A stretch of 64,000 bases of DNA from assembly GCF_000153165.2 (NCBI RefSeq), contig NC_014472.1, forward strand, positions 2,662,001-2,726,000, given 5' to 3'. The DNA is from Maribacter sp. HTCC2170. GTDB lineage: Bacteria > Bacteroidota > Bacteroidia > Flavobacteriales > Flavobacteriaceae. This document shows positions 1-64,000 of this stretch, in pieces. The notes under the pieces are model-generated. The model saw only the letters and a program-made list of their open reading frames with translations. It was not told the DNA's origin and did no database searches. The number at the start of each line of letters is the position of its first letter. The stretch's first letter is position 1. A program made the position numbers and the translations under genes.

Positions 1-723
1 TATGAAAGTATTCTATATGTGGCCTGGGCGACTATTGGAATGGGATTATTGTTAGGTAGAAAGAGCGACATGACCATAGCAGCTTCAGCCTTTGTAACTT
101 CAATGTTATTGTGGATCGCTCATCAAAGCTGGGTAGATCCATCCATTGCCAATTTACAACCAGTTTTGGATAGTTATTGGCTTATGATTCATGTAGCAGT
201 AATTGTTGGTAGTTACGGTCCTTTGACCGTTGGGATGATTTTGGGAGTGGTGTCGTTAATCCTGATTATTCTCACCAATAAAAAGAATAAAAAGCGGATG
301 CAGCTCAATTTAAAGGAATTGACCACAATCAATGAATTGTCTTTGATGGTAGGTTTGGTAATGTTGACCATAGGCAACTTTTTGGGAGGCCAATGGGCCA
401 ATGAAAGTTGGGGTCGTTATTGGGGCTGGGATCCAAAAGAAACTTGGGCCTTGATCTCGATCATGGTATATGCATTCGTAATTCATGCCCGTTTGGTGCC
501 AGGTATGCGAGGCCGATGGCTTTTCAACTTTTTAAGCATTGTGGCCTTTGGCAGTATTATGATGACTTACTTTGGTGTTAACTTCTACTTAGCAGGTTTA
601 CATAGTTATGCTAGTGGGGCACAGGTAATCACTCCTACGTTTATTTATTATACCGTTTTTGGGGTGCTTGTTTTGGGCGCTATCAGTTATTGGCGGTATA
701 AAGTCAATTATAGCAAATCATAG
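1..723 (+). CDS. ccsA: Cytochrome c assembly protein, CcsA/ResC type (C-terminal part, cut by window edge)
   Basis: The reading frame is open from base 1, so the protein begins upstream of the window; 240 residues are visible. It is a polytopic membrane protein with the tryptophan-rich heme-handling motif of the CcsA/CcmC family (WGRYWGWDPKE, near 410-440) and conserved histidines flanking it (in MIHVAVIVG before it and in LAGLHSYASG after it). In this family the protein presents heme to apocytochrome c on the periplasmic side. In Bacteroidota CcsA is often fused to ResB/CcsB in one long chain; the N-terminal part is not visible here, so a fusion can be neither shown nor excluded. The GTG at 19 is internal, not the start. 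Confidence 0.85.
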   Translation, partial: YESILYVAWATIGMGLLLGRKSDMTIAASAFVTSMLLWIAHQSWVDPSIANLQPVLDSYWLMIHVAVIVGSYGPLTVGMILGVVSLILIILTNKKNKKRMQLNLKELTTINELSLMVGLVMLTIGNFLGGQWANESWGRYWGWDPKETWALISIMVYAFVIHARLVPGMRGRWLFNFLSIVAFGSIMMTYFGVNFYLAGLHSYASGAQVITPTFIYYTVFGVLVLGAISYWRYKVNYSKS

Positions 724-777
724 TTTCTTTATAGTTTTTTACAAAGAATGATGTTCTAACTCGGTTGCTGAGGTGAG

Positions 778-798
778 TGGTCCAAAAATGACCATTTT
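778..798 (+). terminator. Possible weak terminator after the ccsA-type gene
   Basis: A 5-bp stem (TGGTC 778-782 with GACCA 790-794) and an A-rich loop are followed by four T. The stem is short, so this is only a candidate. Confidence 0.25.
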
Positions 799-972
799 AT
801 CCAATTGATACTTATACAGAAGAAATAACTTCGCCAAGATTTTACAAAAACAAACATATCTACTCTTCATCGTAAAGGGCATTTCGACCATTGGTTGTAG
901 AGCAGAATAACAAAATATAAATAGTTTATCTTTAAATTAATACATTTATTGGTATTCACTAATCTAAAAAAA

Positions 973-3306
973 ATGAGAAATGTTACTGCATTGTTCCTGA
1001 TGTTGTTCATAACGGGTTTTGGGTTTTCGCAAAGCGCAAAAACAGTAACGATAAGTATTCTTGCTGATAAAACTTCCGAAGAAATGGAGGGGTTGTTTAC
1101 ACAATTACAGAATGAAATTAAAGCGGTAGTTGGGCAAGACGCCACCATCCTTTTTGGTGAGGTCTTGGGTAATGGGTTTGATTTGCAGAGTGCGCAATCG
1201 AACTATGAATCCTTAATTAATGATTCCTCGACAGATATTATTTTGGCCTTTGGCACTGTGAACAATTTGGTGATTACTAAACAAACCGTTCATAAAAAAC
1301 CGACAATTCTTTTCGGAGCGGTTAATAGTGACTTGGTAGATATTGACCCAAATAAGCAGTCCTCAGGAATTGACAATTTTACGTATTTGATCACTTCGCA
1401 ATCATATAAAAAAGATTTGCAAACGTTCAAAAGCCTTTACGATTATCAAAATCTTGGTATTTTGGTTGAGGATTTTCTGCCGACCGTAGTTCCATTAAAA
1501 GAGACATTAGACAAAGAATTGACAAAAATCGGTGCATCTTTTGAATTGGTTCCCTTTGGCAATGTTGATGATATTAAAAATAGTTTAGAGGGTTTTGATG
1601 CTGTTTATTTGGCGGGAGGTTTTCTTCTTACTCTTGACGAAATCAAAGAGCTGGCCGATTTTTTAATAGCTAATGAGTTGCCTTCGTTTACGGCTACAAA
1701 TATTGATGATGTATCAATAGGGCTCTTGGCAACCAACCAGGCCAAGGAAAATATGAATATATTCTTTAGAAGAATTGCCTTGGATATCGAAGCCATTGTA
1801 AATGGCACCAACCCTTCTAAATTGCCTATTTTTCTTGATTCCGATAACAATCTGACGGTAAATTATAATACCGCTGAATTGGTGGGAGTGCCAATAAAAT
1901 ATAGCCTTATCACAACTATCGATTTCGTTGGCGATTTTAAGAATGTTCTTTCTAAACGGACATATACTTTGTTGGACGTAATGAAAGAGGTTACTGAAAA
2001 TAATCTTTCCCTACAATCCGAAAGGAAAAGTGTTGCCTTGGCAAAGCAGGAGGTAAAAACAGCAAAGAGTAATTATTACCCCAATGTTTCAGCAAACGCG
2101 ACAGGAAGTTATTTGGATCCCAGGGTGGCTGAAATTTCAGGTGGACAAAACCCTGAATACAGTACAAATGGGAGTATAGTTCTAAATCAGACCATATTTT
2201 CAGAAGCTGCAAACGCCAACATTGCTATTCAAAAGAATCTTGAAAAAGCACAACAAGAGACTTATAATGCGGCTGAACTTGATGCCATTTTAAATGCGTC
2301 TACTGCTTACTTTAATACGTTGATACTAAAAACCAACGTACAGATACAAGCTCAGAACCTTGAAGTCACAGAAAAGAACTTGCAAATCGCCGAACAAAAC
2401 TATGAAGCAGGCCAAGCCAGTAAGACTGATGTTTTACGATTTAAGAGTGAGCGGGCGCAAAATACACAGACTTTGGTAGAAGCTGGAAATCAATTGGATC
2501 AGGCCTTCTATGGCTTGAACCAATTGCTTAACAACCCCATTGATTACGAGATTGATGTTGTAGATGCAGAATTGGAAGAAGGGTTATTTAAAAATTATAA
2601 CTATAAAAGAATCGGGGGACTTATTGATGATCCCACAACGCGTAAACATTTTGTGGCATTTTTAATTGAAGAGGCAAAAAACGTAGCTCCTGAGCTAAAA
2701 TCATTGGATTATAATTTGAAAGCCAACGAACGTAGTCTAAAACTTAATAGTTACGGCAGGTTTGTGCCAACCTTGGGGTTACAGGGCCAATACAATCGAG
2801 ATTTTAATCAATGGGGGGTAGGGAGCATTCCAGCACCTACTTTAAATGATAATTATAATATAGGGCTTAATGTCTCTATTCCTATTTTTCAGCAATATCA
2901 ACAAAACATAAACAAACAAACAGCGCTAATTCAACAAGATCAGTTGAATATCAATAAAGAAAATACGCAATTGAATATCGAGCGTAATGTTAATGATGCA
3001 GTGCTGAACATTATCAATGAGATTGCCAATATTGAGCTTTCCAAAGTATCTGAGGAAACCGCTAAGGAAAGCCTTGATTTAACACAGTCGTCCTATTTAA
3101 ATGGGGCTGTACCTATAACACAGTTGTTGGATGCGCAGCGCAATTATTTACAGGCAAGATTATCCAAAGCGAATGCTAGCTATAACTTCCTCTTGAGTTT
3201 TTTGCAGATGGAGCGCTATTTAGGAGGATATCTTCTATTGCATACCGAAACTGAAAATCAAGAGTTTATTCAACGGTTTGGCGAGTTTATGTTGAACAGA
3301 AATTAA
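973..3306 (+). CDS. Fusion of an ABC-type substrate-binding domain with a TolC-family outer-membrane efflux protein
   Basis: The ATG at 973 is preferred over an in-frame TTG at 949 because it opens directly into a signal peptide ending near FGFSQS; this gives 777 residues. Residues from about 25 to 325 look like a periplasmic binding protein of the ABC_sub_bind (TrpX-like) type, with alternating beta/alpha segments such as DIILAFGTVNN and AVYLAGGFLL. From about 330 to the end it is TolC-like: long heptad-rich helices, duplicated halves, and a YLNGAVPITQLLDAQRNYLQA segment typical of outer-membrane efflux proteins. It is the first gene of a probable operon with an RND adaptor (34 bases downstream) and an RND pump, so it is likely the outer-membrane exit duct. 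What the binding domain captures cannot be told from sequence. The frame is intact across the join. Confidence 0.8.
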   Translation: MRNVTALFLMLFITGFGFSQSAKTVTISILADKTSEEMEGLFTQLQNEIKAVVGQDATILFGEVLGNGFDLQSAQSNYESLINDSSTDIILAFGTVNNLVITKQTVHKKPTILFGAVNSDLVDIDPNKQSSGIDNFTYLITSQSYKKDLQTFKSLYDYQNLGILVEDFLPTVVPLKETLDKELTKIGASFELVPFGNVDDIKNSLEGFDAVYLAGGFLLTLDEIKELADFLIANELPSFTATNIDDVSIGLLATNQAKENMNIFFRRIALDIEAIVNGTNPSKLPIFLDSDNNLTVNYNTAELVGVPIKYSLITTIDFVGDFKNVLSKRTYTLLDVMKEVTENNLSLQSERKSVALAKQEVKTAKSNYYPNVSANATGSYLDPRVAEISGGQNPEYSTNGSIVLNQTIFSEAANANIAIQKNLEKAQQETYNAAELDAILNASTAYFNTLILKTNVQIQAQNLEVTEKNLQIAEQNYEAGQASKTDVLRFKSERAQNTQTLVEAGNQLDQAFYGLNQLLNNPIDYEIDVVDAELEEGLFKNYNYKRIGGLIDDPTTRKHFVAFLIEEAKNVAPELKSLDYNLKANERSLKLNSYGRFVPTLGLQGQYNRDFNQWGVGSIPAPTLNDNYNIGLNVSIPIFQQYQQNINKQTALIQQDQLNINKENTQLNIERNVNDAVLNIINEIANIELSKVSEETAKESLDLTQSSYLNGAVPITQLLDAQRNYLQARLSKANASYNFLLSFLQMERYLGGYLLLHTETENQEFIQRFGEFMLNRN

Positions 3307-3340
3307 TAATATCAAAACAGGAAACTAAAAAAACCAACAT

Positions 3341-4420
3341 ATGAAATATTTATATATACCCATAATTACGATGTTGATTTTCATTTCATGCGGGGATGAA
3401 AAAAAAGAAGAAAACAAGATAGTACGCCCCGTTAGTTATCAAGAAGTGGGTTACTTGGGGGGAGAAAAATCGCGAACCTTTAGTGGGACTTCTAAAACCG
3501 ACGAAGTGGTTAATTTAACCTTTAGAAATGGAGGTATCATTACCACCTTTGACATTAAATTGGGGCAAAAAGTAAAAAAAAGACAATTATTGGCGAAACT
3601 GGACAATGTTCAATCACGTTTGAATTATGAGAATGCGGTTTCCTCGCTTAATAGTGCTGCCTCTCAAATGAATACGGCAAAATCAAATTTGGACAGGGTA
3701 CGCTCACTTTATGAGAAAGGAAGTTCCTCGCTTAGTGATTATGAAAGCGCTAAAAATTCTTTTCTTACTGCCAAGGCAAGTCATGAATCGGCAAAACGAA
3801 CAGTTGATATACAACAAGACCAGATAGGGTACGGATATTTATATGCACCGGCAGATGGAACCATTGCATCTGTAAATGCTGAGATTAATGAATTTGTAAG
3901 TGCAGGGCAGAACATTGCGGTCCTCAACGTAAGCGGCGACATGGAAATTAGTTTAGGCATACCTGAGAGTGTGATTAACAATGTAATACAGGAAATGCCT
4001 GTGCAGCTTACATTTTCGGCTCTTGGAGATAAGACCTTTAAAGGGAAGGTGTCGGAGGTGGCTCCTTCTGTCGATAGTAATACATCTACCTATCCAGTAC
4101 GGGTAATCATTGTTGATCCTATAGATGATATAAAATCAGGGATGGCAACCAATGTGACCTTTGATTTTGGCAATGGAGACAATAAAGGAAATATTGTGAC
4201 GGTTCCAGCAAAGTCCGTTGGTGAGGATTCAGAGGGAAATTTTGTTTTTATCATAGAATCTGAAGACGGTAAACAGGGCATAGCAAAAAAACAACAGGTC
4301 ACGATCGGTGGGTTGACTTCTGAAGGGTTCGAAATAAAAAGCGGCCTTTCGGCAGGACAAAAAATAGCAACCGCAGGTTTGCAGACATTATTGAATGGTC
4401 AACAAGTACGTTTGCAATAA
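3341..4420 (+). CDS. RND efflux periplasmic adaptor (membrane fusion protein), lipoprotein
   Basis: 359 residues beginning with a lipoprotein signal peptide (hydrophobic stretch, then ISCGDE with the lipidated Cys at 17). It has the adaptor architecture: a first biotinyl-lipoyl-like half (GGIITTFDIKLGQKVKKRQLLAKLD), a helical hairpin of about 80 residues, the second lipoyl half (YLYAPADGTIASVNAEINEFVSAGQ), a beta-barrel and a membrane-proximal domain. It should link the inner-membrane pump encoded 26 bases downstream to the TolC-like protein encoded upstream. The same CAACATATG context precedes its start and that of the pump gene. Confidence 0.9.
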   Translation: MKYLYIPIITMLIFISCGDEKKEENKIVRPVSYQEVGYLGGEKSRTFSGTSKTDEVVNLTFRNGGIITTFDIKLGQKVKKRQLLAKLDNVQSRLNYENAVSSLNSAASQMNTAKSNLDRVRSLYEKGSSSLSDYESAKNSFLTAKASHESAKRTVDIQQDQIGYGYLYAPADGTIASVNAEINEFVSAGQNIAVLNVSGDMEISLGIPESVINNVIQEMPVQLTFSALGDKTFKGKVSEVAPSVDSNTSTYPVRVIIVDPIDDIKSGMATNVTFDFGNGDNKGNIVTVPAKSVGEDSEGNFVFIIESEDGKQGIAKKQQVTIGGLTSEGFEIKSGLSAGQKIATAGLQTLLNGQQVRLQ

Positions 4421-4446
4421 ACAAGTCCTACTCAAAAAACCAACAT

Positions 4447-7400
4447 ATGAATTTAACCCAATTTTCCATAGAAAAAAATAGAATTACCTATACCGTACTT
4501 GCGGTAATAGTTCTATTAGGGGTATCCTTATACCAATCATTGTCTAGAGACAGTATGCCACCTTATACAATAAGGGTTGCTACTATAGTATCACAATTTC
4601 CAGGAGCCAGCCCGGAGCGTGTGGAGCTCTTGGTAACCGATAAAATTGAAAAGGTAGTACAGGAATTACCCGAATTAAAAGAAGTTAGTAGTACGTCACG
4701 TACAGGACTTTCAATAGTCAGTGTTTCGTTAAAGGACATTGTAAAACCAAAAGACCTACAATCTGTTTGGGATAGATTGCGTAGAAAAATCGATGCTGTT
4801 CAAGGCTTACCTGATAATGTAACCCCTAACTTAAATGATGATGGAATTGGGGAAGTATATGGCATTGTTGTCGGTCTTAAGAGTGACGGGTTCTCTTATG
4901 CCGAAATGAAGGAATACGCAGATGACCTGAAAGATGATCTAATAAAATTGGACAATGCCGCCAAAGTAGAAGTTGGAGGTATTCAGGAGGAAAGGGTTTT
5001 TGTGGAGTTTGATAATGCACGATTAAAGGAATATGGTTTAACTGCCAATAAACTACAAAGTAGTATTGCCTCAACCAATATACTGAGTTCTGGAGGACAA
5101 ATAAATCTAGAGGACGAACGCATTGTATTGGAACCCACGGGGAATTTTAATGAGGTAGATGATATTAAAAAAACCTTGGTGCCTGTAGGTGATGGTAGTC
5201 AGGTTGTGTATTTGGAAGATATTACAACCGTTAAGAAAGGGTACATAGATCCTCCTAAGCAAATAGTACAAGTAAATGGATTAAATGCACTTTCATTACA
5301 TATTTCACTGATTGAAGGGGCGAACATTGTGAGATTAGGAGAAGAAGTAGATACTGTTTTGAAACAATGGGAAGAAAAGCTTCCCATTGGATTGGAAATT
5401 TCACGGTTGTCGTCTTTAGATGCCTATGTAGACAATAGCATTGTTAACTTCATTAGTAATTTAATGCAGTCAATAGCCATAGTCTTATTGGTAATGTTGG
5501 TCTTTTTGGGTTTTAGAACAGGCTTTATAATTGCCAGCCTTGTGCCAATTGTAACCATTACGACGCTTATGGTAATGGGTATTATCGATGTCGGCTTAAA
5601 TCAGGTGACTTTGGCCGCGTTAATCATGGCATTGGGGATGATGGTCGACAATGCTATTGTGGTCTCGGAATCGATTATGGTTAAAATGGAGCAGGGGGTT
5701 TCTGCCAAAAAAGCAGCCATTGATTCTTGTTCCGAATTATTTACTCCCTTATTGATTTCAACGCTAACCACCTCAGCGGCTTTCTTATCCTTTTACTTGG
5801 CAGAATCTATAATGGGAGATATCACCGGGCCCATATTTGTGGTTATTACGATTGCCTTGGTGTCTTCATGGTTTATTTCGCTGACAGTAATTACTTTATT
5901 CTGTTTCTTGTTTTTAAAGATTGGCGTAGACAAAAAGGAAAGCTTTATTGATAAATTGATCAATAATTTAAAAGTGTATTATAAAGATTTGATACTATTT
6001 GCCTTATCGCGTAAGGCTTTGGTTCTTTTAACAATTTTTGGTGCCTTTATAGTTTCGTTGTGGGGATTTACAAAAATCGAATTTCTCTTTTTCCCGGATA
6101 GTGATCGTAATATGATCACCATTAATATTAATCTTCCTCAGGGAACAAAAATTGAACGGACCCAGGAATTGGTAAAAGAAATTGAAGTATTTATAAAAGA
6201 TTCATTGCAAGTAACCGAATCCCGGCTAAATGGTGTTTCAGATTGGTTATCGTACATTGGAGAAGGGCCGGAATCCTATGATTTAGGTTATAATCCTGAT
6301 GAGGCGAATTCAAGTTATGCACATATTTTGGTAAACACGTCAGATGCAACTGTCAATCAATACCTCATAAATAAATTAGATGACTATTCATTAAAGAGTT
6401 TTCCTAATGCGGATATTAAAGTTGGACCTTTAGGGGCTGGGGGTGGTGGTACGCCTATTGAAATCAAAGTACAAGGAAAAGACCCCGATCAATTGGCAAT
6501 ATTGGCTGAAACCGTGAAGCAAAAATTATTTAGCATTTCAGGAACAAAGAACATTAAAGACGACTGGGGCCCGAAAAGTAAAAAATTCGTAATCGATATT
6601 GATCAGAACAAGGCACAAATTGCGGGGGTAACCAATCAAGATATTGCTACATCCTTACAAACGGTTTTGGATGGTTTCAATACAGGTTCTTACAGAGAAA
6701 ATGACAAATCGATACCCATTATTATGCGAGGTGACGCTAGTCAGCAGCAGACATTGGAATCTTTGGAAACCATGAACATCTATTCCCAGAATTCTGGAAA
6801 AAGCGTTCCCTTATTGCAAGTGGCGAACCTAGTTCCACAATGGCAATACACCAAGATAAAACGATTGGATCTAGACCGAACCATTAATGTGTCGAGTGAA
6901 ATAACCGATACAGGAAATGCTTCGGCGATTATGAATGAAGTAACTCCATGGTTAGACGAGCAGACACAGAACTGGCCAGCAGGGTATAGCTATCAGCTAG
7001 GGGGTGATGCGAAAAGCACAAGCGAAAATATGGGCGCCGTTATATCGTATTTACCGCTTTCTGGATTTATCATCTTTATGCTATTGATTATTCAATTCAA
7101 CTCCTTTAGAAAAACGACTATGGTTCTCTTAACGATTCCACTTGCAATTATCGGAGTTGTAATTGGTTTATTGGTCTTTCAAGAGCCATTTGGGTTTATG
7201 CCATTTTTAGGAGTGATTTCATTGGCAGGGATTGTCATTAACAATGCTATTGTATTGATAGACCGCATAGAAATAGAGATCAAGACCAAGGATAAGGTGC
7301 AAGATGCAGTAATCGCGGCTTGTTTACAACGCTTTAGGCCCATACTGTTGGCCACGTTCACGACTGTTTTAGGATTAATTCCCCTATATTTAAGTGGAGG

Positions 7401-7551
7401 CGAAATGTGGGAAGGAATGGCAGTAGGCATTATGGTAGGACTTCTTTTTGGAACGATAATTACCTTGGTTTTTATTCCTTCGTTTTTTAGTGTTCTTTAT
7501 AAAGTGGATTATAAGGATTACACATTTAATAAAGATCTTTTGGAAAACTAA
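4447..7551 (+). CDS. RND-family efflux pump, inner-membrane permease (AcrB/MexB-like)
   Basis: 1034 residues, the normal length for an RND permease. Order: N-terminal membrane helix (ITYTVLAVIVLLGVSLYQ), first large periplasmic loop with the pore-domain segment SQFPGASPERVELLVTDKIE, helices TM2-6 from about 340, second periplasmic loop from about 560 to 860, and TM8-12. TM4 carries GMMVDNAIVV, with one acidic residue where AcrB has the Asp-Asp proton relay; it lacks the DFG...DG signature of heavy-metal pumps such as the CzcA homologue in this window. Substrate therefore is unknown, probably organic. It follows the adaptor gene by 26 bases and precedes the cyclase gene by 16 bases, suggesting one transcript. 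Confidence 0.9.
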   Translation: MNLTQFSIEKNRITYTVLAVIVLLGVSLYQSLSRDSMPPYTIRVATIVSQFPGASPERVELLVTDKIEKVVQELPELKEVSSTSRTGLSIVSVSLKDIVKPKDLQSVWDRLRRKIDAVQGLPDNVTPNLNDDGIGEVYGIVVGLKSDGFSYAEMKEYADDLKDDLIKLDNAAKVEVGGIQEERVFVEFDNARLKEYGLTANKLQSSIASTNILSSGGQINLEDERIVLEPTGNFNEVDDIKKTLVPVGDGSQVVYLEDITTVKKGYIDPPKQIVQVNGLNALSLHISLIEGANIVRLGEEVDTVLKQWEEKLPIGLEISRLSSLDAYVDNSIVNFISNLMQSIAIVLLVMLVFLGFRTGFIIASLVPIVTITTLMVMGIIDVGLNQVTLAALIMALGMMVDNAIVVSESIMVKMEQGVSAKKAAIDSCSELFTPLLISTLTTSAAFLSFYLAESIMGDITGPIFVVITIALVSSWFISLTVITLFCFLFLKIGVDKKESFIDKLINNLKVYYKDLILFALSRKALVLLTIFGAFIVSLWGFTKIEFLFFPDSDRNMITININLPQGTKIERTQELVKEIEVFIKDSLQVTESRLNGVSDWLSYIGEGPESYDLGYNPDEANSSYAHILVNTSDATVNQYLINKLDDYSLKSFPNADIKVGPLGAGGGGTPIEIKVQGKDPDQLAILAETVKQKLFSISGTKNIKDDWGPKSKKFVIDIDQNKAQIAGVTNQDIATSLQTVLDGFNTGSYRENDKSIPIIMRGDASQQQTLESLETMNIYSQNSGKSVPLLQVANLVPQWQYTKIKRLDLDRTINVSSEITDTGNASAIMNEVTPWLDEQTQNWPAGYSYQLGGDAKSTSENMGAVISYLPLSGFIIFMLLIIQFNSFRKTTMVLLTIPLAIIGVVIGLLVFQEPFGFMPFLGVISLAGIVINNAIVLIDRIEIEIKTKDKVQDAVIAACLQRFRPILLATFTTVLGLIPLYLSGGEMWEGMAVGIMVGLLFGTIITLVFIPSFFSVLYKVDYKDYTFNKDLLEN

Positions 7552-7567
7552 TTTTCGTATTGGTTAA

Positions 7568-8647
7568 ATGAATCAAAACCTTGGACATTTTTTTAGATTA
7601 CTGTGGAAGCCCCTTTTGTTTTGGTCTATTGGCATAGGCTTGTTCGGAATATTCAGGTATTATGGTATCGATGATAATGAAGGTATTTTGCTTTCAGGAA
7701 ATTTAGCAGAGACACATATATCGAAAATAGTTTTGCATCATGTTTTCACAGGCTTTTCGATTGGTATTTTGTACGCTGTCATTGATTTTGTTTTTGATAA
7801 ATATGGCCCTAAGAAATTATCGCTTGGGCTTCGCTTAGTAATTGAAACCTTTGTTTACTTTACTGCGACCATTGTTATTTTCACTCTTGTACTGGAGATT
7901 TTTTCAAACGTTGGGGAAGTTAATATAGACCACGGAAAAGGGTGGTGGCGCACCAACAAAACATTTTGGACGGTCCTACTTTATATTGTCCTGTTGTCCC
8001 TGGTTTTTTCGTTCATAGAGATTGCCAGTGAAAAGTTTGGAAAAGGTGTGTTCTTAAAAATGCTATTGGGTAAATACAAGAATCCAAAAGAGGAAAAGCG
8101 CATTTTTATGTTTTTGGATTTAAAGAGTTCTACGGCTATTGCGGAGGAATTGGGGCATTTTAAATACAGCCAACTGATTCAAGATTGTTTTTATGACCTC
8201 AATGAAGTAGTTCCAAAATATGATGCCGAAATTTATCAATATGTGGGAGATGAAGCTGTGTTGAGCTGGCCTTATAAAAAAGGATTGGTAAACAACAACT
8301 GCGTGGGTTTGTTTTTTGACTTTCGGCGACAAAAATTGGCAAAGAGGGATTATTATTCCGAAAAATATGGCGTAGTCCCAGAATTCAAGGCAGGATTACA
8401 CGGTGGCGTTCTAATGGTGGCCGAAGTCGGTATTGTTAAGAAAGAACTTGCCTATCATGGCGATGTAATCAATACCTCAGCACGAATTCAAGGGGAATGT
8501 AATAAGCACAATGTCCCAATTTTGATTTCCGAGACTTTGTTAAAAGACTTAAGAGTCAATAAAGCTTATACGACTGCGTCTTTAGGTACTGTTCTCTTAA
8601 AAGGAAAACACAAAGAAATTAATATACATACCCTCAGCGAGTTATGA
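7568..8647 (+). CDS. Membrane-bound class III adenylate/guanylate cyclase-type protein
   Basis: 359 residues. The N-terminal half has about four membrane helices (near 15-31, 55-74, 90-110 and 132-152), then a class III nucleotide cyclase catalytic domain from about 176. Metal-binding Asp184 (FLDLKSST) and Asp228 (VGDEAV) and the transition-state Asn302 and Arg306 (INTSARI) are present, so the domain looks active. The residues that usually choose the base are unusual: Gln224 where adenylate cyclases have Lys, and Ala295 where they have Asp or Thr, so ATP versus GTP is not inferred. It starts 16 bases after the pump gene and its stop overlaps the start of the channel gene (ATGA), which points to translational coupling. 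Confidence 0.85.
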   Translation: MNQNLGHFFRLLWKPLLFWSIGIGLFGIFRYYGIDDNEGILLSGNLAETHISKIVLHHVFTGFSIGILYAVIDFVFDKYGPKKLSLGLRLVIETFVYFTATIVIFTLVLEIFSNVGEVNIDHGKGWWRTNKTFWTVLLYIVLLSLVFSFIEIASEKFGKGVFLKMLLGKYKNPKEEKRIFMFLDLKSSTAIAEELGHFKYSQLIQDCFYDLNEVVPKYDAEIYQYVGDEAVLSWPYKKGLVNNNCVGLFFDFRRQKLAKRDYYSEKYGVVPEFKAGLHGGVLMVAEVGIVKKELAYHGDVINTSARIQGECNKHNVPILISETLLKDLRVNKAYTTASLGTVLLKGKHKEINIHTLSEL

Positions 8648-9309
8648 TAAAAAAACTATACCCTTATCGTTTCGAACTGTTTTTTACCAGTCAAATAGCT
8701 GTTCTTTTTGGGTCCTTGGTATTTCCTGTAGTATGGTTTGAGGAAGTTTTATCCCCTATGTTGTTTCTTTTAAATATTGCTGCAGGTATACTACTGATTT
8801 CGAACAAGAAAAAGCTTATGTGGGCTTTTATTTTATTGTTTGCAATTGCAGCCTTTGTATTTGGGGGTAGCATATTAAAAAAGACACAAACCGATTCGTA
8901 TCAATTTATAAGAATGGGCGTTTATTTTGTCTTTTACATTGTTGTTACTTTAGAAATAATCAAACAAGTTTGGCGGGCTAAATCCGTAAATAAAAACGTA
9001 ATCATAGGTCTTATGAGTGGTTATGTGTCCTTGGGTTTACTGGCATTTTTTATGTTCATAAGCATTGAAATGGCCAATCCTGGTTCATTTGAAGGCCTTC
9101 TGATGGCAAGCGAAAATTTAACTGAACGTATAGATTCCCTTCTGTATTATAGTTATATCACATTGTTAACCATTGGTTACGGTGAGATAATCCCATTAAC
9201 ACCTGTAGCTCAGAAAGCAGCGATCTTAACTGGTTTGGCTGGGCAATTTTATTTAGTGATTATCACTGCTGTGGTAGTAGAGAAATATATTGTACATAGA
9301 AAAAAATAG
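8644..9309 (+). CDS. Potassium-channel-type ion channel protein
   Basis: 221 residues with about six hydrophobic segments and a pore loop holding the potassium selectivity filter TIGYG (176-180), followed by a last helix and a very short basic tail. The S4-like segment has no regular Arg/Lys ladder, so voltage sensing is doubtful. There is no C-terminal cyclic-nucleotide-binding or RCK domain. The start codon overlaps the stop of the cyclase gene by 4 bases. The pairing suggests a link between nucleotide signalling and ion flux, but no gating domain for a nucleotide is visible. It is the last gene of the probable operon and runs convergent to the ACR3 gene. Confidence 0.85.
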   Translation: MIKKLYPYRFELFFTSQIAVLFGSLVFPVVWFEEVLSPMLFLLNIAAGILLISNKKKLMWAFILLFAIAAFVFGGSILKKTQTDSYQFIRMGVYFVFYIVVTLEIIKQVWRAKSVNKNVIIGLMSGYVSLGLLAFFMFISIEMANPGSFEGLLMASENLTERIDSLLYYSYITLLTIGYGEIIPLTPVAQKAAILTGLAGQFYLVIITAVVVEKYIVHRKK

Positions 9310-9332
9310 GTTTTGCTTTCTGGAGATAGAAC

Positions 9333-10370
9333 TCATTCTTTTATATAGTATTTTTTTCGTAACCAAAAAGAAACGCGTACCAATAAGATAAGTGCTGGTA
9401 CTTCTACTAAAGGGCCTATTACACCGGCAAAGGCCTGCCCAGAATTTAAACCAAAAACCGCTATGGCAACTGCAATGGCCAATTCAAAATTGTTTCCTGC
9501 AGCAGTAAATGATATAGCAGCGTTTTTGTCATAATTAGCGCCCATTGCTTTGCTGACGAAAAAACCAATAAAGAACATAATTGCAAAATATACCAACAAT
9601 GGTATTGCAATTATCAATACATCAAAAGGTATTTCAACAATCAATTCACCCTTTAAAGAAAACATGATTACAATCGTGAACAAAAGAGCAATCAAAGTCA
9701 TAGGTGAAATTGTTGGAATGAACTTGGTGGAATACCATTCTTCACCCTTAAGTTTTACTAAAATGGTTCTGGATAATATGCCTAACAGAAAAGGAATGCC
9801 CAAATAAATGGCAACACTTTCAGCAATTGTCCCTATTGAGATATCGACAATAGCACCTTCGAAACCAAAATAGGGTGGAAGAACCGTGATAAAAATCCAT
9901 GCATAAAAACTATAGGCAAAAACTTGGAATATACTGTTCAAAGCTACTAATCCGGCCCCATATTCGCTGCTTCCTTCCGCAAGGTCGTTCCATACCAAAA
10001 CCATGGCAATACAACGTGCAAGACCAATTAGAATCAACCCTACCATGTATTCAGGGTAATCCCGCAAAAATGTAATAGCCAATAAAAACATTAAGACCGG
10101 ACCAATTATCCAATTGAGAATCAGTGAAATTGATAGGATTTTTGTGTTTTGAAAGACTTTTGGTAATAGGGCATAATTTACCTTTGCCAAAGGTGGGTAC
10201 ATCATTAATATCAACCCAATTGCAATGGGTAAGTTCGTTGTACCACTACTTAATGAATTGATGACCTTTGGAAATGACGGAATCGCGTACCCTATCAAAA
10301 CTCCTGCAGCCATGGCCAGAAAAATCCAAAGGGTCAGATAATTGTCTAAGAAGCTTAATTTTTTCTTCAT
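9333..10370 (-). CDS. arsB: Arsenite efflux transporter, ACR3 family
   Basis: 345 residues with about ten membrane helices, the usual ACR3 size. Recognisable ACR3 stretches are [11 protein letters not shown], the conserved Cys120 in [14 protein letters not shown], and [12 protein letters not shown] with its conserved Glu, both part of the arsenite pathway in this family. It exports As(III) across the inner membrane. It lies 3 bases downstream of the arsenate reductase gene on the same strand, so As(V) reduced there can be exported here. No ArsR-type repressor gene is present next to the pair. The symbol arsB is used loosely for ACR3; acr3 is equally correct. Confidence 0.93.
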
Positions 10371-10373
10371 GCT

Positions 10374-11003
10374 TTAAGCTAAATCAATTTGAGAAAACAC
10401 ATACACTAATTCGGTAGCAATTTGAATAGCTCTTTCTTTGTATTTTTCTTTTTGTAAAGGGGTATTGTCAAATGCCTTAGGATCTTCAAAGGTTACAGGT
10501 AGGCGTTGTTCAGCACCAGATACAAATGGACAACCGCTATCTGCTTCAGAGCAGGTCATTATTGCCAAAAACCCTGAACTTGGATTAAACTCGTCATTAA
10601 ATCTTTTTGAAAAACCAATGATAGGGTGTGCATTTTCGGCATATTTTATAGCATAGACGGGATTACTCCCTTCCGATAGGGCGGTAATTTTGAAACCTAA
10701 CCCAGTCAATGTTTGTGCAGCGACAGGATATAGGGCAGTAGCCTCGGTTCCTCCTGAATAGCACATTACATTTGGAATATTCATATGACAGGACAAAGCC
10801 TGTGCCCATACTTGGGACAAATGGCTACGACGTGAGTTATGGGTGCAAATGAAATTTAGACGAATTTCCTTTTTGGACTTTACCTTTCCTTGAATATATT
10901 CTATGAATGGTTTTAAAACTACTTTTCTTTCATCTGGGATGCTTTCAGTTTCTAAACTGTCAATAACATCTTTGATGTCCTTGAAGACTTCAGTTGTGTT
11001 CAT
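10374..11003 (-). CDS. arsC: Arsenate reductase, low-molecular-weight phosphatase type
   Basis: The ATG at 11003 (209 residues) is chosen; a TTG 45 bases further upstream is in frame but adds only a basic tail. The P-loop CX5R of the low-molecular-weight tyrosine phosphatase fold is CTHNSRRS, with Cys53 as nucleophile. Later TCSEADSGCPFV resembles the second and third redox cysteines of thioredoxin-coupled ArsC (pI258 type), followed by the usual F.DP segment. It should reduce arsenate to arsenite in the cytoplasm. The gene abuts arsB/acr3 (3 bases apart), giving a two-gene arsenic resistance unit. An N-terminal helical extension of about 45 residues precedes the phosphatase fold. Confidence 0.88.
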   Translation of the reverse strand: MNTTEVFKDIKDVIDSLETESIPDERKVVLKPFIEYIQGKVKSKKEIRLNFICTHNSRRSHLSQVWAQALSCHMNIPNVMCYSGGTEATALYPVAAQTLTGLGFKITALSEGSNPVYAIKYAENAHPIIGFSKRFNDEFNPSSGFLAIMTCSEADSGCPFVSGAEQRLPVTFEDPKAFDNTPLQKEKYKERAIQIATELVYVFSQIDLA

Positions 11004-11339
11004 TTTCTTTTCTGCTTTGACAAATGATGGTTTTACTATTCGGTACAATCGTAATTAAGGATGATTAAAAACATTGTTACAGCGAATTTAATCTTGTTTT
11101 GTGCATATTGCAATAATCCAATTGAAAGGTTTTATTTAAACTTAAAATACTTCGTTAATTATCATTGCTTCCGAATCAATTCTCAAGGATTAAATTATTT
11201 TTTGCATCTTTGCTTTATCATGAAGTAAGCGAATTATGTTATTTATAGATGTTTTGGCGATAGTGGCCAGGAAGTAATCGACTAAAAGTCGTACTTCTTG
11301 CAACATCTTTTTTCTTCTTTCCAACATAATTCAATAAAA
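11004..11339. other. Divergent intergenic region between arsC and the MATE gene
   Basis: 336 bases, AT-rich, without a credible gene. It must hold the promoters of both flanking genes. The only box resembling the Bacteroidota -7 element is CATCTTTG at 11205-11212 (one mismatch), without a well-placed TTG. I found no clear ArsR-type palindrome and no RNA gene. Confidence 0.4.
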
Positions 11340-12749
11340 ATGACAACTCAAAATAAACTTACGCTTAAACAACTTTTCAATTATTTCATAATTGCCGTTA
11401 CTGGTAAAGAAACCGAATTCACATCAGGTAGTATTCGCAAGGCGATATTTATGCTCTCCATTCCCATGATTTTGGAAATGATGATGGAATCCATTTTTGC
11501 AATTGTAGACATTGCCTATGTATCTCAAGTCAGTGTAAATGCTGTGGCAACAATTGGCCTAACAGAATCTGTAATCACCCTTGTATATGCCGTGGCCATT
11601 GGGTTAAGTATGGCGGCAACTGCCGTAGTTGCTCGTAGAATAGGGGAGAAGGATATAAAAGGTGCAAGAGAATCCGCAGTGCAGGCCATTCTTCTGGGTA
11701 TTGTTGTTGCACTTATAGTAGGGGTTATAGGTTTTCTTTATGCAAAGGAGATTCTTGCCCTAATGGGAGCCGAACAAGACTTGATCAATGAAGGGTATGG
11801 CTATACCCAATTGCTTATTGGCGGGAACATTACCATACTTTTATTGTTCTTGATAAACGCTATTTTTAGAGGAGCCGGTGATGCTTCAATCGCTATGTGG
11901 ACATTGGTACTTTCGAATGGCCTCAATATTATTCTAGATCCCATTTTTATTTTTGGATGGGGCCCTATTCCTGAATACGGAGTTATGGGCGCGGCCATTG
12001 CTACAAATATTGGTCGTGGAACGGCGGTGTTATTTCAATTGGGAATCCTATTCTTTGGATGGAGCCGAATTAAAATAGGTCTAAAAGATGTTGTAGTTCG
12101 AATTTCTACGATGATCAATTTGATTAAGGTCTCAATGGGAGGTATAGCACAGTTCTTAATTGGAACATCCAGTTGGGTATTTTTAATGCGTATGATGTCC
12201 GAATTTGGAAGTGAAGTACTTGCAGGCTATACAATTGCAATCAGAGTAATGCTTTTTACTTTGATGCCTTCATGGGGAATGAGTAATGCAGCAGCAACAT
12301 TAGTCGGTCAAAATTTAGGGGCCAAGCAACCAGAAAGAGCAGAAATTTCGGTTTGGAAAACAGGTAAATACAATGCTTATTTTATGGCTATTGTCTCAGT
12401 GATATATTTGCTTTTTGCCCATGATATAGTAGGTTGGTTCAATGATAACCCGGTAGTTGTAGAAAATGGCGGACTCTGTCTTCAGATAATTGCTGCGGGT
12501 TATATTTTCTACGCATACGGTATGGTTGTTACACAGGCTTTTAATGGTTCTGGAGATACCAAAACTCCAACCAAAATAAATCTAATCGCTTTTTGGATGT
12601 TTCAGCTACCGTTTGCCTATTTGGCGGCCATTACTTTTAAAATGGGTGCACTGGGCGTATTCCTGGCCATTACTTTGGCTGAGGTCTTGCTTGCAGTAAT
12701 CGCAATCGTATGGTTCAAAAAAGGAAATTGGAAAAGAGTTCAAGTATAA
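11340..12749 (+). CDS. MATE family efflux transporter
   Basis: ATG at 11340 is preferred over an upstream in-frame TTG at 11298; it is preceded by an A-rich tract and gives 469 residues, normal for MATE. There are twelve predicted membrane helices in two related halves, with MATE-like stretches such as SIPMILEMMMESIFAIVDIAYVS in the first helix and NAIFRGAGDASIAMW and QAFNGSGDTKTPTKIN in equivalent positions of each half. MATE proteins export cationic drugs or metabolites using sodium or proton gradients. The substrate cannot be told. Position beside the arsenic pair may be coincidence. Confidence 0.88.
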   Translation: MTTQNKLTLKQLFNYFIIAVTGKETEFTSGSIRKAIFMLSIPMILEMMMESIFAIVDIAYVSQVSVNAVATIGLTESVITLVYAVAIGLSMAATAVVARRIGEKDIKGARESAVQAILLGIVVALIVGVIGFLYAKEILALMGAEQDLINEGYGYTQLLIGGNITILLLFLINAIFRGAGDASIAMWTLVLSNGLNIILDPIFIFGWGPIPEYGVMGAAIATNIGRGTAVLFQLGILFFGWSRIKIGLKDVVVRISTMINLIKVSMGGIAQFLIGTSSWVFLMRMMSEFGSEVLAGYTIAIRVMLFTLMPSWGMSNAAATLVGQNLGAKQPERAEISVWKTGKYNAYFMAIVSVIYLLFAHDIVGWFNDNPVVVENGGLCLQIIAAGYIFYAYGMVVTQAFNGSGDTKTPTKINLIAFWMFQLPFAYLAAITFKMGALGVFLAITLAEVLLAVIAIVWFKKGNWKRVQV

Positions 12750-12800
12750 TGAATAATGTTCTTTCCAAATACAAGCAAGCCATTTGGCAATATGATTAAT

Positions 12801-12832
12801 TTGTTTATTGGAATTTCATAACTTTAACTTTC
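12801..12832 (+). promoter_or_regulatory. Candidate promoter of the PLP enzyme gene
   Basis: TTG at 12801-12803, then 21 bases, then TAACTTTC at 12825-12832, one mismatch from the Bacteroidota -7 consensus TAnnTTTG. An alternative -7, TAACTTTA at 12819-12826, overlaps it. The short leader would contain no riboswitch. Confidence 0.35.
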
Positions 12833-12847
12833 ATTAAAAACCAGATA

Positions 12848-14023
12848 ATGGGCAAGAGTAACAAAGGGGTTAACACAATTTGCACCCATGTGGGTGAAAT
12901 ACATGATGAACAGTTCAAAGGAGCTATTTCTCCTTTGTACATGAGTACTTCCTATGCCTTTGAGGATGTAGACGTAAAGCGCTATCCGCGATACTTCAAT
13001 ACACCAAACCAAGTTGCGTTATCCCAAAAAATTGCAGCTTTGGAACATGCAGAGGCAGCAATGATTTTCGGTAGTGGAATGGCGGCAATCAGTACGGCCT
13101 TGCTTGCTTTTTTACAGGCTGGGGATCATATTGTTTTACAGAAAGCGCTTTATGGGGGAACCTATAATTTTGTAAATGAGGAGTTTTCGAAATATGGAAT
13201 TGAATTTTCCTTTACCGAAGGATTGGAACCTCAGGACTTTGAATCCAAGATAAAGGATAATACCAAAGTTATTTTTGTTGAAACACCGTCAAATCCGTTA
13301 CTAACAATAACAGATTTGGCTGCTATTGGCAAAATTGCAAAAAAGCATGGACTCGTTTCTATGATAGATAATACGTTTGCTAGTCCGGTCAATCAAAACC
13401 CTCTTGACTTTGGTATTGAGATCGTCATTCATAGTGCCACTAAATACATGGGGGGACATTCTGATATCTGTGCCGGCGCAGTGGCATCCACAGCAGAAAA
13501 TATGGAACGTATTTTTCATTTGGCCAAAAATTTGGGCGGTAGTTTAAGTGACTATACCGTTTGGCTTTTGGAACGCAGTATAAAGACAATGGGCATTAGG
13601 GTAAAAGCACAAAATGCAAATGCCCAATATTTGGCAGAATATTTAGACGCACATCAGGAAATAGACCGTGTTTATTATCCTGGATTACCAAATCATCCTG
13701 GACATGATTTGGCTAAAGCCCAAATGAAGGGGTTTGGAGGAATGATGTCTTTTGAGTTGGATAAAAGTTATGACGCTTCTGAATTTCAAAAGGCATTGAG
13801 TTTGATAAAGCCTTCAATGAGTTTGGCAGGTGTTGAAAGTACCGTCCTGTCGCCCACATTGGCTTCCCATGCCTTAATGAGCCCGGAAGAACGAAAAAAT
13901 CAAGGAATAGCCGATGGGTTGATTCGGTTTTCAGTTGGAATTGAGGAGGCTGAAGATTTGATTGCTGATATTGAACAAGCTTTGGAAAAAGTAAGGAATA
14001 GTTCTATGGTTTCGACAGATTGA
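12848..14023 (+). CDS. Trans-sulfuration PLP enzyme (cystathionine gamma-synthase/lyase or methionine gamma-lyase family)
   Basis: 391 residues, full length for the Cys/Met metabolism PLP family. PLP Lys199 lies in HSATKYMGGHSD; the family motifs SGMAAISTALLA, VETPSNPLL and DNTFASP are all present, and GVESTVLSPTLASHA matches the C-terminal signature. These enzymes make or break C-S bonds of cystathionine, homocysteine or methionine; members of the family cannot be told apart reliably by eye, so the exact reaction is left open. The bacillithiol gene bshB1 follows 63 bases downstream on the same strand, which fits a role in cysteine supply, by inference only. Confidence 0.85.
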   Translation: MGKSNKGVNTICTHVGEIHDEQFKGAISPLYMSTSYAFEDVDVKRYPRYFNTPNQVALSQKIAALEHAEAAMIFGSGMAAISTALLAFLQAGDHIVLQKALYGGTYNFVNEEFSKYGIEFSFTEGLEPQDFESKIKDNTKVIFVETPSNPLLTITDLAAIGKIAKKHGLVSMIDNTFASPVNQNPLDFGIEIVIHSATKYMGGHSDICAGAVASTAENMERIFHLAKNLGGSLSDYTVWLLERSIKTMGIRVKAQNANAQYLAEYLDAHQEIDRVYYPGLPNHPGHDLAKAQMKGFGGMMSFELDKSYDASEFQKALSLIKPSMSLAGVESTVLSPTLASHALMSPEERKNQGIADGLIRFSVGIEEAEDLIADIEQALEKVRNSSMVSTD

Positions 14024-14086
14024 TTCATTAAAAATAAATGAGTATTCATTCCCATGTTTTGGGAATTATTAAATAGAAAATAGTAA

Positions 14087-14809
14087 ATGAAACTGGATAT
14101 ATTGGTTTTTGGGGCACACCCAGATGATGCTGAGCTTGGAGCTGGAGCAACTATTGCAAAAGAAGTGGCAGAAGGTAAAAAAGTTGGTATTGTTGATTTA
14201 ACAAGAGGAGAGCTCGGAACGAGAGGTTCTGCTGAAATTCGAGATGAGGAAGCTAAAAAAGCTGCTAAGATTTTAGGAGTAGCCGTTAGAGAAAATTTGG
14301 AATTTGCAGATGGATTTTTTACAAATGACAGGCCTCATCAAATGGCGATTATTCGTATGCTAAGAAAATATCAACCAGAAATTGTATTATGCAATGCAGT
14401 TGATGATAGGCATATAGACCATCCAAAGGGCAGTAAACTTGTAAGTGACGCCTGTTTTTTAAGTGGCTTAATGAAGATTGATACTAAAATGGAAGGTGAT
14501 GATAACTGGCAGGAACCATGGCGTCCTAAGCAAGTTTATCACTACATACAATGGAAAAATTTAGAGCCTGATTTTGTAGTTGATGTATCTGGATTTATTG
14601 AAAAGAAAATAGAATCAATTTTAGCATATTCATCTCAATTTCATGACCCTAAAAGTCAGGAACCTGAAACGCCTATCAGTAGTAAGAATTTCTTGGACAG
14701 TGTCAATTATAGGGCAAGGGATTTAGGCAGGTTGATAGGAGTGCAGCATGCAGAAGGTTTTACCGTGGAGCGCTTTCTTGGAGTTAATAATTTAAGCAGT
14801 TTGATTTAG
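14087..14809 (+). CDS. bshB1: Bacillithiol biosynthesis deacetylase BshB1
   Basis: 240 residues of the LmbE/PIG-L zinc deacetylase family. The N-terminal AHPDDAELG motif supplies metal ligands and the catalytic Asp (residues 10-18), and DDRHIDHPKG near 112 supplies the third His. LTRGELGTRGSAEIRDEEA and the ending VQHAEGFTVERF are characteristic of BshB1. It removes the acetyl group from GlcNAc-malate in the second step of bacillithiol synthesis; bshA and bshC are not in this window. The stop codon overlaps the convergent stop of the histidine kinase gene by 4 bases. Confidence 0.9.
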   Translation: MKLDILVFGAHPDDAELGAGATIAKEVAEGKKVGIVDLTRGELGTRGSAEIRDEEAKKAAKILGVAVRENLEFADGFFTNDRPHQMAIIRMLRKYQPEIVLCNAVDDRHIDHPKGSKLVSDACFLSGLMKIDTKMEGDDNWQEPWRPKQVYHYIQWKNLEPDFVVDVSGFIEKKIESILAYSSQFHDPKSQEPETPISSKNFLDSVNYRARDLGRLIGVQHAEGFTVERFLGVNNLSSLI

Positions 14810-16854
14810 CCGGCTTTCTGAAACTTATTGTTCACTTTTGGTAGGGTAAAATAAAAGCATGAGCCGTTTTCCATAAAGCTCTCAACCCATATTTTGCCGT
14901 TGTTCTTTTCAACCATTTCTTTACACAGGGACAATCCTAATCCAGTACCTTTTTCATCATTGGTTCCATATGTGGTTACATTGGAGTTTTTATTGAATAT
15001 TTTCTTTTGAGTTTCGATATCAATTCCAACACCTGTATCTCGAACTGAGACTTCCCAATTACTACTTCTTTCAATGGCGTCAATAGTAATAAGTCCTTTT
15101 TCAGGAGTAAATTTGATGGCATTGCTCATTAAATTTCTAATAACTATATCAATTTGATCATTGTCAGACCAGGTCAGCGTTTTAGTAGTCAATTTATTCA
15201 CGATATTAATAGACTTGACTTTGGCCGTTTCATCAAGTAAATTGATGTTTTCATTCACCAAGCTTTCCAAGGATACAATACCTGGCTTGGTGACAGATCC
15301 ATTCATTTGGGTTCTACCCCAAGATAATAAGTTGTTTAGGGTAAATGAAATATGGTCAATGTCCGCACCTAATTTGGGGATAAATTGTAAAAATTCCTTG
15401 CCATCGATTTCTCCTCCTCTATAGAGTTTTAAAAGACCTTGAAATGCGGCAATTGGTCCTCTAAGGTCATGCCCTATTATTGAGAATAGCTTATCCTTGG
15501 TTTCATTTATGTCTCTTAATTCTTTTTCATTCTTTACCAACTCAGCCGTTTTATCATAAAGTTCAGTATTGAGTCTTTTTTGGATTTTTTCATTTCTTCG
15601 AACAATCAATGTGACAATCAAGAATATTACAAGAATGAACAATGCTGCATAAATGTATCTTTTTTGGCTGGCAAGAGCCTTGGCGTTCTCTGCCATTAGA
15701 CTTTCCTTTTGTCTTTCATACTCCAACTTGGTCACCAGCATAGTCAGATTCTTCTCATTTTTATTCGCCGATAAAGTATCATTCAATGTTTGATAAATCT
15801 CATGATAGGCCAAAGCTGAATCAAAATCACCTTTATTTTTCTTTAATTTATACAGAATGAATGAGCTTCTTTGCGTTTCTTCATGAAATTTTATTTTTTT
15901 GGATATGTCATATGCTCTTAAAGCATATTGTTCAGAGAGGCTATCTTTTTCCTTACCGAAATAGGCTTCTGAAAGGCCATTCAACAACGAAGTCTCTCCT
16001 CTGTCATCTTCAAGGTTTTTATGGATCATTTCGCTTTGTTTGTACCAAAAAAGAGCCCATTTATAGTCTTTCTCTTTTAAATATGTCTTGCCTTTTATTT
16101 CATAAGCATAGGCAAGCCAATCCATTTTTTTGTGTTTTTCAAAGGTTGTTATACTGCTGTTTATATTGAACATTGCATACTCCAAATTGCCCATATCGGC
16201 ATAAACGGAAGCCATGTTGCTCATTGTCTCCGCTGCGTAAATTTCATTACCTATCTTCTTGTTTATTTTTTTTACTGTTTTGAAAAACTCAATGGCCTGA
16301 TTAAAATCTTTCTGAGCGGCATATAAATTAGCAATGTTTTCATTGACTATTGACAGCATGGTCAAATTGTCTATTTGAGTAGCTATTTCAATGCATTCCA
16401 AATATCCACTAAGAGCTTCTGCATAATCACCCTTAAAGTCATAAGCCCCTGCAATACTGTTTAGAATAGTAAGGGTTAAATGCTTATTCTCTAGTTGTTT
16501 TGTAGCATTCAATGCTTTTTGGTAATTCTTTATAGCTTGATCATAATCACCTTTATCTGAATAGAAATTTCCGATACCAACCAAAGATTCGCCCATGGTA
16601 TGACCATTGCCAATGTCGACACTCAATTTATAGGCTTCTTGTGAAAGTGCTAATAGACTATCCGTCTTATAATAACGTAACTCGGAGCCTAAATTGTTCA
16701 ATAGGCTTATGAAAGTACTATCCTTTGGGCTAAACCCTTGTTCGGAGCGCTGTTTCTTAATTTGATACTCAAGACTATCCCTACGGGCTAGTTGAGCACA
16801 GATTTGGTTGAATCCAAACACTAATATAATTAGTAATAAAAGGGACCTTTTCAA
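14806..16854 (-). CDS. TPR-containing sensor histidine kinase
   Basis: 682 residues. A signal peptide (1-20) leads to a periplasmic array of tetratricopeptide repeats from about 60 to 360 (for example NFYSDKGDYDQAIKNYQKAL and GAYDFKGDYAEALSGYLECI), a coiled segment, one membrane helix at about 399-419, then a cytoplasmic kinase. The dimerisation/phosphoacceptor helix has SIIGHDLRGP with His462, and the ATPase domain has the N box (RNLMSNAIKFT), the G1 box (DTGVGID) and the G2 box (GTGLGLSLCKEM). No response regulator is adjacent, so it is an orphan kinase here. This architecture is common in Bacteroidota; the signal sensed is unknown. Confidence 0.9.
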   Translation of the reverse strand: MKRSLLLLIILVFGFNQICAQLARRDSLEYQIKKQRSEQGFSPKDSTFISLLNNLGSELRYYKTDSLLALSQEAYKLSVDIGNGHTMGESLVGIGNFYSDKGDYDQAIKNYQKALNATKQLENKHLTLTILNSIAGAYDFKGDYAEALSGYLECIEIATQIDNLTMLSIVNENIANLYAAQKDFNQAIEFFKTVKKINKKIGNEIYAAETMSNMASVYADMGNLEYAMFNINSSITTFEKHKKMDWLAYAYEIKGKTYLKEKDYKWALFWYKQSEMIHKNLEDDRGETSLLNGLSEAYFGKEKDSLSEQYALRAYDISKKIKFHEETQRSSFILYKLKKNKGDFDSALAYHEIYQTLNDTLSANKNEKNLTMLVTKLEYERQKESLMAENAKALASQKRYIYAALFILVIFLIVTLIVRRNEKIQKRLNTELYDKTAELVKNEKELRDINETKDKLFSIIGHDLRGPIAAFQGLLKLYRGGEIDGKEFLQFIPKLGADIDHISFTLNNLLSWGRTQMNGSVTKPGIVSLESLVNENINLLDETAKVKSINIVNKLTTKTLTWSDNDQIDIVIRNLMSNAIKFTPEKGLITIDAIERSSNWEVSVRDTGVGIDIETQKKIFNKNSNVTTYGTNDEKGTGLGLSLCKEMVEKNNGKIWVESFMENGSCFYFTLPKVNNKFQKAG

Positions 16855-17158
16855 TTTGGGTTTGGGTTTATTTTATCTTCTGTTTAAACAGTTTTGGATT
16901 TAAAACACATAGAATGTTCAAAAAGTAAAAATAAATGTCCAATATTCGGATTAAAAAGAAATGTTGTGAAACGCCATTTTTTGTGTGTTACATCTATAAA
17001 AGTCTGCATTTGGTCGATGATTTCGCTACTTAGTAAATCTTCAATGGGCGTTTTGTAAAGGGACGTATAAATAGGCTTTGATTTTTATGTAAAAAATATA
17101 CTTCGTTTTAGTTGGAAAGATCAGTGAAAAAAAATTAACTTTGCCACCGCTTACAAAT
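16855..17158. other. Intergenic region between the kinase gene and tRNA-His
   Basis: About 300 AT-rich bases with no credible gene. The only recognisable element is the tRNA promoter at its right end. The kinase promoter must be near its left end but I could not point to a clear box. Confidence 0.4.
17112..17143 (+). promoter_or_regulatory. Promoter of tRNA-His
   Basis: TTG at 17112-17114, a 21-base spacer, and a perfect Bacteroidota -7 box TAACTTTG at 17136-17143. The expected start of transcription, about 7 bases later, leaves a short leader of roughly 9 bases before the tRNA. Confidence 0.65.
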
Positions 17159-17159
17159 G

Positions 17160-17233
17160 GTGGTTGTAGCTCAGTTGGTTAGAGCATCGGTTTGTGGTAC
17201 CGAGGGTCGCGGGTTCGAATCCCGTCTTCCACC
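17160..17233 (+). tRNA. tRNA-His (anticodon GTG)
   Basis: The cloverleaf is legible: D stem GCTC/GAGC, anticodon stem TCGGT/ACCGA around loop TTGTGGT with anticodon GTG, T arm GCGGG-TTCGAAT-CCCGT. A G at 17159 and the C at 17233 match the extra G-1:C73 pair that is specific to histidine tRNAs. CCA is not fully encoded. The acceptor stem as written has two U-U oppositions (positions 5-68 and 6-67). Confidence 0.95.
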
Positions 17234-17241
17234 CAAAAAGC

Positions 17242-17273
17242 AAAAGCCTTGTCAATTGACAAGGCTTTTTTTG
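17242..17273. terminator. Strong intrinsic terminator, perfect palindrome, probably bidirectional
   Basis: A 28-base perfect palindrome from 17242 to 17269 (arm core AAGCCTTGTCAA) is flanked by A on the left and T on the right. It can end the tRNA-His transcript on the plus strand and the M28 peptidase transcript on the minus strand. Confidence 0.85.
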
Positions 17274-17290
17274 TACGTTATAATTTTAAT

Positions 17291-18850
17291 TTACTTAGTT
17301 GACTTATCCACAATTACTTTCTGATCGCGATTGGCTATTTCCCAAGCAGTATGGAATATTAATCGAGATCTGTTTTCAAGTAAATCATAGTTTATTTTAT
17401 CGGCCGTATCACTTGGTCTATGATAGTCATCATGAGTACCATTAAAATAGAAGATAATCGGAATATTGTTCTTCGCAAAATTGTAGTGATCACTTCGGTA
17501 GTAAAAGCGATTAGGGTCGTTTTCATCATTGTAGGTATAATCCAGTTCAATGTTCGCATACTTTTTGTTCACGGCCTCTGAAAGATTATGCAAATCAGTA
17601 CTTAGTTTGTCTGACCCAATTAGATAAATGTAGTTTCTATCACCTTCGCGCTTAGGGTCAATCCTACCTATCATATCTATATTCAAATTGGCGACTGTTT
17701 GTTGCAAGGGGAAAATAGGATCATTGTCTGTATAGTATTTAGATCCTAAAAGTCCTTTTTCCTCTCCAGTAACATGAAGAAATACAATAGATCTTTTAGG
17801 CTTTTGACCAGCTTTTTCAGCTTGTTTAAAAGCTTCAGCAATTTCCAATAAGGCCACGGTACCAGACCCATCATCATCGGCACCATTGTTTATTTCTCCA
17901 TTCTTTGTTACCCCAATATGATCTAAATGGGAGGAGATTACAACGTATTCATTTGGTTTACTTGATCCTTCTATATAAGCAACTACATTTTCAGAATCAA
18001 CGTTATTACTCTCGGTTGAAAGATTTAAAATCAATTCTGTATCTAAAATTCTCGGTTCTTTTGTTTTTGTTATTTCGGGCATTATTGCCGTTCCGGTTTT
18101 GTTATTCAAAATAATATTGATGAAATCGGCATTGTTTGCTTTCACTGATAAATTTCCCGACCCCCTTTTTTTCATCCTATTAAAGTAGCTCTCGAATCTT
18201 CCAAAGTTACTTTGGTCAACATATATCATACCCAATCCACCATTATCAATTATGGCTTTGGTGCGCTTGCCTATGGCATCTGACATTGAGCTCCATTTAG
18301 ATTTTTTATTGGTTCCTGAAACTGTATATGTACCATCAGAATTTTTAGGCTCGCCAAACTTTACAAGTACTAGTTTTCCGTTGATATCTATGTTAGTGAA
18401 ATCGCTATAGTTTTCGTCTTCAATTCCGAAACCAGCATATACAATGTTACTAAATGTTCCTACGGCAGCGGAAAAAGCCAAAACGTCTACCCCTAAACCA
18501 TATGTTTCACCATTTATGACGATGGATCCTTCAGGGATTCCTTTGTACTCTAGAGGTACGTTTTGATAATAATCCCCATCACTTTTTGCAGAAGAAATAC
18601 CAAGGGCCATATATTCTTTTTTGATATATTCGGAAGCCATTTTTTGCCCTGGTTCACCCGTCTCACGCCCTTCATATTTATCAGAGGCATATTCAAACAA
18701 ATGCTCTTTTAATTCATCCTCAGTAATTGTTTTAGCAAATGTTACCGAAGGCTCTTCTTTTATACTATTCGAGGAATTTTCAGGAACAGCCTTCTGTGAA
18801 GAATTACAGGACATGGCCAAGGCAAGAAAAATAAGAAGTATGTTTTTCAT
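17291..18850 (-). CDS. M28 family zinc aminopeptidase, lipoprotein
   Basis: 519 residues. A lipoprotein signal ends in AMSC (Cys15), so the enzyme is probably anchored on the periplasmic or outer face. A protease-associated-like insert (about 100-260) precedes the M28 catalytic domain. Metal ligands of the co-catalytic zinc site are visible: SSHLDHIG (His), NNGADDDGSG (bridging Asp), TGEEKGLLGS (catalytic Glu and ligand Glu), NIDMIGR (Asp) and HDDYHRPSDT (His). It should release N-terminal amino acids from peptides. It ends 18 bases before the shared terminator with tRNA-His. Neighbours do not suggest a special substrate. Confidence 0.9.
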   Translation of the reverse strand: MKNILLIFLALAMSCNSSQKAVPENSSNSIKEEPSVTFAKTITEDELKEHLFEYASDKYEGRETGEPGQKMASEYIKKEYMALGISSAKSDGDYYQNVPLEYKGIPEGSIVINGETYGLGVDVLAFSAAVGTFSNIVYAGFGIEDENYSDFTNIDINGKLVLVKFGEPKNSDGTYTVSGTNKKSKWSSMSDAIGKRTKAIIDNGGLGMIYVDQSNFGRFESYFNRMKKRGSGNLSVKANNADFINIILNNKTGTAIMPEITKTKEPRILDTELILNLSTESNNVDSENVVAYIEGSSKPNEYVVISSHLDHIGVTKNGEINNGADDDGSGTVALLEIAEAFKQAEKAGQKPKRSIVFLHVTGEEKGLLGSKYYTDNDPIFPLQQTVANLNIDMIGRIDPKREGDRNYIYLIGSDKLSTDLHNLSEAVNKKYANIELDYTYNDENDPNRFYYRSDHYNFAKNNIPIIFYFNGTHDDYHRPSDTADKINYDLLENRSRLIFHTAWEIANRDQKVIVDKSTK

Positions 18851-18871
18851 TTATTATTTATTTATAACACT

Positions 18872-18879
18872 CAAAAATA
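18872..18879 (-). promoter_or_regulatory. Candidate -7 box of the M28 peptidase gene
   Basis: CAAAAATA on the plus strand reads TATTTTTG on the minus strand, a perfect TAnnTTTG, leaving a leader of about 15 bases. No TTG was found at the right distance. Confidence 0.35.
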
Positions 18880-18931
18880 GCGAAAAGAACGTTATTCTTT
18901 TTATACAGCTTAACCAAAGACAAAATCACCT

Positions 18932-19774
18932 CTAAGCTTGATTGTTCTTGATGAATAGAGAAGGGGATATTCCTTTTTGAGATTTAAATTGTCTATTAAA
19001 ATTTGAAATCGAATTAAACCCTGATTGCTCGGCGATTTCTGCAATTGACAAACCTGAATGCTGCAATAATTGACAAGCATGCTCAAGTCTTAATTCAATT
19101 AAAAACTGAAAGAGTGTTTTATTGGTTCTAACCTTAAAAAAGCGACAAAATGCGTTTGGTGTCATAAATACAAGTTCTGAAACTGTATTTAAACTAATCT
19201 CATTTTGAAAGTTATTAATAACAAAGTCATATACTATCTGAAGACGTTGGCCATCCCGTGTTCCTATTTTTTTTGGATTGATGAAATTCGTCAGTACTCT
19301 CCTTTCCGATTTATTGACGATTTTTAAAAGCCCTAGTAGTTTTATAAAGCGGGTAAGTTTATCTTGTTTGGGAATCTCGTTCATTAATTCACTGACTTCT
19401 AGTTGATTACTTGTTAAGGAAAAGCCATTTGTAGATTGATCAAAAAAAGATCTTAAATCACTTAGATCCGGGAGGTTAAAAAAATCATTTCCGAATGAAG
19501 AGCTGGTAAAGAATAGTGATATCATTTTTACACTTTCTGTAGATTCTTCACTTTGAAACAGATGTGGACAATTTGAGCCAATTACAAAAAAGTCACCAGC
19601 AGAAAATTGGTGTACACTGTCCCCAACAATCATTTTTCCCGATCCCCTAACGACTAAACTTAGCTGTAGTTCTTCATGTTGATGCAATTGATTGTAGAAC
19701 ATTTTCGATTCATCAACCTGAACTATCAAATTTTGGTTAAGTGGTTTAGGAATTTTAAAAGGCAGCACTTTCAT
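18932..19774 (-). CDS. AraC-family transcriptional regulator (probable hydroxyproline regulator)
   Basis: 280 residues. The N-terminal half is cupin-like (HQHEELQLSLVVRGSGKMIVGD, then FSAGDFFVIGSNCPHLF), the usual ligand domain. The C-terminal half holds the two helix-turn-helix motifs of AraC (SLNTVSELVFMTPNAFCRFF and GLSIAEIAEQSGFNSISNFNRQF followed by GISPSLF). It is divergent from the hydroxyproline degradation operon, with 148 bases between the start codons, the arrangement expected of a local activator. In Pseudomonas an AraC-family protein also controls hydroxyproline genes; that this one does so is inferred from position. Confidence 0.88.
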   Translation of the reverse strand: MKVLPFKIPKPLNQNLIVQVDESKMFYNQLHQHEELQLSLVVRGSGKMIVGDSVHQFSAGDFFVIGSNCPHLFQSEESTESVKMISLFFTSSSFGNDFFNLPDLSDLRSFFDQSTNGFSLTSNQLEVSELMNEIPKQDKLTRFIKLLGLLKIVNKSERRVLTNFINPKKIGTRDGQRLQIVYDFVINNFQNEISLNTVSELVFMTPNAFCRFFKVRTNKTLFQFLIELRLEHACQLLQHSGLSIAEIAEQSGFNSISNFNRQFKSQKGISPSLFIKNNQA

Positions 19775-19814
19775 ATTACAAAAATATGTAAATATTAATA
19801 ACTAATTAACCATA

Positions 19815-19850
19815 AAATATGCAATAAGGGGTAAAATACGCATATATTTG
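19815..19850 (+). promoter_or_regulatory. Hydroxyproline operon control region: direct repeats abutting a -7 box
   Basis: A perfect -7 box TATATTTG lies at 19843-19850 with no TTG at the proper distance upstream. In its place are direct repeats AAATATGCA (19815-19823) and AAATACGCA (19834-19842), 19 bases apart, the second touching the -7 box. A related AAATATGTA is at 19782-19790. This fits activation by an AraC-type protein bound in tandem, by inference. Confidence 0.5.
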
Positions 19851-19922
19851 GATAATATTAATTTAACTATGACCATGCTTTGTTATGTAATTTTGCCCAA
19901 TATTTACCTAAAAATCATAACT

Positions 19923-20840
19923 ATGAAAGTACAATGGGAAGGCGTAATGCCAGCAGTAACGACTAAGTTCAATGCAGATGACACATTAGATTTGAACATG
20001 TTTCGTGTTAATATAGAAGCACAGCTTAGTGCCGGTGTCAGTGGTATTATTCTTGGTGGAACTTTGGGCGAAGCCAGTACCTTGACAGATGATGAGAAGA
20101 GAATTTTAATACAGGAAACGGTTGCAATAGTTTCTGGTCGAGTACCGGTAATTATTAATATTGCTGAGCAAAGCACAAAAGATGCGATCTTGGCAGCTCA
20201 AAGAGCTAAAGAATATGGGGCAAGTGGTTTAATGATGTTACCACCTATGAGATATAATGCAACGGACCATGAAACTGTTGTTTACTTCAAAGAGGTTGCC
20301 AATAGTACGGATTTGCCTATAATGATTTATAACAATCCTATTGATTATAAAATTGAGGTTACTTTGGATATGTTCGAAGAACTCCTCGAATGTGAAAATA
20401 TTGAAGCTGTTAAAGAATCTACTCGTGATATTTCAAATATTACAAGGATTAAAAACAGATTTGGAAATAGGTTAAAAGTGCTTTGTGGCGTAGATACTTT
20501 GGCATTGGAAAGTATACTTATGGGAGCTGACGGATGGGTAGCTGGCTTAGTTTGTGCGTTTCCGGCAGAGACTGTAGCCATTCATGAATTGGTCAAAGCT
20601 AACCGAGTACAAGAGGCTATAAATATCTACAGATGGTTTTTGCCTTTGTTGGAATTGGACATTAGCCCTCAATTGGTACAAAATATAAAGTTGGCAGAGG
20701 TAGGTACAGGGATAGGAACTGAAGTGGTTAGAGCTCCAAGATTGCCACTACATGGAGCTGAACGCGAAAGAGTATTGAAAATTATAGAAGAGGGCCTAAG
20801 AACAAGGCCAGCTTTGCCAGATTATATGGCACTGGTTTAG
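19923..20840 (+). CDS. DHDPS-family enzyme, probable 1-pyrroline-4-hydroxy-2-carboxylate deaminase
   Basis: ATG at 19923 opens the TIM barrel directly (MKVQWEGVMPAVTT), giving 305 residues; the earlier in-frame start at 19848 would overlap the -7 box. The class I aldolase/DHDPS features are present: GGTLGEASTLTDDEK near 45, Tyr136 in IMIYNNPIDY and Schiff-base Lys164 in AVKESTRD. The family includes DapA, NanA and others; the call rests on the cluster, where an epimerase, an FAD oxidoreductase and a semialdehyde dehydrogenase follow. In the D-hydroxyproline route this step converts the cyclic imine to 2-oxoglutarate semialdehyde with loss of ammonia. First gene of the operon. Confidence 0.82.
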   Translation: MKVQWEGVMPAVTTKFNADDTLDLNMFRVNIEAQLSAGVSGIILGGTLGEASTLTDDEKRILIQETVAIVSGRVPVIINIAEQSTKDAILAAQRAKEYGASGLMMLPPMRYNATDHETVVYFKEVANSTDLPIMIYNNPIDYKIEVTLDMFEELLECENIEAVKESTRDISNITRIKNRFGNRLKVLCGVDTLALESILMGADGWVAGLVCAFPAETVAIHELVKANRVQEAINIYRWFLPLLELDISPQLVQNIKLAEVGTGIGTEVVRAPRLPLHGAERERVLKIIEEGLRTRPALPDYMALV

Positions 20841-20936
20841 TATAAATACACCTTTTTTTAATGGAATACCTTGTATGAGAGAATATTTCTATACATTGGT
20901 ATTCCATTGATTTATTCACATAACACTAGTTTGAAA

Positions 20937-22520
20937 ATGATTACAGGAAAGAATTATATTGGGAACGATTTATCCGCAAAAGGTTCTAAAACATATACAA
21001 CTTTTAACCCTCAACTGAACAAAGAAAATGATTCAACTTTTGTTGAGGCCACGGAAGATGAAATCAATGCAGCGGTTAACTTAGCTAAAGAGGCATATAA
21101 AGAATTCAATAAAATTTCAGGTTCTAAAAAAGCAGGTTTTTTAAATGCAATAGCTGATGAGATTTTAGCTTTGGATGATAAGTTGATTAAAACCTATTGT
21201 TCCGAAACTGGATTACCAGAAGGAAGAGCACTGGGCGAGAGGGGTAGAACTGTTGGTCAATTGCGTTCTTTTGCAACCTTGGTGGCTGATGGTTCCTGGG
21301 TTGAAGCTACAATCGATACTGCTATTCCTGATAGAACACCTATACCAAAACCTGATTTACGAAAAATGATGATGCCCCTAGGCCCTGTAGTTGTTTTTGG
21401 AGCCAGTAATTTCCCCTTGGCTTATTCTACTGCAGGCGGTGACACGGCTGCGGCCTTGGCTGCGGGCTGCCCTGTTATTGTAAAGTCACACCCCATGCAC
21501 GCGGGTACAAGTGAATTGGTGGCATGTGCAATTGTGAATGCCATAAAAAAAACTGATATGCCAAATGGTGTATTCTCCAATCTAAACAGCAGCGGTATTG
21601 AAGTAGGTGTGGCATTGGTAAAACACCCAGGAGTTAAAGCAGTTGGTTTTACAGGTAGCATTCGAGGAGGAAGGGCTTTGTTTGATCTAGCTTCTCAGCG
21701 CGAAGAACCCATTCCAGTTTTTGCTGAAATGGGAAGTGTTAATCCAGTAGTTATCTTACCAGAAGCTGTAAAAGAAAGAGGGGCGAGTTTAGCAAAAACT
21801 TATGCTGGGTCTATCACTTTAGGAACCGGTCAGTTTTGTACGAACCCAGGTTTGATTTTGGGAATTAAAGGGGATGCTCTAACCGGGTTTATTCAGGACA
21901 TTTCGAATGAAATTGTCAAAATAGAACCTTCATGCATGCTACATCCGAATATTATAGGAGCATATGAAAACAATAAGCAAAAAGCAGTTTCCCAAGATGG
22001 GTTGAAAGTGGTAGCCGATTATGGTACCGAGGTAAAGACAAATTATGCAAGACAAACGGTCACGACGGTTGAGGGCAGTACATTCTTGTCTAATTCAACT
22101 TTACATCAAGAAGTATTTGGACCATATTCCATAGTCGTTCAATGTGAAAATGCCGCTCAATTGGAGCAGATTATATCAAAACTTGAAGGACAGCTTACAG
22201 GTACTATTATTGCTGAAGAAAACGAATTGAGGAATTATTCCGGTGTCGTTGGTGCATTACAAAATAGAGTTGGAAGATTAATATACAACGGTGTTCCCAC
22301 AGGAGTGGATGTTTGCCCCTCAATGCACCATGGTGGTCCTTATCCTTCATCCACAGATAGTCGTTTTACGGCAGTGGGGATTCATTCTATAAAAAGATGG
22401 GTGAGACCAATAAGCTTTCAGGACTGGCCAAATGGGCAATTACCGGAAGAATTACAAAACTCCAACCCTCTTGGTATTACAAGACTGGTGAATAATGTTC
22501 AAACCAAGGATACTATCTAA
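20937..22520 (+). CDS. Aldehyde dehydrogenase, probable 2-oxoglutarate semialdehyde (2,5-dioxovalerate) dehydrogenase
   Basis: ATG at 20937 is chosen (MITGKNYIGN, 527 residues); in-frame starts upstream add a stretch without conservation. The protein has the aldehyde dehydrogenase catalytic set: Asn158 (FGASNFP), Glu264 (FAEMGSVNP) and Cys301 (GTGQFCTNPG). Long length, FPLAYSTAGGDTAAALAAGCPV and the Met-Gly after Glu are typical of NADP-linked 2-oxoglutarate semialdehyde dehydrogenases. It would oxidise the product of the preceding gene to 2-oxoglutarate, the last step of hydroxyproline breakdown. It lies 96 bases after that gene on the same strand. Confidence 0.88.
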   Translation: MITGKNYIGNDLSAKGSKTYTTFNPQLNKENDSTFVEATEDEINAAVNLAKEAYKEFNKISGSKKAGFLNAIADEILALDDKLIKTYCSETGLPEGRALGERGRTVGQLRSFATLVADGSWVEATIDTAIPDRTPIPKPDLRKMMMPLGPVVVFGASNFPLAYSTAGGDTAAALAAGCPVIVKSHPMHAGTSELVACAIVNAIKKTDMPNGVFSNLNSSGIEVGVALVKHPGVKAVGFTGSIRGGRALFDLASQREEPIPVFAEMGSVNPVVILPEAVKERGASLAKTYAGSITLGTGQFCTNPGLILGIKGDALTGFIQDISNEIVKIEPSCMLHPNIIGAYENNKQKAVSQDGLKVVADYGTEVKTNYARQTVTTVEGSTFLSNSTLHQEVFGPYSIVVQCENAAQLEQIISKLEGQLTGTIIAEENELRNYSGVVGALQNRVGRLIYNGVPTGVDVCPSMHHGGPYPSSTDSRFTAVGIHSIKRWVRPISFQDWPNGQLPEELQNSNPLGITRLVNNVQTKDTI

Positions 22521-22531
22521 TTTTATTCAAA

Positions 22532-23539
22532 ATGGGTCGTACTACGTTTACTTGTATTGATGCTCATACCTGTGGGAATCCCGTTAGAGTTGTATCGAAA
22601 GGAGGTCCAGAATTGTTGGGTGATAACATGAGTGAAAAACGCCAACACTTTCTAAAGGAGTATGACTGGATACGAAAAGGCTTGATGTTTGAACCGCGAG
22701 GTCACGATATGATGAGTGGTAGTATTTTTTATCCCCCTTCAAATCCTGAAAATGATTTTGGTATTCTGTTTATTGAGACTAGTGGCTGTTTGCCCATGTG
22801 TGGTCACGGTACCATAGGTTCAATCACTATTGGAATAGAAGAAGGGTTGTTAAAACCTAAAACTCCTGGAAAAGTACGAATGGAGACACCTGCCGGACTG
22901 GTTCAGGTAGAATACCAACAAACGAAAAATAAGGTAGATTGGGTGAAACTCACTAATGTGAAATCATATTTGGCGGCCACTGATTTGACAATTGATTGCT
23001 CCGAACTTGGCGAATTGGTTTTTGATGTTTCGTACGGTGGCAATTTTTACGCTATCGTTGATCCCCAAAAGAATTTTCCAGGAATTCAGGATTTTACAGC
23101 GAGTAAGTTGATCCAGTATAGTCAGGAAATTCGCGATAAGATCAATAAAAAGTTTCCTAGCATGTTTGTTCATCCCGAGAATGAAACCATCAATGGTGTA
23201 AGTCACATGTTGTGGACGGGAGATACAATTTCTCCGAACGCAACTGCCAGAAACGCCGTTTTCTATGGTGATAAGGCAATCGACCGTTCTCCATGTGGTA
23301 CAGGCACATCGGCAAGATTGGCCCAGTGGCATGCAAAAGGGAAACTAAAGATAGGCGAAGAGTTTATTCATGAGAGTTATATCGGGTCCCAATTTATTGG
23401 TAGGGTAGAAGAAGAAGTTACTCTAAATGGTATACCAGCCATTATTCCAAGTATTCAAGGATGGGCGAGAATTTATGGTCATAACACCATCAGTATTGAT
23501 GATGATGACCCATATGCACATGGTTTTCAGGTAATTTAG
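22532..23539 (+). CDS. 4-hydroxyproline 2-epimerase (proline racemase family)
   Basis: 335 residues of the proline racemase superfamily. Both catalytic cysteines are present: Cys90 in GCLPMCGHGTIG and Cys255 in DRSPCGTGTSAR. Having two cysteines argues for an epimerase or racemase and against trans-3-hydroxyproline dehydratase, which has Thr at one of these positions. In this cluster it most likely converts trans-4-hydroxy-L-proline to cis-4-hydroxy-D-proline, the entry step. It starts 11 bases after the dehydrogenase gene and ends 1 base before the FAD enzyme gene, so co-expression is likely. Confidence 0.88.
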   Translation: MGRTTFTCIDAHTCGNPVRVVSKGGPELLGDNMSEKRQHFLKEYDWIRKGLMFEPRGHDMMSGSIFYPPSNPENDFGILFIETSGCLPMCGHGTIGSITIGIEEGLLKPKTPGKVRMETPAGLVQVEYQQTKNKVDWVKLTNVKSYLAATDLTIDCSELGELVFDVSYGGNFYAIVDPQKNFPGIQDFTASKLIQYSQEIRDKINKKFPSMFVHPENETINGVSHMLWTGDTISPNATARNAVFYGDKAIDRSPCGTGTSARLAQWHAKGKLKIGEEFIHESYIGSQFIGRVEEEVTLNGIPAIIPSIQGWARIYGHNTISIDDDDPYAHGFQVI

Positions 23540-23540
23540 T

Positions 23541-24791
23541 ATGAGTAAGAATGTTATTGTAATAGGAGGGGGGATAATCGGACTTTGCTCTGCTTATTAT
23601 TTAAGTAAAGAGGGCCACCGGGTCACTGTAATTGATAAGTCGGATATTACTTCCGGAGCATCTTTTGTAAATGCTGGTTACTTAACCCCTAGTCATATCA
23701 TTCCCATTGCCTCACCCGGTATGATTGCCAAGGGAATAAAATGGATGTTCAATTCTTCGAGTCCATTTTATATGAAACCTCGTTTTGATTTGGATTTTTT
23801 CAAGTGGTCCTGGTACTTCCATAGGGCCTCAACCAATGAAAAAGTAGAAAGGGCGATTCCTGTTATAAAGGATATCAACCTCTTAAGTAGGGATTTGTTT
23901 GAAGATTTAAAATCATCAAATGATTTGGGTGATTTTCAATTAGAACGTAAAGGGCTATTAATGCTTTATAAGACTGATGCTGCCGGAGAAGAAGAAATGA
24001 CGGTAGCAGAAAAAGCGAAGTATTTAGGATTGGAAGTTTCATTGTTGAATAAACAACAACTGGATGCTATTGAACCCAATGTTGAGATTGATGCCAAGGG
24101 AGCCATTCATTACAAATGTGATAGGCATATGACCCCGACGGAGTTTATGCCTAAAATGCTCGAATATTTAAAGGAAAAAAGTGTTTCCATTAAGACGAAT
24201 GAGGAAATCTTGGATATCACTTTGAGTGGAAGCAATATTTCTGAAATCAAAACTGCAAAAGGCACCTATACTGCTGATGAGGTTATTTTGGCCGCAGGAT
24301 CCTGGAGTGGCATTATATCAAAAAAATTGAATATTAAGTTACCCATTCAGGCTGGAAAAGGATATAGGGTTAATGTGGACAGGCCAACTGGAATTAATCT
24401 CCCCGCAATATTGCTGGAAGCCAAGGTAGCCGTAACACCTATGAAAGGTTTCACTCGCTTTGCAGGGACGATGGAATTTTCAGGAATAAATTCCATTATT
24501 AAGAAAGAGCGTGTCAAAGCCATTGGAAATGCTGCGCGAGATTTTTATCCTGAAATAACAATCAGCCAAGATGAATTGGAAGATGCAAAAAGTGGAATGC
24601 GACCGGTCTCCCCAGACGGGTTACCATATATTGGTAAATGCGATACAATCAATAACTTGACTTTTGCCACTGGTCATGCCATGATGGGCTGGAGTTTAGG
24701 ACCAGCTACTGGTAAATTGGTATCGGAAATCGTTAACAATAAAAAGACTTCTCTAGATATTAGTGCGTTTGCTCCTCATAGAAAATTCTAG
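23541..24791 (+). CDS. FAD-dependent D-amino-acid oxidoreductase (probable D-hydroxyproline dehydrogenase, DadA-like)
   Basis: 416 residues, DAO/DadA family. The N-terminus is a dinucleotide-binding fold (VIVIGGGIIGLCSAYYLSKEG), and the C-terminus has the second FAD-contacting region (GMRPVSPDGLPYIG, then ATGHAMMGWSLGPATGKLVSE). It should oxidise cis-4-hydroxy-D-proline, made by the epimerase, to the imine used by the DHDPS-like enzyme. Close relatives act on D-alanine and other D-amino acids, so the substrate is inferred from the operon. It is the last gene; no separate electron-transfer subunits are encoded beside it. Confidence 0.85.
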   Translation: MSKNVIVIGGGIIGLCSAYYLSKEGHRVTVIDKSDITSGASFVNAGYLTPSHIIPIASPGMIAKGIKWMFNSSSPFYMKPRFDLDFFKWSWYFHRASTNEKVERAIPVIKDINLLSRDLFEDLKSSNDLGDFQLERKGLLMLYKTDAAGEEEMTVAEKAKYLGLEVSLLNKQQLDAIEPNVEIDAKGAIHYKCDRHMTPTEFMPKMLEYLKEKSVSIKTNEEILDITLSGSNISEIKTAKGTYTADEVILAAGSWSGIISKKLNIKLPIQAGKGYRVNVDRPTGINLPAILLEAKVAVTPMKGFTRFAGTMEFSGINSIIKKERVKAIGNAARDFYPEITISQDELEDAKSGMRPVSPDGLPYIGKCDTINNLTFATGHAMMGWSLGPATGKLVSEIVNNKKTSLDISAFAPHRKF

Positions 24792-24811
24792 TCTTTGCTA
24801 GATTTTATTTT
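24787..24811 (+). terminator. Possible terminator of the hydroxyproline operon
   Basis: A 5-bp stem (TCTAG with CTAGA) includes the stop codon of the FAD enzyme gene and is followed by a T-rich tract. The short stem makes this uncertain. Confidence 0.3.
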
Positions 24812-24836
24812 AAGCTCAAAATCAATCATAACAGTT

Positions 24837-25982
24837 TTATTCACCTAAAAGGCTGAACCCTCCTTTTATAAGAAAACTATCATTTTTTGAAAACAGATTT
24901 TCGTTTTTAAGCATTGTGAAACCATTGAAAGTGCTTCCGGTTTCCACTTCTTGTTGTTTAAACCCTAATTGTTCGTTTTCGTCTGATTTTTTTAGAAGTA
25001 CATACTGTTTATCATCAATTGTAATAATAGCGTCCTCTGGTATGGCTGTTCCAGAGATTGATTCTGTTATTATCTGGGCATCAACAAACATACCTACTGC
25101 AAAGTTGTTGTTTTCATCATTTGCCAAGTGACCATGAACTTTAACGGTACGGTTTTTTGGGTCAATCGACGTTCCAACTAAATGTACTTCGGCTTCATAG
25201 GTTTGCTCAACTGCTTCGGGAACCTTGAACATAATTCTCTGTCCCTCTTTTACTTTAAGAATATCTTTTTCAAATACAGAAAGTTCCACATGCACATGAT
25301 CTGTATTGATTATTTCCATAATCTCATCTGCAGGAGATACAAATGTACCTTTACTCACATTCAATCTTGTTATGCTGCCATGAATCGGGGCATATAGCGT
25401 AATGATTGAGCTCATTTTTCCCGCTTCAACATTTTGTATATTGATATTGAGCATCTGTAGCTTTTTCTTAAGACCATTGTAAATTGCTAAAGTACTTTTG
25501 TAATCGCTCTCAGCTTTTAGAAAGTTTTTTTGTGAGCTTATCTGTTCCTCGACTAGGGTTTTTTGACGATTATATTCAGATTTTAAATATTTCAATTTCT
25601 GGGCTGATTCAAGATATTCCTGTTGGATCTCGACAAATTCTGGATTTTCTAAAGTTGCCAGGACCTGACCCTTTTTCACTTTATCTCCAATGAGCAAATT
25701 ACTGTTTTTGACATACCCGCCGGCGAATGAACTTATAATTGCCTTATTCGATGGTGGTACATCTATCATACCTGTGGTTTGTACGATTTTAGGAAATGAT
25801 TGTTCGCTCAATGTGCCAAGCTCCATTCTACTGTCATTAAACTGTTCCTTTGTAATTTGAATTACCGAATCGTCGGAAGTCACTTCACTTTCAGAGCCAC
25901 TTTCAGTTTTGCTCGCATTTTCTCCGCATGAAGTGAGCTGAAATGCAAAAACAAAAAAGGTTATGTATAAAATTTGTTTCAT
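24837..25982 (-). CDS. Heavy-metal RND efflux adaptor (CzcB/CusB-like), lipoprotein
   Basis: The ATG at 25982 is preferred (381 residues) because it opens a lipoprotein signal ending QLTSCGEN; an ATG at 26045 overlaps the pump stop (ATGA) and could couple translation, but would bury the signal. The adaptor fold is clear: lipoyl half AGGYVKNSNLLIGDKVKKGQ, coiled hairpin, second half LYAPIHGSITRLNVSKGTFV, and a barrel with VHLVGTSIDPKNRTVKVHG, a stretch typical of CzcB/CusB adaptors. It should connect the CzcA-type pump encoded just upstream to its outer-membrane part. Last gene of the metal-efflux operon. Confidence 0.88.
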   Translation of the reverse strand: MKQILYITFFVFAFQLTSCGENASKTESGSESEVTSDDSVIQITKEQFNDSRMELGTLSEQSFPKIVQTTGMIDVPPSNKAIISSFAGGYVKNSNLLIGDKVKKGQVLATLENPEFVEIQQEYLESAQKLKYLKSEYNRQKTLVEEQISSQKNFLKAESDYKSTLAIYNGLKKKLQMLNINIQNVEAGKMSSIITLYAPIHGSITRLNVSKGTFVSPADEIMEIINTDHVHVELSVFEKDILKVKEGQRIMFKVPEAVEQTYEAEVHLVGTSIDPKNRTVKVHGHLANDENNNFAVGMFVDAQIITESISGTAIPEDAIITIDDKQYVLLKKSDENEQLGFKQQEVETGSTFNGFTMLKNENLFSKNDSFLIKGGFSLLGE

Positions 25983-26041
25983 GTCTATTGTTTTAATTTG
26001 TTTATTCGAAAATCTATTAATCATTATACACTGCTTATTTT

Positions 26042-29000
26042 TCATAATGTCAAATGATTTATTGCGATAACCGTTTGATTATAATTGTTCAGGTTTTCTA
26101 AATACGATAGAGTTAAACGGTATGCATTTTCCAAACTCTGTATATATTGAAAGAAGTCTATTTCTCCATTTTTATAGCTTAAGGATGCCGTTTTTAGAAT
26201 TTCATCCGAAAGGCTTTGCCCATCAACTTGGTAATAAGACAGGGCTTCTTCATACTTCTGAAGCTCTCCCATTAATTCTTCTTTTTTCAATAGGAGTCTA
26301 TTTGTATACTCATTGGATTGCTCAGAGGCTATTTCTTTGGCAATGTTGGCAGCTTTGATTTTGGACGAGTTGCCACTGAATAATAGTGGAATTTTGAGAC
26401 CAACCTGATATCCATAAAGGTTTTCACCAAGGCCCGAGTTGGTTCCTTGAAAGTACTCAAAGCTTATATCAGGTAAAAGACGTTGTTTTTCCAATCCACT
26501 TTTAGCTCGGAACAATTCATTTCTTTTATTATAAAGAGAAATACCGGCATTCAATGAAATATCATTTTTGGTGACTTGCAGTTTTTTAAGGGGCATCACT
26601 GCAATCTTCAACAAAGAATCCACTTGGGTTATTTTTTGAAGCCTTGAAAAGGCTATGGTAATATCTTCCTTAGCTTGATTAAAAAGGGCACGGAGCTCTT
26701 TATGTTTGGCCTGAGCAGTTATCTTTTCCAGATAATTGGTTTCGCCCAACTCAAATCTACGTAGAGAAGCCTGAGCGAACTTTTGATATACGCTGTCTAA
26801 ATATTTATAAACTTGTCTTTTTTCACGGGTATATAAAAGCTCGTAATAGGCGGAAGCTATTTCATGCTCAAGCTGTTGTTCTTGAATGTCATATAGACTG
26901 TTTTCAATGGCTGTGCTCATCTTGTTTATTTGCCTGCTTTTGAAATACAGTGTAGGAAACAATATGTTCTGCTGAATACCATAAACTTTGAGAGGTTCAT
27001 TATTGAATGCCAAATTATTTTGGTCATATTGATAGAATATCTCGGTCTTTTCAAAATCAAAGGCGCTTCCGATAAGGGCTTTTGATTCATCAACTTTTAG
27101 CGCTGCTGCTTTTAGCCCGGCATTATTTTCCAATGCCAAACTTCTAATCTGCTCAAAGTCAAATCCTCTCTCCTGTGCATTTACCGACAACGTACCAAGC
27201 ATCAAAAGAATTGATAAAACCTTGGCAGGTTTCTTTTTGAGGATTTTCTTTATCTCATTTTTATTCTCAAAAATTGAATAGAGTACTGGCAACACGACAA
27301 GTGTGAGTATTGTAGCGGTAATCAAACCACCAATGACCACAGTGGCCAATGGTCGTTGTACCTCGGCTCCTGCACTCGTAGAAATTGCCATGGGCAAGAA
27401 ACCTAGAGCCGCGGCTGAAGCAGTCAAAAGCACCGCCCTTAACCTATCTTTTGAACCTTTTTTTATTCGTTCTTCGGTATCATTCATTCCTTGAAGTTTA
27501 AGTTCTTTAAAGTGTTCTATCATGACAATTCCATTTAAAACAGCAATTCCAAAAAGAGCGATAAAGCCTACTCCGGCAGAAATACTGAAAGGCATATCCC
27601 TTATCCAAAGAAAAAACACCCCCCCAACGGCTGCTAACGGAATGGCGGAGTAAATCATCAATGCCTCTTTTACTGATTTAAAAGCAAAGAAGAGTAATAG
27701 GAAAATCAATAGCAGAGCAATGGGCACAGCTATTTTTAATCTGTCTTTGGCACTTTGCAAGTTTTCGAACTGCCCCCCATAAGTAATGGTATACCCTACT
27801 GGCAGTTTTAGGTTAGACTCGATTAGATTTTGAACATCAGTAACAACAGATTGTAAATCCCTGTTACGAACATTGATACCAACTACAATTCTTCGTTTTG
27901 TATCATCTCTTGATATTTTTGCAGCTCCTTTGGTATATGATATTTGTGCGAGTTCACTTAACGGAATTTTGCCGCCAGCAGGCAAATCAACATAGAGGTT
28001 TTTAATATCATCTATATCCTTTCTACTATTATCATCCAGTCGTAGGGTGAGGTCAAAACGTTTCTCTCCTTCGAAGACACTTCCTAAATTTGTGCCTGCA
28101 AAACCCATCGAAATCAATTTATTCAAATCATTGATGTTTAGCCCGTAGCGTGCGATTTTAGCTCTGTCGAACTTGATGTTCATTTGTGGTAATCCTGCAA
28201 CTTTTTCAACGCTTATATCAGCTGCCCCATCAACACCTTCAATCAATCTTTTGATTTCATTCCCTTTTTTATTGAGGATGTCCAAATCTTCTCCAAAGAC
28301 TTTGATGGCGATATCCGCGCGAACACCGGTTATCAATTCATTAAAGCGCATCTCAATTGGTTGGGTGAATTCAACCTCCATTCCTGGAATAATCCCCAAT
28401 GCTTCCTTGAATTTATCAGCCAATTCATCTTTAGAAGATGCCGATACCCACTCCTTTTTTGGTTGTAGGGTTATGATAACATCGGTCTCTTCCATAGACA
28501 TTGGGTCTGTAGGAACTTCTGCAGCACCTATTCTTGTTACAACCTGTTCAACTTCAGGAAATTCATCCAATAGAATTTGTTCAATTTTTGTTGTGGTTTC
28601 AACTGTTTTACTCAATGAGGTCCCTGTTTTTAGAATAGGCTGTATTACGAAGTCACCTTCATCCAAAGTGGGTACGAACTCTCCGCCCATGGTTGTAAAT
28701 AGGTATATGGAAAACGCCAACAAAAACGTTGCAATTCCCAACACCAATTTTTTACTGGCCAATGCCCACTCGATGACCGGTTCATATACTTTACGTAAAA
28801 ACCGCATCAATCGTATCGAAATATTCTTATCCGACACTTTGGTAGGCTTCAGTATCAGTGTTGAAATGACCGGGACATAGGTAAAACATAGAAGCATGGC
28901 CCCTATAAGCGCAAAGCTGAATGTCAATGCCATTGGTTTGAACATTTTGCCTTCAACACCACTTAGAGATAGAATGGGAATGAAAACAATTAGGATGATC

Positions 29001-30373
29001 AGTTGCCCGAAAATTGCTGAATTCATCATCTTGGATGCACCATTAAATGTAATTCTGTCTTTGGCGTGAGCAAGTTCTGCCGGTGATAATCGCTCCAATT
29101 CCATTCGCTTGGATGTTATCTGGAAGGCTATAAATTCTACAATTATGACTGCTCCGTCAATGATTATCCCAAAATCTATGGCCCCTAGACTCATTAAATT
29201 GGCATCAACCCCGAACAAATACATAAAAGATAATGCAAACAATAAACAAAGAGGAATAACTGAAGCTACTACTAATCCCGACCTAAAATTCCCCAATAAT
29301 AGAACAACAACGAAGATAACGATCAAACACCCCAAAATAAGGTTTTCAGCTACTGTAAAGGTGGTTTTTCCAATAAGCTCACTACGCTCTAAAAAAGGAT
29401 TAATATAAACCCCTTCTGGCAAGGTTTTCGAAATTGATTCAACACGCGCTTTAACCGCATCAATGACCTGTTTAGAATTGGCATCTTTAAGCATCATTAC
29501 TTGTCCAAGCACTTTTTCACCTTCACCATTCCCCGTTATCGCACCAAAACGGGTAGCACTTCCAAACCCAACATTTGCAATATTCTTGACTAGAATTGGG
29601 ATTCCGTCAACATTCTTGACAACAATATTCTCAATATCTTCAAGGGAAGAAATCAATCCTTCACCCCTAATAAAAAATGCTTGGTTCGTTTTTTCAATAT
29701 AGCCACCACCTGCAACACTATTATTGTTTTCAAGTGCTTCAAAAACTTCGCCGATGGTAATATTCATCGCATTTAGTTTTTGGGTGTTAATCGCAACTTC
29801 ATACTGCTTTAAAAAACCGCCCCACGTATTCACTTCTACCACGCCGGGGATTCCTGATAGTTGTCGTTTAACGATCCAATCTTGGATGGTACGCAGATCC
29901 ATCGCCGAGTATTGGTCTTTGTATCCTGGTTTAGTATCCAATATATATTGATAGATTTCACCTAGTCCGGTTGTTATGGGTCCCATTTCAGGGGTTCCAA
30001 AATCTTCAGGGATTTTTTCAGAAGCTGATTTTATTTTTTCGGCAATCAATTGGCGTGGAAGATAGGTACCCATGTCGTCCTCAAAGACGATAGTTACAAC
30101 TGATAAGCCAAACTTTGAGATTGAACGAATTTCAACAACACCAGGTAAATTGGCCATTTCCAGCTCTACTGGATAGGTAATGAACTGCTCTATATCCTGT
30201 GTTGAAAGGTTTTGTGAGGTGGTTATGACCTGCACTTGATTATTGGTTACATCTGGAACTGCACCAATTGAGATTTGAGTAAGGGAGTAAATCCCAAAAC
30301 AAACTATAAAAAGAGTTAGTAAAAGAACTATCAATTTGTTCTTTATACTGAATTGTATAATTTTTGATAACAT
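26042..30373 (-). CDS. czcA: CzcA-type heavy-metal RND pump fused to a CzcC/TolC-type outer-membrane protein
   Basis: 1443 residues in one uninterrupted frame. Residues 1 to about 1040 are a full heavy-metal RND pump: N-terminal helix, periplasmic loop starting PDVTNNQVQVITTSQNLS, and TM4 with DFGIIIDGAVIIVEF, the form seen in CzcA-type pumps for divalent Zn/Co/Cd/Ni rather than the CusA form for Cu/Ag. From about 1050 comes KVLSILLMLGTLSVNAQE, which looks like a signal peptide with cleavage site, then a TolC-like region of about 390 residues (long helices, AYRLTLSYLENLNN near the end). Such fusions occur in Bacteroidota. It is flanked by its adaptor gene and a His-rich small protein gene. 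Confidence 0.92.
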   Translation of the reverse strand: MLSKIIQFSIKNKLIVLLLTLFIVCFGIYSLTQISIGAVPDVTNNQVQVITTSQNLSTQDIEQFITYPVELEMANLPGVVEIRSISKFGLSVVTIVFEDDMGTYLPRQLIAEKIKSASEKIPEDFGTPEMGPITTGLGEIYQYILDTKPGYKDQYSAMDLRTIQDWIVKRQLSGIPGVVEVNTWGGFLKQYEVAINTQKLNAMNITIGEVFEALENNNSVAGGGYIEKTNQAFFIRGEGLISSLEDIENIVVKNVDGIPILVKNIANVGFGSATRFGAITGNGEGEKVLGQVMMLKDANSKQVIDAVKARVESISKTLPEGVYINPFLERSELIGKTTFTVAENLILGCLIVIFVVVLLLGNFRSGLVVASVIPLCLLFALSFMYLFGVDANLMSLGAIDFGIIIDGAVIIVEFIAFQITSKRMELERLSPAELAHAKDRITFNGASKMMNSAIFGQLIILIVFIPILSLSGVEGKMFKPMALTFSFALIGAMLLCFTYVPVISTLILKPTKVSDKNISIRLMRFLRKVYEPVIEWALASKKLVLGIATFLLAFSIYLFTTMGGEFVPTLDEGDFVIQPILKTGTSLSKTVETTTKIEQILLDEFPEVEQVVTRIGAAEVPTDPMSMEETDVIITLQPKKEWVSASSKDELADKFKEALGIIPGMEVEFTQPIEMRFNELITGVRADIAIKVFGEDLDILNKKGNEIKRLIEGVDGAADISVEKVAGLPQMNIKFDRAKIARYGLNINDLNKLISMGFAGTNLGSVFEGEKRFDLTLRLDDNSRKDIDDIKNLYVDLPAGGKIPLSELAQISYTKGAAKISRDDTKRRIVVGINVRNRDLQSVVTDVQNLIESNLKLPVGYTITYGGQFENLQSAKDRLKIAVPIALLLIFLLLFFAFKSVKEALMIYSAIPLAAVGGVFFLWIRDMPFSISAGVGFIALFGIAVLNGIVMIEHFKELKLQGMNDTEERIKKGSKDRLRAVLLTASAAALGFLPMAISTSAGAEVQRPLATVVIGGLITATILTLVVLPVLYSIFENKNEIKKILKKKPAKVLSILLMLGTLSVNAQERGFDFEQIRSLALENNAGLKAAALKVDESKALIGSAFDFEKTEIFYQYDQNNLAFNNEPLKVYGIQQNILFPTLYFKSRQINKMSTAIENSLYDIQEQQLEHEIASAYYELLYTREKRQVYKYLDSVYQKFAQASLRRFELGETNYLEKITAQAKHKELRALFNQAKEDITIAFSRLQKITQVDSLLKIAVMPLKKLQVTKNDISLNAGISLYNKRNELFRAKSGLEKQRLLPDISFEYFQGTNSGLGENLYGYQVGLKIPLLFSGNSSKIKAANIAKEIASEQSNEYTNRLLLKKEELMGELQKYEEALSYYQVDGQSLSDEILKTASLSYKNGEIDFFQYIQSLENAYRLTLSYLENLNNYNQTVIAINHLTL

Positions 30374-30442
30374 AATCCTTTATTCGAAGGTGATACAAAG
30401 CATCTATGACCTGTGGGCATAGAGGAACTAAATCAAAATGGA

Positions 30443-30841
30443 TTATGAGTTTTTTGGGGGCTGAAAAATATCTGTTTTTTCAAGGGAATTATAATTGTCT
30501 ATATAAAAGAAATTGGCCGTATAGTCGGCAACAGGAACTGTTTTATGTTCAGGAAGCTGTGTTTTGTTATGAACAAAAGCCGTAAAAATGTGTGAGCAAC
30601 AATGATGGTTGAATGGCAGTTCTTCATGCTCATCTTTTTCTTCCTGATGCTCGGCCTTATGTTCTTTTTCCATTTCTCCATAATGCTTTGAAATGAACAC
30701 AAAGAAGTTGTCACCGTACTTTTCCGAATGAAACTGAGCATGTTCAATCAACTCGTCAATATGTGCCAAATCAGTCAAATCCAAATTGAAACTTTGGAAA
30801 AGAATTAAAAAAGATAATGATATGGAGAAAAACTTGGCCAT
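30443..30841 (-). CDS. Small His-rich exported protein of the metal-efflux operon, unknown family
   Basis: 132 residues, function not recognised. A hydrophobic N-terminal segment (FFSISLSFLILFQSF) suggests export or membrane anchoring. The middle is rich in His and Glu (KEHKAEHQEEKDEHEELPFNHH, about 78-100) followed by HHCCSH, a likely metal-binding cluster. It is the first gene before the CzcA-TolC fusion on the same strand, 69 bases away, so a role as periplasmic metal buffer or sensor is a reasonable inference. A reading frame of 82 codons in another frame of the same strand is taken as its shadow. Confidence 0.65.
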   Translation of the reverse strand: MAKFFSISLSFLILFQSFNLDLTDLAHIDELIEHAQFHSEKYGDNFFVFISKHYGEMEKEHKAEHQEEKDEHEELPFNHHCCSHIFTAFVHNKTQLPEHKTVPVADYTANFFYIDNYNSLEKTDIFQPPKNS

Positions 30842-30950
30842 CGCCTTACAAAGATAATGAATATTTCATATTAATATATATCAGTTCTGATTGCAACTTT
30901 TGCGGTTAAACTTTCATATATTGTTAACATTAAATTCAATTGTAAAATTC

Positions 30951-32528
30951 ATGAAAATACGACTACTTGTATTTGGCATTGGTTTATTGGGTGCCATATT
31001 AACAATCAATTCCTGTAAGTCCCAAAAGGTTATTGAAGAGAATGAAAGGCCAAATATTTTGTTTATCCTCTCGGATGACCACACCTCACAAGCATGGGGT
31101 ATTTATGGGGGTATTTTGGCCGATTATGTTAAGACCCCAACTATAGATCGTTTAGCCAATGAGGGTACGGTCTTGAACAATGCATTTTGTACCAATAGCA
31201 TATGTACTCCCAGTAGGGCAAGTATTTTAACTGGACAGTACAGTCATATGAACCAAGTCTATACGTTAAGCGAACCTTTGCCCAGAAATCACCCCAATAT
31301 AGCACGAACGTTATCTGAAAATGGTTATCAGACTGCTGTGATTGGTAAATGGCATTTGGTGGGAAAACCTGAAGGTTTTGATTATTATAATGTACTGCCA
31401 GGTCAGGGAAGGTATTGGAACCCCATTTTAAAAAGTGAAGATAATTGGAGTGATGGATATGACAGTAGTACTGGGAAGGAATATAAGGGGTTTTCTACGG
31501 ATGTAATTGCAGATTTGACAATTGAACATCTACAAAAGCGAGATAAAGAAAAACCTTTTATGATGTTCTGTAATTTCAAAGCAACACATGAACCATTTGA
31601 ATATCCGGAAAGGTACAATGACCTTTATAAAAATATTGAAATACCAGAACCTGAAAGTCTGTTGGATTTTGACCCAAATAACACAGGACGCACTTTTCAT
31701 GGCCAAACACTGGAAAGACTTGGTGCGCGGTGGGATAAGGCAACAGAAAACCCGGAAACATTTTGGACATCCTATCCTGGATTGCCATATCCTTTGGAAG
31801 GTCTTGATAGTATTCAAAAACGTAAAAAAATCTATCAAAAATTAGTAAAGGATTTTATGCGTTGTGGCGCTGCTATAGATGACAACATTGGCAAGTTGTT
31901 GGACTATCTTGAAGATCAAGGAATTGCGGATAACACCATTGTGGTCTATACTGCCGATCAGGGTTATTTCTTAGGAGAGCATGGTTTTTTTGATAAGCGT
32001 ATGATCTATGAAGAATCGCTTAGAATGCCATTTGTAATACGATATCCAAAAGAAATAAGAGAAGGGAAGAGGATTGATGATATTATTCTTAATATAGACT
32101 TTGCTGCGTTATTGGCAGATTATGCCGGTATAGAAAAACCAGATTATATACAAGGCAAGAGCTTTAGGTCTAACCTCAAAGGTAAGACTCCCGAAAACTG
32201 GCGTAAGCAAATGTATTATAGGTATTGGTTACATAGCCCTGATAGGCCTGCACATTTTGGTGTTCGCAATGAACGTTATAAATTGGCCTTTTTCTATGGT
32301 CAGGATTTGGGGATGAAAGGAACATCCAAAGAGACTACCGAGCCCGTTTGGGAGTTTTTTGATTTAGAAAAAGACCCTAAGGAAATGCACAACTCCTATG
32401 GTGAAGCGCAGTACGCATCAATAATTGCTGAAATGAAAAAGGCGATTATTGAAGAACGCTTAAAATACAAAGACGCCGATGCTGGTTTTGATGTAATGCG
32501 GCCCATATTAGATAAAGAATTTAAGTAA
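30951..32528 (+). CDS. Sulfatase (S1 family), lipoprotein
   Basis: The ATG at 30951 is preferred (525 residues): it opens a lipoprotein signal ending TINSCKS (Cys22), which an earlier in-frame start would bury. The sulfatase core begins RPNILFILSDDHTSQ with metal-binding Asp residues, and Cys85 in the CxPSR motif (ICTPSRASILTGQ) is the residue converted to formylglycine by an anaerobic-type maturase, which is not encoded here. KWHLVG and YTADQGYFLGEHG complete the site. It hydrolyses sulfate esters, probably of a sulfated polysaccharide fragment, given the uronate genes that follow. Subfamily cannot be fixed by eye. Confidence 0.92.
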   Translation: MKIRLLVFGIGLLGAILTINSCKSQKVIEENERPNILFILSDDHTSQAWGIYGGILADYVKTPTIDRLANEGTVLNNAFCTNSICTPSRASILTGQYSHMNQVYTLSEPLPRNHPNIARTLSENGYQTAVIGKWHLVGKPEGFDYYNVLPGQGRYWNPILKSEDNWSDGYDSSTGKEYKGFSTDVIADLTIEHLQKRDKEKPFMMFCNFKATHEPFEYPERYNDLYKNIEIPEPESLLDFDPNNTGRTFHGQTLERLGARWDKATENPETFWTSYPGLPYPLEGLDSIQKRKKIYQKLVKDFMRCGAAIDDNIGKLLDYLEDQGIADNTIVVYTADQGYFLGEHGFFDKRMIYEESLRMPFVIRYPKEIREGKRIDDIILNIDFAALLADYAGIEKPDYIQGKSFRSNLKGKTPENWRKQMYYRYWLHSPDRPAHFGVRNERYKLAFFYGQDLGMKGTSKETTEPVWEFFDLEKDPKEMHNSYGEAQYASIIAEMKKAIIEERLKYKDADAGFDVMRPILDKEFK

Positions 32529-32559
32529 CGTTCAGTTAATTACTTCAAAATACCATTGA

Positions 32560-33969
32560 ATGAAAACATTTATTTCTGAAGATTTTCTTTTACAGAATGA
32601 TTTTGGCAAAGTATTATTCCATGATCATGCAAAGAACTTACCAATCATAGATTATCACAATCACTTATCGCCTAAAGAAATATGTAAAAATAGAGTCTTC
32701 GAGAATATTAGCCAAGTATGGTTGGCAGGTGATCATTATAAATGGAGGGCTATGCGTGCTTTGGGTGTGAATGAAAGGTTTATCACCGGGGCTGCGAGTG
32801 ATAAAGAAAAGTTTAGTAAATGGTCGAGTACTGTTCCATTTACTATGAGAAACCCTTTGTATCATTGGGCTCATCTTGAGTTACAACGTTATTTTGGTAT
32901 TTCGGAATTACTTTCTGAACAAAATGCGAATGCGATATATCAAGAAACCTCGGAAAAGTTACAAAACCGTACCCATCATACCGTGGGGTTACTACAACAG
33001 CAAAATGTGGAAACACTATGCACAACAGATGACCCTATCGATTCATTGGAGTATCATGAAAGAATAAAAAGCAACAATGGCTCGCTAAATGTCTATCCAG
33101 CTTTTAGGCCGGATAAAGCTTATGGGGTTGAAAGCCCCAAAGTCTATTTAAACTATATTGACGCATTATCCGAAACTGTAAACTTTACTATTAAAAACTA
33201 TGATGACCTTTTAACCGCGCTGGAAAATCGAATTGATTTCTTTCATTCAAAAGGATCAAGAATTGCGGATCATGGTCTTGAACAATTATATCATTTCTCT
33301 ACTAAGAAACTTGATTGTAACATCTTGTTTAAAAAGTTAAAGGACAATAAACAGCTTACGAAAGAAGAGATTTCCTACTTTAAAGCAGAAACTTTGTTGT
33401 TCTTGAGTAAATGTTATCATAAGAAGGGATGGGTGCAGCAGTATCATTTGGGAGCGATTAGGGATAATAACAAACGCTTGTTATCACAGCTAGGAGCCGA
33501 TACCGGATTTGACTCTATAGGAGATTTTTCGCAAATGAGGGCTTTAAGTAGTTTTTTAAATGAATTGGACAGCAGTGATCAATTATCAAAGACCATTATT
33601 TATAATTTAAATCCTTCAGATAACGAGGCTTTTGCAACTATGGCGGGAAATTTCAATGATGGGAGTATTAAAGGAAAGGTACAATATGGTGCAGCTTGGT
33701 GGTTTTTAGATCAAAAAGATGGAATGGAGAAGCAATTGAATACGCTGTCAAATATAGGTTTGTTAAGTTGTTTTGTGGGTATGCTAACTGACTCTAGAAG
33801 TTTTCTTTCATTTCCTAGGCATGAATATTTTAGAAGGGTTCTTTGTAACCTCATTGGACAAGATGTTGAAAGAGGCGAATTACCTGCTGATGAAAAGTGG
33901 CTGGGTAAAATAGTCCAAGATATTTGCTATTATAATGCAAAAGACTATTTCAATTTCCCTCGAGCTTAG
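32560..33969 (+). CDS. uxaC: Glucuronate isomerase
   Basis: 469 residues, standard size for UxaC, an amidohydrolase-fold isomerase. The N-terminal metal motif is IIDYHNHLSPKEI, followed by WLAGDHYKWRAMRALGV, and the C-terminal signature is TDSRSFLSFPRHEYFRRVL. It converts D-glucuronate to D-fructuronate, or D-galacturonate to D-tagaturonate, in the cytoplasm. It lies 31 bases after the sulfatase gene, so they are probably co-transcribed, and it ends 2 bases before the convergent uxuA gene, which continues the same pathway after fructuronate is reduced to mannonate. Confidence 0.95.
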   Translation: MKTFISEDFLLQNDFGKVLFHDHAKNLPIIDYHNHLSPKEICKNRVFENISQVWLAGDHYKWRAMRALGVNERFITGAASDKEKFSKWSSTVPFTMRNPLYHWAHLELQRYFGISELLSEQNANAIYQETSEKLQNRTHHTVGLLQQQNVETLCTTDDPIDSLEYHERIKSNNGSLNVYPAFRPDKAYGVESPKVYLNYIDALSETVNFTIKNYDDLLTALENRIDFFHSKGSRIADHGLEQLYHFSTKKLDCNILFKKLKDNKQLTKEEISYFKAETLLFLSKCYHKKGWVQQYHLGAIRDNNKRLLSQLGADTGFDSIGDFSQMRALSSFLNELDSSDQLSKTIIYNLNPSDNEAFATMAGNFNDGSIKGKVQYGAAWWFLDQKDGMEKQLNTLSNIGLLSCFVGMLTDSRSFLSFPRHEYFRRVLCNLIGQDVERGELPADEKWLGKIVQDICYYNAKDYFNFPRA

Positions 33970-33971
33970 TT

Positions 33972-35180
33972 TTAGCTAAAAAGAGATTTAAGAATACCCA
34001 TTTCCAGCCCTCTTAACTCTGCAAGTCCACGAAGCCTACCGATGGCTGAGTATCCTGGATTGGTAGTTTTCTTTAAATCATCCAACATTTGATGGCCATG
34101 ATCCGGTCTCATTGGTATGGCAATATCTTTTCTCCCCACCTTTTGGCGACGTTCTTGTTCTAAAAGAACTCTTTTGATAATTTCATACATATCAACATCT
34201 CCTTCTAAATGATTTGCTTCGTGAAAATTACCTTTGTTATCTCTTTTCGTACTTCGCAAGTGCAAAAAATGAATACGGTCTGCAAACCTATCCAACATAC
34301 CAGGAAGATTATTGTCGGCTCTAGCCCCTAATGAACCTGTACAAAAAGTTATTCCATTATTGATTGATTTTACCTTTTCGAAAATATAGGCATAATCGTC
34401 TTCCGTGCTCATAATTCTAGGTAACCCTAGAATTGGAAATGGTGGGTCATCAGGGTGTATGCACATTTTCATTGAATACTCATCCGCGGTTGAAATTATT
34501 TCCGACAGAAAATAAACCAAATTATCCCGCATTTCCTTTTCGCCGATATTGGAATAGGTATCTAGAATAGTTTGAAATTTGCCTAGATCAAAACCTTTTT
34601 CAGGAACTGGATACCCTTCAGAAGAACCTGGAAGACCTGCTATAATAGTTTTTACAAGTTCCCATATATCAGTTTCGGACATATTCTCAAAGTATGTCGT
34701 GGCACTTTTTATTCTTTCTTTACTATAACTTGCTTGTGCCTCAGGCCGCTTGAGAATATGAATGTCAAAAGCAGCAAGGGCGTCTTTGTTAAAGGCCAAA
34801 GCTTTAGATCCATCATTTACCAAATAATCAAGACTTGTTCGCGTCCAATCCAAGACGGGCATAAAATTATAGCAGACCACATGAATACCACATTGAGCTA
34901 AGTTCCGAAGACTAATTTTATAGTTTTCAATATGTTGTTTGTAATCGCCTGATCGCGTTTTGATATTTTCGTGAATTGGCAATGATTCAACAACAGACCA
35001 AACCAATCCGTTTATTTCTATTTCTTTTTTTCTTTTTTCAATTTCAGAAATAGACCAAACTTCCCCGTTTGGAATATGATGTAAGGCATTTACAATCCCA
35101 ACTGCACCAGCCTGTTTTATATCTTTAAGACTCACTGGATCACTTGGACCATACCATCGCCATGTTTGAAGCATATTCAT
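33972..35180 (-). CDS. uxuA: Mannonate dehydratase
   Basis: 402 residues, UxuA family. Diagnostic stretches are [19 protein letters not shown] at the start, [31 protein letters not shown] with metal-binding His, [13 protein letters not shown], and the ending [12 protein letters not shown]. It dehydrates D-mannonate to 2-keto-3-deoxygluconate with a divalent metal. An ATG six bases later is an equally possible start. The gene faces uxaC tail to tail and is divergent from the FAH-family gene. The linking enzyme, fructuronate reductase UxuB, is not recognisable in this window. Confidence 0.95.
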
Positions 35181-35281
35181 TTATAAATATTTAAGATTTG
35201 GTTCTGATACCACACTCTTGTAAGAATTCTAAATATATAACATTTAATCTGAAGAAGAATGACAAGTTATATGATTCTAAC

Positions 35282-35312
35282 TTGAAATAATAAGTGCAAA
35301 TTCGTATCTTTA
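35282..35312 (+). promoter_or_regulatory. Candidate promoter of the FAH-family gene
   Basis: TTG at 35282-35284, 20-base spacer, and TATCTTTA at 35305-35312, one mismatch from TAnnTTTG. Transcription would begin about 40 bases before the GTG start. Confidence 0.45.
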
Positions 35313-35358
35313 TTTATACGCCGTTTACGCAGAATAAATACTTCATAACCAACAAAAA

Positions 35359-36189
35359 GTGAAGGTTTTCAAAACCAAACAAGGTATAATAATTAAAAAA
35401 GGCAATCAATTTTATAGGGCTGTACAATCGGACTGGGATAGCTTTATGAATAGAGTAGGACTGCACAGTTTAATTCAAAATGAAATAGAGAACCTTGATC
35501 CTTTAGAGTTACAAGATCTTGGGAAAGATGTGTTAAAACCAATAGGGAGCCATGAAATTTGGGCTTCTGGCGTAACATATAAGCGAAGTCGCGAAGCAAG
35601 AAAGCACGAATCAGAAAAAACAGGTGGAGGTAGTTTTTACGATAAAGTTTACGATGCAGAAAGGCCAGAGTTATTTTTCAAGGCTATGGCCAATAGGATT
35701 GTGGGTGACAAGGAATTTGTTCGAATTAGACAAGACTCAAATTGGAATGTTCCGGAACCAGAATTAACACTTTTCGTGAGTTCAATTGGAAGTATTGAAG
35801 GATACACTATAGGAAATGACATGAGCTCACGAAGTATTGAAGGGGAGAACCCACTCTACTTACCACAAGCCAAAACCTATGATGGTTGTGCGGCATTAGG
35901 CCCTTGCATTTATGTTCCTCAAAAACCGATTGACCCTAAAACAATTATTTCAATGCAAATTCTCCGAGAATCTGAAGTTATTTTCGAAGGAGACGTTTCT
36001 ATTGATAATATGAAAAGAAAGCACGAAGAGTTGGTGGGGTTTTTATTTAGGGAATGCAAGTTTCCTAAAGGATGCTTCTTAATGACAGGAACTGGGATAG
36101 TGCCACCAGATGATTTTACCCTTAGAAGTCGGGATGAAATTAGAATAAGTATAGAACCAATAGGTATGTTGACAAATTTTGTGGCCTGA
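35359..36189 (+). CDS. Fumarylacetoacetate hydrolase-family protein (sugar-acid dehydratase or hydrolase)
   Basis: 276 residues, starting with GTG at 35359 (MKVFKTKQG), which is the only start close to the conserved N-terminus. The C-terminal FAH domain has the metal-binding acidic set: the two Glu of VPEPELTLF and the Asp of YDGCAALGP, with GNDMSSRSIEGENPLYLPQAK between. The family includes 2-keto-3-deoxy-D-arabinonate dehydratase and diketo-sugar-acid hydrolases. With uxaC, uxuA and a sulfatase beside it, a role on deoxy-keto sugar acids is likely; the exact substrate is open. It precedes the Gfo/Idh/MocA gene by 52 bases on the same strand. Confidence 0.8.
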   Translation: MKVFKTKQGIIIKKGNQFYRAVQSDWDSFMNRVGLHSLIQNEIENLDPLELQDLGKDVLKPIGSHEIWASGVTYKRSREARKHESEKTGGGSFYDKVYDAERPELFFKAMANRIVGDKEFVRIRQDSNWNVPEPELTLFVSSIGSIEGYTIGNDMSSRSIEGENPLYLPQAKTYDGCAALGPCIYVPQKPIDPKTIISMQILRESEVIFEGDVSIDNMKRKHEELVGFLFRECKFPKGCFLMTGTGIVPPDDFTLRSRDEIRISIEPIGMLTNFVA

Positions 36190-36241
36190 TAGTTTAATGA
36201 ATGATATGAAATTTTAATATAGAATAGAAAAACAGGATAGG

Positions 36242-37570
36242 ATGGAAAAATCAAAATCTAAAAAACAAAAATCGGAACAGGTATTAGCTCCGTTGTCACG
36301 AAGAAAGTTTATTTCAAGCACGGCATTGACCGTCGGGGCCATCAGTATTATACCTAGACATGTGTTGGGCCAAGGATTCATTGCTCCAAGTGATAAGATT
36401 AATTTAGGTTTTATAGGTTTGGGAAAACAGACTAATGGCCTAGCAAGGCGCTTCGTTGATAGTACCAGTTCACAAATAGTTGCGGGTTGTGATGTTTGGA
36501 CTACAAAAACCGCCGCTTTTGAAAAACACGTTGGGAAGCTTTATGCAAAAGAAAGAAAAGTTAAAAAATACAAGGGGCTTACAAGCTATTCGGATTATAA
36601 AGAACTATTGGCCAGAAAGGATATTGATGCAGTGGTCATTGCAACCCCTGATCATTGGCATGCCATACAGGCCATTGATGCCATGGAAGCCGGTAAGGAT
36701 GTTTATTGCGAAAAACCCTTGACACATAGAATCACAGAAGGGATGGACCTTGTGAAAGCAACTGAAAGAACTGGGAAGATTTTACAAACCGGAAGTATGC
36801 AACGTTCTGGTGATAATTTTAGAAAAGCATGCGAACTGGTTCGTAATGGCTATTTAGGTGATATTAGTAAAGTATTGGTAAATGTTGGTGATCCTGCTGT
36901 AGATTATAATATGGAGGAAGAACCAGTACCAAAAGAATTGAATTGGAATAGTTGGTGTGGTCCAGCTCCACTTTTACCATATAACCATAGATTGGCTCCG
37001 TCCCGTAACGATGTAGATTTTTGGCCAGACTTTAGATTGTTCAAGGAAGTAGGAGGAGGCATACTTTGTGATTGGGGTGCCCATATGTTCGATATTGCCC
37101 AATGGGCTCTGGGTATGGATAAGACAGGCCCCGTGAGATATATACCACCTGCAGATAAAACCTCAGTTCGTGGATTACGAATGTTCTATGCAAATGGTGT
37201 TGAAATGGTTCACGAGGATTTTGGAAGAGGTTGGGGAGTTCGTTTTATAGGTAGTGAAGGTTCGATGGATATAAGCCGTAGTTTTTTTGAGACTGACCCA
37301 TTGAATATAAAAACGGCAGAATTAAAAGATTCTGATATTCGCCTTTATAATACACATGGCAACCACTATCAAGATTGGTTAGATTCAATTAAGAATAGAA
37401 CACAGCCAATTTGTGATGCCGAAACCGGACATAGATCTGCAACTATTTGCAACATTGCGAATATTGCTTATCAATTGGGTCGTGATTTGGAATGGGATCC
37501 TTCTAAAGAGCAATTTAAAGGTGATGCAGAGGCAAATGCCATGCGGCACAGAGAAAACAGAGAATATTAA
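36242..37570 (+). CDS. Tat-exported Gfo/Idh/MocA-family oxidoreductase
   Basis: 442 residues. A twin-arginine signal (SRRKFISSTALTVGAISII, Arg20-Arg21) indicates folded export to the periplasm. A Rossmann domain follows (LGFIGLGKQTNGLARRF), with ATPDHWHAIQAIDAMEAGKDVYCEKP, the EKP motif of the family, and a C-terminal domain containing GGILCDWGAHMFDIAQWA. Exported members with tightly bound NAD are known to act on sugars, including glycosidases of this fold, so the reaction may not be a simple dehydrogenation. It ends the plus-strand pair with the FAH-family gene and is followed by a strong hairpin. Confidence 0.88.
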   Translation: MEKSKSKKQKSEQVLAPLSRRKFISSTALTVGAISIIPRHVLGQGFIAPSDKINLGFIGLGKQTNGLARRFVDSTSSQIVAGCDVWTTKTAAFEKHVGKLYAKERKVKKYKGLTSYSDYKELLARKDIDAVVIATPDHWHAIQAIDAMEAGKDVYCEKPLTHRITEGMDLVKATERTGKILQTGSMQRSGDNFRKACELVRNGYLGDISKVLVNVGDPAVDYNMEEEPVPKELNWNSWCGPAPLLPYNHRLAPSRNDVDFWPDFRLFKEVGGGILCDWGAHMFDIAQWALGMDKTGPVRYIPPADKTSVRGLRMFYANGVEMVHEDFGRGWGVRFIGSEGSMDISRSFFETDPLNIKTAELKDSDIRLYNTHGNHYQDWLDSIKNRTQPICDAETGHRSATICNIANIAYQLGRDLEWDPSKEQFKGDAEANAMRHRENREY

Positions 37571-37609
37571 TTATGATTTAGGACATATTTTACCAAATTA
37601 TTTCTATCT

Positions 37610-37646
37610 AAATATCCATCAAGAATTAGATTCTTGGTGGATATTT
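37610..37646. terminator. Long hairpin between convergent genes, probable terminator
   Basis: Arms 37610-37625 and 37631-37646 pair over 16 bp with one G-U, loop TTAGA. It lies between the stops of the Gfo/Idh/MocA gene and the convergent acyltransferase gene and could serve both. There is no long T-run, so it may act as a 3' end or stability element. Confidence 0.65.
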
Positions 37647-37691
37647 AATTCGCTAAGCTTTTAAAGCTAGGTCTTTAGCACAAAAAACTTG

Positions 37692-38879
37692 TTAGAGTTT
37701 TAATGTGAATCCTTTCTTTTGCAACCACCCTGTAAAAACCACTACCAAAAGGGCAAAACAAAAAGAACCAACAAGTCCTATTGTCCCATCATTCAAAAAT
37801 TCAGGTAATTCAATACCGGTTAAATTTCGAATGGGGTAGGAGAAGTACGGAATCAAATAGCAGGTTAGGGTTGCCGTACCTGCGGGAACAATGACTTTTG
37901 CCCAAGAACTCTGTTTTTTGATATCGATGAGGTAATAAAGAACAACGAATGACAAAAAACCAATTCCGGTACAGACCATAAGCCAAGAAGGAGTTCCCGG
38001 CACTTTAGATATTCCCCAAAAATGCCTAGTAAGTAAACCAGTTGCAATATTTAATATTCCTAAAACAGAAAGTATCGACAATGCCTTTGCCATGCTTTCT
38101 TTGGAGACTTTTTGAAAAATGAGTGAAGCAATGATTCCTGCCGTTGTAAATGCAGGTATTGTTCCAGAATACCAAGTAGAAAAATAAGAGAATGAAGAAG
38201 GAATGTTATTTAAATAACCCGTGACAGCTGCAACCGATAAAATATTGAATATCAGCCACATAAATACTAGTAACATTAAATTTTCTTTAGTGAAAAGATA
38301 CGCTATGGCATTAATTGAATAAGCCCAACCAATTAATCCAAGTATACCCCACCATTGAGGACTCATCATTTCTTCACCATCGGATCCGCCTTTGTACAAA
38401 AAAGCAAGCCCAATTAAAATAATCCAGCCTAACATTTGAAGATAATTATGCCATTTTCGAGGAATAGGGCTTTTTTTCCATAACATCCATATAAGTGAAA
38501 CCCCTATGGCCATTATCAAGCACCATAACCATTTTCCCAACCCTAAAACTTCATGATGGGTTTCATAGTTGACCATAAACACGCCTATGATCAATAAAGA
38601 AATTGACCTAATTACGATATGTTTGAACATGATAGACCTAGGTTCGCCCTTGGCCATTCTATTATTAATGGCGAATGGAATACTTAGGCCTACAATAAAG
38701 AGAAAAAGGGGAAAGATTATATCTGAAAACCCGAGGTAATCTTCATTGGGTTTAGCATGAGTAAGCCATTTAGGAACCTGGGTCAGCGTCCAAAAATCGT
38801 TCACCCAAATCATCAATAGCATGGTGAGCGCACGTAAAACATCAATTGATGCTATACGCAAGGTTTTTGATTTCTCCAT
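37692..38879 (-). CDS. Multi-pass membrane acyltransferase, DUF5009/heparan-glucosaminide N-acetyltransferase-like
   Basis: 395 residues with about ten to eleven membrane helices. The start RIASIDVLRALTMLLMIWVND and GFSDIIFPLFLFIVGLSIPFAI resemble the bacterial homologues of heparan-alpha-glucosaminide N-acetyltransferase (DUF5009/YeiB-like group). These proteins are thought to transfer acyl groups across the membrane to sugars, but bacterial members are mostly uncharacterised. The gene starts 3 bases after the GDSL hydrolase gene on the same strand, so the two form a pair, possibly adding and removing acyl groups on sugars. This last point is inference. Confidence 0.75.
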   Translation of the reverse strand: MEKSKTLRIASIDVLRALTMLLMIWVNDFWTLTQVPKWLTHAKPNEDYLGFSDIIFPLFLFIVGLSIPFAINNRMAKGEPRSIMFKHIVIRSISLLIIGVFMVNYETHHEVLGLGKWLWCLIMAIGVSLIWMLWKKSPIPRKWHNYLQMLGWIILIGLAFLYKGGSDGEEMMSPQWWGILGLIGWAYSINAIAYLFTKENLMLLVFMWLIFNILSVAAVTGYLNNIPSSFSYFSTWYSGTIPAFTTAGIIASLIFQKVSKESMAKALSILSVLGILNIATGLLTRHFWGISKVPGTPSWLMVCTGIGFLSFVVLYYLIDIKKQSSWAKVIVPAGTATLTCYLIPYFSYPIRNLTGIELPEFLNDGTIGLVGSFCFALLVVVFTGWLQKKGFTLKL

Positions 38880-38882
38880 AAA

Positions 38883-39557
38883 TTAATTCTCTAATGCTTT
38901 GGCAATAGCCATTTCGGCAAGTGGAGCCATAACTTCATAGCCTAGTCTTGTTGGATGGACTTCATCTTCAGCGTATTTTTTGGGTAAACCATTTCGCTCA
39001 TCCGCCATTGATGAAAAATAATCAAGATATATATGCCCATTGGTTGAGGCATAATCTTTCAACATCTTATTCAGGGATATTATTTTATTGGCAGGTTCAA
39101 GCCCAGGTTTCCAGGGATAATCGTATGCCGGCAGGGTAGAAGAGAGTACGACCTTGATATCATTACCTTTTGCAAGCTCAGCCATTGATTTTATATTGTC
39201 GGCAATCATTTCCAGTGTCGAAGGACCTGTGTTTCCAGCAATATCATTGGTACCGGCTAGAATTACCACAACTTTGGGTTGAAGGGCTATTACATCTTGC
39301 CTAAAACGCACAAGCATCTGAGGTGTGGTTTGACCTCCGATTCCACGGTTGATATAAGGTTTGTTTTCAAAGTATTCGGGCATGGAATGTAACCAACCTA
39401 TTGTAATTGAGTTTCCCATAAAAACTACTCGGTTCTCGTTTTCGTTAGGTGGCGCAATTTTCTCATTGGCAGCTCTAAAATGTTCTAAATTGGCCCAGTC
39501 CTGGGCATTGGTAATTCCTATCATGAAAAGGAAAATAATTAAAATTTTGAATTTCAT
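38883..39557 (-). CDS. SGNH/GDSL-family hydrolase, exported
   Basis: 224 residues with a signal peptide (MKFKILIIFLFMIGITNAQ). The four SGNH blocks are present: catalytic Ser50 in FMGNSITIGW (GNS in place of GDS), the Gly of RGIGGQTT, the Asn of LAGTNDIAG, and Asp/His in DEVHPTRLGY. Such enzymes remove acetyl or other acyl groups from carbohydrates or lipids in the periplasm. It is followed within 3 bases by the membrane acyltransferase gene, and lies at the edge of the uronate/sulfatase region, which supports a carbohydrate esterase role, by inference. Confidence 0.88.
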   Translation of the reverse strand: MKFKILIIFLFMIGITNAQDWANLEHFRAANEKIAPPNENENRVVFMGNSITIGWLHSMPEYFENKPYINRGIGGQTTPQMLVRFRQDVIALQPKVVVILAGTNDIAGNTGPSTLEMIADNIKSMAELAKGNDIKVVLSSTLPAYDYPWKPGLEPANKIISLNKMLKDYASTNGHIYLDYFSSMADERNGLPKKYAEDEVHPTRLGYEVMAPLAEMAIAKALEN

Positions 39558-39639
39558 TGAGTCAGTTTTCTAATATAAATGGTCTGCGTGATGAGTAAAT
39601 AAAGATAATGAAATATGTTACTTTAAGAAATATTGGCAA

Positions 39640-39670
39640 ACAAAAAGCCCTGACCATATGGTCAGGGCTT
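39640..39670 (-). terminator. Intrinsic terminator of the unknown lipoprotein gene
   Basis: A perfect 26-base palindrome at 39645-39670 (arm AAGCCCTGACCAT) is followed, on the minus strand, by a T-run. It ends the transcript of the gene starting at 40540. Confidence 0.8.
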
Positions 39671-39691
39671 CAACACTAATATATAAAAAGA

Positions 39692-40540
39692 TTACTCACA
39701 TTCAATATCTTCACCATCGGTGTCCCAGCAATGCCAAAGTTCATCTTCGAAGTGGGAAGGAGCCATTACTCGACCATTATACATGCTACTGTTCCATTCA
39801 ATACTAACATCTACAAAATCTTCCATTTGTAAATCATACACATGAAGGTCATAGAAAACATCATAATCACCTTCTTGTAAACCGTATTCCAAATAACTGT
39901 CTTTAAAAGTATCGGCTATACCATCGTCATTCATTTCACGTACCCAAGTATATTTTATACTGCCTATTTCTTCATTTTCTATACTCCATTCAATATCTAT
40001 CATACGATTTGGTCGTTCATGACTTTGGTACAATGTCCATGCTCCACTTTTACCATCAAGATCTGAGACCCCTGAAAACCATAGGAATTCATCAAAAGAG
40101 CCAACTCCAGCTTTGGTCACATACATTTTCCAGACAACCTCGTCGGTCATCAATTCACCAGTGAGCCTTGCTGTATATTCGCTTGTAAATCCATCAACAG
40201 TATACTCCCATTGCCAAGTATTTTCTCCTAGAAACTCTGCTTTATGTTTAAACGCGCTACTAAAAGAGGCTACGGGTACCGCCAAATTTGTAAAAAGGGC
40301 AGTGTTCCAAATTCCAACAACCAATCGTGGATACAGCCAATTTCCACCAACTTTGGCTGTCGAAGCTTGTTTGCCGGATGCCGAATCATCGAGAAAATTG
40401 CCTAAATCAATGGCCATAGATTCAAATGGGGGTAATTGTAAGGCTTCGTTCTGTAAATCATCGTTATCATCAGACTTGTTGCATGAAACAGCAAATACTA
40501 ACGTAAGAGCCAATAGTGCATAAATAATTTTAGTTTTCAT
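39692..40540 (-). CDS. Lipoprotein of unknown function
   Basis: 282 residues, family not recognised. The signal ends AVSCNKSDD with lipidated Cys20 and acidic residues after it, a pattern linked in Flavobacteriaceae to surface export of lipoproteins. The rest is rich in aromatic residues and beta-strand-like segments (TWQWEYTVDGFTSEYTARLTG, IKYTWVREMND) and contains no cysteines apart from the lipid anchor and two near the end (LWHCWDTDGEDIECE). It stands alone between two terminators, so it is probably monocistronic. A lipocalin-like or jelly-roll fold is possible, but this is a guess from the strand pattern. Confidence 0.75.
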   Translation of the reverse strand: MKTKIIYALLALTLVFAVSCNKSDDNDDLQNEALQLPPFESMAIDLGNFLDDSASGKQASTAKVGGNWLYPRLVVGIWNTALFTNLAVPVASFSSAFKHKAEFLGENTWQWEYTVDGFTSEYTARLTGELMTDEVVWKMYVTKAGVGSFDEFLWFSGVSDLDGKSGAWTLYQSHERPNRMIDIEWSIENEEIGSIKYTWVREMNDDGIADTFKDSYLEYGLQEGDYDVFYDLHVYDLQMEDFVDVSIEWNSSMYNGRVMAPSHFEDELWHCWDTDGEDIECE

Positions 40541-40712
40541 AACGTTTGGGATTTATACTTAATATCCTCTATAACGAAAACTTGTCATCGAAATTGCACT
40601 TTTACAGGTGTTTTTTAGTTAAAAAAATGGTCCAAAAGTTGCATGATACTTCAGGAATAAAAGGGGTTATCCTGCGAACGGTGTATTTGTGTTACAGCCG
40701 GGTTTATTGAAT

Positions 40713-40754
40713 AAAAAAAGCAGAAGAGACAAAAAAAATGTCTTCTGCTTTTTT
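40713..40754 (-). terminator. Intrinsic terminator of the S10 peptidase gene
   Basis: Stem GCAGAAGA.GAC against GTCTTCTGC with a 2-base bulge and an A-rich loop, flanked by A on the left (T-run on the minus strand) and T on the right, so it could work in both directions. Confidence 0.7.
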
Positions 40755-40826
40755 ATAGGCCGGTACCTATTCTGTTGCTAGAATCTGTGTATAAGCCTTA
40801 ATTCTAATCTACAATTCTATTATAAG

Positions 40827-42311
40827 TTAATATTTGGCACTTTTGCCACCCGATGTAGTTCTTTTGATAAACTCCCGAATATCATTGTTGGCATTTTTAA
40901 GATCCTCGCGACGCAAGTACATCATATGCCCACTTCGATATCCTTTAAAGTCAAAACGATCTTTCATTTTTCCACTAGGGTCAACTTGCCACATGGTATA
41001 TTTTGCATTAAAATATGTAGTGGCGCCATCATAATAACCGGATTGAACCAAAACATTCAAATATGGATTTTGCGCCATGGCTTGTCGCAGATTATCGCGA
41101 GTATCGTCATTTTCATTGTTCCATGGACGAACAGGACCGAACATATTGTATTTGATATCAGTCTTGAATTTCAATTCTTCTTGCAAATAATAATTTATGG
41201 CTGGTGTAAAACTATGTAGCCAAGAGGTAAGTTCGGCACTATAATCTGGCCTTGAACCAAACTGCTGCCGATCAATACCCAAATATCTGGAATCAAGTCT
41301 TCCTATATTGAATCCTTTATCTTTTAACAGGTTCTTCCAGAAATACCCTGTGGGTACCACAAGATTATGATCAAGTATTTCTTTTTCTGAAAGCCCTGAA
41401 TAATGAGCCATTTTTTTGGCAACGGAATTTTTCTCTGTTTCACCAATGAAACCACCTTTTGCAATGGCAGGGATCAATGTATTTATGGTATAGTCCTCTG
41501 CTTCAGGTAGAATTTCCAGTAAATCCTTGTTTTGAAGCGCAGTCGGTAATGCCTTATGATGCCAAGCAGCGGCCGTGTAATAAGGTAAATTCATTGCGTC
41601 GGAAACTGGCCCACCCGTTCTAATGACTTTATAATCGGCAGGAGAAACCATAATTACTCCATTCAAATACATCCATTGTTGATTCTGTAATGCCAAAGAA
41701 AGCCCCATTACCCTAGTGCCTCCATAGCTTTCCCCAATAATATATTTAGGTGAGCGCCATCTATTGTTTCTAGTAACAAAAGTGTTCAGCCATTCTGCCA
41801 AATATTTGATATCTGCATTAATCCCAAAGAATTTGTCCCGGTCAACATCTTTCCCTGTTGCCGGTATAGTACGTGAATAGCCTGTATTCGCCGGGTTTAC
41901 ATAAACAATATCTGTCACATCCAATACAGAATACGGATTGTGTTTAACCCCATAAGGTTGTACAGGGTACCCTTCATCATCAATCTTCAAAATTCTAGGG
42001 CCAGTATAAGCCAAATGCATCCAAACTGAACCAGAACCTGGGCCTCCGTTAAAAGAAATCAATAAAGGTCTTGAAGCGCGATCTTTGACGTTGTTTCTAG
42101 TGTAATAGGTATAATGTAATGATGCAATCGGTTTTCCTTCATCGTCCCAGACTGGTTGTGTGCCTGTTTTGGCAGTATAATTTACAGATGTTCCATTAAT
42201 AGTTACATTGTGCTGCGTTGTTATAACCGTGTCTATCGGTAATTTACGTTCTTGTGCCGTTGAGATTAAAAAGCCTATAAGAAGGCATAAAGTAAGTAGT
42301 GCTTTTTTCAT
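40827..42311 (-). CDS. S10-family serine carboxypeptidase, exported
   Basis: 494 residues with a signal peptide ending STAQ. The serine carboxypeptidase features are present: oxyanion stretch FNGGPGSGS (about 87-95), catalytic Ser195 in IGESYGGTR, and catalytic His in GYRSGHMMY near the end; the Asp is probably in VLVQSGYYDG. It removes C-terminal amino acids from peptides in the periplasm. In Bacteroidota such S10 proteins are common as single genes. Flanked by its own terminator, it appears to be transcribed alone. Confidence 0.92.
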   Translation of the reverse strand: MKKALLTLCLLIGFLISTAQERKLPIDTVITTQHNVTINGTSVNYTAKTGTQPVWDDEGKPIASLHYTYYTRNNVKDRASRPLLISFNGGPGSGSVWMHLAYTGPRILKIDDEGYPVQPYGVKHNPYSVLDVTDIVYVNPANTGYSRTIPATGKDVDRDKFFGINADIKYLAEWLNTFVTRNNRWRSPKYIIGESYGGTRVMGLSLALQNQQWMYLNGVIMVSPADYKVIRTGGPVSDAMNLPYYTAAAWHHKALPTALQNKDLLEILPEAEDYTINTLIPAIAKGGFIGETEKNSVAKKMAHYSGLSEKEILDHNLVVPTGYFWKNLLKDKGFNIGRLDSRYLGIDRQQFGSRPDYSAELTSWLHSFTPAINYYLQEELKFKTDIKYNMFGPVRPWNNENDDTRDNLRQAMAQNPYLNVLVQSGYYDGATTYFNAKYTMWQVDPSGKMKDRFDFKGYRSGHMMYLRREDLKNANNDIREFIKRTTSGGKSAKY

Positions 42312-42382
42312 TTTCAGGTTGATTTTGTAGAAGATTAAATGTAGCGAATTTGATTGATGCTGAAAAATTTTACCTCCTGAAA

Positions 42383-43147
42383 TTAAAACTTCTCAAAAAC
42401 ACCAAGGCCAAATAGGGCAAAGTCATATTTTACGGGGTCTTGAGGGTCAAGTTGACGTAACGAGGCATCTAGTTCCGCCAAAGCTTTGGCGTCGTTTTGT
42501 TTTCTTTTTAAGAGTTTGAGTTTGCGTGCGACATTTCCCGAATGTACATCTAAAGGGCAGGACAATTGAGAGGGTGAAATCGTCTTCCATAGGCCAAAGT
42601 CAACTCCAGTTGAATTGTTTCTAACCATCCAACGTAAAAACATATTAATCCGCTTTGCCGCGGATCCCTTCAATGGATCAGAGATATGTTTTGTTGTTCT
42701 TTGCGGATGAGGTATTTCAAAAAATACTTTTTTATATTCTGAAATTGAACCCTGTACCGAATTTGGCTGGGCATTTTTTGAAAAAACGGCCTCGAGCCCA
42801 TTATGGTAAGAATAAATGTTTTGTAATGATTTGATAAAATAGGAGAGATCTTCACTATTGAATGTCCTATGAACGAATCCGTCAAAAACACCTAAGTCAT
42901 TGTCAGTGTGGTTCTTAACAAAGTCATAAGGAGAGAAATCCAATAATTGCATCATTTTATTGGCATTCTTGATAATACTTTTTCTATTGCCCCAAGCTAT
43001 GGTTGCGGTTAAAAATGCGCTTATTTCAATATCCTCTTTCTTGGTAAATCTATGTGGAATCTGAATTGGGTCGCTTTCTAAAAACTGGGGTCTGTTGTAT
43101 TGGATTACCTTCGCATCTAAAAACTCCTTGAGTTCTGCTTGATTCAT
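42383..43147 (-). CDS. DUF2400/TIGR02757-type conserved protein
   Basis: 254 residues. I recognise the family as the conserved DUF2400 group from stretches such as [48 protein letters not shown] and [14 protein letters not shown]. The LDVH motif and all-helical nature recall the helix-hairpin-helix DNA glycosylase fold, but the activity is not established. The start codon overlaps the stop of the LolD-like ATPase gene by 4 bases (ATGA), so the two are translationally coupled; the functional link is unclear. Confidence 0.82.
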
Positions 43148-43851
43148 AGTAATGGCCTACTCGTATAATCTTCCCATTCTATACCTTCAGAATCTGTAAT
43201 TAGACCATCGACCATTGTAAGCTTCCTATCTGCAAGATCTGCTAATTGTCTGTTGTGCGTAACAATCACAAATGTTTGCCCAAATTTATCCCGCAATTCA
43301 AAAAAGAGCTTATGAAGATTATCAGCACTTTCAGAATCCAAATTACCACTTGGTTCATCTGCAAAAATAATCGAGGGATTATTGATTAATGAGCGCGCAA
43401 CGGCCACCCTTTGTTGTTCTCCTCCCGAGAGCTCGCTCGGCTTATGGTGAATACGATGGGTAAGACCTAAAAATTCCAGTAACTCCTTTGCTTTTTTCTC
43501 AACTTCGTTTTTAGGTGTTTTTTTTATAAAGGCAGGAATACAAACGTTTTCCAGAGCTGTGAATTCAGGAAGAAGTTGATGAAACTGGAAAATAAAACCT
43601 ATATGTTCATTTCTGAATTTTGCAAGGTCTTTATCGGAGAGGTCCGTTACTTCAATATCATTGATAAGCAATCTGCTGTCGACCTTGTTACTTTGAACAT
43701 CCAAAGTTCCAAGAATCTGTAAAAGTGTTGTTTTTCCAGCTCCGGAGGCTCCTACAATAGAAACTACTTCCCCCTTTTTCACATGAATATCAACTCCCTT
43801 AAGAACCTGTAATTCACCGTAAAATTTCTGGATATTGGTTGCTTGGATCAT
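43144..43851 (-). CDS. lolD: ABC transporter ATPase, LolD/MacB type
   Basis: 235 residues. Walker A GASGAGKT (34-41), Q-loop [16 protein letters not shown], signature [15 protein letters not shown], Walker [15 protein letters not shown] and the H-loop VTHN are all present. The Q-loop and the Pro-Ser-Gly-Asn-Leu-Asp form are typical of LolD, FtsE and MacB ATPases. LolD drives lipoprotein release from the inner membrane; no LolC/E-type membrane partner lies next to it, which is common in Bacteroidota. The assignment within the LolD/MacB group is likely but not certain. Confidence 0.85.
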
Positions 43852-43909
43852 TTAAACCTTTTTTAGCAGCATGAAAATTAGTCATTACTAAAGACATACC
43901 AAAACAACA

Positions 43910-43940
43910 TTGTGTTTATCAAGAATGGATTGTAGATTTG
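43910..43940 (+). promoter_or_regulatory. Promoter of folE
   Basis: TTG at 43910-43912, a 20-base spacer, and a perfect -7 box TAGATTTG at 43933-43940. The leader to the ATG at 44041 would be about 95 bases. Confidence 0.6.
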
Positions 43941-44040
43941 TTTTACTTATTTAAACCTTAAATTGTGAAGATGTAATTTTCTTAAACGATTGTAGACTTA
44001 CTTTAGAGTCGAAAAAATACATCAGAAAACAAGAAACTAA

Positions 44041-44640
44041 ATGAAATCATATAAAAGTTTAGAGGAATACAATTTGGAAATAACAAACGATGTTAAAGAC
44101 AGGTATTCAAAAATTATTGAAGAAATAGGGGAAGATGTTTCACGTGAAGGTTTGGTGAAAACTCCTGAACGTGCTGCAAAAGCAATGCTTTTCCTTACCC
44201 AAGGTTATCAACAAGACGCTGCCGAAATTTTGAAAAGTGCGATGTTTCAAGAATCTTACAATGAAATGGTCATTGTAAAGGATATTGAGCTGTATTCGCT
44301 TTGTGAGCACCACATGCTTCCCTTTTTTGGAAAAGCGCATATAGCTTACATTCCTAACGGGCAGATTGTTGGATTAAGCAAATTACCCAGAATTGTTGAT
44401 GTTTTTGCTCGAAGGTTACAGGTACAAGAACGATTGACTGAGCAGATATTGGATTGTATAAATGATACCTTAAAACCACAAGGTGTTGCAGTTGTTATTG
44501 AAGCTGCGCATATGTGTATGATGATGCGAGGAGTTCAGAAACAGAATTCTGTAACTACAACTTCGGGATTTAGGGGTAATTTTGAAAAGGAGGAAACAAG
44601 AAATGAATTTTTGAAATTGATAAGTTCCAGTCTGTCCTAA
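44041..44640 (+). CDS. folE: GTP cyclohydrolase I
   Basis: 199 residues, typical of FolE. The zinc ligands are Cys88 and His91 ([15 protein letters not shown]) and Cys159 ([10 protein letters not shown]). [22 protein letters not shown] and [15 protein letters not shown] are family signatures. It opens GTP to 7,8-dihydroneopterin triphosphate, the first step to tetrahydrofolate, in the cytoplasm. It has its own promoter, and the small membrane protein gene follows 69 bases downstream. Confidence 0.97.
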
Positions 44641-44709
44641 GAAGCTTTGTTTTTACCACTAAACTGGCATCTTTGTTGTAGTGCTTAAGTTGAATTCATA
44701 AATTTAAAT

Positions 44710-45021
44710 ATGTCAAAAAACAAAGATAAGAAGTACCAAACCCTTTTATTGGGGTTATTGTTCGACGGTATTGGAATGCTTTCATTCGTTGTACCCCTTA
44801 TTGGTGACTTTGCCGATGTTATATGGGCGCCTTTAGCGGGTTGGCTAATGACACAACTGTATAAAGGAAAAGTAGGTCAGGCAGCTGGGGTATTCACTTT
44901 TATTGAAGAAATTATACCTGGTTTAGATGTTGTTCCCACCTTTACAATTATGTGGATATATACGTATGTATTAAAAGGAAAAAAGAAAAAAGGGAGAATT
45001 ATTGAGGTCGATACGGATTGA
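44710..45021 (+). CDS. Small conserved-looking membrane protein, unknown
   Basis: 103 residues, no function recognised. Two or three hydrophobic segments (LLLGLLFDGIGMLSFVVPLIGDF; GVFTFIEEIIPGLDVVPTFTIMWIYTYVL) and a basic C-terminal tail (KGKKKKGR) suggest an inner-membrane protein with its tail in the cytoplasm. ATG start in good context after an AT-rich spacer. It follows folE on the same strand; no functional link is evident. It converges on the TonB receptor gene with a 28-base gap. Confidence 0.7.
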   Translation: MSKNKDKKYQTLLLGLLFDGIGMLSFVVPLIGDFADVIWAPLAGWLMTQLYKGKVGQAAGVFTFIEEIIPGLDVVPTFTIMWIYTYVLKGKKKKGRIIEVDTD

Positions 45022-45049
45022 TCGACCCCAATACAATTTAAAATGTCTA

Positions 45050-47302
45050 TTACAGATTTACTGTAACTCCCAAAGATATATTCCTTCCAATGTTATTTAT
45101 TCCATCTACCTTTAATCTAGATAAATGAGACACATAACTTTTATCAAGAATATTGTTACCACTTAGGCGTACTTCACACAAGGTTTTGTTAATTGAAAAG
45201 TTACCTCCAAAACCAATATTCAATAGGCTATACCCATCAGTCGCTGATTCAAATTCACCTGTCTTGTTCTGGTCAAATACAGATTTCAATGTGATAAAAG
45301 CATATTTATTCTTTACTCTGGTTGTGCTTGAATTTGATTCAAACCTCAATGTATTTGATAAACTGTTCGCAGGAATCAAAGGTAAATTATCACCTGTTTT
45401 CTTTTTTCCCACAACCATTTCGAAACTACTTTCATAATGTAACCAGTCTAGAGGGTGTGGATGAATATGAAAACCCATTTCACCGCCATATAATTCAGCA
45501 TTTTCCTGAGTATATTCAAATACATCTTCTTCTTCCAGAACTGTCCCGTTTGGTTGAATAAAAATATAATCGTTGATAGAATTATAGAAGCCGTTGATGA
45601 AAAACTCGACATGCTCATTGCTGTATTCTAATGATATATCCGTTTGGATATTTTTTTCATGGGTTAAATCGCTGTTACCCAATTCGTATCTATTGGTTCC
45701 TTCATGAGTACCATTTGAGGTTAATTCCGCTAAGTTTGGAGCTCTAAATCCTGTGGCGAAATTTACCCGAGAAATAACATGTTCCAGTACATTGAATTTG
45801 TATCCAATTGCAGCATTGAAGCTGTTGAAATCAAGGTTCAAGTTTTCAAAAGCCCCATCACCAGTTGCTTCTGTGTCTAGATTTCTACGATCATACCTTA
45901 AACCTAATTGTAGTCCGCTTTCATCTTTAAAATGAATATGCGAGGTAAGTAATACGCCAATATCATTGGTGCTGGCATCAGGAATAAGCATTTCTTCCCC
46001 GAAGTTCTCATTTTTCTGATTCATTCCTTGGATACCAACTATAGTTTCTAAATTATCCCATTTAGGTAAATGGTATTGTATACTATAACTCAATGTTGAA
46101 AGGTTCATATGAAGGGCAGGTCCTTCCTCTTCATGCCCTTCTTCCTCTTCTTCCTCTTCTTCCTCATGATGGTGTTCTTCAAATTCTTTTCGCTTATTGA
46201 AAGTGTACCCTATTGTGGTTTCAATCAAAGAGTTTTCCAAAAAGAATTTACTCTTGGAACTTAACATATGATTACTTATTTCCTGAAATGGCATTGCCAG
46301 CGTTCTGGTTTTTGTTTGAGTACCCATTTCTTCAGGAATACCTAATTTGGAATAATTAAGATTATACCTTAATTCAGAAGTAACGTTGGTTGTCTGATAA
46401 CCAACACCCGTTTTCAGGTCATTTTCTCTAAACCTTGAATTTGTCAATCTTGAACCATCTCCTGTTTTATAATCAACATGTGAGGTATGACCACCACGTA
46501 CTAAAAACTTAAAATGCTCGGAAGAGGTCGCAAGTCCTGCATTAATACCAACACCTTCGGTATTTGTATAATAGTTCATGTTCACATCACCTTTTGTTTC
46601 ATTAGGCAATGCGAATTTTTCAGGATTAAAATAAAGTACACCACCCATGGCATCTGAACCATAGAGTAGGGAAGCGGGCCCCTTAATAACTTCCACATTA
46701 TCAATACCGGCTTCATTTAAACCTAAACCATGTTCATCACCGTATTGTTGGTTTTCCATTCTTATTCCTTGAGAGTATACCAATACTCTATTGGCACTTA
46801 AACCCCTAATTACCGGTTTACCTATACCTACACCTGTCGAAATAGTTTCTACTCCAGCTATTTTGGTTATTCCATCTGATAAGGTTATGGCACCATTGGA
46901 TTTAAGCTCTTTAAGGTTCGCGCGTTCAACTTTCATTACGTTTTCACTCTGTAATTTGTGAAAAGGGGTAGATACGATTACCTCTTCCATTTCTATTGCA
47001 CTTGGCAACATGCTTATGTTCAGGGTTTTTTCTTCTTGATTATTTAGATTTACATGGATTGATTGCGTTTCGAACCCAATAGATGAGATAATTAATTCGA
47101 AATCTCCATTTGGAATAGACCTGAATATAAAATAACCAGCTGAATCAGTGGTAGTTCCTTTTTCTAGCTCAGGAAAATATAGGGCTACTTGTTCTAAAGG
47201 TTCTTTTTGTTCGGTACTAGTAACGGTACCAGAAATACTGTTTTGTGCAAAGCCCATATGCAATGGCAATGCAATCATTATGAATAACAATAGTTGCTTC
47301 AT
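45050..47302 (-). CDS. TonB-dependent outer-membrane receptor with His/Glu-rich loop, probable metal (zinc) uptake
   Basis: 750 residues. Signal peptide ends GFAQ, then a carboxypeptidase-regulatory-like domain (ISGTVTSTEQKEPLEQVALYFPELEKGT), the plug (GVGIGKPVIRGLSANRVLVYSQGIRMENQQ, VEVIKGPASLLYGSDAMGGV) and a 22-strand barrel ending ISLGVTVNL, the C-terminal aromatic/hydrophobic rule being met by L. An extracellular loop at about 374-397 is a run of His and Glu (HHHEEEEEEEE...HEEE). ZnuD-like zinc receptors have comparable His-rich loops, so metal uptake is likely. A small Cys/His protein gene lies just upstream. Confidence 0.88.
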   Translation of the reverse strand: MKQLLLFIMIALPLHMGFAQNSISGTVTSTEQKEPLEQVALYFPELEKGTTTDSAGYFIFRSIPNGDFELIISSIGFETQSIHVNLNNQEEKTLNISMLPSAIEMEEVIVSTPFHKLQSENVMKVERANLKELKSNGAITLSDGITKIAGVETISTGVGIGKPVIRGLSANRVLVYSQGIRMENQQYGDEHGLGLNEAGIDNVEVIKGPASLLYGSDAMGGVLYFNPEKFALPNETKGDVNMNYYTNTEGVGINAGLATSSEHFKFLVRGGHTSHVDYKTGDGSRLTNSRFRENDLKTGVGYQTTNVTSELRYNLNYSKLGIPEEMGTQTKTRTLAMPFQEISNHMLSSKSKFFLENSLIETTIGYTFNKRKEFEEHHHEEEEEEEEEGHEEEGPALHMNLSTLSYSIQYHLPKWDNLETIVGIQGMNQKNENFGEEMLIPDASTNDIGVLLTSHIHFKDESGLQLGLRYDRRNLDTEATGDGAFENLNLDFNSFNAAIGYKFNVLEHVISRVNFATGFRAPNLAELTSNGTHEGTNRYELGNSDLTHEKNIQTDISLEYSNEHVEFFINGFYNSINDYIFIQPNGTVLEEEDVFEYTQENAELYGGEMGFHIHPHPLDWLHYESSFEMVVGKKKTGDNLPLIPANSLSNTLRFESNSSTTRVKNKYAFITLKSVFDQNKTGEFESATDGYSLLNIGFGGNFSINKTLCEVRLSGNNILDKSYVSHLSRLKVDGINNIGRNISLGVTVNL
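46139..46176. repeat. Short imperfect tandem repeat inside the TonB receptor gene
   Basis: About three copies of a 9-base unit (CTTCTTCCT-like on the plus strand) encode the Glu run of the acidic loop. Because the unit is a multiple of three, slippage would change loop length without shifting the frame. Confidence 0.6.
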
Positions 47303-47349
47303 TCTAATAAGATTAATGTTAATGTAAAAATTAATTAAAGCGGAATAAT

Positions 47350-47682
47350 CTATGAAGCAATAGGAGGGCCACGTAAGGCAAAATGAAGTTTTTGATATTT
47401 ACTTAAAAAGGTGTATTGAGAAGTAATTTCTTTAGGGTTATGAACAGTCAGAGGATCGGGAGCCTCAGTCAAAGACGAGCTAAATTGAGGTGACAGATTA
47501 AAATCTTGAAAGTCACAATCCAGTTCAACTTCATGTAAATGCAGTTCACCAACAGCCTCACAAACAAAATGTTTGTGTTCATTTAAGGCATGGGACAGTT
47601 TTACTATTGTTGGTGTAAACAAAAACACGATCAATAGTATTGATAGAATAGCTATGAAATCTTTTTGTCGAAATAATTTCAT
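47350..47682 (-). CDS. Small Cys/His-rich exported protein upstream of the TonB receptor, unknown
   Basis: 110 residues, no family recognised. One N-terminal hydrophobic segment (FIAILSILLIVFLFTPTIVKLSHAL) is followed by HKHFVCEAVGELHLHEVELDC, with two Cys and five His in about 25 residues, a plausible periplasmic metal site. It is 47 bases upstream of the TonB receptor start on the same strand, so the two are probably co-transcribed. A role in metal handling or sensing is inferred. The other metal locus in this window (CzcA-TolC) also begins with a small His-rich exported protein. Confidence 0.65.
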   Translation of the reverse strand: MKLFRQKDFIAILSILLIVFLFTPTIVKLSHALNEHKHFVCEAVGELHLHEVELDCDFQDFNLSPQFSSSLTEAPDPLTVHNPKEITSQYTFLSKYQKLHFALRGPPIAS

Positions 47683-47734
47683 TCCTCAAATTTAACCATA
47701 ATTTATGTTTAAATTCTGTTAAGAAAAGGGTAAT

Positions 47735-48037
47735 TTATTTGAGAAGAAAACCTAATCCAATTCGTCGTAACATCTTTTTCTCAAAATTCCAGAAAAATTT
47801 AAATTGACCAAAAAGCCACCCAAAAACCACTAACAAAACCTGATAAATTGGGAAGATAAGTAGGATGCGGATTATCCAATACAACCAAGCATTTGTCGTT
47901 TCTCTATCAAGACCGATCAAATCGGTGACCGGTGCGGCTAACTTTGCAGCAGCAGAACCCGTTACCGCAAATACGATAAAAATCATAATAATCTGAAAAT
48001 TGGATTCAATGCCCCAACGCTGCTTTAATTTCTCCAT
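47735..48037 (-). CDS. Small membrane protein, possibly DUF6787-type
   Basis: 100 residues with two to three membrane segments (QIIMIFIVFAVTGSAAAKL; WLYWIIRILLIFPIYQVLLVVFGWLFG) and a basic C-terminus (FEKKMLRRIGLGFLLK). I believe such proteins are conserved in Flavobacteriaceae beside the following lipoprotein gene, but I cannot give a function; the DUF number is from memory. It lies 32 bases after that gene on the same strand, suggesting an operon. Confidence 0.65.
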   Translation of the reverse strand: MEKLKQRWGIESNFQIIMIFIVFAVTGSAAAKLAAPVTDLIGLDRETTNAWLYWIIRILLIFPIYQVLLVVFGWLFGQFKFFWNFEKKMLRRIGLGFLLK

Positions 48038-48069
48038 TTCGGGATTTTGTTAAAGCGCAAATATACTTT

Positions 48070-48528
48070 TTAAATCCGAGGGACAAAAGGCCCTAAGCGT
48101 TGGTTGTATTTACGTTGAAAATATATAAAATAATTATGGAGTTTATAATTGACTTCATATCCATAATCAATAGTTGGGGAATAGTCTATTCGTAGTTCGT
48201 ACAAATTTGCATTAAAGCGCTGTGGTTGCAAAACACGTTGATTCCACTCAATTACATATTGATGGTTACGGTTTTCCAAGTAAGATTGTGTGTAATAACC
48301 TTCTGGCCTGGCAATGGTCTGCAACCAAACATTGAAACCAGGTTCAATAATTATGATTTCATATTCCGTCTTATCACTGGAAATGGTAATCGTATCACCT
48401 TCTTGTTGTTTAAAGGCCATTTTCTCATCTTCAGAAACCGTAATGGCTTCTTTGCTGGTACCGCAACTGCTGGCGATTATTAGAATTGTGAATAAAAGTC
48501 CGCCTGTCTTAAGAATTAATTTTTTCAT
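48070..48528 (-). CDS. Small conserved lipoprotein (DUF6146-like)
   Basis: 152 residues. The signal ends IIASSCGTSK with lipidated Cys22. The remainder has a conserved-looking core with EPGFNVWLQTIARPEGYYTQSYLENRN and EVNYKLHNYFIYFQRKYNQRLGPFVPR. I associate it with the flavobacterial DUF6146 family, function unknown, but this is from memory. It precedes the small membrane protein gene by 32 bases. Confidence 0.7.
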   Translation of the reverse strand: MKKLILKTGGLLFTILIIASSCGTSKEAITVSEDEKMAFKQQEGDTITISSDKTEYEIIIIEPGFNVWLQTIARPEGYYTQSYLENRNHQYVIEWNQRVLQPQRFNANLYELRIDYSPTIDYGYEVNYKLHNYFIYFQRKYNQRLGPFVPRI

Positions 48529-48579
48529 TTCAATAGCTTTTTTATGTAAGTATGCTCACTATCAGTCAGTTTGATAATG

Positions 48580-48598
48580 AACTCCTTACGGAGTTTTT
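48580..48598 (+). terminator. Terminator-like hairpin on the plus strand without an obvious gene
   Basis: Stem AACTCC/GGAGTT with loop TTAC, followed by a short T-run, oriented to stop a plus-strand transcript. The genes on both sides are on the minus strand. Confidence 0.35.
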
Positions 48599-48610
48599 GT
48601 AGAAAGATAC

Positions 48611-48640
48611 AAAAAAAGCCGGTTGAAAACTCAACCGGCC
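48611..48640 (-). terminator. Intrinsic terminator of the DUF937 gene
   Basis: A perfect 9-bp stem GCCGGTTGA/TCAACCGGC with loop AAAC (48618-48639), followed on the minus strand by seven T. Confidence 0.88.
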
Positions 48641-48665
48641 ATACAATTACATTTGGTAATATTAT

Positions 48666-49298
48666 TTATTTTCCGAATAAGCCTCCTAAAAGTCCTCCGA
48701 GACCACCTTTTTTACCTCCACTGTTCATTACCATACCGGCAACGTCATCCAAAATGCTCCCGTCACCATCAGCATCTAACAAAGTGGTAATAAGGCTTTG
48801 GTTTTGCTTTGGTTGACCTCCTAGCATTCCTCCAAGTAAACTATTTAAACCACTTGCGTCACTAACATTGTTTTGCGCTTTTTGTTTTCCTAAAAAGCCC
48901 ATTACTATAGGAGCTGCAATTTTTAGGATGTTGGCAATAGAGCCTGCATCCATTCCTGATTTTTGACTCAAAGCGTTTTCTACCTGGGGTTGTTTGCCTC
49001 CAAAAACGTGGCCCAATATTCCGGCGCCATCGCTCATTACAGAGTCATCAACTCCGCCACCGAACAATCCACCTAAATCATCAAGGATTCCACCACTGTG
49101 TTTTGAAGAAAGTGCATTCATTAAGCCCTCTGCTCCTTGAGGTGAAGAAACGTTCTTTTTCATAGCTCCCAATAAAAGAGGCATAGCCATGCTAAGTACG
49201 TCCGCAGTTTTGTTTTCTGGCTGCCCTGTTTGCCCAGCAACACCGCTAATTAATTGTTTGCCCATAGGGCTGTTTAGTAAATCTAATAATCCAGACAT
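48666..49298 (-). CDS. DUF937-family protein
   Basis: 210 residues. The DUF937 features are SGLLDLLNSPMGKQLISGVAGQTGQ at the start, followed by VLSMAMPLLLGAMKKN, and Gly-rich helical repeats (GGIFD/GILGHVFGGKQPQVENALSQKSGMDAG). The C-terminus is glycine- and lysine-rich (GGKKGGLGGLLGGLFGK). No signal peptide, so it is cytoplasmic. The family's function is unknown. It ends at a strong terminator and begins 80 bases after the SerA-like gene, so it may share that operon. Confidence 0.85.
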   Translation of the reverse strand: MSGLLDLLNSPMGKQLISGVAGQTGQPENKTADVLSMAMPLLLGAMKKNVSSPQGAEGLMNALSSKHSGGILDDLGGLFGGGVDDSVMSDGAGILGHVFGGKQPQVENALSQKSGMDAGSIANILKIAAPIVMGFLGKQKAQNNVSDASGLNSLLGGMLGGQPKQNQSLITTLLDADGDGSILDDVAGMVMNSGGKKGGLGGLLGGLFGK

Positions 49299-49378
49299 GT
49301 TATGTTATAGTTAATTTGTTAATACGTTTTGTAATGTACAAAAAGTGTTCCAGTATTAAAATCTCGAAATGCAAAATA

Positions 49379-50329
49379 TTATTTCAAAAGAGAAATAATC
49401 TGCGAAGCCAGTTCACTACCTATTCTATCTTGTGCTTCACCCGTTGCTGCACCTATATGAGGGGTCAAAGAAATCTGTGGATGCATAAGGATTTTAATTT
49501 CTGGTTTAGGTTCTGATTCAAAAACATCTAACCCAGCGAATGATACTTTGCCTTCTTCAAGGGCATCGACCAAAGCTACTTCATCAATAACCCCACCACG
49601 CGCTGCATTTACAAGACCTACACCATTTTTCATTATGCTGAATTCGTCTTTGCCTATGACATATTCTTTTTGCGCAGGTACATGAAGAGAAATGAAATCA
49701 GCGTTTTGCAATAGTTCTGATTTTGATTTACTTACAAAATCAAAAGAGACTTTTTGTCCATCGAAGAAGGGTAGTTCTATTGATGCCTTTTCAATAAAAG
49801 GATCGGAGTATATTACCTTCATTCCTATACCCAAAGCTATTTTTGCCGTTGCTTGACCAATTCTCCCAAAGCCAATCACTCCTAAAGTTTTTCCTCTTAA
49901 CTCAGAACCACCGGCATAGGATTTTTTAAGTTGTTTGAACTTGCTATCACCCTCCAAAGGCATATTCCTATTGGCATCATATAAGAAACGTACTCCGCCA
50001 AATAAATGGGCAAATACCAGTTCGGCCACAGATTCAGAAGAAGCGGCTGGGGTATTGATTACATGTAACCCTTTTTCTTTTGCATAGGCCACGTCAATAT
50101 TGTCCATACCAACACCACCACGCCCAATTAGTTTGAGAGAAGGGCAATTGTCTATGATATCTTTGCGAACCTGGGTTGCACTGCGAACCAACAAACCAGC
50201 AATTTGATTTTCATTGATGAATTCCTTTAATTGTTCTTGTGCAACAGTTGTTGTGCTAATTTCAAAACCAGCTGCTTCAAGTTCATTGATGCCAGTTTGA
50301 GAGATACCGTCGTTTGCTAAAATTTTCAT
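49379..50329 (-). CDS. serA: D-3-phosphoglycerate dehydrogenase-like 2-hydroxyacid dehydrogenase (SerA-type, no ACT domain)
   Basis: 316 residues from the ATG at 50329; a longer frame would overlap serC. D-2-hydroxyacid dehydrogenase features: GRGGVGMDNIDVAYAKEKG, NAD-binding VIGFGRIGQATAKIA, catalytic Arg in NAARGGVIDE, Glu in VFESEPKPE and His in TPHIGAATGEAQDRIG. There is no C-terminal ACT domain, so no serine feedback by that route. It lies 16 bases after serC, which argues for serine synthesis: oxidation of 3-phosphoglycerate to phosphohydroxypyruvate. A 4-phosphoerythronate (PdxB-like) role in pyridoxal phosphate synthesis is possible for this pair. Confidence 0.85.
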   Translation of the reverse strand: MKILANDGISQTGINELEAAGFEISTTTVAQEQLKEFINENQIAGLLVRSATQVRKDIIDNCPSLKLIGRGGVGMDNIDVAYAKEKGLHVINTPAASSESVAELVFAHLFGGVRFLYDANRNMPLEGDSKFKQLKKSYAGGSELRGKTLGVIGFGRIGQATAKIALGIGMKVIYSDPFIEKASIELPFFDGQKVSFDFVSKSKSELLQNADFISLHVPAQKEYVIGKDEFSIMKNGVGLVNAARGGVIDEVALVDALEEGKVSFAGLDVFESEPKPEIKILMHPQISLTPHIGAATGEAQDRIGSELASQIISLLK

Positions 50330-50345
50330 ACTATTTACTTGTTGG

Positions 50346-51410
50346 TTAGCCTTTTCTTTCCATTTCACTCATTATGTCTACCAATACACCCACACTTTCC
50401 AGAGATAAGGCATTGTACATAGAAGCTCTATAACCTCCAACAGAACGGTGTCCGTTCAATCCATTTATACCCGCTTCTTTCCACATATTGTCAAAGGTTT
50501 CCTTTAAACTATCATTTGATAAATTGAAAGTGACATTCATGTTTGATCTATCCTCTTTTTTTGCAAAACCTTTAAAAACAGGGTTCAACTCTATCTCAGA
50601 ATATAAGAGCTGCGCTTTTTTCTCATTAACCTCTTCAATTGCAGAAATTCCACCTAAGTTCTTAAGCCATTCCAATGTCAACATAGAAGTATAAATTGCA
50701 AAAACAGATGGAGTATTGAACATGCTGTCTTTGTTTAGATGAACCTTATAATCCAACATTGCAGGAATTTTTCTTGATACTTTGCCCAATATATCTTCTT
50801 TGATAACAACCAAAGTAGTTCCTGCAGGGCCCATATTTTTTTGCGCTCCCGCATATATTAAGTCAAACTGAGAAAAATCCAACTGTCTTGAAAAAATATC
50901 AGAACTCATATCGCATACCAAAGGAGCATCAATTTTAGGGAACTTCTTTAGCTGAGTCCCAAAAATGGTGTTGTTGGATGTTAGATGTAAATAATCCAAG
51001 TCTTTTGGGATATTGTATCCTTTTGGAATATAATTGAAGTTTTCATCCTTCGAAGAACCGACCTCAATGATCTCACCAAAAAGTCTAGCCTCTTTTATTG
51101 CTTTATCACTCCAAGTTCCAGTATTTAAGTACCCGGCTTTTGTTTCCAATAGGTTGTAGGCAACCATCAAAAATTCAAGACTGGCACCTCCTTGTAAGAA
51201 CAATGCCTTATAGCCTTTACCTTCTAGCCCAAGAAGCTCTAGGGCAAGTGAACGTGCCTTTTCCATTACCTCAACAAAATCTTTGCTTCTATGCGAAACT
51301 TCAATAAGTGAAAGGCCTGAGCCATTAAAATCCATTATGGCCTCAGAGGCTTTTAACAATACCTCTTGTGGTAGAACACAAGGACCTGCACTAAAATTAT
51401 GTCTCTTCAT
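50346..51410 (-). CDS. serC: Phosphoserine aminotransferase
   Basis: 354 residues, typical of SerC, a class V aminotransferase. NFSAGPCVLPQEVL at the start, FLQGGASLEF, the PLP lysine in YAGAQKNMGPAGT and GHRSVGGYRASMYNAL at the end are all characteristic. It converts 3-phosphohydroxypyruvate to phosphoserine, and in some bacteria also serves pyridoxal phosphate synthesis. It sits between the LuxC-like reductase gene (75 bases upstream) and the SerA-like gene (16 bases downstream). Confidence 0.96.
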   Translation of the reverse strand: MKRHNFSAGPCVLPQEVLLKASEAIMDFNGSGLSLIEVSHRSKDFVEVMEKARSLALELLGLEGKGYKALFLQGGASLEFLMVAYNLLETKAGYLNTGTWSDKAIKEARLFGEIIEVGSSKDENFNYIPKGYNIPKDLDYLHLTSNNTIFGTQLKKFPKIDAPLVCDMSSDIFSRQLDFSQFDLIYAGAQKNMGPAGTTLVVIKEDILGKVSRKIPAMLDYKVHLNKDSMFNTPSVFAIYTSMLTLEWLKNLGGISAIEEVNEKKAQLLYSEIELNPVFKGFAKKEDRSNMNVTFNLSNDSLKETFDNMWKEAGINGLNGHRSVGGYRASMYNALSLESVGVLVDIMSEMERKG

Positions 51411-51485
51411 TTTCTTGTCAAATTTAAGACCTTAAAGGTCATGAATAAAATGGGAACTATTGGTATGTTTTACGTAATAATTACG

Positions 51486-52532
51486 CTATGTTTTTAACAG
51501 GAATTCAACAGTGTCGACACCATCTGCATAATCGGTCAAACTTGGCTTTTGAGTTTTACCGAATTTGATTTCATCTTCGAGAATACCATTGCCAACAACA
51601 CACTGTATCTTCTTTTTATCTGTTAATAGATGTTGTTTTAACTTATTCAATTCGTCGTATTCTTCATAAAAGAGTGTTGCAATTGGCGAAGAATAACTTT
51701 TGTCTTCTTTGAGCATTAAAAATCCATTTTCCAAAATATTGAACTCACTCATCAAATAAACAGCTTTGTTGTAATCGTAATTGTTTGCGTACTTGACCTG
51801 ATTTATTATGGGGTTAAAATCAAAAATGGCCTCAAAGAATTTTTTAAATTCATACCCTTTGGGTACAAATACTTTTGAAACACTGCGACAGCCTAAACCG
51901 TAATACCTAAAAATATCCTCGCCTAAAGCATTTAATTCCTCAGTGGACTCTTTTCCCGTTAGAACCGCTACAGAATTTCGATTTTTACGAATTACATTGG
52001 GCTTATTTCCAAAATAATGCTCAAAGTAGCGAGCCGTATTATCACTACCTGTAGCAATTACTGCATCAAAATGATCTAGTTTTCCTTCTGTGAATTCAAT
52101 TGCATTTTCAAACACTGATGATTGTTTCTTTAAAAAATCTGCGATAAAGGGAAGTAATATGGCATCGTTGGAAGATAACTTTATAAGGACCTTATTACCT
52201 GAAAGTAACACTGATAAAAAATCGTGGAATCCTACCAGAGGAATATTACCTGCCATTATTAAGGCAACGGTCTTAGGTTTGCTATTCTTTAGGTTATACC
52301 GGGATAACCATTGTTCCAGTTTCTTCTTAGTTAACAGCACTCCCCAATTATCAAGAGCATAAACAATGTTTTCTTTGGTAAACCATCCGTTTTTATGATT
52401 TGCAAGTGAAATGACGTCCTCTAATTTAGAGGACCATTCATCCATTTCTTCTTTTTTATCGATTTCGCAAAATGCTCTAAAGAATTCTCCGAGTTCAATA
52501 ATTGCATTTATTCTTTCTTTCCGGTTGTCCAT
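51486..52532 (-). CDS. LuxC-like acyl-CoA reductase family protein (aldehyde dehydrogenase superfamily)
   Basis: 348 residues, shorter than LuxC itself. The LuxC-type core is visible: VALIMAGNIPLVGFHDFLSVLLSGNKVLIKLSS, ATGSDNTARYFEHYF, and the catalytic Cys215 in YYGLGCRSVSKVFVP. Family members reduce acyl-CoA to aldehyde, but in this short bacteroidotan form the substrate is unknown. It is the first gene of the group leading to serC and a SerA-like gene, and is divergent from the ferredoxin gene, with which it shares an 87-base promoter region. Confidence 0.82.
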   Translation of the reverse strand: MDNRKERINAIIELGEFFRAFCEIDKKEEMDEWSSKLEDVISLANHKNGWFTKENIVYALDNWGVLLTKKKLEQWLSRYNLKNSKPKTVALIMAGNIPLVGFHDFLSVLLSGNKVLIKLSSNDAILLPFIADFLKKQSSVFENAIEFTEGKLDHFDAVIATGSDNTARYFEHYFGNKPNVIRKNRNSVAVLTGKESTEELNALGEDIFRYYGLGCRSVSKVFVPKGYEFKKFFEAIFDFNPIINQVKYANNYDYNKAVYLMSEFNILENGFLMLKEDKSYSSPIATLFYEEYDELNKLKQHLLTDKKKIQCVVGNGILEDEIKFGKTQKPSLTDYADGVDTVEFLLKT

Positions 52533-52536
52533 AATA

Positions 52537-52568
52537 TTTGTGCAGAAATCTAATTGCGTTTACCTTTG
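52537..52568 (+). promoter_or_regulatory. Promoter of the ferredoxin gene
   Basis: TTTG at 52537-52540, a 20-base spacer and a perfect -7 box TACCTTTG at 52561-52568. The leader is about 45 bases. Confidence 0.65.
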
Positions 52569-52570
52569 CG

Positions 52571-52578
52571 CAAAAATA
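52571..52578 (-). promoter_or_regulatory. Candidate -7 box of the LuxC-like gene, abutting the ferredoxin promoter
   Basis: CAAAAATA on the plus strand reads TATTTTTG on the minus strand. It starts 2 bases beyond the ferredoxin -7 box, so polymerase could hardly occupy both at once. No matching TTG was found. Confidence 0.4.
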
Positions 52579-52619
52579 AGCATGCTGAATCTAATTCAGT
52601 TTAAAAGAAAAAGAAAATT

Positions 52620-52973
52620 ATGGCAATTATAATAACTGATGAGTGTATAAATTGTGGAGCTTGCGAGCCTGAATGTCCGAATACCGCTATTTATGAGGGT
52701 GCGGACGAATGGCGATATAGCGATGGGACTTCTTTGGAAGGTGATTTGGTTCTGCCAAATGGAAAATCGGTCAATGCTGGAGATGCACAAGAACCTGTTA
52801 GCGATGAGCTTTATTACATTGTGCCCGATAAATGTACCGAATGTAAGGGATTTCATGATGAGCCACAGTGTGCAGCAGTTTGTCCCGTAGATTGTTGTGT
52901 ACCTGATGATGACCAAGTAGAGACAGAGGAGGAGCTTCTAGGTAAGCAGAAATTCATGCATCCAGAGGATTAA
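52620..52973 (+). CDS. 2[4Fe-4S] ferredoxin, Alvin type
   Basis: 117 residues. The first cluster motif is [12 protein letters not shown]; the second is [18 protein letters not shown], with the 8-residue insert between the second and third Cys typical of Allochromatium/Azotobacter-type ferredoxins of low potential. A 40-residue insert separates the motifs and an acidic tail follows. It carries electrons in the cytoplasm. Its partner is unknown; the divergent LuxC-like reductase is the nearest redox enzyme. Confidence 0.92.
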
Positions 52974-52979
52974 AAACAA

Positions 52980-53774
52980 TCAGATTTTATTTTGAACGAT
53001 TTTGGCCGCTATTTCTTTTAGAAACTTAGCGCAGACCATGGCCGTCATTCCATTTATATCTCGAGATGGGTTGTATTCTACAATATCGGCTCCTATAACT
53101 GGGCTATTAATATTTTGAATTATATGAAGTACATCCCTTGTGCTTAAACCACCCGGTTCATGGTGAGATACACCAGGGGCGAAGGCAGGGTCTAAGGCAT
53201 CAATATCCAATGATATGTATATGGGGGCATCAAATTTAGGTAAGGCACCTATATTAAAATCTTTCATTTGAATGATTTCAACTCCATATTTATCCGCTTG
53301 CTCTTTTTGATGTTTTGATAATGTTCTAATACCTACCTGAACCAAACGATTGACCAATTTGTCTTCCATAATCCGGGCAAAAGGGCAGGCGTGCGAGTAT
53401 TTATCACCTTCAAATTCATGATATAGGTCACTATGGGCATCAATATGTAGAATACTTACCGGACCATATGTGTTGGTCATGGCTTTTATAATAGGGTATG
53501 TAATTGAATGATCACCACCTAGGGTAATCAAAGGTTGGTCTGTGATTAAATTTTTCTGCGTGATTCTTTCGATTTCAAAATACTTCTCAATTGCGAAATC
53601 ACCCTTATCATTAAAGCTTTCAGGACGTAGTTCCAACCCTGATTCGGTAAAATAATTTGCGGAATCACTGTTATAGGCTTTTCTGATCAAAGGAGGAGCC
53701 AAGGCAGGACCTTGCATAAAAGATGATTTTGCATCAAACAATATACCCTGTAATCCTATTTTATCACTTTTCAT
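52980..53774 (-). CDS. Ureohydrolase family enzyme (agmatinase/arginase-like)
   Basis: 264 residues with the complete binuclear manganese site of the arginase fold: GGDHS, DAHSDLYHEF and SLDIDALDPAFAPG. The substrate loop SHHEPGGLSTRD differs from classical arginase (GTGTP) and resembles agmatinase-like members. It hydrolyses a guanidino compound such as agmatine or arginine with release of urea; the exact substrate is not fixed by sequence alone. It converges on the ferredoxin gene with a 6-base gap. Confidence 0.85.
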   Translation of the reverse strand: MKSDKIGLQGILFDAKSSFMQGPALAPPLIRKAYNSDSANYFTESGLELRPESFNDKGDFAIEKYFEIERITQKNLITDQPLITLGGDHSITYPIIKAMTNTYGPVSILHIDAHSDLYHEFEGDKYSHACPFARIMEDKLVNRLVQVGIRTLSKHQKEQADKYGVEIIQMKDFNIGALPKFDAPIYISLDIDALDPAFAPGVSHHEPGGLSTRDVLHIIQNINSPVIGADIVEYNPSRDINGMTAMVCAKFLKEIAAKIVQNKI

Positions 53775-53861
53775 AGACCCTTAATTAATGTGGTTTACTG
53801 TGAATTAAAGGTAATAAGTTATTTGTTTTCAGAACAGCGAGAATTATATGCTGTTAAGATC

Positions 53862-53869
53862 TATATTTG
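53862..53869 (+). promoter_or_regulatory. Candidate -7 box of ychF
   Basis: TATATTTG, a perfect TAnnTTTG match, lies 22 bases before the ychF start; transcription would begin about 15 bases before the ATG. No TTG at the usual distance. Confidence 0.4.
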
Positions 53870-53891
53870 CACCGTTTTTAAATAGTCTATA

Positions 53892-54986
53892 ATGAAAGCT
53901 GGTATCGTAGGTCTTCCTAATGTTGGTAAATCAACACTTTTCAATTGTCTGTCTAATGCGAAGGCGCAAAGTGCGAATTTTCCATTCTGTACAATCGAAC
54001 CTAATATAGGTGTGGTAAATGTTCCTGACTCAAGATTGGAGAAACTTGAATCACTTGTGAACCCAGAAAGAGTTTTACCCGCCACGGTCGAAATTGTTGA
54101 TATTGCTGGTTTGGTAAAAGGGGCAAGTAAGGGTGAAGGTCTTGGAAATCAGTTCCTAGGTAATATTCGTGAAACTGATGCCATATTGCATGTATTGCGT
54201 TGTTTTGACAATGACAACATTGTTCATGTTGACGGATCAGTCAATCCCATTCGAGATAAGGAGACCATTGATATGGAGCTGCAGTTGAAAGATTTGGAAA
54301 CTGTGGACAAGAAACTTGACAAGGTTAAAAGAGCCGCGAAAACAGGGGATAAAGAAGCTCAAAAGGAAGAGGTAGCTTTGTTGAAGATAAAAGAAGGTCT
54401 TGAATCTGGAGTATCCGTCAGGGCGATTGAACTTTCTGATGATGATAAAAGAGACTATGTTAGACCATTACAGTTTATAACAGATAAACCAGTGATGTAT
54501 GTGTGCAATGTTGACGAAGAAGCTGCTGTTTCAGGGAATGCATATGTTGAAAAGGTAAAATCGGCTGTAGCCAATGAAAATGCTGAAGTCGTTGTTCTCG
54601 CTGTGGGAACCGAAGCAGATATTACCGAATTGGAAACCTACGAGGAACGCCAAATGTTTTTGGAGGATCTTGGTTTATCAGAACCTGGATCGGCCAAGTT
54701 GATTCGTGGGGCCTATAAATTACTTGATTTAGAAACATATTTCACCGCTGGGGAAAAAGAAGTCCGAGCTTGGACAATTCCTGTTGGTGCCACTGCCCCT
54801 CAAGCAGCAGGTGTAATTCATACCGACTTTGAGAAAGGGTTCATTCGTGCTGAGGTGATAGCATATGATGATTATGTAAAATATGGTAGCGAAGCCAAAG
54901 TGAAGGAAGCCGGAAAAATGAGGGTCGAGGGTAAGGATTATGTCGTTCGTGATGGCGATGTTATGCATTTTAGATTCAATGTGTAG
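53892..54986 (+). CDS. ychF: Redox-regulated ATPase YchF (Obg-related)
   Basis: 364 residues, standard for YchF. P-loop GLPNVGKS (7-14), G2 region [21 protein letters not shown]3 [17 protein letters not shown], and NVDEE in place of the NKxD guanine motif, which is why this family prefers ATP. The C-terminal TGS-like domain ends [13 protein letters not shown]. It binds ribosomes and is linked to stress responses. Single gene with its own -7 box. Confidence 0.97.
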
Positions 54987-55072
54987 CAGTAACTATACAT
55001 TTTTCAACATTCAACATTTTTTTGATTTCAACTGGGTATTGTAATTCCAAGGAATCCCATACTTTAGAGTAA

Positions 55073-55091
55073 ACTAAAACTTTTAGTTTGG
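55073..55091. repeat. Short perfect inverted repeat before the EamA gene
   Basis: AAACTAAAA and TTTTAGTTT with a single base between them, ending 4 bases before the ATG at 55096. It may be an operator or chance; no T-run follows. Confidence 0.4.
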
Positions 55092-55095
55092 CCGT

Positions 55096-55992
55096 ATGAC
55101 TAAAAAAGTATCGGTCACAGGCGGCGGTGTATTATTTGCCATTGTTGGGGTTGTTTTGTTTTCCGCAAAGGCCGTAATGGTTAAGATGGCATATGAGTAT
55201 AACATAGACCATTTGAGCTTGCTGCTATTTCGAATGATTTTTGCATTTCCGTTTTATTTAGTAATAGCTTTTTGGAAAAGACCTTTACACCCTAAAGAGA
55301 TTGGGAAAAGGGATTATCTGTGGGTTGTGTTTTTTGGGTTTATAGGGTATTATCTCGCCAGTTTGTTCGATTTTATGGGCTTACAATACTTAAAGGCAGG
55401 TTTGGAGCGTATAATCCTTTTTATCTACCCGACCATTGTTGTGCTTTTATCATGGATTATCTTTAAAAATAGAATAACCAGATTGCAGGCCTTGGCCATC
55501 GCAGTTACATATATTGGAGTTTTAATAACGTTTTGGAATGAGGTTGGCATTAGTGGTGATTCCATAGTTTTTGGAGCTTTCTTGATTTTCTTAAGCGCTT
55601 TTACTTACGCTTCCTATTTAGTTGGCAGTGGTTGGTTGATTCCTAAATTTGGAGCTGTACAATTTACTGCATACGCCATGATAGTATCTACTATTTGCGT
55701 TGTTCTACATTATGTTTTTGTAAATGGATTTTATCTTGCCAATTACCCAAATGAAGTGTATTTGTTAGGGTTCATGATGGCAATTTTTTCAACCTTAATA
55801 CCTTCCTTCCTTGTTTCTGCGGCCATAAACCGCCTTGGCGCATCTACCTTTTCAATATTTGGAAGTTTAGGCCCTGTTTCGACTATTGTTTTGGCATTTT
55901 TCTTTCTGGGTGAACAAATCTCGCAACTACAATTTTTTGGGATGCTGGTGGTAATCTGCGGAGTTATATTGGTTTCAAGGAAGAAAGCTTGA
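55096..55992 (+). CDS. EamA/DMT-family transporter
   Basis: 298 residues with ten membrane helices in two EamA halves (first about 10-140, second about 155-295); the second half ends GPVSTIVLAFFFLGEQISQLQFFGMLVVICGVILVSRKK, the conserved last three helices. Members export amino acids, sugars or other small metabolites; the substrate cannot be told. It follows ychF by 109 bases. Confidence 0.88.
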   Translation: MTKKVSVTGGGVLFAIVGVVLFSAKAVMVKMAYEYNIDHLSLLLFRMIFAFPFYLVIAFWKRPLHPKEIGKRDYLWVVFFGFIGYYLASLFDFMGLQYLKAGLERIILFIYPTIVVLLSWIIFKNRITRLQALAIAVTYIGVLITFWNEVGISGDSIVFGAFLIFLSAFTYASYLVGSGWLIPKFGAVQFTAYAMIVSTICVVLHYVFVNGFYLANYPNEVYLLGFMMAIFSTLIPSFLVSAAINRLGASTFSIFGSLGPVSTIVLAFFFLGEQISQLQFFGMLVVICGVILVSRKKA

Positions 55993-56190
55993 GTACATAT
56001 TTCAGTTTATGAACCTGAACCTTGCAGAGATCGGGTTTTATTGTAGAAGCTCAAATCGCAAACATTTAGTCCGTGTCCCATTTAATAATATCAACAAAAA
56101 TGGTACTTTCGTTGTTAATTACTTTCCGAGCTAAGTACTTTGATTTTTGCTTTGAAATTTTATATTAGCAGGGATAAACCCTGACCCGTT

Positions 56191-58050
56191 ATGGCACAGT
56201 CCCAATATACCGAAGATAATATTCGATCACTCGACTGGAAAGAGCATATTCGCTTGCGTCCAGGTATGTATATTGGTAAGCTGGGTGATGGTTCTTCTGC
56301 GGACGATGGTATTTACATTCTTCTTAAAGAAACCCTGGACAACTGTATTGATGAGTTTGTTATGGGAGCGGGCAAAACCATTGAAATATCAATAAAAGAT
56401 AATATAGTAAGGGTAAGGGACTATGGTCGTGGTATTCCTTTGGGAAAGGTGGTAGATGTAGTTTCCAAGATGAACACCGGGGGGAAGTATGATAGTCGTG
56501 CATTCAAAAAATCAGTTGGGTTAAATGGGGTTGGAACCAAGGCCGTTAATGCTTTGTCCAGTTTCTTTGAGGTTCAATCTTCTCGAGAAAATAAAATCAA
56601 GACCGCTCAATTTGAACAGGGTGTTTTAGTGTCGGAGGAAGGTCCGGTAGAGACATCCAAGAGAAAAGGTACAAGAGTATCTTTTACGCCAGATGAAACA
56701 ATATTCAAAAAGTATAAATACAGGAATGAGTATGTTGAGCGTATGCTCAAGAACTACGTTTATTTAAATCCAGGATTGACCATAGTTTTCAATGGTGAAA
56801 AGTTCCACTCTGAAAACGGTTTAAAAGATTTACTTGAGGATAATAACAATGCTGAGGACCTTTTATATCCAATTATCCACTTAAAGGGAGAGGACATTGA
56901 AGTTGCTATTACCCATAGTAAGACTCAGTACAGCGAGGAATACCATTCTTTCGTTAACGGGCAGCATACTACTCAAGGCGGTACACATCAAGCGGCATTC
57001 CGCGAGGCCTTAGTTAGGACTATCCGTGATTTCTACGGTAAGAATTATGATGCCAGTGATATTCGTAAATCGATTATCTCGGCAATTGCCATTAAAGTGA
57101 TGGAGCCCGTCTTTGAAAGTCAGACCAAAACCAAATTAGGGTCAACTGATATGGGAGGTGATTTTCCAACTGTTCGAACTTATATCAATGATTTTGTTGG
57201 TAGGTACTTAGATAATTACTTGCATAAAAATCCTGATACTTCTGAAAAGCTACAGCGAAAGATCATGATGGCTGAGAAAGAACGTAAAGAGCTTTCCGGT
57301 ATTCGTAAATTGGCCAGAGATCGAGCTAAAAAGGCAAGCCTGCACAATAAAAAACTACGTGATTGTCGAGTTCATTTAGGTGATATGAAAAATGACCGTC
57401 GTTTGGAAAGCACTCTTTTTATTACAGAGGGGGATTCAGCCTCTGGCTCAATCACAAAATCCCGTGATGTAAATACACAAGCTGTTTTCAGTTTAAGGGG
57501 AAAGCCTTTGAATTCTTATGGTATGTCCAAAAAGATTGTATACGAGAATGAGGAATTCAATCTTTTACAGGCTGCTTTGAACATTGAAGAGTCAATGGAG
57601 GATTTGCGTTACAACAATATTGTAATTGCAACTGATGCCGATGTTGACGGTATGCATATTAGATTATTGTTGATCACATTCTTTCTTCAATTTTTCCCTG
57701 AATTGATTAAAGAGAATCACTTATATATTTTACAAACACCTTTGTTTAGGGTCCGTAACAAAAAAGAAACAATTTATTGTTACAGTGATGATGAACGAAA
57801 GGGTGCCCTAGATAAGTTAACGGGAAAACCAGAAATAACACGATTTAAAGGTCTAGGTGAAATTTCGCCAGATGAATTCCAACATTTTATTGGAGAGGAT
57901 ATTAGATTAGAGCCCGTGATGTTAGACAAGGCAATGTCTATAGAGAATCTCCTAAAATTTTATATGGGTAAAAATACCCCAGATCGTCAGGAATTCATTA
58001 TCAACAACCTTAAAGTAGAAATTGACCTAGTTGAAGAAAACCAATTATAA
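56191..58050 (+). CDS. parE: DNA topoisomerase IV subunit B
   Basis: 619 residues. GHKL ATPase motifs ([46 protein letters not shown]), transducer Gln-Thr-Lys loop (SQTKTKLGS), and the TOPRIM domain with TEGDSASGS near 410 and ATDADVDGM near 480. With the gene 26 bases downstream it makes topoisomerase IV, which decatenates daughter chromosomes. A gyrase subunit is less likely because the next gene has the ParC-like tail and the pair is adjacent in ParE-ParC order, as in other Bacteroidota. Confidence 0.93.
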
Positions 58051-58075
58051 ATCAAGATAATACGATTCTTTCTTT

Positions 58076-60754
58076 ATGGAAGATAATGAAGAACTGAACC
58101 AAGAGCTTAACGAAGACCAACCAATTGAAGAAGGTTCGGGAATAGATGATTCCCAAGATGCCCTGACCAAGGTTACTGGTATGTACAAGGATTGGTTTTT
58201 GGACTATGCATCCTATGTGATATTAGAACGTGCGGTACCAGCTATAGAAGATGGTTTTAAACCTGTGCAACGCAGGATTTTACATTCGTTAAAAGAATTG
58301 GATGACGGTCGTTACAATAAGGTTGCTAACGTTGTTGGTCATACCATGCAATATCACCCTCATGGTGATGCGAGTATAGCAGATGCCATGGTTCAAATTG
58401 GTCAAAAAGACCTGTTGATTGATACTCAGGGTAACTGGGGTAATATTTTGACTGGGGATAGGGCAGCAGCTTCCAGGTATATAGAGGCAAGGCTTTCTAA
58501 ATTTGCTTTAGATGTGGTTTTTAGCCCAAAAATAACGGAATGGCAGCTATCGTATGACGGACGTAAAAAGGAGCCTGTTAATCTCCCGGTAAAGTTCCCT
58601 TTACTTTTGGCTCAAGGTGCTGAGGGTATTGCTGTTGGGCTTTCGACAAAAGTATTGCCGCATAACTTCAATGAATTGATTGATGCTTCAATTAAGCATC
58701 TCAAGGGTCAGCGGTTCAAGCTGTATCCTGATTTCCCAACTGCAGGAATAATTGACGTAAACAATTACAATGACGGTTTGCGAGGAGGTAAGATCCGGGT
58801 TCGCGCCAGAATGTCTCAAAAAGATAAGAATACGTTGGTTATTAATGAGATACCGTATGGTACCAACACCTCTTCTTTAATAGATTCCATTTTAAAAGCA
58901 AATGATAAAGGGAAGATAAAAATAAAAAAAATAGAGGATAATACTGCTGCAGATGTCGAGATACTTGTGCATTTGCCAAGTGGCATTTCCCCAGATAAAA
59001 CCATTGATGCATTATATGCCTTTACTTCATGTGAGTCGTCCATTTCTCCCTTAAGCTGTATTATTGAAGACAATAAACCGATTTTTATTGGGGTATCTGA
59101 AATGCTTAAGCAATCAACTGATTTAACGGTTGAATTGTTGAAAGCGGAATTGGAGATTCAGCTTTCTGAGTTGGAAGAGCAATGGCATTTTGCTTCTTTG
59201 GAACGTATTTTCATAGAAAATCGAATTTATAGGGATATAGAGGAAGAAGAGACATGGGAGGGAGTGATTTCTGCTATTGATAAAGGCCTAAAACCTCATA
59301 CCAAACATTTGAAACGCGCTGTCACTGAAGAGGATATCGTGCGTTTGACGGAAATTCGTATCAAGCGTATTTCCAAATTCGATATTGATAAGGCCCAGCA
59401 GTATCTTGATAGTTTGGAAGAGAAAATCGCTGAGGTGAAACACCATTTGGCAAACCTAATTGACTTTGCGATAGATTACTTTAAAAACCTCAAGACCAAA
59501 TATGGTAAAGGCCGTGAGCGTAAATCTGAGATTCGTGTTTTCGACGATATTGAGGCTACTAAAGTGGTTATTCGGAACACGAAACTGTATGTGAATAGGG
59601 AAGAGGGCTTTGTGGGCACTTCATTGCGTAGAGATGAATATGTTACCGATTGTAGCGATATTGATGATATCATTGTTTTTACGAAGGATGGTAAAGCCAT
59701 GATTACCAAGGTTGATTCCAAAACTTTTATTGGTAAGAACATTATTCATGTTGCGGTCTTTAAGAAAAAAGATAAGAGAACCACTTATAATATGATTTAT
59801 AAGGATGGTAAAGGTGGCCCTACTTACATCAAAAGGTTCAATGTGACAAGTGTTACTCGTGACAGGCTGTATGACCTTACTCCTGGAAAGCCATTGACAG
59901 TGGTGTACTATTTTTCGGCAAACCCTAATGGAGAAGCTGAGGTGGTCACTGTTAATCTTAGGCAGGTGGGGAGTATTAAGAAGCTGAAGTGGGATGTGGA
60001 TTTTGCAGACGTACTCATTAAGGGCAGAGCTTCAAAGGGGAATATCGTCACTAAATATACAGTAAAGAGGATTGAACTTAAAGAAAAAGGGGTTTCGACA
60101 CTAAAACCTCGAAAAATATGGTTCGATGATGTTGTTCGTAGATTGAATGTAGATGGTCGTGGAGAGTTGTTGGGTGAATTCCGGGGAGATGATCTTTTGT
60201 TGGTCATTAATCAAAAAGGAATTGCCAAAACACTTGTGCCAACAATGACTTCGCGTTTTGATGATGATATGATTGTGCTTGAAAAATGGAACCCAAATAA
60301 ACCGTTATCTGCAATTTATTGGGACGGTGGTAAAGAACGTTTTTATGTGAAACGGTTTTTAATCGAACAAGGAAATCGAGAAGATTTGTTTATTTCGGAG
60401 CATCCAAAATCGTATTTGGAGTTGGTTTCTACTGATTGGCGTCCGGTTATTGAGTTGGAGTTTCCAAAGCCTAGAGGTAAAGATGCCAAACCAAACTTAA
60501 GTATTGATATAGAAGATTTTATATCGATTAAAGGAATAAAAGCTTTAGGTAATCAGTTGACTTCGGAAAAAGTTAAAAACGTCAATGCTATGGACTCTTT
60601 GCCCTATGAGGAGCCAGAAGAACAGGAAGCCAATGAAATCGAGGTTGTTGATGAGGAAGATGTGAGTAATGAGACTGCGCAGTCAAAGAAGGGAAGCTCT
60701 GAAAAACCAGAGGATCCCGATATAGATGATGAGGGGCAAACGGCTTTGTTTTAA
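58076..60754 (+). CDS. parC: DNA topoisomerase IV subunit A
   Basis: 892 residues. The catalytic Tyr135 lies in TGDRAAASRYIEARLS, preceded by QYHPHGDASIADAMVQ and by the winged-helix segment FKPVQRRILHSL, the region where quinolone resistance changes occur. A coiled region (360-480) and a beta-pinwheel-like C-terminal half follow. The last 60 residues are very acidic (EEPEEQEANEIEVVDEEDV), probably disordered. Paired with parE. Confidence 0.95.
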   Translation: MEDNEELNQELNEDQPIEEGSGIDDSQDALTKVTGMYKDWFLDYASYVILERAVPAIEDGFKPVQRRILHSLKELDDGRYNKVANVVGHTMQYHPHGDASIADAMVQIGQKDLLIDTQGNWGNILTGDRAAASRYIEARLSKFALDVVFSPKITEWQLSYDGRKKEPVNLPVKFPLLLAQGAEGIAVGLSTKVLPHNFNELIDASIKHLKGQRFKLYPDFPTAGIIDVNNYNDGLRGGKIRVRARMSQKDKNTLVINEIPYGTNTSSLIDSILKANDKGKIKIKKIEDNTAADVEILVHLPSGISPDKTIDALYAFTSCESSISPLSCIIEDNKPIFIGVSEMLKQSTDLTVELLKAELEIQLSELEEQWHFASLERIFIENRIYRDIEEEETWEGVISAIDKGLKPHTKHLKRAVTEEDIVRLTEIRIKRISKFDIDKAQQYLDSLEEKIAEVKHHLANLIDFAIDYFKNLKTKYGKGRERKSEIRVFDDIEATKVVIRNTKLYVNREEGFVGTSLRRDEYVTDCSDIDDIIVFTKDGKAMITKVDSKTFIGKNIIHVAVFKKKDKRTTYNMIYKDGKGGPTYIKRFNVTSVTRDRLYDLTPGKPLTVVYYFSANPNGEAEVVTVNLRQVGSIKKLKWDVDFADVLIKGRASKGNIVTKYTVKRIELKEKGVSTLKPRKIWFDDVVRRLNVDGRGELLGEFRGDDLLLVINQKGIAKTLVPTMTSRFDDDMIVLEKWNPNKPLSAIYWDGGKERFYVKRFLIEQGNREDLFISEHPKSYLELVSTDWRPVIELEFPKPRGKDAKPNLSIDIEDFISIKGIKALGNQLTSEKVKNVNAMDSLPYEEPEEQEANEIEVVDEEDVSNETAQSKKGSSEKPEDPDIDDEGQTALF

Positions 60755-60769
60755 AGAGATAAAGTTTCA

Positions 60770-61201
60770 ATGAAGAACTTCATACAAGAATTCAAGGATT
60801 TTGCGATTAAAGGTAATATGATCGATATGGCCATCGGTATCATCATTGGTACCGCTTTTAACAAGGTTGTTAATGTTTTGGTTAAGAAGGTTATCATGCC
60901 ACCCCTGTCATTAATGACCGATGGAGTTCGATTTTCTGATAAGAAGTACGTATTGAGAGAGGCTTCGGATAATATTGAGGAGGCGGCTATTGGTTACGGT
61001 GAACTGATTGAGGTTGTAGTTGATTTTGCAATAATATCATTTACTGTTTTTGTAGTCATTAAATTCATGAACCGTTTTCGTACAAAGGCTGAAGATCCAG
61101 AGAATCTCGAGGAAACTACTCCAAAGAATATTGAGTTACTGGCCAACCTTGAGGAGCTCATGAAAGAACAAAACAAAATTTTAAGAGATAAAAAAGAATA
61201 A
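60770..61201 (+). CDS. mscL: Large-conductance mechanosensitive channel
   Basis: 143 residues. MscL signature in the first helices: KDFAIKGNMIDMAIGIIIGTAFNKVVNVLV, with the second helix VVVDFAIISFTVFVVIKFMNRF and a C-terminal amphipathic bundle helix. It opens under hypo-osmotic shock as a pentamer. It starts 15 bases after parC and is probably transcribed from the same unit, without an obvious functional link. Confidence 0.97.
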   Translation: MKNFIQEFKDFAIKGNMIDMAIGIIIGTAFNKVVNVLVKKVIMPPLSLMTDGVRFSDKKYVLREASDNIEEAAIGYGELIEVVVDFAIISFTVFVVIKFMNRFRTKAEDPENLEETTPKNIELLANLEELMKEQNKILRDKKE

Positions 61202-61214
61202 GACCATTAATAGT

Positions 61215-61247
61215 TTTGCAGGGGTACTACTTTATACCGTACCTTTG
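61215..61247 (+). promoter_or_regulatory. Promoter of the fatty acid hydroxylase-family gene
   Basis: TTTG at 61215-61218, 21-base spacer, perfect -7 box TACCTTTG at 61240-61247. Expected leader only about 11 bases. Confidence 0.65.
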
Positions 61248-61264
61248 CGCTAATTTTAGAATTT

Positions 61265-62221
61265 ATGGATTTTACCAACCCCCTGGTATACGGTGTACCC
61301 TGTTTTATAGCATTTATTTTATTGGAATTAGCTTATAGCAAAACCCATGGTGATGAGGATTTGTATGAGTGGAAAGACCTGTTTGCAAGTGGATTTATGG
61401 GGGTGGGTTCAGCGATTATTGCGCCTTTGATCAAGGTGATTTCCGCCATTGTTATATTTGAATTCACTTATGAATTGTTCAATCCAGTTGTTGATGGTGT
61501 AAGATCTAATGTTTTAGGTTATAAGTCCTTTGGGTATGCTTGGTATATATGGCTGTTGTGTCAACTGGCCGACGACTTTACGTATTATTGGTTTCATAGG
61601 GCCAATCATGAAATTCGAATTCTTTGGGCCGCGCATATTGTTCACCATTCTTCGGATAATTATAACTTAGGGACAGCTGTTAGAAATGGTTGGTTCACCA
61701 TTCTTTACAAACCATTGTTTTACATGTGGATGCCAGCTTTAGGGTTTGCCCCTGAGATGGTTGTTGTTTGTTTGGGGATAGAAGCATTATGGCAATTTCA
61801 GTTGCATACAGTGTATATTCCAAAAATGGGATGGGTTGAGAAAATAATGAATACCCATACCATGCATCAGGTGCATCATGCTCAGAATGTCGAATATTTG
61901 GACAAAAACCATGGTGGTTTTTTGAACATCTTTGATAAAATATTTGGCACTTGGAAAGAACTTGATGATGATATAGATGTTAAGTATGGTGTAATTCATG
62001 CCCCTGAATCCTATAACCCACTAGTGATTCTTACCCATGAGTTTAAGGATATTTGGAATGATATGAAAAAGTCCCCTAATATCTGGCACAAGATTATGTA
62101 TGTCTTTGGTCCTCCGGGCTGGAGCCATGATGGCAGTACTTTAACCGTTAAGCAGCAGCAGCGTTTATTTAGGGAGCATAAGCAAAAGAATCCGAAAGTA
62201 GCTTATCACAGGCCTAATTAA
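61265..62221 (+). CDS. Fatty acid hydroxylase/sterol desaturase-family membrane protein
   Basis: 318 residues with four or so membrane segments and the di-iron histidine clusters of this superfamily: HRANHE, HIVHHSS and HTMHQVHHAQN. The first segment begins PLVYGVPCFIAFILLELAYSK. Members insert oxygen or double bonds into sterols, fatty acids or carotenoids at the membrane; substrate unknown here. It has its own promoter and faces terC tail to tail. Confidence 0.9.
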   Translation: MDFTNPLVYGVPCFIAFILLELAYSKTHGDEDLYEWKDLFASGFMGVGSAIIAPLIKVISAIVIFEFTYELFNPVVDGVRSNVLGYKSFGYAWYIWLLCQLADDFTYYWFHRANHEIRILWAAHIVHHSSDNYNLGTAVRNGWFTILYKPLFYMWMPALGFAPEMVVVCLGIEALWQFQLHTVYIPKMGWVEKIMNTHTMHQVHHAQNVEYLDKNHGGFLNIFDKIFGTWKELDDDIDVKYGVIHAPESYNPLVILTHEFKDIWNDMKKSPNIWHKIMYVFGPPGWSHDGSTLTVKQQQRLFREHKQKNPKVAYHRPN

Positions 62222-62237
62222 CTCTTGAATAATTAGG
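62213..62237. terminator. Inverted repeat between convergent stops, probable bidirectional terminator
   Basis: CCTAATTA and TAATTAGG form a perfect 8-bp stem with a 9-base loop, overlapping the stop codon of the hydroxylase-family gene and ending 1 base before the terC stop. AT-rich, so moderate. Confidence 0.5.
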
Positions 62238-63050
62238 TTAATCCTTTTCTATTTCCTGTACTACAACCTTGTTTTTCTTCATTCTCAAGTTGAAGAATTC
62301 TACCATTAGGGAGAATGCTATTGAAAAATATAAATACCCTTTTGGAATAGTTCCCACCTCATTGCCAAACACTACAAGGTGTGATAGGTGTGCAGATTCG
62401 GCTATCAGCATAAATCCTATTAAAATCAAGAAGGACAACCCTAAAACCTGAATAGATGGATGTCTGTTTACAAATTCACCAACTGGGTTAGCAAAAAGCA
62501 TCATTATCAAAACAGAAATCACTACTGCGATGACCATTAATAATAAGGCGTCATTGGGGTTGGGTGAGATACCGTTGGTCATACCGATAGCAGTTAAAAT
62601 TGAATCAAATGAAAAGACGATATTAATCACAGTGATTTGAAGGATGGCGTTCATCAAGGAAGCTGAACGGTGGCTTTTCACTTCACGCTCATCATGACCT
62701 TTATCTTCAATTTTCTCATGTATTTCAGAAGTACTTTTATAAAGTAGAAACAATCCGCCTCCAAACAATATCAATCCCTGTCCACTGATTCCGCCGGAGA
62801 TCCAGTCGCTATCTAAAATCCAAAACGGCTTTTTCATGCTGGTAAGGAGCGAAATACCAAACAATAGCACTATACGCATTACCATGGCTAAAACAAGCCC
62901 TATGTTCGTAGCTTTTTTTCGTTGAGCTTTATCTAACTTGCCTGCGGCAATTGAAATGAAAATAATGTTGTCAATTCCTAATACAATTTCTAAGAATGTT
63001 AACGTAAGTAGTGCTACCCAGGCATCAGGGCTTGAAAGTATTTCGAACAT
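62238..63050 (-). CDS. TerC-family integral membrane protein
   Basis: 270 residues with about seven to nine helices. The TerC signature acidic residues in helices are seen in LTFLEIVLGIDNIIFI and in NIVFSFDSILTAIGMT. Members are linked to manganese export to exoenzymes and to tellurium resistance; the true substrate here is uncertain, manganese being the better guess. The C-terminus is basic and hydrophilic (FFNLRMKKNKVVVQEIEKD). It lies 2 bases after the small lipoprotein gene on the same strand. Confidence 0.9.
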   Translation of the reverse strand: MFEILSSPDAWVALLTLTFLEIVLGIDNIIFISIAAGKLDKAQRKKATNIGLVLAMVMRIVLLFGISLLTSMKKPFWILDSDWISGGISGQGLILFGGGLFLLYKSTSEIHEKIEDKGHDEREVKSHRSASLMNAILQITVINIVFSFDSILTAIGMTNGISPNPNDALLLMVIAVVISVLIMMLFANPVGEFVNRHPSIQVLGLSFLILIGFMLIAESAHLSHLVVFGNEVGTIPKGYLYFSIAFSLMVEFFNLRMKKNKVVVQEIEKD

Positions 63051-63052
63051 GG

Positions 63053-63430
63053 TTAGTTGGTTTTTATAGCTATTCCTTTAGATTTATTGCTGTCCCCTAC
63101 AATATTGTACTCAAATGTATATGAATTATCTGTTGTAGTCAATATTTTCATGTGAACTGACTTTTCTTCCGCCTTGTTTCTAGGGTGAAGCTTTTTCACG
63201 ATACATTCGCAGTCATTTATCCATCTAACTGACGAGCTATCAATCTTGCCTTCAAAATAATCCACCTCTAAGTCACCCTTTCTTACGAAGGTAGTTGTGA
63301 CCTCTTTGTCATTTAAAACAGATGTGAAGCTGAACTCCCCATCCTTGAAGTCCTTGCAGTTTCTTTCCGGTAGATAACAGGAGTATAGAGTAAAAAGCGT
63401 AACTAATAAAAAAATGATTCTTCTTAACAT
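63053..63430 (-). CDS. Small conserved lipoprotein, unknown function
   Basis: 125 residues from the ATG at 63430 (a GTG 6 bases upstream is possible). The signal ends LYSCYLPERNC with the lipidated Cys at 18. The rest is hydrophilic, with two Cys in INDCECIVKK, which could form a disulfide. No function recognised. I recall similar flavobacterial proteins being labelled DNA topoisomerase IV in databases, probably because of the nearby par genes; nothing in this sequence supports that name. It precedes terC by 2 bases. Confidence 0.75.
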   Translation of the reverse strand: MLRRIIFLLVTLFTLYSCYLPERNCKDFKDGEFSFTSVLNDKEVTTTFVRKGDLEVDYFEGKIDSSSVRWINDCECIVKKLHPRNKAEEKSVHMKILTTTDNSYTFEYNIVGDSNKSKGIAIKTN

Positions 63431-63503
63431 GAACACAAAATAAAGAATTTAGTGCCACAAAAAATAACACAATTCAAAATAACAACCACTTTGGTTCAGA
63501 TTC

Positions 63504-63881
63504 TTATTCATGATACGACTTGAAACTTCCGTCATCGTAGAAAATGATGATTTTCTCAATTGTCTTTTCCTTTTTCGGTTCCGTTTTAAGTGGTGCCTCT
63601 TTTTGAGGAATTATATTTTGGGTAGGGGTGAGGTTATTTGCTTTTGTGTTTGGGTCGGATGGAAATGACCCTTTGCCGTTCAATAACCAATACAAATTTA
63701 CTTCAGGAAAATTCTTTATCACTTTTAAAACAAACTCTAAACTAGGTTTGTTTCTTCCTGATAATAGGTGGGAAATACTTGATCGCTGCACGCTTATCCT
63801 ATCTGCGAAAACAGAGGCCGATAAGTCATAATACCGAAGTATTTTCTCTAACCTTTTAATAAAATCCTCGGTGTTTACCAC
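63504..63881 (-). CDS. Helix-turn-helix transcriptional regulator, XRE type
   Basis: 125 residues with a GTG start at 63881. The N-terminal HTH is KILRYYDLSASVFADRISVQRSSISHLLSGRNKPSLEFVLKVI (about 12-54), followed by YWLLNGKGSF, a stretch typical of this flavobacterial group. A proline/lysine-rich linker leads to a short conserved C-terminus (EKIIIFYDDGSFKSYH). Target genes are not known. It is 74 bases upstream of the small lipoprotein gene on the same strand. Confidence 0.88.
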   Translation of the reverse strand: MVNTEDFIKRLEKILRYYDLSASVFADRISVQRSSISHLLSGRNKPSLEFVLKVIKNFPEVNLYWLLNGKGSFPSDPNTKANNLTPTQNIIPQKEAPLKTEPKKEKTIEKIIIFYDDGSFKSYHE

Positions 63882-63898
63882 TGTAACAATAGTTTGTG

Positions 63899-63906
63899 CA
63901 AATCTA
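63899..63906 (-). promoter_or_regulatory. Candidate -7 box of the HTH regulator gene
   Basis: CAAATCTA on the plus strand reads TAGATTTG on the minus strand, a perfect match; it leaves a leader of about 11 bases. No TTG at the right distance. Confidence 0.4.
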
Positions 63907-64000
63907 GTAAAAATATTGCTTTAAATGGAGCTTTGTACTGGTCAAAACCCTTTGTATTAATAATATTTATGTTCATATAAGATGCCATAAATAACTGAAA

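Follow-up and report, generated by a model that had tools for sequence, protein, structure and literature searches.

A putative K+ channel gene linked to a tripartite RND pump in Bacteroidota, with class III nucleotide cyclases as recurrent additions

Gene organization of the locus

The window analysed here is a stretch of 64,000 nucleotides from Maribacter sp. HTCC2170 (NC_014472.1, positions 2,662,001 to 2,726,000). Five open reading frames follow one another on its plus strand, spaced by 34, 26, 16 and -4 bases exactly as the earlier note had read them, and their families were assigned from Pfam and NCBIfam profile matches (Table 1). A same-strand run of five genes is consistent with the operon proposed in that note, and the genes are probably co-transcribed. 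Short overlaps like that between the cyclase and channel genes also join the RND gene to the channel gene in relatives without the cyclase. The OMF reading frame could alternatively begin at an earlier TTG at position 949. A cytochrome-assembly gene (19-723) lies upstream, 225-250 bases from the OMF gene, and two convergent genes (9333-10370 and 10374-11048) lie downstream. Searches for promoters (consensus sigma-70 and Bacteroidetes) and for terminators yielded matches at chance level and nothing above it.

Table 1 Features of the pump, cyclase and channel locus (positions within the window).
Feature	Position	Strand	Evidence or remark
OMF: TolC family with N-terminal periplasmic-binding-protein (PBP) domain	973..3306	+	777 aa
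OMF N-terminal extension: predicted type-1 PBP fold, TrpX-like	1030..1986	+	AlphaFold2, Foldseek, profile match
MFP: RND periplasmic adaptor	3341..4420	+	TIGR01730, E 2.6e-68
RND permease; nearest solved MexK and TriC	4447..7551	+	ACR_tran, 1.7e-162
Membrane class III nucleotide cyclase	7568..8647	+	Guanylate_cyc, 3e-9
Six-TM putative K+ channel	8644..9309	+	Ion_trans_2, 4.5e-8
ATGA overlap: cyclase stop/channel start	8644..8647	+	Read from letters
TIGYG selectivity filter of the channel	9169..9183	+	GYG invariant in alignments

The tripartite pump

The OMF, MFP and a full-length RND permease are encoded together, as expected of a tripartite RND pump of the HAE1 type. Over its full length the permease is closest to MexK and TriC (MexK 9xwg, 5e-162; 6vej, 2e-142), and the MexJK and TriABC-type pumps of Pseudomonas aeruginosa likewise comprise OMF, MFP and RND components. 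The present system differs from these in the binding-protein domain of its OMF and in the attached K+ channel gene.

The proton relay of AcrB consists of D407, D408, K940 and R971, all of which are essential in that protein (PMC11058585). With the AcrB numbering transferred by our own reading of the alignment, D401 and R962 of the permease correspond to retained relay residues, whereas D408 is replaced by N402 and K940 by N932, a composition that departs from the AcrB-type relay. MexK, in contrast, keeps the Asp pair. Among 122 orthologues, D401-N402 in TM4 and N932 in TM10 are invariant or nearly so, with one exception at one site. Because equivalents of D408 and K940 are absent from the permease, its coupling ion is uncertain. 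The idea that this relay is unique to the channel-linked pump is weakened by another RND protein of the same genome, which has the same D, N, N, R pattern, and by distant orthologues without a channel that also carry the D-N/N pattern.

The TolC portion of the OMF is recognized with an E value of 1e-53, the OEP match extending from residues 334-520 and onward, and a Pfam search of the N-terminal part gave no family match. A profile built from 46 OMF orthologues matches 3lkv (E 1.1e-4). The AlphaFold2 model of the extension (mean pLDDT 85) has its best Foldseek matches in CD0873 (6hnj/6hni), in 3lft with bound L-Trp and in 3lkv (E 1e-11 to 1e-13, TM up to 0.70); both the model and these matches are predictions. 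The first part of the OMF is thus predicted to be a TrpX-like type-1 PBP fold joined to TolC, and the fusion postulated in the earlier note is borne out. All full-length OMF orthologues are ~775-815 residues long and all have the extension, which indicates that the fusion is ancestral. TrpX and CD0873 belong to the ABC_sub_bind-type (PF04392 type) proteins and share the type-1 PBP fold. Here, however, the domain is fused to TolC, lies below Pfam detection and has no ABC transporter genes alongside. Cleavage of the signal peptide would likely expose an N-terminal Gln, a feature common in Bacteroidetes (PMC5837995). A search of the open-access literature for a binding-protein/TolC fusion returned nothing relevant.

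The putative K+ channel

The channel protein has 221 residues, and its model (pLDDT 91) shows six TM helices plus one pore helix. A T(I/V)GYG filter follows the expected layout, with the pore helix between two TM helices, and all 58 channels in the alignment keep the GYG; selectivity for K+ would be expected from this filter. Matches to solved channels are weak and of Kv-type, SthK or GORK-like proteins. The fourth helix (84-111) lacks the repeated Arg pattern of an S4 segment in both the window sequence and the consensus.

Neither a cyclic-nucleotide-binding domain (CNBD) nor an RCK domain was found by domain search or in the model, and the polypeptide stops just past the inner helix. Gating through a CNBD was therefore rejected, and the cyclase product is unlikely to gate the channel directly. 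SthK and MloK1, cyclic-nucleotide-gated bacterial K+ channels, are also 6TM proteins, and here too a cyclase gene is nearby; they differ from the present channel in having the CNBD.

Conservation of the pump-channel linkage

Among 400 evenly drawn genomes of Flavobacteriaceae, a search at a cut-off of E <= 1e-200 identified RND orthologues at 53 loci in 52 genomes. The OMF and MFP genes precede the RND gene at every one of these loci, and the MFP gene adjoins it nearly everywhere. A channel gene lies within 3 kb of the RND gene in 43/53 loci, and where adjacent it follows directly, with gaps of -32 to +60 bases (median 1). Channels are present in 44 of the 52 genomes with the pump and in 20 of the 348 others (odds ratio 90; p 9e-35, a value that overstates independence, since the genomes are related). 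Distances among the RND and channel proteins co-vary (r 0.69; shuffle maximum 0.13), a correlation that shared species history alone can produce.

The linkage is not absolute in either direction. About a third of the channels in the draw (24/67) are not beside an RND gene, which shows that the channel also serves other purposes. At the E cut-off, seven pumps with identities of 66% or more lack a channel within 3 kb, although a 37% identical channel lies beside one of them (G274), and a channel is likewise missing from three pumps that are more distant; the pump can therefore work without the channel. No close channel occurs in the eleven congeners of the window genome that were sampled, and the operon is thus patchy even at the genus level.

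A scan of named genomes, a set selected by the channel, found 80 channel loci in members of Flavobacteriaceae and also in Roseivirga, a Flammeovirgaceae bin and Labilibacter, and at most of them the pump gene lies directly upstream; unbiased rates come only from the 400-genome draw. In a phylum-wide draw, a 45% identical RND protein from outside the order has a 31% identical channel encoded 12 bases downstream. No channel is visible beside other distant pumps, two of them at 70-72%, and for one of these channel-less pumps the contig ends soon after the pump.

The conserved unit is OMF-MFP-RND-K+ channel, found across dozens of genera beyond chance, and this linkage is the strongest inference that the linkage data provide. 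The earlier note had instead treated the cyclase and the channel as a pair encoded with an RND pump. Such a pair as the ancestral unit was rejected: the pump-channel unit occurs at 43/53 loci with a cyclase in 2/53 slots, and the cyclases are recurrent additions. No described RND-channel operon or pump-channel unit was found in the open-access literature searched, and the word potassium does not occur in the accessible portion of a long review of tripartite pumps.

The cyclase and its recruitment

The cyclase has ~4 TM helices and a catalytic domain at residues 180-351, in which the metal-binding residues D184 and D228 and the transition-state/catalytic residues N302 and R306 are conserved, as in membrane class III cyclases generally. 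It departs from these in its ~4 TM helices, compared with the 6-TM anchors discussed in PMC4821796, and in its base-specifying positions, Q224 and A295, which are neither Lys/Asp (ATP) nor Glu/Cys (GTP); the product is therefore not predictable. The domain also matches Pycsar PycC profiles of PADLOC weakly (1.7e-6), at the level of the class III fold. Unlike Pycsar, the cyclase here is membrane-bound, with no adjacent Pycsar effector gene recognized. A role in Pycsar defence was rejected, as the matches are weak and generic and no gene for a cNMP-binding effector lies beside the cyclase.

A cyclase gene sits between the RND and channel genes at two of the 53 loci, those of the window and of genome G419. 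The earlier note had called for a search for the five-gene order and had named as grounds against its proposal an order confined to close relatives together with a cyclase-channel pair often found elsewhere. The exact order proved rare, being limited to these two loci and to five named genomes of the Croceivirga/Allomuricauda group. No cyclase-channel pair within 1 kb was found away from a pump in the 400 genomes, so that only half of the adverse pattern was encountered. At four loci (L101, L152, L185 and L186) the order is exchanger-OMF-MFP-RND-cyclase-channel. The cyclase follows the channel in two Roseivirga genomes and in Labilibacter, and in G129 it is the second gene beyond the channel, separated from it by the exchanger gene. 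Two loci pair a cyclase with a pump that has no channel, the cyclase following the pump in G046 and being convergent with it in G180.

In the cyclase tree the pump-linked cyclases fall in several lineages, and the pump locus has acquired cyclases of different lineages on several occasions, on one side of the channel or the other or at loci that lack a channel. Those of the RND-cyclase-channel order form one clade of moderate support (0.84), mixed with unlinked cyclases, and this order may therefore have arisen once with later losses. Among 31 close cyclase loci in genomes with the pump, four lie within 1 kb of the RND gene (p ~2e-7 under random placement; still <0.001 by our own estimate when ~4 cyclase paralogues per genome are allowed for). 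Such repeated arrival suggests a regulatory role.

Other partners at the pump loci

Further genes recur upstream of the OMF gene and on the same strand, namely those for a CPA1 Na+/H+ exchanger (14 related loci, directly upstream), a metallophosphatase-Omp85-like protein (11 loci), a 136-aa protein (15 loci) and a MarR/GbsR-like regulator (6 loci); these counts are of loci rather than independent events, and the two collections partly share genomes. In some genomes the slot between the RND and channel genes holds genes for a Tle1-like hydrolase, a lipoprotein, DUF3575 or META/DUF4377 proteins. Channels without pumps lie next to the metallophosphatase-Omp85-like gene or to DUF3575/META genes. 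Some pumps have a divergently oriented PepT-like neighbor, interpreted from its sequence as a housekeeping gene.

The exchanger is 413 residues long; among solved sequences it is closest to Na+/H+ exchangers of the sperm type. The sperm SLC9C1-soluble adenylyl cyclase-K+ channel system, offered as an analogy only, likewise combines an exchanger, a cyclase and a K+ channel, as do the loci of some relatives. The bacterial exchanger is, however, not long enough to hold the voltage-sensor and nucleotide-binding domains that SLC9C1 has in addition, and its orthologue in the window genome (74% identical) is unlinked to the pump.

Possible function of the pump-channel unit

Studies of RND pumps treat them as stand-alone machines driven by protons. 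With a K+ channel retained beside one pump family across dozens of genera, and an exchanger or a cyclase added in some, a direct link between efflux energetics and K+/voltage homeostasis would become testable, and the linkage suggests that pumping may be tied to the ion and voltage balance of the cell. The reading that we place first, with a probability of about 0.4, is that the channel serves as a K+ charge-compensating accessory of the pump in a pump-channel operon of Bacteroidota. The OMF, adaptor and permease would make up a MexK/TriC-type tripartite exporter, with the 6TM channel as its conserved accessory. By providing a path for K+ across the inner membrane, the channel would offset the positive charge entering with the coupling ion of the pump, and the membrane potential that drives export would be held or restored. 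The binding domain of the OMF may sense or capture a periplasmic solute. The membrane cyclase would be an optional sensor-regulator, its cyclic nucleotide presumably acting on a receptor other than the channel, such as a transcription factor.

Charge compensation would be the simplest physical reason for a K+ channel to accompany an electrogenic antiporter. The exchanger links another cation gene to this pump, which supports the model and fits a theme of ion energetics. Charge compensation, the ligand, and the product and target of the cyclase are things that we infer, and the gene-linkage facts are much firmer than the compensation model. The more elaborate version, a compensated efflux machine with non-AcrB coupling, a dedicated K+ channel and an OMF domain that senses cargo, joined in some lineages by the exchanger and the cyclase, is rather unlikely in all its parts. 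As to the earlier proposal that the pump responds to or alters a nucleotide signal affecting membrane potential, the potential theme is plausible, and direct action of the nucleotide on the channel is disfavored by the lack of CNBD and RCK domains. The functional coupling it postulated among pump, channel and cyclase is probable.

The variety of envelope genes found between pump and channel would suit a general cluster for envelope functions equally well and counts against the compensation model, as do the channels encoded away from pumps, the channel-less pumps and the uncertain coupling ion of the permease. Pump, channel, cyclase, exchanger, hydrolase and lipoprotein genes might simply be co-expressed under envelope or osmotic stress, with no direct coupling between channel and pump. 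The neighbors of the pump-less channels and the regulator gene upstream of some pumps agree with this explanation, which is nearly as good as the compensation model and which we regard as possible, if on balance unlikely. Against it, the channel alone accompanies the pump almost constantly, each other gene being found in a minority of loci.

It is improbable that the locus is at heart a cyclase signalling unit, whose product gates or modulates the channel while the pump answers to or exports the nucleotide. Repeated recruitment on either side of the channel and the intact catalytic residues agree with such a role, but the channel lacks a CNBD, a cyclase adjoins only a minority of the pump-channel units, and two cyclase-pump loci have no channel. 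Slightly less probable still is a chance insertion of the cyclase in the window genome with no functional tie to the pump. The low count in the sampled pump-channel slots and the commonness of the family, which has three close paralogues elsewhere in this genome, would allow it, but several separate lineages reached the same locus, far above random expectation. The least probable alternative, a channel-like protein acting as a non-conducting or structural accessory of the permease, would suit the tight position of its gene after that of the permease, often overlapping the gene end, but the invariance of the GYG filter and of the pore region argues for conduction.

Pump-channel pairing

At locus L262, from outside the Flavobacteriales, a distant RND pump (45% identity) is followed, 12 bases 3', by a channel-like gene (31%). 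Therefore, the RND-channel pairing is either ancient or has arisen twice. At L049, a channel of the same broad family (36%) lies 44 bases 3' of the OMF gene in an unrelated MFP-RND-OMF set (RND 23%). In genome G029, one pump is flanked by a channel gene on each side, the upstream one divergently oriented and 68% identical to the window channel, the downstream one 51%.

Neighbouring genes

Many cyclase orthologues were matched 4-8 kb from contig ends (for example G024:C2, G046:C2, G147:C2 and G349:C20), perhaps as neighbours of rRNA operons, which suggests a conserved cyclase locus unlinked to the pump. A large metallophosphatase and an Omp85/ShlB-like barrel form one fused protein at L194 and at least ten related loci; the fusion gene repeatedly adjoins the channel or sits 5' of the pump, with the pump present or absent. 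Of two genes within the window, one looks from its sequence like an ACR3-type arsenite exporter and the other like an arsenate-reductase-like phosphatase.

Features of the window and compared loci
Feature	Position	Strand	Remark
Second RND permease	window 27269-30361	minus	distant (23% identity); inside 1445-aa open frame
Arsenite exporter-like and phosphatase-like genes	window 9333-11048	minus	named by sequence appearance alone
Lipoprotein and Tle1-like phospholipase-family gene	L156:8106-9991, L216:8148-9995		between pump and channel; Aquimarina, Flavivirga
L262 pump and channel-like gene	whole locus		
MFP-RND-OMF set and channel	L049:2562-9108		
Metallophosphatase-barrel fusion	L194:10683-14342		
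G029 channel genes	L036:7676-8305, 15184-15879
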